Shown here: positions 1 to 64,000 of the stretch, in pieces
How positions within the stretch are numbered: the first letter of the stretch is position 1
Layout: the number at the start of each line of letters is the position of its first letter
Source: Chondrosia reniformis
Taxonomy: Eukaryota; Porifera; Demospongiae; Chondrillida; Chondrillidae
DNA length: 64,000 bases
Direction of reading: 5' to 3'
NCBI GenBank assembly: GCA_947172415.1
Contig: OX359189.1
Coordinates: forward strand, 1,882,501 to 1,946,500
Program-made: the position numbers and the translations under genes
Notes under the pieces: model-generated
What the model was told of the DNA's origin: nothing
What the model saw: the letters and a program-made list of their open reading frames with translations, nothing else
Database searches by the model: none

Positions 1-3000
1 CTACTTAGAGAGTATGGAAGTACTCTCTGATATACATATATATGTCACATTGTTAATGGTTACTGTATGTACTGTATGTATACCTGAACCTACCAATGCA
101 ATTCATCATATCATTGAGCTCAAATCCACTGCGACAAGTACACACAAATGATCCTTCAGTGTTGGCACAGTCTTGACCAAAGTCACAAGGCAGGACAGCT
201 AGGGAGCACTCATCAATATCTGCAAGGTAATGTGTATACACTGTAATGATGTCTTTTTCAGATATGTATTCCTCAAGTTTAAATTCGAATTGAATTTGAA
301 AACATGAGTAAGACATTTGTAATTTGGGCTTGAAAAATTAGGTGTCAATTCCTCTTTAAAGCTTAGGTTGCAGACCACCCTTATAGAAGGCCACGCCCTA
401 GTTGCACTCAGGCAATGAATATAATTTGTGGTTAGGGTGACATTCATCACATTTACCTTCACAACTGATACTGTCATGGGCAAGCAGATAGCCTGTATTG
501 CAGACACACTGAAATGTTCCGGGTAAGTTTTCACAATCATGTTCACAAATAGCTTCACCATTGTCACATTCATCAATATCTACAAATAACAAATATATAC
601 AAGAAACAATAAATGAATGCATTGACTACAATAAACATTACAATAAACATCTAAAATTCACCAATACAATTTCTTCCATTATTAATATCCTCAAATCCAT
701 CAAGACAACTGCAGTTATATGAGCCCTGAGTGTTGGTACATATAGCATTAGTGTGGCAGTCATCCGTTTCCAGTGCACATTCATCAATGTCTACAGTAGT
801 AAAGCAAATCTGCATGCATAACAAATCAACACATTCACATTCGTGTAGCTTATTTTGTACAATATTGCTCATTAACAAACATGCGTACATACCAAGGGTT
901 CTTTCAGGGGGGGAGGGGCATTTGCCTACCCCCTTGAAAAATTTGTGACAAATGTTATGGAGTATGTATGTACAATGTACATGAAACACTTTCTGTTCCA
1001 TAAAAAGCTACTCATAAACCTTTTGCAATACCTCTGAAAATCAATCTTGGAAGGACTACAAAACCCATATTATCTAGATGACTATATATGTGCCAGAATG
1101 AACATTGGTGCAATAAATATGTCCCCCCCTTCATTTCTATTATCATCATTTCCCCTCCTCCCCCTCCCCCTTCGTAAATACTCTGAAAGAAACACACATA
1201 CCTACACATGACCTTCTGTCCCTGTCCAACTCAAGTCCGTTTGGACAAAGGCATATGTAATCACCAACAGTATTGAAGCATGTATGACTGCATTCATTAG
1301 TACCCACTTCACATTCATCAATGTCTGCATGAAGGAGATAAATGGTATTAATGAAAGCTGTCGATATAACTGATAAAAAAATTATTATTTTATGGGATCA
1401 ACATAACAGTCATAATGATAACAGTTTAGTTTTTCAAATATATCCAGCAGAGGAGAAGGAGCTAATTATTATCAGAAGTAAGTACTCTCTCATCCCAAAA
1501 GACACGCATGTATATAGATGCAAAATGAGTATAAACTTACCATTACATATGACCATGTCGTTGCCAAGGGCATATCCATTAAAACAATCACAATGAAAAC
1601 TTCCAATTTCATTAATGCACCGTTGTTGACAGCCACCTCTGTTATCCTCGCATTCAACAACATCTACACACATTATGGAAATCGTATTTGTCAAACTGGT
1701 TAATTTATAAACAGTTTCATCTTCACGTACCGATACAGGAGAGTCCATTAGAGCTAAGGTAATATCCAATGTTACAGGTACAGTAGAAGGACCCATAATT
1801 ATTGAAACAGTTCTGATCACATCCTCCATTGTTAGTTAGACACTCATTAATATCTAAATTAATAGAAGGCATTAGAATAGTATAACTAGTGTGCTCAATG
1901 GTGTACTTTTGCAGAGATGCATGCGTAACTCTGTGTCTAACAGAATTACAATTAGACTAAATTTATATAGCAATGTAATACATACCATCACAATTGTGTC
2001 CATTGCCATTCAGAGAGAAGCCAGTATTACAGGTACAGTAATAACTTCCAATAGTATTGAAACAGTTATGTTCACATCCTCCATTATTGGATTGACATTC
2101 ATTGATATCTGTGAAGTTAGGCATGCAAATTAAACTTAAACTAATAGTTTCACTAATTTCTTTCAAATTGAAAACAAGGTTACTTTGGCGCTTACCATCA
2201 CACTGTCTTCCATTGGATTGTAGACGATATCCTGTATAACAGCTACAGGTGTAGCCTCCACAAGTATTGTGGCAATTCTGCTGACATAAATGAGTTCCAC
2301 TAGAGCATTCATCAGTGTCTACACCAAGATACGTATATTTAACAGAGGTAGGTCCATCACACGATCATCAGTTTAATTATTATTATATCACTATTCAGGC
2401 ACTTACCATAGCAATCGCCAGACCCATAACCATTGCAACAGTTATATCTAGATTCAGATCTGTAAGCTGTCCTGTATCTTGTTACATAACCATATCTATA
2501 TGTGATAATTCAAAAAATAAGTTATAACAGGCAACAGGTTCTTCACGAAGTATAGGATAGTTAAACCAGCTATTTACGATATATACTAGTCGGGCATTAA
2601 TGATAGTAGAGAGTGTTTTCTTTCTCAAAACAGCCAACGTACGTGTTACATCTACGTCGTCCCCAAAATCCACAACTTGTAGTACCAGTTCTGGTGTGTG
2701 AAGAATAAGCTTGCTGGTAGGCCACTTGAACAGAGTAGTATAGTTTGCATTGTCTGAACGAAAAAAGAGAATTTTTCCAATGGAATAGAAAACTCTGGAG
2801 GTGTTAATTTAAGGTAATTTCGCATGTACGCTCACCCGCATCCCAAGCAACTCTCCACAGCAGCTAAAACAATGGCCAATTTGAGAACTAAGTGAACACC
2901 TAAAATTAAGAATACTCACGTAAACCAATATTTTATTCTCCTTTTTAAACTTCGTACCTGCCATTCTAGTGCTTTTTCTCGCTCAGTGGTAAGAGGGGTG

Positions 3001-3715
3001 TGTGTGTCTCAAAGTCGTCAGTCTTCAAGGGCGTGGTCCTCGTTACCAATGTTGCGGTTTACGAGCCGTAAAGAAAGTAATCGTCATTTTAAAAATGGCC
3101 CCGAGCCCCCCGGGGTTAATTGTCTGTAAATGTCCTCTGGCTGGCTCATGCCATTATAATTAATATGTGCAGGCTTCATCAGGAGGTTTGATAATATATG
3201 TAATCCAAGATTCAACAGAGCAAGTAACATTCAGACATACATCAGCATCTATCCACAATTAGCTACCAATTTGCAAAAACAGCAGTGACGGTTGTAACTG
3301 CTACTTCTTAATTCAAGCTATCCTCTTTTGCAAGGAATTATGTATTTGCATCTATATACTCACGTAAACCAATATTTGTGTCACTGATCATGCAATTTCT
3401 ATGCTACAGGCAGTTGGGTTTCCATGGCTATTCTATATAGCATACGTAAGCAACGCGTAAAGTAAGTGACATTACGAAAACGTTCTATGTGAAGGTTCAA
3501 GTACTTACACTGACGTATTCATAGGCGATACCGAATGCTGGAAACGGATTCGTAACTCTTAAATTTACTACTGTGTCGTCTTTCTGCGGCATTAAAGTAT
3601 CACCATTTTCTGGTCCAAACGGATAACCGAGAAACTCTTCAATATGTACCGAAATGGCAAATCTTTGCAGGAGAAGCCATACAAGAATAGCAAAGTGGTA
3701 CTTCATGACTTCCAT
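1..3715 (-). CDS. Secreted/ECM protein copy A: signal peptide, NIDO N-terminus, EMI-like module, EGF array (3' end outside window)
   Basis: The first exon (3509–3715) starts [16 protein letters not shown], a clear signal peptide, followed by [20 protein letters not shown] and a PFPAFG motif; this is the start of a NIDO domain as in nidogen and tectorin-type proteins. It ends in a gtaagt donor. A possible 28-nt micro-exon lies at about 2834–2861. An EMI-like module follows, split by an intron: [11 protein letters not shown] (about 2640–2700), then TRYRTAYRS...[12 protein letters not shown] (2405–2496). Eight exons of about 120 bp each then encode one EGF-like repeat: near 2196–2323, 1985–2111, 1732–1855, 1545–1664, 1205–1325, 659–792, 458–582 and 98–221. 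Most begin DIDEC or DINEC, the calcium-binding EGF signature. The middle of the NIDO domain was not resolved. The product is probably an extracellular matrix or adhesion protein. Only the start and the modular layout are secure; the 3' end lies left of base 1. Confidence 0.8.
50..3431. repeat. Tandem segmental duplication, unit A (partner 8520–11,957)
   Basis: Exons, introns and non-coding sequence of this block recur about 8.5 kb to the right, in the same orientation. The stretch 2960–3431 matches 11,450–11,957 almost base for base, including non-coding sequence around TGGCCCCGAGCCCCCCGGGG. Similarity ends abruptly after CTATTCTATATAG. Differences include an extra ~300 bp in unit A near 850–1190, one extra EGF exon in unit B and a foldback insertion in unit B. 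Confidence 0.9.
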
Positions 3716-4043
3716 GGCCAGATACTTTAAGGAGTTACTTCAACTATTGCTGCATGAAGTGAGTGTGGTGGGAGGGACCTGTGGTCGCCACACCCAGTTA
3801 TAGTAGTAGACCCCCTACGTATACATGTATACGGATGCCTATATATAGTATATCTATATTATGCATAGATTGACTTTATGATTACAACAATTAAAGTTTA
3901 TACACAAGCTTTCAACATTATAATTAGGTAAATAAGTAAGCAGTAGTTGACAACATTCTAATGTCAGCACTGAGCAAAAATTAAAAATCTGTTGTCTAAT
4001 TATAAAATGGCAGGCTGAATTATTGGAAATGCTGTTCCATGTT

Positions 4044-7000
4044 TCAAGAAGTACCTCTGCAACCTGTGTAAAAACAAACACGTGAATAAATAACTTGACC
4101 ACATCAGCTTAACAAGCCCTTTCCCATCAATAGTGAAGGATTGAATATATAACTGTATTATCAATACAAAATATACTATCAGAATTGTTACTCAAAGTAA
4201 CACAAAGTTTTCAGCTTACCTCTCTGTCTTGTTAACCTTTACAACATCAATTTCCCTTCTTTTCCTTCCAAGAAATGAAAGAGCATCATCCACAAGATCT
4301 CTGACGATGCCAAGTGGATTAAATATTGGCAAACGTAGGCCAATTTGTACAGGAGACTGGCGGAAGAAACTGATTCTAGCAGACACATCAATGTAGCCAC
4401 TCTCAAAAGCTCCCAGACTAGCATCAAAGGTAATCTCTTGGAGGTCCACTATGCCATCAAGACCAGCTGTCAATACTGCAGATAACACTGCTAAAGTGGC
4501 TCTGATGGCTTGTTTCAGAACCTCCAGGGCTGCCTTGGCAATGTTTACAAGAATACGAGCCTTATCCACTACAATTCGAGCTGCACTTAGAGCTATTTCT
4601 ACTGTTGTAAGAGCTGCTTCTGCTATTCCCAGGGCTATCTGAGCTGCTATTAGGGCTACCCTAAGAGCTGCCTGGATTATGGCAGATGCAATATTCTTTA
4701 GTATACAGATCGGATCAGGAATTCTGAAGCAACAGCTGTCCCATTTGATGCATGGTAAGATACACTTCCCCCAGACTTTAACTGCACATCCACATCCACA
4801 TAAAAAGGGAATACAGACTAAAAAAAACAAAGAAAATGTGGACATGTATTTATCTTCCATGAAAGTTCCAATCTTAAACTAAACAGAACTAATATATAAA
4901 CGGAATCCCAGAAATATAATATACATGTGTCTTACTTGAACGGCATCTTTGAATTTGAGAGATGCTTGATATTTTATTTGAAAGGTCTGAAAGTTTGCGC
5001 CTAAGTGAATGTACTTTTTCTCGGGCTGAGCGAACATGATCTTCAACTCTTCTAAAAGCCTCAACTGCACTGTCAAATACTGCCTGTGCTCTATCAACCT
5101 TAGCCTGTGCTTCATTAATAGCATCCTTTGCTGAATCAGATATTGCTTTAACACCATCTCGGATAGCATTAGCAATTTTTCGTAGAATTGTTATCTCTAA
5201 AGCACCAGAGGCTCTGAAGCTTGCATCCTGAAGCCTTTCATAAGGTGCATATACCATTAGACTAGCTTTAAGAACCCCAAAAATGTCCCCAGAAAGGGAT
5301 ACCTTGTATCTATTATCACTGACTTGCAGCATAGCTTTTACACTAATCCCAAGAACAGATACATAGCCAGAGGCGTTAACATTAACAACCTGTGGATTAC
5401 TCTGAACCAGTGCATACAAAAATGGACCCTTGTTTCTAATACTTTTGGATTCTGTCATAGTCAAGAGCCCAGCGACATTAATGGGCGGAAGCCTGCCACT
5501 GACTTCTATTAGTCTGGGAGGATCTATGGTAACCTCCGCCTCAATTTCAAAACCAATGATGTTAATTGTTCCCTTGAAATAAAATCCGGATGGAATTGTT
5601 AGGGAAAGTGCTGGAATAAACTTTTGCAGCGGAGAATAAGAGACTATTACACCATCTGGAAATCCAGTATCACCAAGGAAGGATGGAAGAGTAACACCAA
5701 TACAGAATAGATTTAAAACTCTTTGAATGGTCAAGGAACTGAATTCAGCAAAGAAGAAATTGTCGCTGGGTCTATTTGGATCCAATCCAATAACTGCTGT
5801 GGCTTCTAAGACATCACAAGTTCCAATGCGGATCATACCTCCGAAAGCCAATCCTGACAGGGGAACACCCGGTGAGATTGCCACATTTATGAACATATTG
5901 CAAAAGTCAACAGGTAGTCCAAAGGCTCCTTCCCAGCAGCCACTCATTGCTAACTCAAGTGCCAGAGAGAACATTGGCAACTTAACTCTCACTCCTCCAA
6001 TTAAGGTGACAGGGCCAACATCAGCCTCAGCTGCAATGGCAAGGGAAAACTCTTCTCTAGTGAACAGCATATCTAAATAGGCACTTTTTAAGGTAAGGGA
6101 ACTGATTTGAAAATCTTTGACATTAGCCATGACAGTAGTGACTCCACTATCTAAAAATCTCACTAAAAGATCAAAGTTGGCATCAGCCCCGAGCAACTCT
6201 CTGGCCAAGCTACAAAATATGTCACTTTGGCAACCGGAAGGCCATGTAGATCTGGCAAAGAGTATAATTCCTTTCTCTAATGGTCCTGTGATTTCACTAA
6301 GAACAGCACCCTTCAAAGGTATTTGGTTATAAGACTTTGGAACTAAAACAAAAGCAATATCAAGTTCTTGGTTAAGCAAAGCAATGCGTTTAGCCAGGCT
6401 TCCAATAATTGGTTTGAATAGGTTTGCCAACAGAAAGTTTTCAACTTCAGCTCCTACTATCCAATCCTTCTCATTGTCAACGCATGCACTAATACCAGCT
6501 CTTAGAGTAGAGGAATGAAGGACATCACCAGAAACACAAATACCCTCCGGATCTATGCTCAATTCTGGAAAATATATCACCAGGTCTGGAATGCCAACTT
6601 TCTCCAAAGAAGATATGCTTATAAGTCCAGAAGACAATGCATCTGCCAATTCAAATAAGCTCAAGCGCATGCCATTTGCCAAAACACTGTATCCACCACT
6701 AGCAAAGTCCACTTCTATCATGAAAAGGATCCCATCTATCATCAAGCTTCCTTTCACATAGAGTCTATGCAACTGTAATGAGTTTGAAAACTTCAGTGAC
6801 ACTACAACTATTTCAGCTTCAATATCAATGGCATCGGAAAACAGATTGAAATCAAGTTTCAGTGGAGCTTCTATCTCAATAATTCTATTATCCAGATCCA
6901 ACATCAACTTTGTAATGGATATATCCAAGATATCACCAAGTATATCAACAGATGGCAGTGAAAAATCATGGCTTAAAGCATTGATCATGCTCCCTATATC

Positions 7001-10000
7001 AAGATTCCCAATGGCATCAAAATCCATAAAACCAGCTTCATTAAATGCCAAGAGGAAATTGTTTGAAAGAAGCTCAGTGATAAAACCCAAGCGAGCCTGG
7101 ATGTCGTTTAAATGAAGGGCAGAGACTGGTATATTTAGAGCTGAGAGAGTACCCACATCTATATTAAAGGATGAGGTTGAATAGGCAAGTTGGAGCTTAG
7201 GAAGAGATAGATCACCAAAAAAGGGAATATCCCTTATGTCAATGTCTAGGATATTGTCTAAAATATCTGCCAATGAAAATTCTAAATCAATATCCAGTGT
7301 ATTACAGCCACTAAGTATGGCTAATTCTGGTGGAACACGGTCTGCATCATTAATAGACTGATAGAATATCACACACACCCGATCGGAAAACCAATCACCC
7401 AGCTGTAACATACCACTGATTGCCAAATGTATTACATAGGTATCCGTATCATACGTACCCAATAGTGACAAGTCAGTAAGTGATAGGACAGTGTCTAACG
7501 AGCCGCTAGGTATAGAAACACCAGTCAGAGTGGACACAAAGTTGACAAGGTCAAGACGATAGTTCTCTGGAGATGTGGCTCTAATTGACCATATTGAATC
7601 ACTAAAGTCAACTGATATAAGGAAATGAGTGCCATCCTCACCACCCAGAAATAAGGATCCAGACATAGTTAAGTTGGTTATCATAGGAGAAGAGAGTAAA
7701 TCTGAAATGCTCATGTATAGCTTAATATTGTCTATTTCGAGAAAATTGGGAAAGAACACCATTCGACTATCTGTTTCCTCTGTTTCTATAACAAAGTCAC
7801 CAGTTTGGCAATTGTAGCAAATTTCTTTTAAATTAGTACTGATGGGCAACCTGAGGCCATTTCCTTCATCTCCAAGAATTGCAAGAGCCAAATCTGAAGA
7901 AGAAATCTTTTGAGTTTCTTCAAAAGCTGAACATGTAAGAGTGCTATTCTCAATGCCAGTTGCACTCCTGGTATAGCCCAGACTTGTAAGCTTAGAGAAG
8001 AGTTCTAGCATACAGTCACAAAGGTTTGCCCTACAGTCCTGCAAAGCCTCTCGTATGGTAGAAAAGAATTCCAAATTGGCTGGTTCCAGTGTAATGTCTC
8101 CAATTTCAAATTCTAAGAAATTGTACATAGATAAATATAAGCTAAATTTATGTGTTAGACTAGTCTAACACGTAACGTGCAGGGCTGCATGCAGAACTTG
8201 GGGTGGGGGGCGCAAAATAAATTTTCCATTATTTAGGGGGGGCAATGGTATGAGGGTGATGAAGCAGTTTATGGGGTTCCCAAAAGTTTAGTCTCAAAAG
8301 TCCATGCACCCCTGCCTCCCCTCTATGTGGCCCTGGTATGTATAAGATTAATATAATTCTGATAACTCACTCATGCAACCTTCTCCATCTAATGTCACAA
8401 CATATCCTTGTGGACAACTGCATCCATATCCTCCTGGTGTGTTACTGCATATTTGAGTTTCAGTGCAGTGGTGAATACCTAGACTGCACTCATTAATATC
8501 TGTAAAAAGGTGTTTATATATACATTGTTAATGTTAATGGTTACTGTATGTATACCTGAACCTACCAATGCAATTCATCATATCATTGAGCTCAAATCCA
8601 CTGCGACAAGTACACACAAATGATCCTTCAGTGTTGGCACAGTCTTGACCAAAGTAACAAGGCAGGACAGCTAGGGAGCACTCATCAATATCTGCAAGGT
8701 AATGTTATATACGTGTGTGTATATATATATAAAATTATACACTGTAACTTTAAATTACTTGCAGACCTCCCTTATAGAAGGCCACACCCTAGTTGTACTT
8801 GGGCAATGAATATAGTTTGTGGTCAGGGTGACATTCATCACATTTACCTTCACAACTGATACTGTCATGGGCAAGCAGATAGCCTGTATTGCAGACACAC
8901 TGGAAGGTTCCAGGTAGGTTTTCACAATCATGTTCACAAACAGCTTCACCATTGTCACATTCATCAATATCTACAAATAACAAATATATACAATAAACAA
9001 TATGCATTGACTACAATAAACATTACTATCTAAAATTCACCAATACAATTTCTTCCATTATTAATATCCTCGAATCCATCAAGACAACTGCAGTTATATG
9101 AGCCCTGAGTGTTTGTACATATAGCATTAGTGTGGCAGTCATCCGTTTCCAGTGCACATTCATCAATGTCTACAATAGTAAAGCAAATCTGCATGCATAA
9201 CAAATCAGTACATTCGCATTATGTACGTAGTATGTATCTATACATTTTTTGTATACATACACATACCTACACATGACCTTCTGTCCCTGTCCAACTCAAG
9301 TCCAGTTGGACAAAGGCATACGTAATCACCAACAGTATTGAAGCACGTATGACTGCATTCATCAGTACCCATTTCACACTCATCAATGTCTGCATGAAGG
9401 AGATTAATTGTATATAGTAAATTAATGAAAGCTATCAAAATAACTAGAAATTACTAGAGAATTGTTATGATAATCATTTTATGGGATCAACCTAACAGTC
9501 ATAATGATAACAGTTAATTAATATATCTAGCTATCCAGCAGAGGAGAAGGAGCTAATTATTATCAGAAGTAAGTACTCTCTCATCCCAAAAGACACGCAG
9601 CATATATAGTTAAGATGCAAAATGGTGATTCACTTTAATCCATATACTAACCATTACATATAACCATGTCGTTGCCAAGGGCATATCCATTAAAGCAATC
9701 ACAATGAAAACTTCCAATTTCATTAATGCACCGTTGTTGACAGCCACCTCTGTTTTCCTCGCACTCAACAACATCTACACACATGTGCAATTGAATTTTG
9801 TCAAACTGGTTAATTTATAAACAGTTTCATCTTCACGTACCGATACAGGAGAGTCCATTAGAGCTAAGGTAATACCCAATGTTACAGGTACAGTAGAATG
9901 ACCCATAATTATTGAAACAGTTATGTTCACATCCTCCATTGTTAGTTAGACACTCATTAATATCTAAAATTAATAGAAGGCATTAGAATAGTATAACTAG

Positions 10001-11380
10001 TGTGCTCAATGGTGTACTTTTGCAGAGATGCATGCATAACTCTGTGTCTCATAGAATCACAATTAGACTAAACTTATATAGCAATGTAATACATACCATC
10101 ACAATTGTGTCCATTGCCATTCAGAGAGAAGCCAGTATTACAGGTACAGAAATAACTTCCGATAGCATTGTAACAGTTATGTTCACATCCTCCATTGTTA
10201 GTTAGACACTCATTAATATCTAAAATTAATAGAAGGCGTTAGAATAGTATAACTAATGTGCTCAATGGTGTACTTTTGCAGAGATACATGCATAACTCTG
10301 TATCTCACAGAATCACAATTAGACTAAACTTATATAGCAATGTAATACATACCATCACAATCGTGTCCATTGCCATTCAGAGAGAAGCCAGTATTACAGG
10401 TACAGTAATAACTTCCGATAGTATTGAAACAGTTATGTTCACATCCTCCATTAATGGATTGACATTCATTGATATCTGTGAAGTTAGGCATGTAAATTAG
10501 ACTTAATAGATTCTAAACTAATAGTTTCACTTAATTAAATTTCTTTCAATAATTAACAAGGTTATACTTCGGCGCTTACCATCACACTGTCTTCCATTGG
10601 ATTGGAGATGATATCCTGTATGACAGCTACAAGTGTAGCCTCCACAAGTATTGTGGCAATTGTGCTGACATGAAGTTCCGCTAGAGCATTCATTAGTGTC
10701 TACACCAAGATACGTATATTTAACAGAGGTAGGTCCATCACACGATCATCAGTTTAATTATTATTATATCACTAATCACTTACCATAGCAATCGCCAGAC
10801 CCATAACCATTGCAACAGTTATATCTAGATTCAGATCTGTAAGCTGTCCTGTATCTTGTTGCATAACCGTATCTATGAGTGATAGAGGTTATTTGTTGCG
10901 ATAGATACGGTTAGGATACTGAGATTTATTGAGCAGCTGTAATATAAATAGAAGAATTCTATTTAAAAGAATTCATGTTGCAGTTGCTCAATAAATCTCA
11001 CTATCCTAATGTGTGATAATTCAGAAAATTAGTTATGACAGGCAACTGAGAGTTCTTCGTGAAGCATAGGATAGTTAAACCAGCTATTTACGATATAAAC
11101 TAGTCAGGCATTAATGATAGTAGAGAGTGTTTTCTTTCTCAAAACAGCCAACGTACGTGTTACATCTACGTCGTCCCCAAAATCCACAACTTGTAGTACC
11201 AGTTCTGGTATGTGTGGTATATGCTTGCGGGTAGTCCACTTGTACAGAGTAGTATAGTTTGCATTGTCTGAACGAAAAAAGAGAATTTTTCCAATGGAAT
11301 AGAAAACTCTGGAGGTGTTAATTTAAGGTAATTTCGCATGTACGCTCACCCGCATCCCAAGCAACTCTCCACAGCAGCTA
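4044..11380 (-). CDS. Copy B of the EMI/EGF gene with a giant unrecognised C-terminal region; 5' exon not found
   Basis: This is a paralogue of the gene starting at 3715, in tandem and on the same strand. The EMI-like module is again split (about 11,160–11,240 and 10,783–10,878). EGF exons follow near 10,580–10,701, 10,353–10,477, 10,097–10,221, 9840–9963, 9655–9774, 9268–9390, 9044–9171, 8851–8971, 8566–8692 and 8371–8499. The exon at 4936–8112 adds about 1,059 residues, and 4220–4817 adds about 199 more before a short last exon ending at TGA 4044–4046; the splice phases agree. Copy B has one more EGF exon than copy A in the matching interval. No signal-peptide exon was seen between 11,380 and the next gene, so this copy may be 5'-truncated, may use a distant first exon, or may be a pseudogene. 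The open 3.2-kb exon argues against old decay. Confidence 0.75.
4220..4817 (-). CDS. Penultimate exon of copy B: Ala-rich amphipathic helix, tail with RKRR
   Basis: The acceptor (tttttttag) and phase join it to the giant exon. It begins with a cysteine-rich patch ([21 protein letters not shown]). About 75 residues of Ala/Ile/Leu-rich repeats follow (for example [20 protein letters not shown]), predicted to form one long amphipathic helix without prolines. A beta-like segment comes next, then [10 protein letters not shown], a dibasic furin-type cleavage motif close to the C-terminus. The donor is gtaagc at 4215–4219, and the next exon ends within a few codons. The helix could be a membrane-active or oligomerising segment, but the sequence does not say which. 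Confidence 0.7.
4936..8112 (-). CDS. Giant C-terminal exon of copy B: repetitive hydrophobic beta-rich region
   Basis: One uninterrupted reading frame of about 1,059 residues, entered through a ttcttag acceptor (phase-compatible with the last EGF exon) and left through a gtaaga donor. The protein alternates short hydrophobic stretches with polar turns. Phrases such as [18 protein letters not shown], [20 protein letters not shown] and [20 protein letters not shown] recur in pattern. This suggests a long beta-solenoid or lipid-transfer-like fold; that is inference, as I do not recognise the family. Paired cysteines (for example CRANLCDC and CYNCQTGDF) fit an extracellular protein. The last ~70 residues become a charged helical segment ([19 protein letters not shown]...) that leads into the helical next exon. 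This exon belongs to the gene spanning 4044–11,380. Confidence 0.8.
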
Positions 11381-11957
11381 AAACAATGGCCAATTTGAGA
11401 ACTAAATGAACACCTAAAATTAAGAATACTCACGTAAACCAATATTCTATTCTCCTTTTTAAACTACGTACCTGCCATTCTAGTGTTTTTTCTCGCTCAG
11501 TGGTAAGAGGGTGTGTGTAGATCTCGAAGTCTCTTTAGTCTTCAAGGGCGTGGTCCTCGTTACCAATGTTGCGGTTTACGAGCCGTAAAGAAAGTAATCG
11601 TCATTTTAAAAATGGCCCCGAGCCCCCCGGGGTTAATTGTCTGTAAATGTCCTCTGGCTGGCTCATGCCATTATAATTAATATGTGCAGGCTTCATCAGG
11701 AGGTTTGATAATATATGTAATCCAAGATTCAACAGAGCAAGTAACATTCAGACATACATCAGCATCTATCCACAATTAGCTACCAATTTGCAAAAACAGC
11801 AGTGACGGTTGTAACTGCTACTTCTTAATTCAAGCTATCCTCTTTTGCAAGGAATTATGTATTTGCATCTATATACTCACGTAAACCAATATTTGTGTCA
11901 CTGATCATGTAGTTTCTATGCTACAGGCAGTTGGGTTTCCATGGCTATTCTATATAG
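8520..11957. repeat. Tandem segmental duplication, unit B (partner 50–3431)
   Basis: Second unit of the duplicated EGF gene block. The right breakpoint is sharp at about 11,957: unit A continues with catacgtaagcaacg and then the signal-peptide exon, while unit B continues with unrelated sequence that includes a LINE remnant. The duplication therefore did not carry the first exon, or the exon was lost later. Confidence 0.88.
10911..11009. mobile_element. Foldback/MITE-like insertion in the EMI intron of copy B
   Basis: Arms 10,911–10,939 and 10,981–11,009 are inverted repeats of 29 nt with two mismatches; each contains gagatttattgagca or its complement. The centre carries a second small palindrome built on GAATTC. 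Copy A lacks this insertion: there ATATCTATA runs directly into TGTGATAATTC. It therefore arrived after the duplication. A shorter inverted pair (taaccgtatctat / atagatacggtta, 10,865–10,913) flanks its left side. Confidence 0.75.
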
Positions 11958-13705
11958 TTGTTGCAATGCTCTAGATCTATAGATTCGTTTTATGGTATAA
12001 TGAAGATAACAGACGAAAACTATATTGCATAGGTTTGTATATGGTGAGATTTATTAGGGAAATATTATACATCAGGTGGGCCACAAGAGAGAAGCTTAGA
12101 AGAGCAGAATAAAGAGGAAGGGATCCCTGATGGGGAGATGGTGTCTAATGAGCTTCATGGAGAAGACCCAGAAAATATATATACAGGGTTTTGACTAACT
12201 TGACTGAGAGGTGGTACAGTAGAACTTAGTATAGAAACAGGGAGATGGAGAGGACAAAGATGAGAGGACAGGTATATGCAGTGATGGCAGGATAGAAGAT
12301 GTGGAACATCTTATAATGAGATGCAAGATAGCAGAAGAAATGAGGAAACACTGTTGTCGGCAGAATGAAAAAAGGTGGATGGGGAATTACATTAAGAGAT
12401 TCCAACTGTGAAAAATGAGTATGTCATTCAGTCAATCAGTAGAGTGCACCGTGCCCATTGGCACTAGGGCACGGATTGGCCCCATACAGCACTTACAACA
12501 AGGCAAAATAAATAATAAGAACATGCAAAATAGAGCTAACTGAACCTTGCATGCCACATACACAAAATAATCAATAAGAGTTCATAGTTGTTACACGGAG
12601 CCGACAGCAGAGATGCAGTAGAATCCTGATTGTATATAGTTATTCATTTTGGAACAGAATTTTGTTGCATTTATTTTCTGTTTTATTGTTTTCTTGTACA
12701 GTGCAGTGCGGGGCATGCAAGCAGCCTTAGTGTGGAGTGTGCACCCGATGCACTTAATACAAAATATACAAGATTCAGAGGGAGGCCAAGAAAGTGGAAG
12801 AGCAATAAATGCATAGTGAATTGAAACAAGGTGTATTTTGTGCTGGCATGCAACTGTTATATATATATAGCTTTCTTAAATGCCTGCTGGCACTATATTA
12901 GCATAGAGTAACAACACAATAAATTAATGTATGTTGAGATATATATGCATGGAAAAATGGATACTATCAATTATTGAATATCATGCATGGTATATATTAA
13001 AGGGGTAGGATGTTCTTATAACATAATTTGTGAAATGTAGGATGAAGAGAGACTGATGAAGAGATTATAAGAAGTGGCGAGTAGAGACCAAAAAGGCAGC
13101 CACAAAAGCAGACTGTCCAACCTGGGGGTGATCTCAAGTAGAGACACATACAACGAAGATAAATTACACCATGTAGACATGCATATGCATGCCACGAAAG
13201 AGAGGGCATTAAAATTTTAAAAAGGACGCTTAATTTTTTACCCGAGTGAAACGATTATCGCTTATCCTCTTGCGATATAATATATTAAATGGCCGACTAA
13301 TCGTAAATGAACGAAAAGCTGAAAGCGAAGTATAGAGGCTTGCATTTGCTTTACTAACTCACTGGAGTGTATTTAAGCGAGAGTTTTGTGCTATCTAAAA
13401 GGAACGATCCTCTCTAAATACATGTAACGACGCGTACTGTAAAAAGATAGTGGCGAAGCTATTCTATTTTTAGCTGTCATGACGTATTCCTGATCGCTAA
13501 TTGGAGTTGTCCATATTTGGGAGTAGCGTGAGCGTTACCTACGCGCCACGCTGCCAGAACGTAAGAAAAGGACGGACACGGAAAGATTCACGATCTGTCG
13601 CCTTTATCGGTCGAATTTACCTATCAACTGCCCGACGCGAGGCAAGAAAAAGTTCAAGTTAAATAACAGTAACTTAAACTGTGTAAGAATAAGTACGTTG
13701 TCGAC
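11958..13705. other. Intergenic region between copy B and the first CXXC gene
   Basis: It holds a decayed LINE C-terminus (about 12,050–12,490) and then AT-rich sequence with no convincing coding frame. The last ~300 bp before 13,706 are less AT-rich and probably contain the promoter and 5' UTR of the CXXC gene; no single element stands out. Confidence 0.5.
12050..12490 (+). pseudogene. Decayed non-LTR retrotransposon (LINE) ORF2 C-terminus and 3' tail
   Basis: Broken frames give GTVELSIETGRWRGQ and then CSDGRIEDVEHLIMRC. This is the cysteine/histidine C-terminal signature (C..DG..ED.EH.L..C) common in LINE ORF2 proteins. Several stops and frameshifts separate the pieces. After the ORF, 12,446–12,493 holds a GTGC...GGCACTAGGGC...CAGCACTT pattern that resembles sequence at 47,125–47,190. 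The family was not determined. Confidence 0.55.
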
Positions 13706-16534
13706 ATGACAGAGTCCGACTTGTCAAACTTCTTTGAACCATTGTTATGCAGTATCTCTGAGAGTTCCAACATTAGTCACTTTGAAAGTAGACCATTGGC
13801 GGTTATAACAACTGTAAAGGAGAAAAATGCGTCCCAGGACACTGCTCAAACATCAGAGAATGCTACAGTGGCACTTCCGCCTACATCAACCAGTCATTCG
13901 ACCTTCCCGCCCATCGATTCTGCAGCAAACAAACCAGGGTTCGTAACAATTGTAGATGTGAAGAGCCCCGAAGATATGTTCCATAAACCGGAGCATGGCG
14001 AGGATGTCGAAAGAGAGCCTCAAGAAGAAGAAACTGAAAAACCTGATCCTATTACCCATCGAGACCACAGTTACAGTTTGTCCTTCTCCGTCCGGGGAAG
14101 GCCATTGAGAAGATCTAAAGCTTGTGGCGATTGTGAGGGCTGTAAGAGACTGAATTGTAACAAGTGTCGTTTCTGCATGGATAAGCCAAAGAACGGAGGA
14201 CCAAACAGATTGAAGAAGCGCTGCATTTTTAGGATCTGTACTAATATGGTTGTGAGTCAGCCATTTTGTATATTTTAAAAATCTTGCTTTATTCCCTTTA
14301 TTTCTGTTGTTTAGCCTGGCGGTGTTGGAGCTAGAGTAGGAAGCCAGTCCTACTCGCTTTCAAGCCCTGGAGAAGACATCCCTGAAGCTGAAAGCAATGA
14401 GAATCCCCTCTCTCCTCAGGAGGAAGAGAAGAAGGAGGGTACACCTACAAAGAGGACTGCAATAGTGACAGTTGATGATTTGAGCCCCACTGAAAGACCA
14501 AAGAGACAAAAGACTTTGCCAAAGAAGTTTTCCTTTGATACTGCTGAACTGAGAAGAAACATGAGAGGTAAAAGAGGAATATCCAAGGCCAAATCTGAAT
14601 CTGTTATTAGGACACTTAGAAGAAGACCTTTCACTGGTGAAGGTAATTTTTGTTCTATATATCATTAACTGATATCTTGTATTTTATCATTTCTTGATTG
14701 GTTCAACACTTGGCAGATACTTTTGATGTGTTGCGAAATGTCAGTGAAAATGGAGGACACAGTAAGCTGGCTAAACTACGCAAGCAACTCTTGATAGACA
14801 TGGCAGGTGAGACCAGAGGTCAATCACCTTTTCCATCAATACATGTAATTCATTTTTAAATACGATTCACCCTTTAACGTCAAATCCAAAGAAATGTCAA
14901 GAAATTTTGTGTTGAAAGTTTAACACATTGCCAGTACGAGGTCGGAAACCTGCCCCTCAGGTGGGTTTCTTATCTCGCACATCATTTGGATTAAATGCTT
15001 TCTTTTGCTGTGACAATGGCATACTTCTGTATGAGAGCAAAAAATAGCATCTTTGAAAACGGAGAACTCTACAGATATCCCTGATAGATGTCAGGGTAGT
15101 TTGAGGTCTGCATGAACTGAAGGAGTTTAAGAACGAAAAATAAACTAACAGAGAACCTGTGAATTATGATACGATTTTCTAATCATGCTTTGAGATTCCT
15201 TTCAAGAGTTGCAGTATTATCCTTATTTGGAGGCTTATAAAATGGCCGACAAGTATTGACTGATATTACTGTATGTTTTGTGGCTAACAAAGTTAAAAAG
15301 AGAATGTACTCTCTATCATTTGTGTTAAACAGTTTCATGTGATAATGTTTGACTGTAATTCTTTTAAAACAGTGATTGTTTAATTAACTGTAGCTCCAGG
15401 AACTACTTTGAGAAAGAGACGAACATCCTCCATGGAAAACAAGAGGATCCACGTACGCAGCCCTCCACCATATGAGGGTATTCCTGCTGCAGGAACTTTG
15501 ACCCCAGTACCCAAACCAGTCTCCTCAGCTAAATTGAGCACTACACCAACTGCTGATCAGAGTGGAAGCGAAGGTCTTGATGTTCTTGCCAGTGGAGCTG
15601 CAGAGCTGTCCAAGCTACCAAGTGTTTCTACATCAACCAATCTAAAGAGAGTTGGTAGGTAATGTGAACATAGATAAGAAGTTGGATTAGTGTTGCTTTC
15701 CTATTTGGTCTCTAAAGGGCAAGGTACTGCACAAAATCCTAATGGTAGAGAGCCGATTGATCCACGTCTGAGGTTACCTAGAGCTGTGATGTCAGTTGAT
15801 ACGCAGTCACCAACTCAGATAAGAAAACATGGCCCTCACATACCAAGGAAAAAACATATGAAGAATCCCAAGAAGAAGGCAGAAATAGCTCTCCATGCTA
15901 TGAAGTATGGTGTAGCCAGTACCATCCGCCATTATTTCAAAGAAGAAGGTTTAGATTTGAAGGAAAGCACTATTCGTGGATGGAAGAAAGCGTGCTTCTC
16001 CAACAGTAGTCCTCAAGTTGAGAGGACTCTTGCAAGTGATAATAGTTCAGAAAATGAGAACCTGCCCTCAAATGAAAGTGCAAAATCTCCAAGTAAAATG
16101 GGTAAGAATGGTAAATACGTAAATGAATTACTAGATGTAATGTTACAGCTTGTACCAATATTAAGGTCGTATGCATGTAGGTCTACCCGACAACCCTGCA
16201 GTGTGGTCGCCTTCTCATGTACAGCAGTATGTGGCTGGGTGTGGCTTCCCAGAGGTTGCAGCCCAGTTGATGGAGGAGGTAAGCTGAAATCAGTGACTAT
16301 TCCACACTGAAGCACTATCCCTTTGTAGAGTATTCCTATTATATGAGTGGTGTCTATGGTACCATATGTAAGGTTTGTTGCTGTATATAGGAGGTTGATG
16401 GAGAAGCTATGCTGGAACTTACTCCTATAGCTTTGGTACAGTGTTTGAAGATAAAGCTGGGTCCTGCCATAAAAGTGTGCAAGTGCTTTGAGCAGCCCAG
16501 AATTAAGGCTGAAGCAAGCAAGATTAATCCCTAG
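13706..16534 (+). CDS. CXXC zinc finger – HTH-like – SAM domain protein, paralogue 1
   Basis: Seven exons join in phase to give 439 residues: 13,706–14,251, 14,315–14,642, 14,717–14,806, 15,394–15,654, 15,718–16,101, 16,166–16,278 and 16,391–16,534 (TAG). Residues about 131–180 form a CXXC zinc finger with eight cysteines (CGDCEGC at 140–146, CNKCRFC at 151–157, C173, C178) and the variant KNGG for the usual KFGG. This domain normally binds unmethylated CpG DNA. Exon 5 carries a basic stretch and an HTH-like segment (AEIALHAMKYGVASTIRHYF...ESTIRGWKKA), resembling DNA-binding modules of pogo/CENP-B-type transposases. The last two exons encode a SAM domain (VWSPSHVQQYVAGCGFPE ... KLGPAIKVCKCFEQ), close to Polycomb/L3MBT-type SAMs. 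A nuclear chromatin or transcription factor is inferred. The start is the first ATG of the long frame. The exon 7 acceptor could be 3 nt further right. Confidence 0.85.
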
Positions 16535-17159
16535 TGATTGTGCAAAGAATGTTTTGTTTTACATTGATATGTTTATATCCAACAGGTTTTATTCTTTTCT
16601 AAGCAGTCTGTTTATTCTATCCATTAATACTTGGAAACACTGCACTGCACCACGACATAAAGTATTTGTGTATACACACGAATTTTGTAATTTCTACTTT
16701 TATATAAAATGGCTGTCTTTTAGAGGCATTTCTTAGCCTGGATCCATGCAAGTGCTGGCAGACCCTAATGGGTTTGTGTATACACAGTAATAGGGGTACG
16801 TATTTGCATAGAAATCATACTACTATATTTGGGTCACTCTCTATATCTGTCTTCAAAAGAACAGAATTCATTTACCATGGAAACGTAGTTCACATTTAGT
16901 TTAAACAAGAGTCTTAATTAATAAAGGATATTTCTGTCGATTGATTGTGAGATAAGCCTACAGTTTTGCCAAAACGTATGGATGTTCCTGTCAGCGCTAT
17001 AAATGGTGGCCTATTCGCGCCGGTAACCTACGACAACGGCACTTTAGTTTTTAGTGGTTGTTGACACAATTTTCTGTCATCAAGTTTCCGCTAAAATTTG
17101 ATAGGGAGACGTAACATATTATCAAAGCTGGTGATAGAGGGCGCATTAATGAGTGTCAA
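16535..17159. other. Intergenic spacer between the two CXXC–SAM genes
   Basis: About 600 bp of AT-rich sequence must include the 3' UTR of the first gene and the promoter of the second. No other coding frame or repeat is convincing. Confidence 0.5.
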
Positions 17160-19857
17160 ATGGTAAGCGAGTACGAAGTGGTAGAAATGGCCTCCACGGA
17201 TCTTTCTGAGGTTGTCAAGTCGGTAGGCGACAATTTCGTAAACTTTACAAGTAGACCTTCGGTTATCGTCTCCACTGAGACGAGTAAAAAATCTAGCTGT
17301 GTATTCAAGGACAGTGCGCAAGCAACGCAGAATGGATACACTTTACTATCGCCCCAAACTATTACTACTAGTAGTACGAGAGATATGGCCGGCTTCCCGC
17401 CTATTACCTCTTCGGGTAGCAAATCTTGTTACGTAACTGTTGTGAATGTAAGCGGTAGCGAAGAGATGCTTCGCACACCAGAAGCTAAGAAAACTACAGA
17501 AGAAGACGACAAAGCATTGATGAAAGGAATCCTCACTCATAGCCAACACAACAGCTTTTCTTTGTCAACCCGTAAACGACCGAATAGACGATCCAGAGCT
17601 TGCGGTATTTGTGAAAGTTGTACAAGGCCGAACTGTAACAAGTGTCGCTTCTGCATGGATAAGCCGAAGAATGGAGGGCAAAACAGATTGAAGAAGCGCT
17701 GCATGTATAGGGAATGTACTAATATGTTGGTGAGTTAATTGTCGGCCATTTTCAGTTCTATCGTGCAAAATAGCAAAGAATGGCACAAAGCATTCTCACA
17801 CTCAAACAGTCTAAATGTATATGAGCGGCTTCTCGTTTGTATAGCCCGCTAGAAGGGAGACTGGTGATAATGGTAATGGAAATGTAAGACAATCTGACAA
17901 ACTAGAAAGCTATACATCTGAAAATCTAGCTGAGTGTTTTATAAAGAAGAGACCAAGCTCCAAAAAGAGATTAAAGAGAAAGAAACTGTTGGCAGAAATG
18001 TTTGCTTTTGCCAATTCTCCTCAGTTCAATACTCAGGATAGAAACTTGAGAAAATCCAAATCAGAATCAGCAATAAGGACTTTGAGGAAGAGGCCTTTTG
18101 AAAGTGATGGTAAGAGCATCACCGCCTAATACAGGGTACAGTCTGTCTGGTTGAGCTAAGCGAGTTTGAGTCTAGTGCACTCCACTGTATACTGATAGCC
18201 ATGATGGTCTGTCTGGTGGGATGGTTGAACTAAGCGAGTTTGAGTCTAGTGTACTCCACTGTATACTGATAGGCATGATGGTCTGTCTGGTGGGATGGTT
18301 GAGCTAAGTGAGTTTGAGTCTAGTGCACTCCACTGTATACTGATAGCCATGGTGGTCTGTCTGGTGGGATGGTTGAACTAAGCGAGTTTGAGTCTAGTGC
18401 ACTCCACTGTATACTGATAGCCATGATGGTCTGTCTGGTGGGATGGTTGAACTAAGCGAGTTTGAGTCTAGTGCACTCCACTGTATACTGATAGGCATGA
18501 TGGTCTGTCTGGTGGGATGGTTGAACTAAGCGAGTTTGAGTCTAGTGCACTCCACTGTATACTGATAGGCATGATGGTCTGTCTGGTGGGATGGTTGAAC
18601 TAAGCGAGTTTGAGTCTAGTGCACTCCACTGTATACTGATAGCCATGATGGTCTGTCTGGTGGGATGGAAGCTGTACATGTTAGATAATGTGGATACAGT
18701 TACAGTACAGGTACAGTTATTGCTTCTGATTTGTTAGATGTCCTCCAGGATATTATTGAAGATGGCAGCAATCCCAAGCTGGCCAAACTACGCAAGCAGC
18801 TGTTTATAAATATGGCTGGTGAGACCAATTACTGCGTGTACAAGCAGTCAAATCCACTTTAACCGTTCAAGCAAAAACCTTTTCTATAACTCTAAGTCTG
18901 GCGTATATTCATATTGTATACTGTACTGTGTAGGTACATAAGTCTATGCATAATATTTGCATTCTGTAGCTCCTGGAACTACGTTGGGGAAGAAAGAAAT
19001 GTCCCCCTTGGATAATCAAAGGATCCACGTACGCAGCCCACCACCATATGAGGGTATTCCTGTTACAGGAACTTTGTCCCCAGTACCCCATCCAGTCTCC
19101 TCAGCTAAAGTGGTTACTTCTTCATTGAAAGGGCCAACTGATTCTCAGAGTGGAAGTGAAGCTCTTGATGTTCTTGCAAGCAGAACTGCTGGATGGCCTA
19201 GGCTCCCCAGTAGTCCCACAACAGCCCATATTAGGAAATTGGGTGGGTACCCACATACTTGAACATGCTCAGTAACATATGTTCGCAGTATGTTGTTTAT
19301 CAAATGCTCAGTCTTTAATTTCTGAGCGATCACATGTAGTTCCATTAGTGTTGTAGCTTAGTGGTAGAGCACTGGTGGCCAAACCAGCTGTCCTGGGTAT
19401 GATTTCTAGTAATGGCTGCCTTGGGGGGTTTCCCTCTTCATGATGTTTTATGTGATTGCTTGTGGTTTATTATCACTTTGATATTAAGGTCGTATGCATG
19501 TAGGTCTACCCGACAACCCTGCAGTGTGGTCGCCTTCTCATGTACAGCAGTATGTGGCTGGGTGTGGCTTCCCTGAGGCTGCAGCCCAGTTGATGGAGGA
19601 GGTAAGCTGAAATCAGTGACTATTCCACACTGAAGCACTATCCCTTTGTAGAGTATTCCTATTATATGAGTGGTGTCTATGGTACCATATGTAAGGTTTG
19701 TTGCTGTATATAGGAGGTTGATGGAGAAGCTATGCTGGAACTTACTCCTATAGCTTTGGTACAGTGTTTGAAGATAAAGCTGGGTCCTGCCATAAAAGTG
19801 TGCAAGTGCTTTGAGCAGCTTAAAGTTAAAGTTGAAGCAAGTAAAATAAAACTGTAA
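17160..19857 (+). CDS. CXXC zinc finger – SAM domain protein, paralogue 2 (no HTH exon)
   Basis: Six exons join in phase to 481 residues: 17,160–17,729, 17,845–18,109, 18,738–18,818, 18,970–19,242, 19,489–19,601 and 19,714–19,857 (TAA). Domain order matches the upstream paralogue: CXXC finger (CGICESC, CNKCRFC, KNGG), KSKSESAIRTLRKRPF, NPKLAKLRKQL, IHVRSPPPYEGIP and a SAM domain. The exon that carries the HTH-like segment in paralogue 1 is absent; exon 4 splices in phase straight to the SAM exon, and the intervening intron holds a tRNA-like repeat. Intron 2 contains a 74-bp tandem repeat. The ATG at 17,160 is the first in frame (MVSEYEVVEM); Met at 17,187 is an alternative. The 5' half has diverged strongly from paralogue 1, while the 3' end is nearly identical. 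Confidence 0.83.
18130..18668. repeat. 74-bp tandem repeat (about 7 copies) in intron 2 of CXXC–SAM paralogue 2
   Basis: The unit contains GGTCTGTCTGGTGGGATGG and CTAAGCGAGTTTGAGTCTAG and recurs every 74 bp with 1–3 changes (gcc/ggc, gtgcac/gtgtac). The intron in paralogue 1 lacks it, so it expanded after the gene duplication. Confidence 0.92.
19350..19420 (+). repeat. tRNA-derived SINE-like fragment
   Basis: GTAGCTTAGTGGTAGAGC matches a tRNA D-arm/A-box. It is followed by an anticodon-arm-like hairpin CTGGT-GGCCAA-ACCAG (loop one base short) and a degenerate B-box (GGTATGATTTCT). The acceptor stem is not clear, so it is a decayed tRNA-like or SINE copy rather than a working tRNA. It lies in the intron where paralogue 1 has its HTH exon. 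Confidence 0.55.
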
Positions 19858-20418
19858 CACACATCAGATTTTACTGAACATACGTATCATTCATAACAAA
19901 ATCTGTTTTACTCTTTATATGTATTTATGTACGTACATTACAGAACTAAACTGTAGCTAAAATCACATGATTGTGTCTGATAAATGTATATATATATATA
20001 GTTACCAGTTATTGTCAGAGAACACATACATACGTACATTAAAGTTAAGCAGATACTTGCAATTGCCCTTTGCTATGTATATGCACATGCAATATGTACA
20101 TAATAGTAAATAATATATACATTTTGGAATGGAAGCAGTGATTATCTGAGCTATATGTACATCCTGGCAATATATTTACATTACATTATACAACATGCAT
20201 ACTGTTTTATGTGCCACATTAATGATAGTATGGCAGACCGAACAAATGTTTGCCTGTCATTAAATCCATAGTCAATAATGCATGCAGAACCAGAAATAAA
20301 TACAGGGGGACCTTATGGATAGTTATAAAACTTCCAGACACTACTACTGAGAATAACATGAAACAATGAAAAATTGACATCCTTTAGATGTTATTTAAAA
20401 TGGTGTAGTCAAACTTCG
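19858..20418. other. Convergent intergenic region
   Basis: Lies between the 3' ends of CXXC–SAM paralogue 2 (plus) and the coiled-coil gene (minus). It is AT-rich with TACGTAC and ATATAT runs. It must hold both 3' UTRs; no other feature was recognised. Confidence 0.45.
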
Positions 20419-23400
20419 TTAGTTTTCAGTTGGTGTGGAAGCCACAAACTGATCCTCTTCATCAACCCTTGAACTATCCTCAGATTCAGAAACTAAAGGA
20501 GCCTTTTCATTTTGATCTGTTAATGAAATTCCTTTTTTGGTAGCATCAATGGCATCTCGGATCTCTTCATGTCTACTCTTCCACACCTGTAATAAGTATA
20601 CAGAGGTGTTTGCTTGTACTAAACATTAATGTTTGTAACACATTAGGAGGGATATGTATACCAAAGTGGTTGTTTACATGTAAAGAGGTGATAATTTATC
20701 AACTTACTTCAGTTTCACAAATAACTTTTAATTGTGTTTCCAGCTCTTCATTTCTCTTGCGCAATCTTGAAATTGAGTCTCTGCTAACTTGTTCAATTTG
20801 GAGTCTATCTTCAGTCTTATCCTTTTCCTTCTCTAAAGTCTAACAAGAAGGGACGACAGAAAAGTGGACAAAGTACGCATTCAATAAACGCAGGTCACAT
20901 CACATCAGGTCAATACAAAGAAGTATATAACAGGCACAACAATGGCTGACATCATGTATCATTAAATATTACGTACTTTGCATTTTCTTTGTAACTGAGC
21001 ATTCTCCTTGCGTAAGGTCTTTTCTGTGTGTCGCAATCGTTCATTATCAATTTGAAATGTCTAATGATGTAAATACAAATAAAGTACTAGATTAATAAGA
21101 AGGCAATATTAAGCATTACATACATACATACGTATACGTACATACCTTACAATTGCTTACTAATAAATATGTGCCTAATAGTAGCCTGAATAAGACCAAC
21201 CTTTAACTGTTTCTCAAGGTCGGAGTCACTCAAGTCCTGTAGAGATCTAGCCTTTCTGACAGGCTTGACGCCCTTCATCGTCAGCTGAGCTGAAGTACTT
21301 GGTAAGGACTTGTGTAGGATGCCAGGCTCCTTGGGCTGTGAGTGTCCAGAAGATCCAGAAAATGACCGGCTACCCAGAGCAGATTGGCTTGCTTGGGGTC
21401 CAGGAAAGCTTGCTCCCAGCCCTGCATCTTTGCTATACGAATCCAGAGCCTGAAAATGTATTTTTGGTCTAGGTTTAGCTTTTAACCTGTAAAAGAAGAC
21501 ACTTCTATACCTGTGCGATTATGCAGATTGTGTGTATGCAAGTTTACCTGTGCTATGTACTCAAGCTATCGATACAACTACAATCCTTAATAACACAAGG
21601 ATTCCTTTAACTTTTCTTTTGAATGGAACATCTTTCAACCTGTTAAGTGTCTTAAGACACAGTTTTTGGTATATCTTTTGGTCGAACATTTCGACCTCGA
21701 AGGTCTTTTATCAGTGACTGATGGATCTGGCTTCCAGTTGTCTTTTATAGAAAATATGTACCTAGACCAAAAGGGTATCACCTTACAACATTCCTGGAAA
21801 CCTTTTTAGATTCCTTTTTCCCTTCCTGCTGGAGGATCACCGTGAGAAGAAATTGAAATGACGGGATAAGGTATCCATAACTGGAGACCCAGTGCATCAG
21901 TTGCTGATGAAGACCCTCAAGGTTGAAATGTTCAACCAAAAGATGTACGTGTCTTAAGATTCTCAACAAGTCGAAAGATGTTCCATTCAATCCTTAAGTA
22001 TATCCCATATAAAATGTTTAACCTTTACTATATTATTTTTTAAAAGGATCATCGTAGTTCTGTTGTCTTTCTTGATTGTCAGATGTTTCGACCCCGAGGG
22101 TCTTCTTCAGTGACTGTCGTCTTTAGATCTAGACACTCTAAAAGTCGAAAGACGATCCTTTCAAAAGATAAGTTCAACGCAGTTAGCTTATTCTATTATC
22201 CTTACACTACATACCTTAAATTGTAAGTAGTGGTATAAGTAGATAGATAATGTATGTTTATGTCAACTCTTATTTATTAACCCTACACCACAAATATTAT
22301 ATATAAGTACATAAATCAATTTGGCCACTTTTATTCTCAAGTTCTACATTTAAAAATTTAAAATGGAAGTGGCAAAAGGGAACACCTACGTACACACAGT
22401 GCATACATTGCTCTACAGTACAGTACCTGTTTCTCCTCTTATCCTCTTCCTTATCTGTTTGCTGCTGATTCTGTTCCTTGACTTTGCTATACATCTCATC
22501 ACACACTTTCCCCAATTGAACCAATTTCTGAAGACCCATTCGAAATGCAACTAAACAGAAGAAAAACACAATATAACAAAAGCTTGCACAAAAAGTAAAC
22601 AAGTATTTTGAGTTTAAAAACCCGTGGGGTGCTCTGTGCCCCAAACTCAAAATACTTGCTGGTTCTTAGATGTCTGGTTCACTGATTCCAGTTGTGCTTG
22701 AATGCCGTCAATTTCAAGGCCATATCTCGTAGAAAACCTTTTGTGCAGGCTTAAAGTTACAAGGTTAGGAACAGGAAACCATAATAAAGCTTAATTTCTG
22801 ATAACAAAACAGTATAATCCATAAGTAAGTACCTCTACATACAACATAGCCAGCGGAACTACATATGTATACCAGATTAAGTATACTACTTACGAGACGT
22901 GTCTTGACACTGGTCTTGGAGCTTAAATCGTGTTCTTATCTCCTGATCCAAACAGCAAGCTAATCCCTCTCCAACACTGCGCAACTCCTGGCACAATTTC
23001 TGCAGTCTGGGTATAGCAATAAATGATTTGTCATTGCAAAACACAATAGCTCCCTTAATCCATGACTATTAATGTATTAAAAGGCATTAATTACACCTTA
23101 CATACATATGCATAATGTACATGATATGCACATAAAATGATAAAGTGGAGAAAGGTAGAACACACAACTATATCCCCATCCAAGTCTCTCTAGGCTTGCC
23201 CTAAATCCCAAGTCTCTCTAGGCTTGCCCTAAATCCCAAGTCTCTCTAGGCTTGCCCTAAATCCCAAGTCACTCTAGGCTTGCCCTAAATCCCAAGTCAC
23301 TCTAGGCTTGCCCTAAATCCCAAGTCTCTCTAGGCTTGCCCTAAATCCCAAGTCACTCTAGGCTTGCCCTAAATCCCAAGTCTCTCTAGGTTTGCCCTAA

Positions 23401-25928
23401 ATCCCAAGTCTCTCTAGGCTTGCCCTAAATCCCAAGTCTCTCTAGGCTTGCCCTAAATCCCAAGTTTCTCTAGGCTTGACCTAAATCCCAAGTCTCTCTA
23501 GGCTTGACCTAAATCCCAAGTCACTCTAGGCTTGCCCTAAATCCCAAGTCTCTCTAGGCTTGCCCTAAATCCCAAGTCACTCTAGGCTTGCCCTAAATCC
23601 CAAGTCTCTCTAGGCTTGTCCTAAATCCCAAGTCACTCTAGGCTTGCCCTAAATCCCAAGTCTCTCTAGGCTTGTCCTAAATCCCAAGTCTCTCTAGGCT
23701 TGCCCTAAATCCCAAGTCTCTCTAGGCTTGCCCTAAATCCCAAGTCACTCTAGGCTTGCCCTAAATCCCAAGTCTCTCTAGGCTTGCCCTAAATCCCAAG
23801 TCACTCTAGGCTTGCCCTAAATCCCAAGTCTCTCTAGGCTTGTCCTAAATCCCAAGTCACTCTAGGCTTGCCCTAAATCCCAAGTCACTCTAGGCTTGCC
23901 CTAAATCCCAAGTCTCTCTAGGCTTGCCCTAAATCCCAAGTCACTCTAGGCTTGCCCTAAATCCCAAGTCTCTCTAGGCTTGCCCTAAATCCCAAGTCTC
24001 TCTAGGCTTGCCCTAAATCCCAAGTCTCTCTAGGCTTGCCCTAAATCCCAAGTCTCTCTAGGCTTGCCCTAAATCCCAAGTCACTCTAGGCTTGCCCTAA
24101 ATCCCAAGTCTCTCTAGGCTTGTCCTAAATCCCAAGTCACTCTAGGCTTGCCCTAAATCCCAAGTCTCTCTAGGCTTGCCCTAAATCCCAAGTCTCTCTA
24201 GGTTTGTCCTAAATCCCAAGTCTCTCTAGGCTTGCCCTAAATCCCAAGTCTCTCTAGGCTTGACCTAAATCCCAAGTCACTCTAGGCTTGCCCTAAATCC
24301 CAAGTCTCTCTAGGCTTGCCCTAAATCCCAAGTCTCTCTAGGCTTGCCCTAAATCCCAAGTCTCTCTAGGCTTGCCCTAAATCCCAAGTCACTCTAGGCT
24401 TGCCCTAAATCCCAAGTCTCTCTAGGCTTGCCCTAAATCCCAAGTCTCTCTAGGTTTGCCCTAAATCCCAAGTTTCTCTAGGCTTGACCTAAATCCCAAG
24501 TCTCTCTAGGCTTGTCCTAAATCCATGAGGGGCTAAATGTAGCAACAACTGATAGTTTTGAGAAAGATAGCAGTTGTACTTGGGATAATTTTTATGGTCG
24601 TCACTTTATATCGTCTATAATAGGTTCTGTTTAAAACTTTAGGTTAAATATCAGTCTGACGAATTTTTGTATGTCATTTTCTACTCTCAGCCTTTCACCC
24701 TTGTATATATGATCATATGTTCGCTTGCATATCTGTAGCCTCAAATTTTCAATTGACCCCAAACACAGTCTTGTCCAACTAAAATAACTAATATCCCACA
24801 TAGGTGTACATTGCATGGGATGAATACAAGGGAATCAAGTATTCCCAGCTCCTCTTAAGTGTATTCATTACCTAACACCAGGCTTTGTGGGAAGTTAGCC
24901 AGACAAGTGAAGGTGTCAATTCATAACTACAACCAATTACTTGTCTTGCAAGTCTACCTAATGATCCATTCCCATATGTTGGCAATAGTTTCTGTTGTGT
25001 CTTCTCTACTACCATATCCAATCTGTTGTGTGTAGTTGTTTGGAATTCATCCAAGCATGTGTAGGACGTACAATCCATTGATGGGTTAGTGAATCAATAT
25101 ATAAATCTGAGGCTAGAGCTTCAAATATTCTGTACTCTGTATCCAAGGGCAACAGACATTTGGTTGCTAGGAAATAATCTTAATTCCTCTTAAGAAGGCT
25201 AAATTTACTGACACTATTATATATCAGTATCAGTAGTGATGTGTGCTAGCATATGTAGTTTAAATTAGGAATTATTATGGGAAATTAATAATTGTAATAG
25301 AGGCATTTAGGAAATAAGTAGTTCTAATAATTATGTAAACATCAATTTGGCATAGCTACTGCCAACTGACCATAAACTGATTGATTACAGCAACAAGTAA
25401 CAAATAGAAATTGAAAATAAGATAATGTTACATTTGCCAGTCATAAAGTCAAAGATTTACACATATTTCAAACCAACAAATACCTGATATGAATATATGA
25501 TTGTATTGTAGATACCGTAGTAATATTAACACTCCGCACTCTAGTCCGCTACGCACACAAGTACCACACTGACGATCGACAGTTTGATTGTATGTTAACA
25601 AGAAGAAATTGTTGGTTTAACAAATTGTTTTATATGATAATTGATCTATTTCGACATTAACTGTACACATATTCAGAATAACGCGTGGCTATTAACAAGA
25701 CTGGCTTCTACATTACACATACCAGGATCTCCTTCTAGTATATGCACGAAAACTTGTGCACAATCGTACACCTTACTCTTTCGAGCCCTCTTTCTTTGTG
25801 AGCAGGTCCAGTTCTTCTAATTTACCGACAAAGCCAGGCATTGCTTGTAGATACTTTCCGTCCAGTTTCGAAAGATCGTTAAAGCTATGCCTACGATTGA
25901 CGCACCATTGCCCCTCGCCGCACTCCAT
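20419..25928 (-). CDS. Coiled-coil protein, unrecognised
   Basis: The first exon (about 25,756–25,928) reads MECGEGQWCVNRRHSFNDLS...LDLLTKKEGSK and ends at gtaagg. It joins in phase to 22,893–23,006 (ELQKLCQELRSVGEGLACCL) and then to about 22,430–22,550 (FRMGLQKLVQLGKVCDEMYS). Further exons are 21,201–21,451 (Ser/Pro-rich, ending KARSLQDLSDSDLEKQLK), 20,980–21,052, 20,708–20,839 (DRLQIEQVSRDSISRLRKRN) and the last, 20,419–20,587 (acidic tail ending STPTEN, TAA). The 22.43-kb and 21.45-kb exons do not join in phase as drawn, so a small exon or another donor is missing between them. Heptads and charged residues predict long coiled coils. It is probably cytoplasmic, since there is no signal peptide or membrane segment. 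No family was recognised. Confidence 0.65.
21681..21717 (-). ncRNA. Hammerhead-like motif, decayed core
   Basis: Read on the minus strand: GUCA, CUGAUAA (consensus CUGANGA, so one conserved G is changed), a stem-loop GACCUUCGAGGUC, then GAAAUGUU and CGAC. Stem I pairs GUC with GAC after one mismatch. Stem III is reduced to the four bases AUGU. Probably inactive. Confidence 0.4.
21900..21936 (+). ncRNA. Hammerhead-like motif with minimal stem III
   Basis: GUUG, CUGAUGA (21,904–21,910), stem II ACC/GGU with extra loop bases, GAAA, then UGUU and CAAC. Stem I (GUUG/CAAC) is perfect. Stem III is only AUGU, so any activity would more easily come from a dimer, as reported for minimal type I hammerheads. 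Confidence 0.5.
22078..22114 (-). ncRNA. Hammerhead-like motif with minimal stem III
   Basis: On the minus strand: GUCA, CUGAAGA (fits CUGANGA), strong stem II GACCCUCGGGGUC, GAAAC, AUC and UGAC. Stem I (GUCA/UGAC) is perfect. The reduced ACAU in place of a stem III suggests decay from ACGU, a self-complementary tetramer suited to dimeric hammerheads. Confidence 0.5.
22600..22658. repeat. Strong hairpin in an intron
   Basis: CAAGTATTTTGAGTTT and its exact complement AAACTCAAAATACTTG flank a smaller GGGGTGCTCTGTGCCCC hairpin. It lies just upstream (minus sense) of the exon encoding FRMGLQKLVQLGK. It may be a MITE relic. Confidence 0.75.
23178..24525. repeat. 28-bp satellite, about 48 copies
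   Basis: The unit AAGTCTCTCTAGGCTTGCCC plus TAAATCCC repeats head to tail across about 1.35 kb. Variants alternate TCTCTCTAGG and TCACTCTAGG; a few carry GTCC, GACC or GTTT changes. The array lies between exons of the coiled-coil gene (22.9–23.0 and 25.8–25.9 kb), so it is intronic if that first exon is correct. Confidence 0.95.
24526..25740. other. Long intronic stretch of the coiled-coil gene
   Basis: Non-satellite sequence between the 28-bp array and the first exon. Two short minus-strand frames (24,631–24,816 and 24,872–25,078) faintly resemble transposon-derived protein (for example LRLQICKRTYDHIYKGERLR) but lack a motif that fixes a family. The rest is AT-rich and unremarkable. Confidence 0.4.
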
Positions 25929-26462
25929 TTTATCTGTGCATCCAGCAACGAAAACGTATCAGAAACTCGCTAAACGCTCATATGCCCACAAGAATTCTCT
26001 TTCGAAGCACACACCCTTATACGTACTCTATGATCTGATGATAAGCTCCGATTCAAATTACAAGTAACGCTTTATAATAACTAAACATTGAATTATTCTT
26101 TAAGAAAATATAACATTCAGTTGATCAAAATGCATAGCAGTGAAATACTGCATAACTTTTAGAATAAGATAGTGCACGTTTTGTAAGTTTTATGATACGG
26201 CTTTGCCAGATAGAACTCTTCTCAGATTCACTTGTGTTAATAGAAATCTTCAAAATTTGGCCTAACAATGAAACAAAAGTCAAAGTGCATTACAACTCAT
26301 ATAAATTAATTTTCCTCAATTAAATGAATTCCCTTTCCTTAAATGCATTATTATGGAAATACATATTTTAATGTCACAGAGCATATAACCTAATTGACAG
26401 TTTCCTTTTCAATGGAGAGCTACAAAGGGTAGGCTATAGGTATTATTAGAGTTATAGTACTG

Positions 26463-26617
26463 TTTGGGTCGGTTGTCCAGACTGGACGTTGCAATCGGTA
26501 ACTTGCAACTATACCAATTGAACAAACTTTCACTAGAATGATGTCACCATGCATGCCTCGATAACCTTTTATGATTAATGATTGCAATGTCTGGTCTGTA
26601 CACAACCGACCCAAAAA
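26463..26617. mobile_element. MITE-like element with about 36-bp terminal inverted repeats
   Basis: The left end TTTGGGTCGGTTGTCCAGAC and the right end read in complement (tttgggtcggttgtgtacag) match with small indels, and the similarity continues inward through GACGTTGCAATC. The ~80-bp interior has no coding frame. The superfamily is not clear. Confidence 0.7.
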
Positions 26618-26798
26618 GCTCTGTAGCTGTATCTATTGTGTGTGGCTATTGTATAGCAATGGAGTGCCTTAAAGTAGACCACACTCAGTTGAGTGTGTGG
26701 GTGAGTTTATGTTTTTATAATAATCAATAGAGAGAAACTGAACAATAACAACTACTAAACTAGTTATTATACACCCACATAAATAATTACTACCAGCA

Positions 26799-26979
26799 AC
26801 ACACCTAGGTACCTCCAGACACAGAAGCACACACACCTAGGTACCTCCAGACACAGAAGCACACACACCTAGGTACCTCCAGACACAGAAGCACACACAC
26901 CTAGGTACCTCCAGACACAGAAGCACACACACCTAGGTACCTCCAGACACAGAAGCACACACACCTAGGTACCTCCAGA
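26799..26979. repeat. 30-bp tandem repeat, 6 copies
   Basis: Near-identical units of CACACACCTAGGTACCTCCA plus GACACAGAAG. It lies just beyond the 3' end of the PICALM gene. Confidence 0.93.
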
Positions 26980-27071
26980 ATTTAAGGTTTCTGATACCAG
27001 GAATGTACATATTAGCATGGTTTGGATTTTTGAAATTGCTCAATAGCAGTATATTGCTTTCAAAGGCACTC

Positions 27072-30000
27072 CTAATCAGATGCAGTACTCACCTGTCCAC
27101 CTGAGATGGGGCCAAATGGGTCGTGAGGATTGGGTTGATGTATCCTCACTTGTGCAGGACGCTGCATGCTATCATAACCTCCTGGAACATTCTACAACAA
27201 ATGGAAACATCAACAGACAACATGCAATAAACAACAGATGTCTGAGTTGGAACTATTTGTCTATCTGCTAAGTTTTAGGCACGTGCGTATGTATCTGGTG
27301 ACATAGTTAATGAGTGTATTACGTATCTTCTACTGATTAAGTAATTACATATCTGCAAGATGTGCCTTATATTAGTACCTTACCAACCCATACTCTCAGA
27401 GAGATTCTAATGACCTTTGTTAACAAAATCACAAATATATATGTACGTAGTTCATAAACATTTTACCACAAGTATTCTCTCAGTGCTGCTCGCTCTCACC
27501 ATGCTGTAAGTAGGCACTCCCATACCCACACCGTAGGGCTGCTGCATGCCCATGTTCCCCATCATGGGGCCTCCCCAGGCACCTCCAGTCACACCCATGG
27601 GCTGGCCCCCGTACCCCTGGACATACGGTCCCATGTACATGCTGCTTGGGGGCAGTGTGGTGGCTGTCAGTCCACCAGTAGGCTGCCAGTTGGGACCCCC
27701 CGTTAGCTGTGAATTAGTAGCCGGTTTCCACTGGTGCTGCGTTCTGATGAGAAAAAGAACATCTGATATGCTACTATTCACCATATACGTATGCACAGTT
27801 AATACGTATATACAGTATATACAGAATACTTAATACAATTAAACTTTTTCTAGTGTATTTTTAGAGTGCAGATAAAACTGCTATAATACGTATATTATGG
27901 ATTTCACAATACTCCCTTACACAAAACACAGATACAACCTGCTTGCACAGGTATGTACGAGTAGCGTGGAAGTTCTTAAATGACTCACTTTCCCAGCCCA
28001 ACTCCAATACTGCTTGAATTACCAAGTCCCCCAATTGCTGTATAATATTAATACATACAGTAATTGTACACATTTTCATACTGATAATTACAATACACTA
28101 AAACATGTACATATATGAAAACTCCTCAACACAAATGAATGCATGTAAATATTACAGATATTTGTCTTCATCAACGTATCAGCTTAAATCTGTTACAATT
28201 ACTTACTCAAGCTTTCTGCTGTCTTTGCCAAACCTTCATCAATGCTCTTTCCAAGGGAATCTTTAGTCACCGGTGGTTTCTTGGACTGCTGGGTCTTGCT
28301 AGCATACGGACTCATGGCCTCCGGTTGAAGAACACCATCTCCCACAGAGGTATTACCACTAGAGTTTGATGACCCAAAGGCTGCCTGGAAGTTGACCTGA
28401 CCTTTGAAGAAGTTGACCTCTTGGTAGCCTGTTGATAAACAAATCGAGATTAATCACACCATATTTGTCCATATACAGTACATATAAGAGACAAGCTCAA
28501 TTAAAGGTAGTGAATTGTTTAGGAGTAAAGTAGCCAGTGAAGTAAAATTCAGACTGGGCGTGAATAGAGGCGGGTACAAAACATCAGTAAAGAAATACAT
28601 ACATACATACATACATAGAAGCCAAGGCTATAACTTAGACAAGTAGCGGTAGGCTACATGCAAATTCCCCTAATAAGCATTAAAACTGCAGTCAACAACA
28701 TGACCACATTCTGCAATGTACATATCTCGTACATGGATTATAAAGGGCATATCAGAAGCGTGTTTCGCAGTGTATTGAAAATGCTATATATCAGTCAGTC
28801 CTATAATTATAAGTACGTATACAACAACTATATTATTTTATTCTTAGAATTTCTTGAGTCTAGTATTGGCTGCACTGTAAAAACATTGTTTACATAAACA
28901 TACGTATTTATTTACGTATATTGTATGTACACAGCCAGATTAAATCTACATTTCTGGTAGTAAAACAGCTGCCACAAAGTAATGACACAATGAGGTGAAA
29001 GTTAAGGAAAATGAATTCATACCAGCAGTTGAGGAGGCAAATGGGTTTGTTGAAGAATAGGAGATGTTGTTAGAGGTTGTTCGACTTTTACCATCAGTGG
29101 TGGTAGTGGAGGCACCGAGGTCAAGATCCAACAGATCATCAACTGAAGCCTGCTTCTTTGGAGGACCAGAGAGAGACACGTCTGTGGAAGTGCCGGTTTT
29201 GGGAGTGGCACTCGACGGCCTCTCCTGACTATCTTTACGTTTCTTCTGGAATAGTACATACATTGGAGTAGTAAATATACATATGTACGTACATACATAC
29301 CTACGTACCTACATAATATGTTGGTCTGGTGAATACACACATTGTGAATATGTATAGTACTTATATATGTATGTGTAATACATGCTACCAAATAAATACT
29401 ATTTATTGTATACAGTAAGACCTTTCTAATCCGGGCAGTGTGGCAGTACATATATATACAGTAAGACCTCTCTTATCTGGGCAGTGTGGCAGTACATATG
29501 TATACGTACAAATACTACAGTGTATTTGGTACGCAGCATATTGTTAAGTTTAACCTGTGCTAATGATGGATGAGTATAGGCTGAGTAACTTACAGAGAAT
29601 TCCTCCAACCTCTTCCTCTGTTCTTCTAAAAACTCGCTAGCTGACTTTGATTGATTTGGGCTATCCTGCTTTGTGAGTTTTGGTGAGGACAGTGATGGAC
29701 CATTTCTCAACTCCAATCTAAAGGTATACGTATGTACGTCAGTACACTAGACTTAATGGGTATGACCTATCACTCACTTAATGGGTGTGACCTAGCTATC
29801 ACTCACTTAATGGGCGTGTTAGAGGAAGTTGATGCTCCCTTCTTGTCGCTGTCTCTCACATGTTCTTCTAAGGCAGGTAAGAGGTCACTTGGGACTGGCT
29901 TCAAGTCCAAATGGGAACGGGTCTCTAATCCAAGATCCTAAAAAATACACGTACGTACATATAGCAGGAAATTTCTGCTATTACCAGAGTTCCATAAATG

Positions 30001-33000
30001 GTTGTCTAGTGTACAACTATGCACTGTATTAGTAAATAATAAGGACAGAAAGACATACAAATACATATGTCAAATGTACACAAGACAAACTCCAGATCTT
30101 TAACAATGAGTTACTCTAAGATATGTACGTACGTACGTACAAGAATCTGTCTCAACTGTTCACAATACAATTCCTACCACAACAATCCACAAACATGACA
30201 GTGCTTGAATGTGTGTATGAGTGATTGAGTGTGTGAGTGTGGATGCGATAGCCTACCTCAGCAGTTTCAAAAAACTTTTTCATGGCATCCAATCTCTTTG
30301 GTGTTCCCTTGTACACCTCCACTGCCTCTTTTGCCTGCTGCTTCTTCATCTCAAAAAACTTTTCTGTTTATAAAACAGACAAAATAAAAATCTAAATACT
30401 CTACCACTGCAACATACGTACATATATAATACTGTAATTAAAGGCAGGGTCTCATATAGTGGCCGGGGGTCAGCTAGGTCATTCCTAAATGGAAGTTGGG
30501 TCTCGAATAGAGGCTAGGATCTCTCAAATCGACACACTTGGGTCGAGGTGCAAACTGATGGCGACATCTGATCCATTTCTACTGCAGTTGCAATGTCAAA
30601 GTAAAAGTCCCATGGTGCATAATTGACTATAAGGCAGCTAAGGAGACGGGTGTGGATGCCAAAACAATATTTATAGAAGCTAGGCTCAAATCAACCTTCA
30701 GTCTCAGGCAAAATGGTGTTCATGACAATTTATATATGTATCACAGCAGCTAAAGAGGAAGGTGTAGGTTTGACTGTTTCCATGGTTACTCACCCAGAAG
30801 GCTTATCATAGCATCATTGTATGCTTGGTACAGTTTGACTAGGTCCTTGTACATCATTAGGAAGCAGGTGTTGATGACACCATTCACCATTTCTACCACA
30901 TTTAGGTTCATTTCTAGATGGCAGTCAATTAAGTCTCCTATCATGTTTAAACTCCTTATCAATTTCTCCCTATCCATCTTCTGAAAGTCACCAGTTTCAC
31001 TAAAGTCCGTACGTACATAATAGCATTACATACATACATAGTAGTAGCCACATAGAAGGTCATATATTCTCATAAACACATACGTATGTACATACATATG
31101 TACAGATATGTACACTTCAAGGCTTGGTGATCATAATGCAACAATTACGTAGGTACGTACGTACATATTGTTAGTAAAATACATACATACATTGCAGATG
31201 TGATAAGTTTTAATTTCATATCAGTTTAAGATAAAATGTAGGATTACAGCATTAACATTAACATGCATCAGTTTGATGGCTATACGTACATGATTGTATG
31301 AATTGAATTGTCTGATTGTTAGATAAGATTTGTAAAATAACTGCACTTGTTGGCTAGTATAACCAGAAATGCCATCAGCGAGAACTGATAATATACGTAC
31401 ATACAGTATGTAGAAGGAAGGCATTACTGATCATATTGCTGTCGCAGTCACAGAGCACTAGTAAACAAATCCAGTAACCCGAGGCTAAACTGTTTTACAT
31501 ATCTCTTGTACATTCCTCTTAACTACGTATGTAAGTACAGTGGAACCTGTGTCAGCGGTCACCTGAGTTAGGCGGTCGCCTAGTATAAGCCGGTCACTAG
31601 GGGAAGTCCCGAATGAATACGTATTGATGTGTGTGCAGGTTCCACTGTACATAAGTTCAAAATTGACTACTTCAATTACTAGTTGTTCATGCAAACTGAC
31701 CCCTTCTTTGCCTTCATTACGTCTATTGCGAGCTGCCTGTAGGTAGTGAGCACTGATCTGAGATAGCGAGAGTACCTCCTGATGTATAGAGACATATTGT
31801 AGGCTGCAGTTTGGAGAACGGAATACATGTTACTGTATATGTAATAACATGCACATAACATGTAATATAATTATATTATTGCAATTCGTGAGTTACGTAC
31901 GTACGTACGTACGTATGTACATATATGTATTAAAATTACTCATTGCACATACATGCGTACGTAGGTTTAACATGGAGGTTCTGTAGTAATTTATGCCAAG
32001 TATGTAAGTATGACCATACTTATATATGTACGAAAAGGGGAGTTTTTGCACGTAAGCCTGTGCTGGGCTATCATTGCAAATAATAAACACCACTGGATAT
32101 TACGCCAACCAACCAAGTGACAATGGTCTACGGACAATGGTTTTCAGCTACCACACTGATGAGCCCTAAAGAGGGCGAAACAGCTGTCTGTGGTTCATTG
32201 ATGATTTTTTGCCATCATTGGATGACTGGGAGGTCATCACTGGTTGCCACTAAATAGGACTTCGGTCCCCAGCCAAGTAGACCATTGTCACTTGGTTGGT
32301 TGGTGTAATATCCAGTGGTGTTTATTATTTGTTATATACGTATGTACGTATGTACATAAAGACATTTATACGTACATATGCACATTCTCACACCAGACGC
32401 TTAATTACACACTTGTACGTATGTAGTGGCTAAGGGGAGACTCTGGTTCCCATTAAGTGAACTTTGGTTCCACCCATTAGCTCATTATGCTCATCAGTAG
32501 ACATGAGTGGGCGGGGGAAATCCAGAGTCAAGCGATGATGATAATGTCCATAGTCAAACGACTTACCAGGAGAACTAGATTTATCCGTAAAGCTGTCCAG
32601 ATACAGTATATTGGTACTGGAAGCCATACATTGTAGGAATCGCTAATGAAAATGACAAGGGAAAAACTCTGATATACGTACGTATGCAATTAGTTGACAC
32701 ATTCAGACAATAAATTAAAGCAATTATAAATGGTATCAAACTGCAATGGAATGTCATTATAATGAGATCACTTAGAGTAAAAACCTTGCACACACATATC
32801 ACAGCAATAGCATACAATAGCCTGCATTTACGTATGTACATTTAGGGACTAATTACTGTCAATGACTTATGTATACATTCCAGGAAGGCATGAAAAAGGG
32901 AAAAATGTATCAGTTGACGATATTTTCAACAAGACTAATAGCAGAGACTATTTCAATCAGAAAGAACTACCTTATAGTATTAAGACAGGTCTCCTGAAGT

Positions 33001-36000
33001 TCAATTTCAACTGTATGCATGTACGTACGTATGTATGATGCAATATACCTACCTCATTTCCCAACACCATGAGATTATGTGTAGTGATGAGAGCTTTAAA
33101 GACTACGACCCAATTACTATTCCTAAGGCGTTCGGAGAGCATTCCCACAATATCTGGCATTGACACGTTGGGATCCTCTGTCAACCTGATGAGAGCTGCG
33201 GAGAGGAAGACGGCATTGACAGGTGGTGAAAAGTGCATAAGAATGGTAGATACGTACATACATATGTAATATGACCTCTAACTACGTATCATGTAATCCA
33301 ATTGTTTCAACCCCAGTGGTCATACATATTCAATAAATGTGCTTAAATACGTATGTATGTAGATATCCAAATTGATCAAAAGTCAAGAAAATTCAATACA
33401 ATTATACTATAGTTATTAATTAATCTTCATGGTCAAATTACGTACGTATGTACATAGGTATACTGACAAGGTACCTTATCAGGCCTAATGCTAAATTGAT
33501 AATAAAAGCTCAGTATATTGGAATAAAGGTCAATCAAGGTTAGGAGTACAAAATGGCTGCCAAAACAGGCACCACAAAGAATTCAAACTATCTGAAGAAG
33601 CCACAAGAAGTTAGTAGGTGTTGTCTCTCATATCAAACAACAACACATTACAGACATAGGGGCTATGCCCTTATAAGGTAAATAATCACAGTCCAGTATG
33701 AATACAACACAGCAGATCCAGCCAGGATGAGTTATTACCTAGTATGCAGGTACTTGAATGGCTTTGGGCAGCTGCTAAAAATAGCCTCTCATTGGACCAA
33801 TGTGAAGCAACCATTTGGATGATAATTGCCATAGGAGGAAGCCTTATTAATACACAGCAACGACATTTATATTAGATAAACATAAATTAAGGATCAACAT
33901 GTAAATTTTGATTTTAAATGTGCCACATTCAACTACGTAACCTCATGCATACCTACTTACATGTGTACACAATGCTATATCCTACATAGGGTACCCTCTA
34001 TAATCAAGGAGATTTGGTAATCATGGGAATCAATCAAAATGCTCTGCAGCTGCGACATTCTACATATATATGGCTTCCCTTAATCCACAGTATACTATAC
34101 ACTATCTACCTACGTATATGTGTATTAAGACCACACACCAATTTCACAGGCTGCATTTACACTAATTAAATTAGGCACACACAATGCTACAAAAGGATAC
34201 ATATACATGTACAGTATGTTAGGTAGGATACTATGTATGCAGATGTATATCGATGTTAAAAACTGATTGCATATTCAATTAATCACAAAAATAATTAATT
34301 GGAAATGAAACAAATTACACAACTGTATGTACAAAGGAATTTCTTCAATACAACCTTAAAACACTGCTGATATGATCCAAATTAATTATTTTAATCCTAC
34401 ATCTACGTACGTACATAACCCAAATCAACCAATCCACTTGCATTATAGTTACCGAATACACAGCACACACTACTACTAAATATAAACAAACACATTATCC
34501 AGGATTTATATACATACGTACACCTGATAATTAATACATGCGTATTTACTTATCTATTTATAATACATACGTAACTATGTATATGTATGTGAATACGTAG
34601 AGATGCTACGTACGTACGGATGTCATACTGTAGCTCATTAGGAGGCAGATAAGAGGGACAGAAAAGGCACTTCACATTGCATGCTTCAAAGGCACTAAAA
34701 GTAGGATCAAGTAAATTATAGATACAATTATATTACTAAGTTGGCACTTTCTAAAGGTCCTGAAATTAGTGGATCTACGTATGTAACATCTTATTGTAAG
34801 CACATACGTACCTAGATGTGTATGCACTATATATGTTCATAGTACAGTATGCGAATTTGTTCTGTTGTTACAATCTCTTTCCATTACTATAAACACACAC
34901 TTAGAAAGGTGCAACATCATATGGTACGTAGTTAATAATTAATTGAGCATCAGCAACATATATTTAACAGGTTGGATGTTTCATCACCGAAGAGTCATAC
35001 ATATGTATGTACGTATGTATAATTATATATTTGTAACATATGAACACAGTACGTATATTCATGGATACATATATGTATGCATTCTGAATTCATTTGAAGA
35101 AACAGAATGTCACACTGTGAATGTATGGATATTACTAAGTGCAAATTTGCTTAAAGTGAAAAGAGGCATAATATGGGACTATTGGAGCACTAAAGGAGTA
35201 CCATATTATAAAAAATGTTATTTAGATTTATTGATTTAACTGCTAATTATATTCAAGAGCTTCAGTAAGTATGCAAACATAACCATTAGTCCCTATCAAT
35301 CTAATTTTCAAAACTGGTTCAGTGCAGGATGAACAGGTTGTGCGCTTAACTGGATTACCCAAAACAAACAACAAAATGGCTGACCCTAGATACATACGTA
35401 GTGTACATCATTGATTCAATATATAAAGCAACAAAATGGCTGACCCTAGATACATAATGTACACCAATATAATTTTACTTACACAAAAACTGAAGAGCTT
35501 TACAACATCTGCTGATTTATTAGATCAAACAAGCAACACAAACTAAATAACACCATTCAGACTCATAATGTAATAACTGAATATGGTATTGTTACTGTGC
35601 ATCCAGGATTGAAGAATATATATGTACGTATGTACGTATATATGTATATTCTAATGAAGAAAGTACAATCTTAGAAGGGCATTTCTTTATATATATACGT
35701 ATGTACATATAATACCCTTAAGTATGTATATATTCATATGTTACAACAAGACTGTATAACAGTTTAAAACTACGTACTGAAATCAAAACCTTCACTAGAC
35801 ATATCTGAATATATTTGATCATTCTTTAAAAATGTACTGATAACAATTTGATGAATAAGTGAAATGACACTATCAGTATGCAATTCCTGTAAGCAAGGAA
35901 TGGAAAGTGGTACTAGGAGGTTGGGAGAGGTAGGGAGAGGGAGAGGTTGGGAGAGGTAAGGAGAGGGAGAGGTTGGGAGAGGTAAGGAGAGAGAGGGGTT

Positions 36001-37073
36001 AGGGGAGGAGCTGGGAGGGGTTGGTAGAGAGGTTGAAAGAGGTAAGGAGAGGGAGGGGAGAGGCAAGGAGGGAAAGCCCCTAATCATAGGATACATACGT
36101 ATGTATGCACTTCCTAGGATAGGAGATTATGTCCATTTTACACACAGACCTGTCAGATTCAGTTAGAATGTAACATTCTCTTTCTTGTTGACACAAAAGG
36201 TTCAATACACACATTCAAAGATGTAACATATGTACAAACATACCTCAATGGAAAAGTGATTGGCCAGGTAAGTTTATAACTTTACATTGCCAAAGTTAAA
36301 TCAGCAAGCACTGTTCCAAATTTACACTTAAATTCGGTTTGGCTTCTCAGAGTATAATATCACCACTACAAGTGGCTCCATTGATAGAATTCTTACAAAA
36401 GGAACTGGACTAATGGATCATATTCATGCATGCTTGACTGTAGAAGCCTTAAATACATTGTTGCACAATACAATCCTATGTGAACCCGATAAGGTATATA
36501 GAAACATAATAGCAGTCAGTTCTAAATACGACCGTTAGGGTTATTTCTATGATTCAACCATAATGATTCAGCAGAGAGGATTCTAATAAGTGCGCCCTAA
36601 TGTGAAAACGTGCTAACTAGTGTTAGTTGCTACGTGGGATTCCCCAAACAGTAAACGCTTCCTCGAGAGATTAACAGGACGGCAGGTAATTACTAAACAC
36701 TACCAACATGGTCAAAATAACGGAATCTCTTGGCTATCCCCGATATACCTATTTAGTACAAAACCAGCCAAACTTTGTTAGTTACTTTCGTCTTCCCAAA
36801 GAACGCGAATAACCTTGGCAGCTATAACAGCTACAATCCTCGCCTAGCGGTACTAGCTAAGAAATGAAGCTGCTTCTAACACAATTCAATAAGATATCTT
36901 TCTAGAAATGAATCATTAACGTTAACCATAACACGTATCTTACTGTCGATGTGCTTCTTCTTCGGTCCAATTTCCTCATGACTGGCAGCCTTACAAACAG
37001 TCTTGTTGATGCTGGCGCCTGTGATGGTGAGAATGGCCGCGTTCGTCTTATCTTTTATTTTGGCAGCCGACAT
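27072..37073 (-). CDS. PICALM: PICALM/AP180 clathrin assembly adaptor (ANTH domain)
   Basis: Exon 1 (36,944–37,073) starts MSAAKIKDKTNAAILTITG and contains SINKTVCKAASHEEIGPKKK, the hallmark AP180/PICALM N-terminus that binds PtdIns(4,5)P2 through its lysines. The ANTH domain continues in exons at about 33,053–33,195 (RNSNWVVVFKALITTHNLMV), 32,545–32,640, 31,690–31,810 (YIRRYSRYLRSVLTTYRQLA), 30,790–30,990 (MVNGVINTCFLMMYKDLVKL) and 30,255–30,360. The C-terminal tail exons near 29.9, 29.6, 29.1, 28.3, 28.0, 27.6 and 27.1 kb are low complexity and include DDLLDLDLG (a clathrin-box-like acidic/leucine motif), NPFAS and NPHDPFGPI (NPF/DPF-type motifs). This adaptor links clathrin and cargo to the plasma membrane in endocytosis. 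The end is uncertain: reading through the 27.1-kb donor gives a stop at 27,072, or a further short exon exists. One gene serves for both vertebrate PICALM and SNAP91. Confidence 0.88.
31536..31649. mobile_element. Short Tc1/mariner–pogo-like MITE
   Basis: Perfect 12-bp terminal inverted repeats CAGTGGAACCTG (31,538) and CAGGTTCCACTG (ending 31,647), both flanked by TA, the target duplication expected of this superfamily. Only about 86 bp lie between. It sits in a PICALM intron. Confidence 0.8.
32078..32330. mobile_element. Foldback element with 54-bp inverted repeats around a hammerhead ribozyme
   Basis: The arms 32,078–32,131 and 32,277–32,330 are inverted repeats that differ at one base (tattacGcc versus the complement of ggtGtaata). 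The ~145-bp interior holds a canonical hammerhead close to the left arm. No coding frame is present. It lies in a PICALM intron between ANTH-domain exons. Confidence 0.85.
32150..32194 (+). ncRNA. Canonical hammerhead ribozyme (type I-like)
   Basis: Stem I ACCACA/UGUGGU has 6 perfect pairs. The core CUGAUGA is at 32,156–32,162. Stem II GCCCU-AAAG-AGGGC is perfect. GAAA (32,177–32,180) is followed by a short stem III AC-AGCU-GU and the cleavage triplet GUC (32,186–32,188). Every conserved core base is present, so self-cleavage after C32,188 is predicted. Confidence 0.88.
33200..36940. other. Long first intron of PICALM
   Basis: About 3.7 kb between exon 1 and the second ANTH exon. It is rich in TACGTA/TACGTACGTA tracts, has a duplicated 25-bp block (AACAAAATGGCTGACCCTAG at about 35,372 and 35,430) and a GA-rich tandem repeat near 36.0 kb. 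No other gene was recognised. Confidence 0.6.
35905..36075. repeat. GA-rich degenerate tandem repeat
   Basis: Units of GGGAGAGGTTGGGAGAGGTA and GGAGAGGGAG repeat with variation. The minus-strand frame (Ser/Pro/Leu repeats) is a by-product of the repeat and is not called as a gene. Confidence 0.85.
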
Positions 37074-37597
37074 ACTTCGCAAACCCAGATACCACAAGGA
37101 CTATACGTTTGAAAGGTGAATCCTGGGAAACTTGTTTGCTATTTTGATAAGGAGAATTAAACCCGATCGGAGATACTGGGGACAAATCTCTGGGTGGGTT
37201 CGTTTCCGCGTTTGCGTTTAGCCACAACATAATACCTTATGAATGTCATCAAAAAGTAATGAATCTAATTAACAGAAAAGCGCTCGGCCTATTGGAATGG
37301 CAGAAAGTGGTTCAAATAGTCCAGCAGAGTAAATCTTTGCAGGTAACCCAAAATGGCGTCCTTGCTGATAACATAGAGATAGAAGTACATTCTGGCAGAG
37401 AGATATAAAACACTTCTGATCTTCTCAAACAACTGAGGGAGTGAGAAAAATTAATTGAAACTAAAACAAAACAAACAAACACTAAATATATTCAAAATAA
37501 CCATCTGGCCAAACAATAGATTTTGTCCTAAATATTGAACAAGGGGCAACTTTGAAAACCTCGCTCCCAATTTTAAAGAGCCACCACAAGTTTAATT

Positions 37598-38080
37598 GAC
37601 TTCAAGTATAGAACCAGTTATTTACATGAATCAGATAGAACCGGTTGTTTACATGAATCAGATAGAACAGGTTGTTTACATGAATCAGATAGAACAGGTT
37701 GTTTACATGAATCAGATAGAACCGGTTGTTTACATGAATCAGATAGAACAGGTTGTTTACATGAATCAGATAGAACAGGTTGTTTACATGAATCAGATAG
37801 AACAGGTTGTTTACATGAATCAGATAGAACCGGTTGTTTACATGAATCAGATAGAACCGGTTGTTTACATGAATCAGATAGAACAGGTTGTTTACATGAA
37901 TCAGATAGAACAGGTTTTTACATGAATCAGATAAAACAGGTTATTAACATGAATCAGATAGAACAGGTTATTAACATGAATCAGATAAAACAGGTTATTA
38001 ACATGAATCAGATAGAACAGGTTATTAACATGAATCAGATAGAACAGGTTTTTACATGAATCAGATAGAACAGGTTTTAG
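37598..38080. repeat. 27-bp tandem repeat, about 17 copies, upstream of PICALM exon 1
   Basis: The unit is ATAGAACAGGTTGTTTACAT plus GAATCAG; the period is divisible by three, so the plus strand reads as repeats of YMNQIEQVV over 109 codons. The rightmost copies contain TTATTAACAT variants with in-frame stops. There is no domain and no adjoining exon, so it is a satellite and not a protein. Confidence 0.9.
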
Positions 38081-38189
38081 AAACACAAAATGGTATATCA
38101 CAACTGAGTGCTAAACCAGAGAAACAAGGTGACACACTCAACTACACTTTGCTATCGACAAGGGAGCTCTGAGTTCCTTATGAAACAAG

Positions 38190-41100
38190 AACACATTTAC
38201 CAGTGGCGTGTATTCAAGCTCACCAGTGTTCCGTAGACCACAAGCGTGTCCCACATGGCAATCCAGCTATCAGACATGCCCACTTCCGCCATTTTCCTGC
38301 AACCACAAGTAACAGAGAGATACACCTCAGTCTCATTTGACAAAGATCAAAAGACACTTCCTACATACCTAATTCCTTATATGCTTACACATTAAAAAGG
38401 TTGCTATGGTTACTAAAACATGTATACATACGTATATCTCTCCTATTCACACATGCATTTCTAATAACAGAATATGCCCTAATTTAAGGGTTAAATGATC
38501 CTGTTAATCTTCTTAACTGTATTCTATACTATGAAGGCTTGTAACCATGGTTACAAAGCAGATGATAGCACTGTCATACTCACCTTGAAATGAAGACATT
38601 AATTGGTTGCAGAGAGATAGGAGGTACGTCTACTCCAAGTCGGAGGAGCATCTTACAGTTTTGACAATCTAACAAAGAAACAAGAGGTTGCCATTCGTTA
38701 CGTTGGACAATGAGATCTTTGCTATGAAGTGAAGAGATAACGATAAAATTTGTTAAAGTATCAGTTTGCCTGTAGTATGACAAACAGCATTGCTAGTAGA
38801 TCTAGGAGTCCTATTCACTAGACATTAGCTACACTTCCTCCCACAAACAGGTTGTTCTGTAATACATATTTATCTCATTTGTCTGTACAGAAACCTCGGG
38901 TTGAAGTAGAGGAGATCAGATCTCATCTGTGAACCAGAGGACACACTATACAGACTTATATAGAGGCCAGGTCTCACATATTAAGGCCAGGTCTCATATT
39001 AAGGCCAGATCTCACATATTAGACTTATAACAGATCAAAAAGAAGACAAAAAATTCCCAGGGTCACTAATGAAGGGTGCAATTCCCAGAAACAGCAGTGG
39101 AGAAGCAGAAGGAGAAAATCTTGTATTCTCATCCAAAGGACTCACTAGGTGTACTTCCCTATATATGTAGGTCTTACTCTAAAGTAGATTTACATGTACA
39201 AAACAGGTTGTCCTGTACATACGTGTTCATTGCACTGTCTACAGTTAGACATACTCACTGGCCCATCCTTGATGCCAACATATGTCTACCAGTATTATGA
39301 ACAGCACTAGAATCACCATCTTTACCATCACCCAAGTTACTAGGCTACTCCAAGTGGTCCGATTTCCTTTCTTTTTATCTCTTGAAGGTCTGTCTCTGAA
39401 TTCGTCATCAGTATCAGAATCCTCTTCAAACTGGCATCTCTTGAGGAGGTAATTCAATGAATCAGCGCACAGATCAACATTTGGCTGATCTTCACCTTGC
39501 AGCTCTTCAATGTTCTGGTAGAACTGCTCCAACATACTCTGTATGCCCTGAAGCAGAGTCAGGAAGGAACTGGTTACTAGGCAACGCATTCTAGAAGGGG
39601 AAAACCCTACTAATACCCACCCTAAGCCTTCTCGATGACTTGACTGTTTTCATCTCAATCAGTAAAATACTAAAAGACAAAACAATCACATCACTGAATA
39701 GCAAGTGAAAAGTAAACTTCCAAAAGCACAACTTAGGAAACCCCTCTATAATTGGCCTTACAAGCTAGTACATATCACCAGGCCACCAAGTACAGGTTTC
39801 TGTGTTCCTGTCAGGGGCCCCACACTTACCCAGACAGTTTTAAGTGATCACTGAAGATGCTCTTCCACTCGTCTCTGCACAGCTCACACTTTAGGACACA
39901 CGCAACCAGGAAACTTAGCAGACGCTGTGACAGCAGCAAGAGGAATGAATGAATAACATAATAAAGGAAAGAGATTTAGGCACATGAGAAATAATAGTTG
40001 AGGCAAAAAAGGAAAAAGTAATAGGTTCAGAAGGACAGTGATCAAACTGCTCACCCCCCCCCCCCCCCACAGGTCAGTACACCACATGTCCACATCCATC
40101 CCCCCCCCCCCCCACAGGTCAGTACACCACATGTCCACATCCATCCCCTCACCCCCCACAGGTCAGTACACCACATGTCCACATCCATCCCCTCACCCCC
40201 CACAGGTCAGTACAGCAATTGAATATAGTCATGGAACATCTGCACATCACTAGACTGTCTATTACTTCACAGAGCCAAGGTCATGTTCTACTAGTGATAG
40301 ATCAATTGCAACCTTCCACTAAACAAACCTTCTCCTCCTCATAATCGTGCTTATCCCCCACCTTCATGAACCCCAGTCGGAAGAGAGAGCTGAGAGGTAT
40401 TGGATGAGTAAGCTCCACACAGAGTTGTATGACAATGTCATAGGTTGGATCAGTTAGTGATCTACACAAACATAAATCAGTACACAACTTCACACACTAT
40501 TTCTGAATACCTCCGGTTAACAAAGAGACATTCACAAGTGATGTAATCCATATACACCATATACCATATGTAGCCACACATTAATGGAATTTCATTAATT
40601 TAAACATGCTTTATTCAAGTGTTCTTAGAATTCCCCACTGCATCATTCACAGACACGAATACTTTGCTTGCTCTAAAACACGTTACAATTATTAGGTTTC
40701 CACTATGTACTATATATAGTAAAGATAACTAAATTGTTGGAATTCTAACCTGCACCATAAAGTGGAGCTACTGTATATATATATATATTCAATAATGCTT
40801 GGAAATCAACAGTTGTGGTTTGAATATCACATGACTGTTCATAGATAAGAGTGGCTACAGGTAAAATGGATGTAAAACTCACTTCTTGTGGTTTGCCAAC
40901 TGTTTCGGGAGCTGTGCAACAATAAAGTCAATTAAACGTTTAAAGACTGGCAGTTCCTTCACTAAACCTTGATCTCCAAAGACAAGCAGTGATCTAACCA
41001 CGTGTAGAGAGACGAGTGGTAGCACTATGAATGACCACATCACTACTGCAGGGGACCTGGTAGAGGTCATCCTTGAGTACAACCTTTACTTTCTAATGTA

Positions 41101-44100
41101 CCAGTTATACGTACACTCCATTTACTAGTATATGGTATAGGTACAGTACACCTCTGTAGTATATACGTAGATACCCCAGACACCATCTCCACTCCATATG
41201 GTGCCCACTAAAGGAGTTCTACTGTGTACAGTCAGTGAAGGGCCTCATTAACATTGAACATTCATGGACACCAAATTGTCGCAGCATGTACACTTTGTTG
41301 ACATTTAAATATGTCTATCCAGTGGCTCAGCAGTTTAATGTAAACATCACGTAAACACTAGTGCACCTCAGGAGAACGGAAATCAAACTACATCACAGCC
41401 ACACATAAATATCACAATTTCACTAAATCACCCAATAAGTACGTATAAGTGCTGCAAGCAGCAACAAGATCACTAAATGTGGTAAGCACTAAAGTCCCAA
41501 CAAACCTTAAAGTCATAAAAATATATTTGCCAATAATATAAGCCTTAAGGAACTTCCTACTACAGAATACATATACACTATATAAATGATCTACATATCT
41601 ACACATGCATATCCACCAATGGAAAGTGAATAATTAGGAAAGTTATCACATCTGCCTACTTATAAATCTTACACTTACTTGCACAAGTTTAGAAGATAGT
41701 TGTAGCTGAAGATTAGCACTTCCTTTGGAACATTGTTGGGCTCCAGTAAGTACGGAATTACCAGATGACAGTACACTGCAGGGAAGAGACACAAGAGGGT
41801 AGATCTACACTCATGTGCCCTGAACATGTGCCCCGGAGCATGTGCCTGGGAGCATGTGCCCGGAACATGTGCCCCGGAACATGTGCCCCGGAACATGTGC
41901 CCCGGAACATGTGCCCCTGAGCATGTGCCCCGGAGCATGTGCCCCGGAGCATGTGCCCCGGAGCATGTGCCCCGGAACATGTGCCCCGGGAGCATGTGCC
42001 CCGGAACATGTGCCCGGGAGCATGTGCCCTGAACAACAACTAAATTCTTGTTGACTGACACTCAAAGCCTTGTGTTAGCATGTGCACATTGTCACACTCG
42101 GGAAAAGGGAGGGCAGCCTTCAACAGACACAACACTTCACGGGGTCGGCTGATGCAAGACTGAAGCATTGCCTTCAACTAACAGAAAAGACAAGAATTTC
42201 CAAAAGTCATTTTTCATCTTATGGCATTCAGAGGTAACTGGGAAAGACTAATAACCTATCTAAGATGGACGCACATACCTGTCTAAGATGGACACACATA
42301 CCTGTCTAAGATGGACACACATACCTGTCTAAGATGGACACACATACCTGTCTAAGATGGACACACATACCTGTCTAAGATGGACACACATACCTGTCTA
42401 AGATGGACACACATACCTGACTTTTAGGAACCTCAATTACAGCTGGTCTGAAGGACTGAAGTGTTAAGATCAAAATCTGGTAGGTTTCTGGATAGCCGCC
42501 TGTGGTCAGCGAGGATGAACAGTCAGCTACATACTCAATTACGTAATACATGATAACATGGCCGTCCACATGCATCCACTAGTATATCCACTGTTCTCAT
42601 AAAAGTGGATCAGTACATATATGGTAAAGTTTTAGCCTACTAACAGCAGTTTTCATAGTGAATTCAGGTTTTGAGAGATTTTCAGTAGGCAAGATGGATT
42701 GTGAATAAGATACATAGATCTAATTGTGACAAAATACTTGCTACCTATATACTGTACACTTTACAAGAACGTGGGTTTTCTAGCCAAACTTAAACGGGAT
42801 ACTTTTGCATTACAAGCTCGATACCTTCATCGTTTGTTAAACTCGGTACAATGTCTCATCGATACCCCAGAAACACCTTTTCCGCTTAGACTTATGCTAA
42901 TGATTAAAGACATTATTAAAGCACGCGCTTCAGCCAGCCTTCCCAAACACCCAACGAAAACGACAAGTCCAGAAGGGTTTCTTAAAATCGTGTTTCATAA
43001 TAAAGGTGTAGAAAAAATAGGCCTCTCAGGTATCTTAAACCAAAAGTTAGTGTTAGAAACTGTCCCACCCTTTATACAAAACAGAGAGCCCCCATGTGTA
43101 GTATATAAGTATACCCAACCAATAGGACCTCAAATCTTTAACTTTTCACAAACCTCTAAGTCAGATGTTTTTAGAAAACCAGAACCATGTGAGTGTCACA
43201 AGTCCCCCTTCATTTACAAGCCCCTAGGCCATGTTTTAACAGGTGATCTACGTATTGTTAGTAACCCAAAACTTAGAAAACTTCTTAAGAAAGGACCAAA
43301 ATTTAGAGAACCTAATAACTTTAATTGGGTAACTGCTTTAAAAATGTGTAAGGAAGGTCTTAGAAAATATAAGATTACCTAAGCTACATAAGAACCCTTA
43401 CAGCTACAGATTCATAACCGCCTCTCACAAATGTACTACCAAACCCCTTTCTAGATTTCTAAATTCGGCACTCAGACTAATTCTCAAACATTTTAGAGAA
43501 TACTGCCTAGGTATATATAGGAATACTGGTGTTAATGCCTTTTGGATAGTAGAAAACTCACTAGAAGTCTTAGATAGTCTTAGGTCTATACCCACTAGAA
43601 AAGCCCAGCTAGCTAGTTTTGATTTTTCTACATTATATACAGCGATCCCCCATAACCTACTTAAAGATAAGATTACTAACCTAATTTATAGTGCCTATAC
43701 CTGTAGAAAGTCCCAATATATAGAAGTCTGTCAGGATAAAGCCTTTTGGTCTAACAATGTCTCCAATAAAGCAGTCACAGCTGTTCATTTAGTAGAGCTC
43801 TTTAATTACCTTATTGACAACATTTATGTATGTGTAGACGGTTCTGTATTTAAGCAATGTGTAGGTATCCCTATGGGTACTGACTGTGCCCCTGTAGTTG
43901 CTAATCTTTTTCTGTTTGCCTATGAGTATGAGTTTATGAAAGGACTACTTAAGGATAACATCACCCTAGCTATTAAATTTTCCAATACTTATAGGTATAT
44001 TGATGACCTTTTATGTATTAACAACAAGGATTTTGAACTGTTGATTAGTGATATTTACCCCAAAGAACTTATTCTTAAAAAGACAAATACCAGCCCTAAA

Positions 44101-46945
44101 AAATCCCCCTTTTTAGACTTAGATATAACCATTACTAACAATCAATTTATCACTAAAGTATATGATAAACGAGAGGACTTTAACTTTGATATAGTAAATT
44201 TCCCCCATTTAGATAGTAATATTCCTAATACCCCAGCCTATGGTGTCTTTATTTCACAACTAATTAGGTATTCTAGAATATGTAGTGACTTCTCCAGTTT
44301 TCAGGCTAAAAGTTTGCAGTTATGCAGTAGGCTTATTAAGCAGGGTTACAAATACTTTAAGCTAAAATCAACCTTTAAAACCTTCCTATCCCGGCAGCCT
44401 CTAGTTAGAATCAAATATAAGCAAAAAGTAGCTAGTATGCTTAAGGACTGTCTTGTGTTACCCCATATTGTGTTACCCCACCTCCAAAGAAATGTTACTA
44501 CTAGAAGACCTAAAGGTAGACTTACGTAATATGTCCTACTTTTGTCTATAGTTATGCTGAGTCTGTTTTACCTGTACAAGCAAGTTTACTAATAGATTTA
44601 TAATTAATTCATAAAAGTTAATTGGACCTACATTCCTTTCATAAAATTAAATTTCATCATGTGTCTTAGTTAACACCTTATTTAACTTTTGGCGCCAAAA
44701 TAGTGTATATAAGGCCCCTAGATTTAGCATAGAGAGCCAAGGATTCACAGAAGATCAAGATAAAGAAAAAGACAAAGACTCCCAGGATCACTGATGAAGG
44801 GTGGAATTCCCAGAAACGGCTGTCTGACCCAGTGGAGAAGAAGATGAAAGAAGGGAAAAGAAGGAAGAAAAGACTACTGTATCTTCATCTAAAGCTCTCT
44901 TTAGGTTTAGTTCCCCTATAGGCTCTTTTTACAGAATAGGCATATAACATGTAGGAAAATGGTATCTTAGATTTTTCATGTTCCTATGTGTTCAAAATGG
45001 TCTCCAATCTCACCTTTATGAGCCTCAGTTTCTAGTGCGTCCACACAGCTGGCATAGAAGGTGTCGAGTGATTCTGGCTGACATTTCTCATAGCACCAGC
45101 GCAAGGCGTCTGAAACACTCTTTGGAATGTTCTCAGCCAAAAATAACGGTGTCACTGGAGAAGTAGAACAATCATTCTCAAGTAGTCTAGTATCTCTTCT
45201 GGTACTGATCAGCTGGAGATGGGAGATGTACGTCTTAACTGAACTAAATAAGCCACTCTGCCCGTGGCCATGTGTGTAGGAAATAGGAAGGGAGTACATA
45301 TATCAGACAACCAGTACTTGGCTAAGAGGGGACCACTGCTCCGGGATAAGATCACACATTAGCCATCTCTACCAGTCTACCATCCCCACCCCCCCACCAC
45401 GGTACACATAGCTTGAATGGACACCAACATCAGGCTCCATTGTCATGGCAACAAAATTAAGAATTTAGAAATAGCAATACTGATTAGCAATCTGCTGGCC
45501 CAGTGGAGGAGAAGAAGAAGAAGGAGAAAAATTCTTGTATCCTCATCCAAAGCTCTCACTAGGTTTAGTTCCCTATAGACCTTTTACTCTGAAGCAAATG
45601 TAGCGTGTTGATAACAGTGTGTTAGATTATTCATTTACATTATAAAAAGTCTATTGAATTACCTTCTTTCATAGCAGGTTCTTCATCAGGCGTGAGATGG
45701 CTCTTAAGGAATTGAGCGAGATCTCTCAAAATGCTCTAAATTAGAGACGAAAGAGACACCATATCAGAAGGTGCACTAGAGTGTACTGGAACCACTTACA
45801 GACTGCTCACTGTAACGAGCCTGAGCCAGGCAGAAGCAATCCTTAATTTGGACCCCATCCAACTAGACAATGTGAATAGAGAGGCCACTTGAACACTATT
45901 CATGTGTTTAAATACATCCATTTATGATAGTACATGAATTAGCTAAGACACACTTTTCCCTGTAAAAAGATCTTTCTCTAAATCTTTAGGACTAATAATA
46001 CCGGGGTATGTCAATATGGATGCCAAAGACTTACAAACAATCAAGAAGACAGATATTTCCAGGGTCACTAATGAAGGGTGGAATTACCAGAAACAGATGT
46101 CTGGCCCAGTGGAGAAGAAGAAAAGTAGAAGGAGAAAGCTCTTGTATCCTCATCCAAAGCTCTCACTAGTATTAGTTCCCTATAGGCCCTATATTCTAAA
46201 TTAGATATACATAGTATGTTGGATATTCATATAGTGTATGTACATGAATGACCTTCATACTGTAGGTACATTATTCTATAGTTGATGTAGTATGTTGAAA
46301 ACATTGTGTGTTGTTCATTGTACCTCATTGAGAGCATCAGTGAGGTAGTGAGAGCTCCTCCTGTGTCCTTTGGGGTCCTGTTTCTTCCCTTTAGACTGCT
46401 TCTGACTGTGCTTAACTGTAGCTGCTGAAGACTGCTGTTCAGAAGTTCTCTTTTTGCCTCTTGACACATTCAGAGAACTGAAACCGGTATCATCTTCAGG
46501 AACTGGATCTAGTCACGTGATGAGGTGGTATTAGCTCAGTGGAGTACAGTCTTACTATTTAAACTAGACATGCTATATGTATATGATAGCTGATTGCATG
46601 TAAATAATGTGCTCTAACATGTGTTGTTGTAAATAATGCGTGTTGCTGTACTAAATTTATTTTTTCCAAATCTAAGCATCGGCAAGCTTATAAGAGGAGC
46701 GTAGGACACCCTTATCTGTAAGTTTGGGACTAGCCAGTACTTATAGAGCAAAAAGTGACTTTATAGGTGAATACTCTAAAGAAAAGAGTGTTCCTCAAAA
46801 TTGAATGGTTACATGTCTTCAGACACATACCAGCAGGCTCTAAAACAGAGGGTTGGAATCCTTGGGCTCTCTTCCTCTTCTTAGCAGGGTCCTTACGAGC
46901 TGTTTTACCATCCTTTCCAACGGTCTGCCAGTAGTCTTCAGCCAT
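38190..46945 (-). CDS. TMEM214: TMEM214-like ER membrane protein
   Basis: The exon ending at 46,945 starts MAEDYWQTVGKDGKTARKDP. It is followed by basic exons near 46.4 kb, LDGVQIKDCFCLAQARYSEQ (45.8 kb), SILRDLAQFLKSHLTPDEEP (45.7 kb) and IPKSVSDALRWCYEKCQPES (45.1 kb). The order and spacing follow TMEM214 (W.VV...K, ALDVADL, WLKDLASYL, YPYSLV..LR..I). Later exons near 42.5, 42.1, 41.7, 41.0, 40.4 and 39.9 kb continue an all-helical protein. The exon at about 39,256–39,560 has VDLCADSLNYLLKRC and a membrane segment (MVKMVILVLFIILVDIC), as in TMEM214 before its first TM helix. Exons at 38.6–38.7 and 38.2–38.3 kb are placed here with low confidence. The human protein sits in the ER and is linked to stress-induced apoptosis. 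A retroelement occupies the 42.6–45.0 kb intron. Confidence 0.68.
39028..39235 (+). mobile_element. PLE terminal fragment with truncated hammerhead
   Basis: Matches 44,750–44,960 (AGATCAAAAAGAAGACAAAA, CCAGGGTCACTAATGAAGGG, then the CTCATC...AGGTGTACTTCCCTATA tail). The hammerhead core reads CUAAUGA at 39,065 and GAAAC at 39,088, but the GUC and 3' stem I are deleted. It sits in a TMEM214 intron. Confidence 0.75.
40050..40205. repeat. 46-bp minisatellite, about 3.5 copies
   Basis: CACAGGTCAGTACACCACAT plus GTCCACATCCATCC, separated by C-rich tracts of variable length. Coding frames on both strands are by-products. Confidence 0.9.
41818..42030. repeat. 14–15-bp minisatellite, about 15 copies
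   Basis: Units of GGAACATGTGCCCC or GGAGCATGTGCCCC, each containing a CATG or ACATGT palindrome. Open frames exist on both strands in several registers, typical of a short repeat and not of a gene. Confidence 0.92.
42250..42418. repeat. 23-bp tandem repeat, 7 copies
   Basis: Unit ACCTGTCTAAGATGGACACA plus CAT. The last copy directly abuts the splice donor of the TMEM214 exon near 42.42–42.55 kb; each unit contains acatacct, the complement of an aggtatgt-type donor. Confidence 0.9.
44687..44714 (+). promoter_or_regulatory. Putative PLE promoter: palindromic E2F-like site plus TATA box
   Basis: TTTTGGCGCCAAAA (44,687–44,700) is a perfect palindrome and matches the E2F consensus. TATATAAGG follows 6 bp later (44,706). 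The same pair is kept in inverted orientation in the copy at 49,500–49,527. Promoter function is inference. Confidence 0.5.
44785..44830 (+). ncRNA. Hammerhead ribozyme in PLE terminus
   Basis: Stem I GGAUCA/UGACCC (one A·C mismatch), CUGAUGA at 44,791–44,797, stem II GGG-UGGAAUU-CCC, GAAA at 44,813–44,816, stem III AC-GGCU-GU, and cleavage triplet GUC at 44,822–44,824. All core bases fit. Hammerheads are known in PLE terminal repeats. Confidence 0.82.
45490..45605 (+). mobile_element. PLE terminal fragment (hammerhead 3' half only)
   Basis: CTGCTGGCCCAGTGGAGGAG followed by CTCATCCAAAGCTCTCACTA matches the region after the hammerhead cleavage site in the other copies. The CUGAUGA part is missing. 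Confidence 0.65.
46020..46205 (+). mobile_element. PLE terminal fragment with mutated hammerhead
   Basis: The hammerhead at 46,062–46,107 has stem I GGGUCA/UGGCCC (one G·U), the core CUAAUGA (conserved G changed to A), GAAAC and GUC. The compensated stem with a broken core suggests an inherited copy that has lost activity. The downstream tail matches the other fragments. Confidence 0.75.
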
Positions 46946-47099
46946 CTTTACAGTGATTGCGTAATCAATTTCCACATAAAGATGGTTTCCAATATGTACG
47001 CGCTTTCTTTGATTGAGCGTGTCATGCACTCAGACATATACTCACACAAGCCAAATCAAGCCAAATGAATCAGAGATCACTGGTCAGAATTATATAGTG

Positions 47100-48118
47100 T
47101 ATATTATTATTATTATTATTGATTTAAGTGCCTCATGTGTAGTTGCACACTAGGGCTAAATTTGCCCAATGCAGCACTATATACAATAAACATTGACACA
47201 CAGAAACAGTTCTGATTATCACCCCATACAACAGACAGTTATATATGTCTGTCTATACATCTTAATTCCTATTAGTCCACTACGTAGCCCCAAACCAGCT
47301 CTTTAATCTTTCCAGTCTCCAATAATCATGGTGCCATAGTGATTCCACCTTCACCAATAATCTTTCTGAGCTGTTAAGCTCAAACCACCATATATATTTA
47401 CCGTTCCTTCTCTTGAAAAGTCTCACTTTTACCCCCCTTGCTTTGTCAGTACCAATGCAGACACCAATTTCTTTTTGGACCTGATTTACATTTATTAGCC
47501 TGCCAGTCCCCCACAACTTCCTAATTCCCTTCTTTCTTCTTTTGCCCTCTGCTGAATTCAAAGTGCCAGCAGTCAATACCATTTCCACTTCAGAATCTTT
47601 ACCAACAAAAGTTCCTTTGTTTCTTCATCTCAGTGCTTGTGCTCTCCAGTTTGCCGATTAGAGTTCTAATTTCCACACATCTCTCTTCAGTCCTTTGTGT
47701 TATTTCATCGATTCTAACTGCCATTTCCTCCTGTAAAGAGCTAAGACTTTCCTGCACTTCTGCAGTCGCTTTGCAACTGACCTCGACTCTGTCTAAAAGG
47801 GCTTGTCACCGCATCAAAATGTTGGTCGAGCAAAAGAAGCAAAGGAAGTGCACGTCATCCCTAGCGACAACCACCTGAGCCACTCGGTAGCAAGAAGGAT
47901 GCGACCAGCACGTGCACAGTCTCTCTTGCTGACTCTCTGTTCTTCCCGCAAATACAGTTAATAACGTCCGTTTTGCACGGAGTTTTTGCCGACTCTCCCT
48001 CCTGCCTTACAATTGCGCTTCCCGTAAAACTCCCTCTTCGCCTTTGCGTGGGTGTCTCAAGCGCTCCCAAAGTACCTTTATCTAGCAAATTTGCCTGTCT
48101 TGCATCATTTACTGGCAT
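47100..48118 (-). pseudogene. LINE-like remnant: ORF1-type coiled coil and 3' tail
   Basis: The minus strand opens with MPVNDARQANLLDKGTLGAL and a CICGKN patch (48,118–47,861). It continues in another frame with a coiled coil (SLSSLQEEMAVRIDEITQRT, about 47,800–47,610) and a basic segment (GKRRKKGIRKLWGTGRLINV, 47,588–47,280). The end at 47,100–47,190 has GTGCAACTACACATGAGGCA and then an AAT-repeat tail, as many LINEs do. No reverse transcriptase lies between, so it is internally deleted. The family is uncertain. Confidence 0.45.
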
Positions 48119-49240
48119 TTTACCACCACAACAAATCGACTACTTCTTCTCCAAACGTATCCTAGCAACATCAGCAACATGTATATAGCTTCTCTACTGC
48201 TTTGCATTTGGAATTTAGCGTGCTTGCACTTGTTTCTGGAAATTAGCAAGAATGTGCGTCATGATCATGAATCTCTACAAGTTAATTTATAATGATTTCT
48301 ATATTGATGTATTGTTTGTATATCTATAATTATAATCTGCATGTAACTATACAAAGACATCAACACCTTCTCTAAAAATATTAACTCTCCTGACTTAAGT
48401 CTTACCCTATTATATTTGCACTGGTCTATATAGATAGTATAGATCTGATCTGCTCCTATAAACAGTAGCTTTATATAGAGCTCTGTATATATTTCGGTGT
48501 ATGTGCAGCCTGGTGAACTTGCAAGGGACTATGGCTGATACATGCCCAGGTACATCCCAATGTCCTTTGACCAAAACTGGGTGCATTTTTGTATAAATTC
48601 TTTATATATCAGGGCTGTAGCCACTGGTACAGTTGGTCTGGTTTCAACCAGACCACTTTTTAGCTGCTCAGCAATTGTTTTTAGAATTACATGATTACTA
48701 CTTGGACAGCAGTAGCTGGAAGGCACTGAGTACGTACATCACTCAGAGCAAATCAGGCACTCACAGTGCTATATTAACCCTGACAGACACTTACACGGTA
48801 GCCATTCTACACTTATATGCAATAATGTTTGTTTCTAATGCAGTTAAGCAAGGCCACAGAAGGTCTTGAATCTTGGCAGGTATAATCTATAGGTACTCAA
48901 TGACTTCACCATCTACAAAGAAGGGGCAAATTACATAATAGTATTATAATTAAATGTATGAATAATCTAATAAGACTTCTCCTGTACATATGGCCTAAAA
49001 CTATTCTTTACTAGACTTTGAAATCTGGAGTGCTTTGAATGAGGATACAGTTTTCATACTACCTTTTCTTCTTTTCTCCACGTGGCTTGTAAAGCACATG
49101 TATATGTTTTTACATCTGTATAATTATTCTTATAATTTTGTTGCATTCTTAGATTAAGTTAACAGTTTTACAGTAAGAAAACTTTATGCAAGGCCCTAAA
49201 AAGGTATGTGTTAAAAATCATTAAAGGACTGATTTGTATA
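48119..49240. other. Gene-free stretch between LINE and PLE debris
   Basis: AT-rich, with one perfect small hairpin GGTCTGGTTTCAACCAGACC (48,636–48,655) in a sequence that resembles a transposon end. No coding frame is convincing. Confidence 0.4.
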
Positions 49241-49244
49241 TATA

Positions 49245-50165
49245 TATGAAAAATCTAAGATACCATTTTCCTACATGCTATGCCTATTCTGTAAAAGAGC
49301 CTATAGGGGAACTAAACCTGAAGAGAGCTTTGGATGAAGATACAGGAGTCTTTTCTTCCTTCTTTTCCCTTCCGTTTCATCTTTTTCTCCACTGGATCAG
49401 ACAGCCGTTTCTGGGAATTCCACCCTTCATCAGTGATCCTGGGAGTCTTTGTCTTTTTCTTTATCTTGATCTTCTGTGAATCCTTGGCTCTCTATGGGGC
49501 CTTATATACACTATTTTGGCGCCAAAATCATCTTATATTTTCTAAGATCTTCCTTACACATTTAAAGCAGTTACCCAGTTAAAGTTATGTAGGTTCTCTA
49601 AATTTTGGTCCTTTTTTTAAGAAGTTTTCTAAGTTTTGGGTTACTAACAATATGTAGGTCACCTGTTAAAACATGGCCTAGGGGCTTGTAAATGAAGGGG
49701 GACTTGTGACACTCACATGGTTCTGGTTTTCTAAAAACATCTCACTTAGAGGCTTGTGAAAAGCTAAAGATTTGAGGTCCTATCGGTTGGGTATACTTAT
49801 ATAGCTACACATGGGGGGCTCTTTGTTTTGTATAAAGGGTGGGACAGTTTCTTCAGTTTGTCAACACTACTGTCCGTCGATTTTAGATTGTAGCGCCGAT
49901 GTCGTCCTTTATGAGATAAGCGATTAAAAAGGTTCCATATGATGATTTCTTTCTTAAGTTTCGAAATATTGCCAACGCCTTTAATGTTATCGTTAAGTCC
50001 ATATGGGTAAATAGAGCAGAGTTCCTTGTACCAGAACGCGCTTCTCTCAGTAGTCTGAGGCTAGTAGAATTAGGTGTCTCGGGTATCTTTTCTATGGGCA
50101 TAATCAAGGCATCATCAAAACTATGGTTATCAGAATTAAAGTGATTGTAGAGATACAGTGGCTTA
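49245..50165 (-). mobile_element. Inverted, truncated copy of the same PLE
   Basis: Positions 49,250–49,530 match 44,690–44,965 in reverse, with the hammerhead, TATA box and E2F-like palindrome. Positions about 49,590–49,870 match the complement of 43,060–43,345 of the RT (for example TAGGGGCTTGTAAATGAAGG), with stops. The catalytic part of the RT is missing. The tail order is as in a pLTR joined to the 5' part of an element. Confidence 0.8.
49394..49439 (-). ncRNA. Hammerhead ribozyme in the inverted PLE copy
   Basis: Minus strand: stem I GGAUCA/UGAUCC with six perfect pairs, CUGAUGA (49,427–49,433), stem II GGG/CCC, GAAAC (49,407–49,411), loop GGCU and cleavage triplet GUC (49,400–49,402). 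It repairs the single stem I mismatch seen at 44,785. Confidence 0.84.
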
Positions 50166-50317
50166 AAACCTTTGGTACTAGTCCTATGGTTGTATGGTTA
50201 TATATATGTATTTTTACAAATATGTAATGATTGTGTGTATATACATATGTACGTATATATATGTATACGTATATATCAACATATATACATTGTATATGAT
50301 ATATACAAATTTCTTAC

Positions 50318-53300
50318 CATTACGAATGGTTGTCACTGTCAACATAAGGCTTTTTCTACGAGTTCTTATATCTTGAAGCAATTTTGGTTCTGGGGCAGAA
50401 TTTTCACTCATTGTGAAGTACAGCACCTTAAGATGCTCCATATCCTTCACTCCACTCAAGATGTTCTCTGCTACTTCCTTCCAGTTCAATTTGCTTTCAA
50501 TTTTCAACGATTCCAATGCTTTGTTCTTTAAGGAAACTGTTCCTACTGATTTAATAGTTTGAATATCCTAATCACAATCAATTGGACAGAAACAAGTGTA
50601 ATATCTACCACATTCCTCAACAGCAAAAACATTAATTGGATCAAACTTTGACAAATGCATGGCAAACCTCAGGATATGGAGCATTTTCAGTCTCTTTTGC
50701 CTCACATATTTTGAGCTGCTTCAAATTGATCAGTTTTGATGCACCCTGAACAATCTGAACCATGATATTCCGTGTAATGGTTTGGCATTTTAGAAAGGAG
50801 AGGTTCTGCAGTGTCTCTGTTCTTTTAGGATCAGATAGATACTTCCAAAACTGATGATCCTCTTGCATTCCTAAACAGACAAGTTGAATAAAATATTTAA
50901 AATACAAATATTTAAAATAGTAGGTAAGGCACTGTTTGCAGGGGACAACAAATCTTGAAAAATGGTAAAACAAGAGGTTGATTATGCTTGCTACACTTGC
51001 CTAATTTATTTTATATTAAATCTATTTTATACTAGAGAACAATAAAAATTTTCTACAAAAATTGTAAAGATGTAGGGATGGCACAAAAAGCAGAGAAACA
51101 AGAAAGGGATGTTACACAGTGAAGCATTAGCTATATATGCATGAATCATACAACACCCTTGCTTGTAGGATTCATGCATAGCTAATGCTTCACTGTGTAA
51201 CATCCCTTTCTTGTTTCTCTGCTTTTTGTGCCATCCCTACATCTTTACAATTTTTGTAGAAAATTTTTATTGTTCTCTAGTTTCTGTACTTTTTATGGAG
51301 CATAAGCTAGGAATTGGTTGTATTTTAAACTGCACAGTATTATTTTGACTCACTCACATGATTCTTTCCTTTTATATTTATTAAATCTGCATGACTCTTA
51401 TTTATTTGAATCTCAGAACTGTTATGTTTTTTGTCCTTTTGTATTACTGTATTTCACAGGGTGCCTAGAATAGTAGCCACTGGCTAAAGGCTTTCCCTGT
51501 TTAAATAAGCTTTCCAATCCAATCCAATCCAATAAACCACTTTGGTTTTGCAATTTACGACTGAATATGACGTCATTAAAATGGCGAATTTATTGAGGTC
51601 TTGACTCTGGGGCCATGAAAACTGTCATACTCAATAATAGCGTTATCGCTCTCGCTTCTACAAAAGAATACAGCTCGGAAAATTTAGAGCATTTTCGCTT
51701 ATGAAGTAGTCCGAAGGCTTATTTCGTTTTTTAGTTACAGCGGGCGAAGAAGGATGAAGAAGATGAAGAAGAAAACGAAAATGGGAGATTTCAAAGTTCG
51801 TTCATTTACCAACGATACACGGTCGCTTGCCTTCAAGGCCAATTTATAGCATGGTTGTTCTATATTTAACTCTACATAGTCTCGTATCGGCGATTTTCAG
51901 CCTAATTCGGAATTTCGCTCCTATACCAATGTATGGGGAAAACGAAACAACCAGTACCATCCCTACATAGAGAGTACTACCGTACTCTCTGATACAGTGA
52001 AACTACAGAGGAAGATCCAGAGTAATTCTTAGAGGGAGATGCACTGTGTGAAAGGTGTCTGTATAAATGCATCACTGTCTATGGGTGTAGGAAGATGAGG
52101 ATTAATGGAAGAAAACATTATATATAAGGATAAATAAGAATAAACATTTGATGACATTGGCTGTTCGGTTTGAACTCAGCTGAAGGGCTGACTTAGTACA
52201 TGTTGAAGTTGAAAGAATTTTAAAAGTTTGTTGAGCAGCAAAAAGTTGGTCTGGCTTCCTATGTCCTTGCTTTTGGATTTATATTTTTTGATAGTATAAA
52301 AAGGTTTACTTGCACAATCGATTTGATGACGTATAAAATGGAGTCCATGCATAAGAAAGTTCATTTTAGGTTCTTACGTACTTCAGCAAAATCAAAGACC
52401 TGAGAAATAAAATCACAGCTTATATCTTTATTTTTGGGTCATCTTTACTTACTTACTTGGAGAGTACTACTATACTCTCTGATATAAAATCTTACAACTT
52501 TTTTGAACTGCTCACTACACGCAATAGGCTTTTATACATATATGTAAGGTAAGCATTTAAATACATGTGTGTTGTTTCTGTTACCTCCAAAGTCACATTC
52601 TGAGAGAGTGACTTTCTCAAATCTAGGGTCCTGGTTATTAGCTATTCCAATACAAATGCTGGAAGTGAGCTCGGGGTTATTTTGTCCACTGATTGTCAAA
52701 AACTTAACCTGACAACTTTGAATTGCCTTCTGTACAGATTGGGCATATTCATGCTACAGTGATGGACATACAGGACTATCAACAAAGTTACTATATACGT
52801 ACGTACTGTATGTCCTATATAAATTTGGTCAATATATATATAGAGGACATGCTTAAATTCACTAAGGTGCTATTTAATCAATTTCTTCTAATAAATTGTA
52901 AGGCATCATTTTCATACCATAGTTGTTGTTTGATTATCACTTCACATAATTATAATTTCAGTTTGATAAATGGCCTTAAATCTTACTAGTACAGAAATTA
53001 TATTTTCAATGATTTCATGTTACGTATGTTTATCCATTGTATGTGTAAATACAATTTGCATTATCAGAGAGTACGAGTTACTTATATTATGCAACTTCCG
53101 TATGATTAGCTTTATCAAATAATCACTGTACATGTCTTGTTTCGATACTTTTTGCAGATATATTAGTGAACACTGCCATTCCTACTTCTAACATCATTTT
53201 TGTAAATGTTTTTATTTACTTGTACATTAACATGTACCTGATATAATCCATTTATTTCTCCCCTGGTTTGCTAGGTAAATACACCCATACAGAGAGACAA

Positions 53301-56300
53301 AATGTTCATTTCCCACAATGCCATTAGTAAAATTACAGTTAAATGTCAACACTTACAGGTAAATCTAGATCTGATCCATTTCTCATTTCAAATATAAGAC
53401 CTTGAAAATGCTTAAAATTTGCTAGTTCCTTGAATAGGGTAGAGCATTTAGGCAATCTTGGTACATTCCAGAGCTCTAAGTTTTTTGGTTTCTTTTGTCG
53501 GATCATACAAACAATGTTATTGAGAGGGTCTGCACAGGCTGCAAATATTAAACACAACAATTACCTTAAGATTTATCAGTACTAATATACGAACCTACTT
53601 TCTATTTTTTCTTTTTTTTCTATTACTCAATTATAAAAATGAAATTATTCATAATAATAACTGTTTCTCCAGAAACAAAGGAAAGATATAGAAGGCTAAG
53701 TATTGAATGTACTATAGACCCGTTGCAGTCGCATACGTAATCATGTAATATCAACCGTTGGCCATGGTAGCACTCGCTATATTTTGACGTGCAAAGTTTT
53801 GGATATGGCTGCAGCAAAAGCAAACTCATTCCTGTAGGGTTATCTAGACCAGAGAGGGACGGAGAGGTATTTGGAGAAGCTCAGGATCATTGAGGGAATC
53901 CATCCCTATGATTTCCCAAGAGTGAGATGTTGCCAGGTGTGATGTCCTGTACATACATACATACACATTGGAATGTATCTGCTCCTAGGTCCAAGCCTGT
54001 ATTCAAGCAAGGACCTGCTGAACTACAAGAGCCTTGCTAGCTATGTCAACTTATCTCTGGATGGGTGAGACAGGTCCTGGTGAATGTGCAAGTGGTTGGC
54101 GACAAAAGAGTCATCATTGCAAAGGTGAGTAGCTAGTTAACTAACTAATTGTACATTCATTGTAGGAATAAATGTACATTAAGTGGAAATATCACTGCTA
54201 TCTTATATACATCCATGTATAGGTGAATTATTCGATGAAGATGAACCAGAACCCCTCACACCATGGGTAGTTACAGAAGAGAGTGGAAGATCATTATGGG
54301 GCATTGTGACTGCATGGCAGGTCTTGGTGAAAGCTTCTTGCATGTGGTATCCCTTGGGCAGTTTAGTCTGGAGTGCACATCAAGGACTCCATGATGGTAA
54401 CAGAAAACAAGGCACACTGGGTAATGCCAAGCTCAGTGAAGGAAGTACCCTACCCTATGCTCTGGTATGACTCATCAACTCCGAAGGAAGAAAAGGGAGT
54501 CTTGCCAAGCTTACATCCCCACAGTCATCTCAATCATCTGTTCCTCAGCCATCATCTGTTTCTGTAAAGGTCGCTAAACCCAGCATTACAGAGAAGGTAC
54601 AATTTGTGGCTTTATTAGTATCATGCCCATCTAAGCCATCCATTTTTACTTTAGTTGAGCCACACTCAAGTGAGTAAGTCTGCAGATGAAGACCTCCTTG
54701 TGTGTCTCACAAATCTTTATCAGCCAAGTACCCCAAACTGAATTGTGGTGAATTACTTAAAGAATTAGCCCAGAACAAGCATGTCTTGTAGAAAGCAAAA
54801 CCAGAAACCAGGCAATGTCATGTCTTTGGTTCAGAATGTGTGCTGGTAGGAAAACTGCCACTCGTTTTAAGAGTACTTGCTGAGTAATAACTGCAGGAAG
54901 GCGAAAGAAACTCTTTCTGTCACCTGTCCTCTAAGATGGCCAACGGTCGATTTGATGTCATAACCATGACTACGGCAACGGGTCTATACAGTAAGGATAT
55001 ATAATAATATATACACGTATGTATGTATATATGTACCTTTTGATTCACATTTTTCAAAATCTATACCCAGTAGTGTAATCCTATTTTCACGAGACTCGGC
55101 TATTTCTCTTGTGAATGTTTCAATCAAGATATCACTGCAATCATAGGCTAAGGTCACCTTCTTAAGCTTGCTCGTCATAAGCTACAATTAAAAGAAACAA
55201 AGCAACCTAAATGGTAGGATTAAAATCATTGATTGGAGGTCAATAGATTCTGAGACTAACTTGAATCTTTTTTCCATTCTTCTTGGGCATTTTGTATTCA
55301 CAGGAAAGGTCAATTTCATTGAGATTTGAGAGAGATTTCAACAGCTTATTCAGCTGATCTTCATTTAGAGAGAAACCTCTTAACTTGAGGAGTTTCAAGT
55401 TTGTACACTTTGCTATGTAATCTATGAGTTCTTTGATGTCTAGGAATTCCCTTTTTTCATCTACATAAAAAGTATATGTATTTTTGTACTCAATAACCCA
55501 AATGAATTTAAATTCAATTTAATTGAGTATATAACTTAGGAGCTTAGGATTCGTTTTGATTCCTGTAGTCTATGGTTCTCGTTTTATAACCGTGCAGAAA
55601 TTTACCGCTATGGTTTTCCATGTATTTGGCTTGTAGGACACTGATTTTAGTGCAACAGACATTTGATCATCTTACCAGTCAGATACAGTTGGCAAAGCTG
55701 AAGACTCTTCAATTCCTTTAGGATATTCTGTCTCTTTTCATCAGACAAGACTCTTTGGACCCAACTCATATGTTTTTCCGCCAAGTCCCTCCTCTAGTAC
55801 ACAATATCAAAATAGATCTTGTGAATGTAGGATTTAGTTTGGTTAACTGGAGAGGCCATAAATCACTGTCTAGTATATTTCAGTAGAAACTGGCTAATGC
55901 AAACATGCTTACGCTTATGAAAACAAAACTCAGAAAACAGAGTCCCTGTAATACAAAAAGCTACTGTTTACTGTTAACACGAACAGATTTTGGCAACTGA
56001 TTGTTAGTTTAACTATTGATAAACCTACAGGTTATAGTATAACATGAAAATGAAGAAGAAACAAAAGGACTATTTTATCGATTTTAATTGAATTTTTTGT
56101 GTTGGAACTTTCACAAAGACACAGACTATACATAAACATACGTATATGGAGTTGTAAAATATGTAAAAACTTTATATAACTGTATTATAGTAGTAATGTT
56201 TAACAAGAACTACTGATAATAACAACTAAAAGGCAGGATACCCAGGAGTACTCATTAACCAGTTTCCACTGTTATTATTATTGTAATTATTAGAGTGCCC

Positions 56301-59300
56301 ATGCATGTACATACATTAAAGTGTAAATAAATGCCAACCAGTTCTGGTTAAAGGGCACAGGACTATACCTGGACACGTATAAACCATCAGCCGCCAGGTT
56401 CATAGCCCGACTGCCTGGGCACATTAAGCCCTCCCCACTTAAGGCTACCAGGCCGCACTTCCCAAACAGTCACATACGTACACGAGCACCATATCCATAA
56501 TGTAATTGATGAATATTTTGCTTACAATGAAAACATCCTCAAGTCAATCATGATGCATGATACATACATGTCTCTAACAGATCTCAAAAAACTAAATTGT
56601 TTCTTGAATTTCACGAACAATATGCCAAAAACACATAAAGCATTAAGAACATTGAAAGATTCTGAGAAACTTATCATGAAAGACATTATAAAGCTTGTAA
56701 ACAGATATATATACATCATAATCTTCAAAAAAGTAAAATCTTACCAAGCCAATGATTTTCAGGTTCTGTAGAGGTTGAGAGTCCAGGAATTTTTTTAATA
56801 TCTGCAGATCTTCTTCATTCTGAATGCCTATGTCAAATAAAATTGTTGTAGTGATGCATTATTAACAGCCTCCAATAATATACGTAAATATACACAAGGG
56901 TCTTGCATGGCTGTCATACAGCAATGTACTGACGTACTGTAGAATAGCATTTGCAGCTGTATAACCTAATGTCTCTAAAAAGGATCAGGAATCATTCAAA
57001 GAAGCACAACAGATCACAAACTGCATCTAAGAGTAATTAAATTTCCACAAAATGCATGCCTCTTTAAATGCCTCCTTTAAGGACCCTCTAGTATTTTAGA
57101 TCCGCATTTACACCATATAACATCTTTCAATGGAAACTTTTCAGGTTACTTCAGAAACAAGTACAGTATATATAATTTAACACACCTGCTAGACTAACTG
57201 CAATGGTATCCAAGCAATTGACTTGGCTTGAAATCGATTCAAGGAATTTGATTAAGGCTTGTGAGGATGATGGATATACAGTTTTTAATTTTTTTATGTT
57301 GTTTCTGCAATTTTCTAAGCACATGAGAAACCTTAAAGCCTCAAGGTGTATTGGATTTTGTGTGCCGATTACAATTTCAACATCATTCTTTTTGAATATC
57401 ATTTTCTGGCATAACTCTTTATCCTGGCTCTCAGCTAGTGAAACTGCAATGTCCATTAATGGACTATAAAGAAAAAATCTGTAATTCTTGGCTTCAAGTT
57501 GAAATTGCTCACGGATTTCTTCTTGCAACTGTTCATTTTCTTTCAGACCTCCAAGGCCACAGAAAAACTGGAACACTTGAGGTAAGCCCACTCCTTTGCT
57601 GCTGGATCCAACTGTGATTTTTTCTCTCCAGAATTTAACCTGTTCATCCACTGAAAGGCATCTCCAACCAAGGGCTGTGAAGAAATCTTGCAGTATTTCA
57701 TGTAGAAATCGAGCTGGTCTGCAATCATGACCATCCCTGGTTTCAACACTTTTACCTTTCTTCAGAAGACCAAAATGCTCTCCCTGATCAGGTTTAAAGA
57801 CAGGTGCTGCATCAGGCTCAGCCATTTTCAGTGCTAGTGAGCAGAGATACTTGAATTGGTTTTCTCCAAGCGATTTGCAATTTTCCTGGAAATTGTGTTC
57901 TTCAGTGTCCTCACCTAAATTTTCTAAATACAGATTTCTAAGTCGACCAACAGAATACCCGATTAACTCAGTTGCTGTTTTAGGTGGTGGTCCTGCAGTT
58001 CCCTCCTCAGTTATGTGGCATAACATTGACAATAAAAGAGGATTGTGACCAAAGGACTGAAAAATTGAATAAAACGACTCTGGGACTTCCCTTTTCTGCC
58101 ATTTTTGGATAAATGCATCTCTCTGTTGTGTTGTAAAACCAACTACTTGAAGAGAACGATTGTAGTAACGACTAAATGATCTAGCCGTGTTAGGTCGAGA
58201 GGTAACTATAAATGAGGCTTTTGTAAGAGCTTTGCACTGCAGGATTTGAGCCAAAAAGGAGCCTTTCTTGATATTCTCGCATGCATCAAAAATGAATAGG
58301 AAGCCTTCTCCGAACGTAGATTCAATCATTTCGCTTAGATTATTCAGATCATCATCACTAATATCAAATGAAAATGATAAAGCACTGATCAATGATTTTA
58401 TGCGACTCTTCCTATTCTGCTCTTTGGTGGTCTCCTGAGATACATTTTGCAAATCAATTGGCAAAATTAATTTATACTCTTCAGCAAATTGTCCTTCTGA
58501 GAAGGACTGGCATAGCTTTCTAGTAAGAGTAGACTTTCCTATTCCTGGCTCTCCTTCAATCAGAATACGTGCAGGCTTGTAGTTCAGAATATTTAATAGA
58601 GCTACTGGCTTGGGGTCTTCCTGGACTTCCTTGGGATCCTCTTGGAATTCAGAAGATTGATCCTGATTAAATTCTTTCAAGCAGGTGTCTATGTATTCTG
58701 CTTCAGGATAGAATTCATTCTCTGCAACACTTTCAGGCTTAAAGACAACTTTTAGCCTTTCTAGGAAGGCCTACAATATAAACATTTATGTAAAATGATC
58801 AGTAAAACAGATTATACATATATTTACGTGTACATATAATGATAATGACTAAATTAAAAATCTTGTAGAGGAACAACATTATTGATACATAAATTATATA
58901 TATAATATAGTAATATCTGCTAATTCTGTCTGTCCATGTAACACATACATATTGCATATAAAGGAATCCCTTAAAGTATATTCAGGTTTGCACTATATGG
59001 TCTTGTATCCAAACCATTTGCTATTTTTAGCTTTCTACCAAAATTAAGGCCTAAATAGTCATCCTAAAGTTTGAGCATCTTGTCAATTTGCAAATATAGA
59101 GTAAAAAGCCTTAACTCTTGACCAAAACCAAAGCCTTTCTAGAATTCATTAACTGCAACACTTTCAGGCTCTAAGACACATTTTAGCCTTTCTAGGCCTA
59201 CAACATAAGCATTATCAGATCAGATTATACATAGATATATAATAATTATAACTAAATTAGAAATCTCCAATTCAAGGTGAAGAAACAACTTGAGTTTGCA

Positions 59301-62300
59301 GAGTATATTAGAAGAACAGACATCAGAGAAGACAATTGTGTGGTGAGCTAAGATTGCCCCTTCAGTATAGTGCTGGTATTACTGGGGGACCTTGTATAAA
59401 AATCATAGCTAATAAACAATTAATAAACAATAATAAGATTTATTAGTTTTTAAAGTATCATTTTGTCATAAAAATTACATCATTGGCTTCTCTGCTAAGC
59501 CATAAAAATTTAATACAAGGCAGTTCTATGTATATACAATACTGCATGCATAGACCAATAATCATGATATATATATTTTTGTAAGGGTACCTGGATTAGT
59601 TTGCAAACACGAAGGAAATTTCCTTAAAGTTCGCAAACATACAACTATACACCAGTAAGAGACATTTTCCAGCTCATTGAGCTCCAATCCATCTATTGAC
59701 TAAGTACCCTTATGTTGCAAGATGTGGTTGAGATATCAGAACCTCAGGACAAGCTAAAGTTGCTGTGTTTTTGTATAATTTGAAGGATTATAAATAAACA
59801 ATGGTAAGTTCCTAGAAGAAAAGGATAATTATGAAAGCTTTTCTGGGGGTACTTTTGGAGAGAAAAAGAGAATTGGGTCTCTACAGTCTCCCATCACCAC
59901 CATAGGATTAAAACAGGTATCACCAGATGTGTAAAGTATATACAGAGCGAAAAAGGTTAGTGACATGAGCAGCAAAGATGATGAAATGCATCACCTGAAA
60001 AAGGTCTTTGAAACCAATGGATACTCTAATTGGACAGGACAATCCTGAGAGCCCTTAGACAGTCACTACCAGGGGAAGAGGTTGATCATCATAAAGCTAC
60101 ACAAGAGAAGTCTCAGGACCAACAGATCTTATACCTCCCATATGTATATAACAAGGGGTATAGACCCATTCAGCACCTCTTATATATATATGCTGCATGA
60201 GAATCAGGACAATATTCAATACCCAAGGAACTCTGCGACAAACCCTACTGAAGGTAAAGACAACATCAGACAAACTTAAGCGGAAAGATGTGGTGTACCA
60301 CATTCCATGCAAGCATTGCGACAGAGTTTTTACATTGGAGAAACAGAAAGGACTGCACTGAAGAGAATAACAGAACACAAGGAAGCAGTCAGAAGGGAGT
60401 GGCTGTGCATGCATGAGATGCACAGCATGAAGTAGATTAGGACAACTGCAAGGCTGAGGTTATTGTGGAGGAACAACATTATTGGAAAAGGAACATGATG
60501 GAGGCTATTCACAATCACAGAAATAGTAACACCAAACTAGATTGTGGCTTAACATTAGACTGGCAACCCTTTATTAATCAATCATATAATAATCAACAAC
60601 TTCACCAACTCAAATCACCACCTATATAAATCACTGATTGTGTATAATTGTTTAGCTGATGAAGGTCCATGGACCAAATTGTCCTGTTGAATAATTGTGA
60701 AAAGCAAAATTTATCCCCCTGCAGATCTTCAGCTAATTATAAAACCTTGCATAAAATCTGCCCACATAACACATTCGTATGTATATATAATATATACGTA
60801 CGTAGGTTTAAACTAGTATTGTATACTCAGGCCCATGGCCATCTATCACTTTAGTATATATAGTTGCAGCAGAATGATAGGTAAAATAATAATTAATTGC
60901 AGATGGTTTTGATGAGACTAAGTTTAAATATTAAATTAGTCATCATAATTTCTAAGCATCTTGTCAATTTGCAAAATAGAAAAAAACAGTTGGTTATTGA
61001 TCAATTTCTGACCAAAACTTGGTCAGTGCAGAAATTCAACATTATGATCAGCCATCTTATCTAGACACAAATTGCTCGGAGTGGAATTTATAGAATGAAT
61101 AGATCGAGGCCTTCCTACACAGAAATAGTGCACAGATATCAATTTTGGATCATTAGCATCAAACCACAATGTGGCTTGTCTGTGATACGGTCTCAGACAG
61201 TGGGAATGAAGCAGGTCAGCGATTTAAGTGCTTTATCTGCAGCAACTTTAACAATTTTAACAATTAATGGATAATGCCATTTACTGTAAATTTGAAAAAC
61301 CAAATCGTTATTATAGCACTGCTATGGTATACATACAATATGTTATTGTAAATAAATGCATAGTTTAAAGCATATATATATATTACTGACAAAATATTTT
61401 GCTTACTCTATATAATGTAACACTCACTTCAGTGTTCTCTTTTGTATCAACCTCTTTGCCTGCATAAAACAAAATTCAAGTTAACATAACTAAAGTTGTT
61501 AATTGAAGTTTCAATTTCACGTTTGAAGTATAGAATCTATAATATATGTTTTAGGTAGCCCTTAACCTTTTGTAAATATTAAAATGCATATAAACATTTG
61601 CAAATAACTCCTAGGAAATATGCAGATGATAGAGCAAAAGAAACCCTTGGCTATGCATATACAGTAAATGGTTCTTCTATATAATTTAATATAATAATCA
61701 ATTCAATCTTCTATAAAAAAAGTCCAATTAGGCACGTGTTTCATTCCTGACAAAGGGTGGTGATTTCCCATCATACATTTTTACCATAGTCCTCTTGTAC
61801 GTACATGTACAATACTGTGTATTATTACAAATTTTGGCTGGAACAATCATACATCATATATTTGTATCACACCAAAATATATACTGAGACTAAGTCCTGG
61901 ATTAGGCATATCCATATTTACATGGTATATGTATGACTAGAGAGCAATAAAAATTTTCTACAAAATAGTTAAGATGTAGGGATGGCACAAAAAGCACAGA
62001 AACAAGAAAGGGATGTTACACAGTGAAGCATTAGCTATTTATGCATGAATCATACAACACCCTTGCTTGTAGGATTCATTCATAGCTAATGCTTCACTGT
62101 GTAACATCCCTTTCTTGTTTCTGTGCCTTCCCTACATCTTAATTATTTTTGTAGAAATTTTTATTGTTCTCTAGTTTCTGTACTTTTTATGGAGCATGAG
62201 CTATATAGGAATTAGTGCAATCTTCGACTGAATATGACGTCATTAAAATGGCGAACTTATTGAAGTCTTGACTTTGGGCCACGAAAACCGTCATGCTCAA

Positions 62301-63900
62301 TAATAAAGTTATCGCTCTCGTTTCTACAAAAGAATACAGCGCGTAAAATTTGCAATAGTTTCGTTTAACAATTAGTCCAATAGCTTATATAGTTTTGTAG
62401 TTATGGCTGACAAAGAAGAAGAAGAAAAAGAATATGAAGAAGACTAAAAACGGGAATTTTTGAAATTTGTTATTTCGCCAGCAGGACATATTCGGTAGCC
62501 TTTAAGGTCAATATATAACATATATAATGTATATTTAGCTCTACATAGCCTTGTTTTGTCAATTTTTGGACTATTTCGGGATTTCACTCCTATACCAATG
62601 TATGGGGAAAACGAAAAAAACGCATCATCCCTACATAGGGAGAACTACCGTACTCCCTGATATTGACAACATTTCCTATTAATTCTCTTTACAATTAACT
62701 TAAGTTCATTTATTATTTCTAAGTATCAGGTAACTCCAACTGATGGCTATTTATTTCATTCTTAGTGTCAAATAATTATATTTTGTAATTACCTAATACA
62801 TCCATCTTTGATTGACCAGATTCAATGTGAGAAACTCTTCCATCTAAATCTATAATGAAGAGAAAATGACTTATACAGTTTGCAATAACACTGTAGCTAG
62901 GCTTGGTCTAACATAGCTGGTATTCCATATAATATATGTAAATAGGCTATTAACTTTGCTAAAAAATTAATTTGAATTAGTCTAGTTTTTCAAGATATAC
63001 GTATATACATACTTTTAAATCTTTCCTCAGTTCTTTCTTGGGCAGACTTCCAGTCTTCCATCATACCTTTAGAATATATACAATAAATTTAGTTGAATAA
63101 TGCAGCTAACATTCACACAGCACACTTGGGCAGATGCTAACTTTTAACAATATACATGGAATATCTGATTGGTTCAACTTCAGCAATTTTAATTTGTATC
63201 TGTTCACTGTAGTATTCTATACTTGATTTTTAAATGTACACCTGTGTATGTCCGCACGAAAATAGCTCACTAGATAATTCCTCGAACATTTTATAATATT
63301 TTTTTTCTATGTTTTGCTCTACACAAACAATAATGAAAAGAAATAAACATATAGTGCATTTCCACACAGTAGAAGCTCTACAAAAGTAGTATACCTTCAT
63401 GGATTTTTTGGCACTCATTTTCAAAAAGTTGATAACTGTCTCCATAAGCCTCACATAATGCCTTACAGTGATGCTTAATCACAGCTAGCTGTTCTTTCAG
63501 TTTGTCACTTGTCATACGTTTAGTAGATCCATAGTGGATAACTAAATTACGGGACTCTCGTATGGCTTTTAAACTTTCATCCAGATGGCTATTTTTGAAG
63601 TTTTCTACCATAAGATTTGAATTTAGAATATAGAGCAGAGCAGTAATATCCCAATCTTCTTTATTATTTGCTTCCATTTTCTTTTCTATATGCTTATCTC
63701 TTGATTTACACCCTGGCTTCTTTTTCATCTCATTTCTCTTTTGGTCCATCCTATTGATTAGTTCTTTTATATTACCCTTCCAGTTGGGAAGGTGTTTCTT
63801 AATTTCATTAAAACAAACCTCTCTTAGCACTATTGGAACAGCATCTAACGTTATTCCAACCAGGTGATAGAAATTCTTTCTATATGGAAATGAAAGGGAA
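50318..63900 (-). CDS. NLR-type protein: HEPN-like N-terminus, NACHT NTPase, LRR-like C-terminus (5' end beyond window)
   Basis: Minus-strand exons in order: 63,393–63,880 (HEPN-like), about 63,010–63,070, 62,790–62,850 and 61,420–61,460 (short linkers such as MMEDWKSAQERTEERFK), 57,186–58,770 (NACHT), then 56,745–56,827, about 55,675–55,795, 55,270–55,460, 55,035–55,180, 53,357–53,540, 52,575–52,755, 50,650–50,870 and 50,318–50,570. The C-terminal exons each hold LRR-like strands (LQNLKIIGL, LQNLSFLKCQTI, LINLKQLKI, MEHLKVLYF). NLRs are intracellular sensors in which NACHT drives oligomerisation after ligand binding. Sponges and cnidarians have large NLR families. The last exon seen has a gtaaga donor, and no terminal exon was identified before the PLE copy at 50,165. 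The first exon is outside the window, as the HEPN exon begins at a tatag acceptor. Confidence 0.78.
51032..51993. mobile_element. Foldback repeat, copy 1 (249-bp palindrome plus about 700-bp tail)
   Basis: The head 51,032–51,280 is a near-perfect palindrome: about 107 nt from CTAGAGAACAATAAAAATTT inward are repeated exactly in complement. The tail (from TATGACGTCATTAAAATGGC) is shared with copy 2 and ends CATCCCTACATAGAGAGTAC and a small hairpin AGAGAGTACTACCGTACTCTCT. A ~230-bp stretch (51,310–51,555) is present only here. No coding frame. Confidence 0.85.
53830..54930 (+). pseudogene. Decayed SWIM zinc finger / YqaJ-associated protein
   Basis: Broken plus-strand frames read KDLLNYKSLASYVNLSLDGW, EPLTPWVVTEESGRSLWG, then with a frameshift HCDCMAGLGESFLHVVS (a SWIM-type C-x-C...H patch) and ENKAHWVMPSSVKEVPYPML. 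The order matches the SWIM/YqaJ recombinase-like proteins that are multicopy in cnidarian and sponge genomes. There are stops and frameshifts throughout. It is antisense to the NLR, in the intron between LRR exons at 55.0 and 53.5 kb. Confidence 0.6.
57186..58770 (-). CDS. NACHT domain exon of the NLR
   Basis: A single 1.6-kb exon, entered at attgtag. It contains Walker A GEPGIGKST, Walker B FLFIFDACE about 75 residues later, a sensor motif FIVTSRP, then GFTTQQRDAFIQKW and NPLLLSMLCHI (the winged-helix side of NACHT) and FLHEILQDFFTALGW, typical of NLR helical domains. The acidic Glu after the Walker B Asp is displaced (FDACE), as in many NACHT proteins. The exon ends at gtgtgt (57,181–57,185). 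Confidence 0.9.
59138..59215 (-). repeat. Partial duplicate of the 5' end of the NACHT exon
   Basis: AATTCATTAACTGCAACACT and TTTAGCCTTTCTAGG repeat 58,705–58,770 (the coding start of the NACHT exon), including its acceptor side (CCTACAACATAAGCATT versus CCTACAATATAAACATT). The match is short and has a deletion in the acceptor-proximal part, so it looks like a non-functional exon copy. Confidence 0.65.
59940..60700 (+). pseudogene. Decayed Penelope-like element with GIY-YIG endonuclease
   Basis: Frames read HHLKKVFETNGYSNWTGQS, then VVYHIPCKHCD, with a frameshift to VYIGETERTALKRITEHKEA, and EVIVEEQHYWKRNMMEAIHN. This is the PLE GIY-YIG endonuclease (here VYIGE) with its upstream connector. 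Several stops occur. At 60,656 CUGAUGA, the stem GGUCCAUGGACC, AAAU and GUCC form a decayed hammerhead. It differs from the endonuclease-less RT element at 42.7 kb, and it sits in an NLR intron. Confidence 0.7.
61937..62662. mobile_element. Foldback repeat, copy 2
   Basis: Same organisation: palindrome 61,937–62,174, then the tail with TATGACGTCATTAAAATGGC and CCTATACCAATGTATGGGGA, ending in the hairpin GGGAGAACTACCGTACTCCC. It differs from copy 1 by many point changes, so the copies are not recent twins. Both lie in introns of the NLR. Confidence 0.85.
63393..63880 (-). CDS. HEPN-like domain exon (DZIP3-type) of the NLR
   Basis: The sequence FYHLVGITLDAVPIVLREVC, EDWDITALLYIL and KAIRESRNLVIHYGS fits the DZIP3-like HEPN family. 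These have an all-helical fold, a WD-T-L helix and an R-x4-6-H motif; here it is RNLVIH. HEPN domains of this motif class are often RNases, but some serve only as interaction modules. The domain is in the position where other NLRs have CARD or DEATH domains. Assignment is by motif and pattern only. Confidence 0.65.
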
Positions 63901-64000
63901 TAGAACATGCATAGTTAATGTAAATAATTTATCATATTCCACATTTTACACATTACTACCACTGAAATGAAGAGTTGGTAAAACAGATGCAAGCTAATTT
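63881..64000. other. Right edge: intron before the HEPN exon
   Basis: A ccatatag acceptor at about 63,881–63,888 precedes the HEPN exon, so the remaining ~110 bp are read as intron and the initiating exon is outside the window. A Met at 63,906 in the same frame is a possible but less likely start. Confidence 0.5.

What the first reader, a model, noticed from the sequence alone, without database searches (positions are those of the whole stretch)
32078..32330. Small foldback element that carries a canonical hammerhead ribozyme between 54-bp inverted repeats
The arms match at 53 of 54 positions, and the ribozyme between them keeps every core base, a perfect 6-bp stem I and a perfect stem II. 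Hammerheads are known in PLEs, retrozymes and satellite DNAs. A non-coding element with long terminal inverted repeats and a central ribozyme looks more like a DNA-transposon MITE that has captured a hammerhead, or a new type of ribozyme-bearing mobile element. The name and mechanism are inference.
Basis: partly seen in the sequence, partly recalled or inferred. Interest (0 to 1): 0.82.

Follow-up and report, generated by a model that had tools for sequence, protein, structure and literature searches.

The report
Sponge retrozyme inserted as foldback dimer
The foldback with a self-cutting RNA is not a DNA transposon but one damaged copy of a small non-coding jumping RNA element of a sponge, and the way its copies sit in the genome points to Penelope-type machinery as what moves it.

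Summary
In detail: arms match at 54 of 55 positions; Rfam Hammerhead_1 matches 32150-32194, 39.4 bits, cut-off 34. Contig lengths fit the kidney sponge Chondrosia reniformis.

The MITE reading fails. Copies are ~353-nt units that also occur head to tail. A second family (B) has the same layout. Insertions carry target duplications: 20 of 21 flank pairs score 8 or more, against 6% of 420 mismatched pairs. Many units lie as inverted dimers with both ribozymes outward (12 outward, 0 inward, first 100 of 241 places). One outer end stops at site N; the other runs on by a 44-bp (A) or ~50-bp (B) tail: 19 of 20 assigned dimers have exactly one tail.

Inverted repeats, one-sided tail and short duplications are the published signature of Penelope-like retrotransposons. 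So this is an animal retrozyme inserted by target-primed reverse transcription, most likely by Penelope machinery from both target strands. RNA was not tested and no helper element identified. The window copy is a damaged dimer whose ribozyme lacks stem Ib. New variant of a known kind.

The parts
32020..32032 (.). left target-site duplication, TTATATATGTACG (imperfect, in ACGT-rich DNA)
   Evidence: ungapped score 8 against the right flank; 6% of mismatched pairs reach 8, so weak for this copy alone
32033..32076 (-). 44-bp tail: sequence past site N, read into the start of the next unit (AGCCCAGCACAGGCT hairpin, ends CCCCTTTT)
   Evidence: identical to the start of the L039 unit over 45 bases; by my table (made) 9 of 9 family-A dimers have it on one side only
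32077..32131 (-). left arm: last 55 nt of a unit, opposite strand (5'-truncated copy)
   Evidence: unit positions 652-706
32132..32149 (.). inner junction; remnant of the sequence upstream of the ribozyme, with the stem Ib strand deleted
32150..32194 (+). type I hammerhead ribozyme, predicted cleavage after C32188
32195..32276 (+). body of the right-hand unit, including the GGACTTCGGTCC hairpin
32277..32331 (+). right arm: 3' end of the + unit, ending at site N (TTTATTATTTG) without tail
32332..32348 (.). right target-site duplication, TTATATACGTATGTACG
32425..32546 (+). untailed 3' fragment of a second retrozyme family (B), 85% identical over 124 columns
42757..44981 (+). 5'-truncated, frame-broken copy of Penelope-like element P1; its non-coding 3' repeat (44591-44981) holds a hammerhead-like core at 44791 and ends where 11 of 40 scored P1 copies end (20 of 40 within 7 bases)
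   Evidence: Pfam finds nothing in its two ORF pieces
49246..50193 (-). second, rearranged P1 copy with a hammerhead-like core at 49433

Best explanation
The element is one insertion of an animal (non-LTR) retrozyme of the sponge Chondrosia reniformis: a non-coding ~353-nt RNA unit with a type I hammerhead. Inferred cycle: tandem copies are transcribed; the hammerhead trims the RNA, and uncut multimers or re-ligated circles serve as template; a Penelope-type endonuclease/reverse transcriptase cuts both target strands and starts cDNA synthesis from both 3' ends, inside the RNA, at one of two start sites 44 nt apart (N, or T at the tail end). The two cDNAs are then joined in the middle. The product is a head-to-head inverted dimer with both 3' ends outward, one tail, and a short target duplication. 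The 'foldback' of the finding is such a dimer, with a 55-nt left arm plus tail and a 183-nt right arm. Shown here: the family, the unit, tandem and inverted arrangements, two recurrent 3' ends, one tail per assigned dimer, target duplications, cDNAs reading across the hammerhead cut site. Inferred: transcription, cleavage, circles, the identity of the enzyme, and two-sided priming.
For: Outward-facing pairs: 12 outward, 0 inward, 9 tandem among neighbouring cores under 2 kb in the first 100 of 241 places (two-sided p = 0.0005). Direct tandems at 281-363 bp, one of four units. Target duplications: 20 of 21 flank pairs score >=8 against 6% of 420 mismatched pairs, means 11.5 and 4.5 (L036 and L037 look like one duplicated locus). 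One tail per dimer: 19 of 20 in my table; about 2e-6 for 19 of 19 if ends were independent with the tail fraction seen among 30 family-A ends. Family B shares no significant sequence with A outside the hammerhead yet has the same N/T layout. Arms longer than one unit (L039 about 408 nt, L043 409, L044 410) imply a multimeric or circular template. 26 of 30 family-A arms that I counted read across the cleavage site u208 (cut site). Between A and B three hammerhead pairs change on both sides; covariation 0.254 against 0.153 in shuffles, 0 of 500 reaching it. Unit RNA folds tightly, z = -3.6. Published Penelope structure: inverted pLTR, 8-10 bp target duplications, 31-bp tail optional on one of the inverted pLTRs (passages); a purified Penelope-like protein cuts and extends both strands and starts internally at two sites that define the tail. 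A Penelope-like family, P1, with 40 scored copies 99-100% identical over their match, is present.
Against: No RNA data: circles, self-cleavage and expression are untested. No Penelope-like element sharing the retrozyme 3' end or tail was found; P1 has no significant match to A or B, its own tail could not be seen (score only 40 of some 1,650-1,700 candidates), Rfam finds no hammerhead in the P1 loci and Pfam no reverse transcriptase in the pieces tried. The window copy's own duplication is weak (score 8) and L041 reaches only 7. Exceptions to the neat rule: L028's untailed end stops about 22 nt before N, L045's 17 nt before N (counted as untailed), and the tail of the family-B dimer in L044 is about 20 nt short. 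In one search the number of pairs with double changes (3) is no more than in shuffles (313 of 500 reach it) and the further pair types (8) are fewer than the shuffled mean (11.1; 500 of 500 reach 8); the covariation rests on one split between two families. Arms of one dimer are not consistently each other's closest relatives, so a single template per insertion is not shown. In vitro the Anolis protein showed no difference in start site between strands, whereas one tail per dimer suggests that the strands differ. Some Adineta Penelope copies have inverted pLTRs but no duplication, so the published signature itself varies.
Confidence: 0.82

Rival explanations
1. A DNA-transposon MITE that captured a hammerhead: cut-and-paste by a transposase recognising the 54-bp inverted repeats.
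For: Long inverted repeats around a non-coding centre and many copies.
Against: Copies share no pair of fixed termini; arms run from 55 to ~410 nt; single units and direct tandems exist; matched duplications vary from 7 to 18 bp; one end of the assigned dimers is longer by a tail.
Confidence: 0.03
2. A retrozyme, but moved by a LINE-type machinery with twin priming.
For: Target-primed insertion gives variable duplications and 5' truncation.
Against: Twin priming inverts part of one copy (recalled), whereas here both arms carry the same 3' end; recurrent N and T ends and the one-sided tail match the Penelope descriptions. I did not search this genome for LINEs.
Confidence: 0.08
3. The head-to-head dimers arise by self-priming into a hairpin, as proposed for Penelope elements of Adineta on an antisense template (passage), not by priming from both target strands. 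This rival keeps the retrozyme and the Penelope machinery and so overlaps with the best explanation.
For: Inverted repeats joined head to head; in L044 and L046 the partner arm is the closest relative in both directions.
Against: A hairpin copy should have equal ends, yet the two ends differ by the tail, arms differ in length and inner junctions differ, and partner arms are not consistently the closest.
Confidence: 0.15
4. The dimers formed after insertion by inversion or recombination between tandem copies.
For: Tandem arrays exist.
Against: Duplications flank whole dimers and orientation is 12 outward to 0 inward; random inversion would give both.
Confidence: 0.03

Closest known systems
Animal non-LTR retrozymes (Cervera and de la Pena 2020, PMC7229834; abstract, passages and Discussion read)
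   Same: Non-coding units of 150-450 bp with a type I hammerhead, GC under 50%, tandem copies, target duplications longer than 4 bp, well-folded unit RNA.
   Different: Here many insertions are inverted dimers with one-sided tails; the word 'inverted' occurs 0 times in that paper's main text. circRNA is shown there, untested here. Host is a sponge; 'sponge' and 'Porifera' occur 0 times there.
Penelope-like elements (Arkhipova 2013, PMC3846280, passages read; Frangieh 2024, PMC11167929, main text section read)
   Same: Inverted terminal units, short target duplications, optional 30-40 bp tail on one inverted unit, internal start at two sites, hammerhead in the repeat.
   Different: No protein gene in the unit; tail 44 bp (A) or ~50 bp (B); no significant sequence match to the Penelope-like family P1 of this genome.
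Plant LTR retrozymes (described in passages of PMC7229834 and PMC7761336)
   Same: Hammerhead-bearing non-autonomous retroelements.
   Different: Plants: type III hammerhead, LTRs with primer-binding site, 4-bp duplications. Here a type I hammerhead, a short unit and longer duplications; I did not search for a primer-binding site.

Membership tests
Animal non-LTR retrozyme | type I hammerhead with intact core and stems | tested here: met
   (39.4 bits); 44 of 65 loose matches in the fetched loci have intact core, complete stem II and stem I of 5 or more pairs (the 65 include unrelated look-alikes)
Animal non-LTR retrozyme | non-coding unit of 150-450 bp, GC below 50% | tested here: met
   353 and 354 nt, GC 0.459 and 0.449, longest ATG frame 59 and 40 codons
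Animal non-LTR retrozyme | direct tandem copies | tested here: met
   9 neighbouring pairs 281-363 bp apart among the first 100 of 241 places
Animal non-LTR retrozyme | target duplications longer than 4 bp | tested here: met
   (7-18 bp matched stretches); weak for the window copy itself
Animal non-LTR retrozyme | expressed as circular RNA after self-cleavage | not testable with these tools
   no RNA reads at hand
Penelope-type insertion product | oppositely oriented terminal units, 3' ends outward | tested here: met
   12 outward, 0 inward
[quoted passage not shown]
   19 of 20 dimers by my table; the tail is somewhat longer, 44 bp in A and ~50 bp in B
Penelope-type insertion product | shares its 3' end with an autonomous Penelope-like element of the same genome | tested here: inconclusive
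   no significant match to P1; other Penelope-like families not readable in full
Penelope-like element (autonomous) | reverse transcriptase plus GIY-YIG endonuclease gene | tested here: not met
   unit is non-coding
DNA-transposon MITE | same two termini in all copies and fixed-length target duplication | tested here: not met

The most novel reading that the evidence does not exclude
Every two-armed retrozyme insertion records a pair of priming events by a Penelope-type protein dimer, one at start site N on one target strand and one at start site T on the other. Animal retrozymes would then be Penelope parasites whose foldback copies reveal strand-specific use of the two start sites, which the published in vitro assay did not see.
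Probability: 0.4. Interest if true: 0.75.

Novelty: new variant of a known kind. Interest (0 to 1): 0.6.

Why it matters
The papers read here leave open what moves animal retrozymes: the 2020 review says their repeats show no motif that identifies the helper (section read), and the 2020 NAR paper names Penelope-like elements as a strong candidate from co-occurrence, shared type I hammerheads and tandem copies (Discussion). Insertion anatomy is more direct evidence. It can be read from an assembly, and this genome carries near-identical copies of a Penelope-like family to test as helper.

Tried and rejected
MITE reading: rejected. P1 as helper: matches to A or B are only 9-14 nt, none significant; P1's tail could not be seen because the tables score 40 candidates: all 40 run to within one base of the query's far end, 20 of 40 end at 241-247 of a 250-base query. 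Rfam on the five P1/GIY-YIG loci: no hammerhead at E <= 5, so those cores are called hammerhead-like only. Pfam on the two ORF pieces of P1 in the window: nothing. That P1 is Penelope-like rests on GIY-YIG (22.7 bits, cut-off 22.6), the hammerhead-like core and a YIDD-type stretch seen (motif recalled). First hammerhead regex was mis-spaced and found nothing usable; repeated correctly. Arm-to-arm similarity as a test for one template: not decisive. Folding energy does not single out the window copy: forcing the hammerhead costs 5.8 kcal/mol there and 5.2 in the three other copies folded. A third family, about 78% identical to A, could not be read. P1's N-terminal endonuclease recalls the Naiad clade of Penelope-like elements; this is recalled, and the paper that I tried is not held (search gave 0).

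Rows dropped: of 36 distinct 45-mers, 29 went into the alignment; of the other 7, six are look-alikes and one (L047) looks like a decayed family-B hammerhead. The 20 dimers are those in which I could assign both outer ends by hand; partial inverted pieces in L009, L011, L018, L021, L025, L027, an older copy in L050 and a rearranged one in L051 were left out. One search holds 21 rows because L036 and L037, which look like one duplicated locus, both stand there. The 30 arms leave out the second copies or short pieces in L044, L047, L050 and L051.

Full report
What is there. The reported structure is real. The arms at 32077-32131 and 32277-32331 match at 54 of 55 positions, and Rfam Hammerhead_1 matches 32150-32194 with 39.4 bits against a cut-off of 34. 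The core is complete, stems I and II are perfect and cleavage is predicted after C32188. The window is position 1,882,501-1,946,500 of the first of 15 contigs of a 117.4-Mb assembly. The 11 contig lengths that I saw agree with the chromosome table of the kidney sponge Chondrosia reniformis, odChoReni1.1 (PMC12181767, passages); no sequence was compared to confirm the species.

The element is larger and belongs to a family. A whole-genome search gave 109 matches with 40 of 709 candidates scored. Most of the longer matches cover only the right 182 bases, and many come as inverted pairs spanning about 300-690 bp. I read 20 copies with about 4-kb flanks besides the window. The unit, read on the ribozyme strand, is 353 nt and runs CAATGATAGCC...hammerhead...GTTTATTATTTG. 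Units follow one another head to tail: L039 holds about 408 continuous nt, more than one unit. Family B, with a 354-nt unit, resembles A significantly only in the hammerhead but has the same plan. The genome holds 241 exact hammerhead cores of the searched pattern against 4 for the reversed pattern.

Ends. Copies mostly end on their 3' side at one of two places: site N, after TTTATTATTTG, or site T, 44 nt further, after CCCCTTTT; in family B the corresponding ends lie about 50 nt apart, at a GAT run and after CCCCTATTTTTT. Of the 20 two-armed insertions that I could assign by hand (9 of family A, 11 of family B), 19 have exactly one tailed end by my table. The exception, L028, also has one tail, but its other end stops about 22 nt before N. 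L045 is counted as untailed although it stops 17 nt short of N, and the tail of the family-B dimer in L044 is about 20 nt short. None of the 20 has two tails. With the tail fraction seen among 30 family-A ends (0.53), 19 of 19 would have a chance near 2e-6 if ends were independent; family A alone, 9 of 9, 0.002.

Target duplications. Flanks of 21 dimer rows (20 loci, one of them apparently duplicated) were compared with 420 mismatched pairs: 20 of 21 reach score 8, against 6%; mean 11.5 against 4.5; matched stretches are 7-18 bp, mostly 10-15. Examples are CAGTTGGATTATCTG at L043 and AAATGCCAAAAC at L044. The window copy has a weaker one (TTATATATGTA / TTATATACGTA, score 8) inside ACGT-rich DNA, and L041 reaches only 7.

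Orientation. Among the first 100 of 241 listed cores, neighbours under 2 kb apart form 12 outward, 0 inward and 9 tandem pairs. Independent insertions or later inversions would give inward pairs as well.

Ribozyme. Families A and B differ at three hammerhead pairs by changes on both sides; 97.3% of cells pair and the covariation score exceeds all 500 shuffles, while sliding the partners destroys it. Against this, the number of doubly changed pairs (3) is matched by 313 of 500 shuffles, and the changes separate two families, so they are few events. Full units also have a stem Ib and an internal loop in stem I; the window copy lost the 5' strand of this through a deletion, the only one of the 25 family-A hammerheads printed to lose the whole segment. 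Its minimum-energy fold lacks stems I and II of the hammerhead, which the three other copies folded do form; but the cost of forcing the hammerhead is similar, 5.8 against 5.2 kcal/mol. I therefore expect it to be slower than its relatives, which is inference. A 353-nt unit folds with z = -3.6.

Template. Of 30 arms that I counted, 26 read across the cleavage site at u208 and none begins exactly there (L046's right arm begins about 6 nt before). So the templates were uncut multimers or re-ligated circles. Four arms begin at or within 2 nt of the same place, u299 (left arms of the window, L041 and L057; right arm of L039), near the foot of a hairpin region containing CUUCGG; a reverse-transcriptase stop is a guess.

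Mechanism. Inverted terminal units, a 31-bp tail optionally on one of them and an 8-10 bp duplication are described as the typical Penelope structure, with some copies lacking the duplication (PMC3846280, passages). A purified Penelope-like protein cuts and extends both target strands and starts internally at two sites that delimit the tail, and RNA with hammerhead mutations still inserts (PMC11167929, main text section). The retrozyme copies show the same kind of ends. The simplest account is that Penelope-type machinery inserts retrozyme RNA from both target strands. The steps of transcription, cleavage, circularisation and two-sided priming are inferred.

Helper. GIY-YIG matches number 150, of 382 candidates. 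In family P1, 40 scored copies are 99-100% identical (1,701 candidates). P1 has a hammerhead-like core upstream of its gene and the endonuclease near the start of the frame that I read (GIY-YIG 22.7 bits, cut-off 22.6, residues 102-135 of 460). Two broken P1 copies lie 10-18 kb from the finding. P1 shares no significant sequence with A or B, so the helper remains unknown.

Novelty. The text library gave 2 papers for hammerhead ribozyme + terminal inverted repeats + transposon, 6 for Penelope-like elements + hammerhead + inverted, 14 for retrozyme + Penelope (listing) and 0 for hammerhead ribozyme + Porifera. In what I read, animal retrozymes are described as tandem repeats, and Penelope-like elements as a strong candidate helper. 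I found no description of retrozymes as inverted dimers with one-sided tails; most of the listed papers I did not open, and papers outside the library may hold one. Verdict: new variant of a known kind, an animal retrozyme with a Penelope-type insertion signature.

Noticed in passing
window 31539-31653: Short element with 18-bp inverted ends around CAGTGGAACCTG...CAGGTTCCACTG, flanked by TA: looks like a small DNA-transposon MITE (label recalled; repeat pair I4).
   Followed up: no
window 21904 (+) and 22110 (-): Two minimal hammerhead-like cores (CTGATGAAGACCC...GGTTGAAATGTTC and CTGAAGAAGACCC...GGTCGAAACATC), like those beside the GIY-YIG matches in L060 and L062.
   Followed up: no
G000:C13:4179008-4179208, C11:3075664-3077410 and others: A third family, 77-78% identical to the tail and unit start of family A: nine full rows, eight of them with the same score, so possibly young; absent from the (capped) hammerhead list. 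Could not be read.
   Followed up: partly
unit position 299 (L039 unit); window 32131: Four family-A arms begin at or within 2 nt of the same base, GTAGACC, 55 nt from site N: a recurrent cDNA end of unknown cause.
   Followed up: partly
L036 and L037: Two family-B dimers with the same target duplication in opposite orientation, inside ACTAGTACATACA-type repeats: apparently a segmental duplication carrying a retrozyme; flanks not aligned.
   Followed up: no
window 13706-14278 and 17160-17738; 57151-58680: Two ORFs with CXXC zinc fingers and one with a NACHT domain.
   Followed up: no
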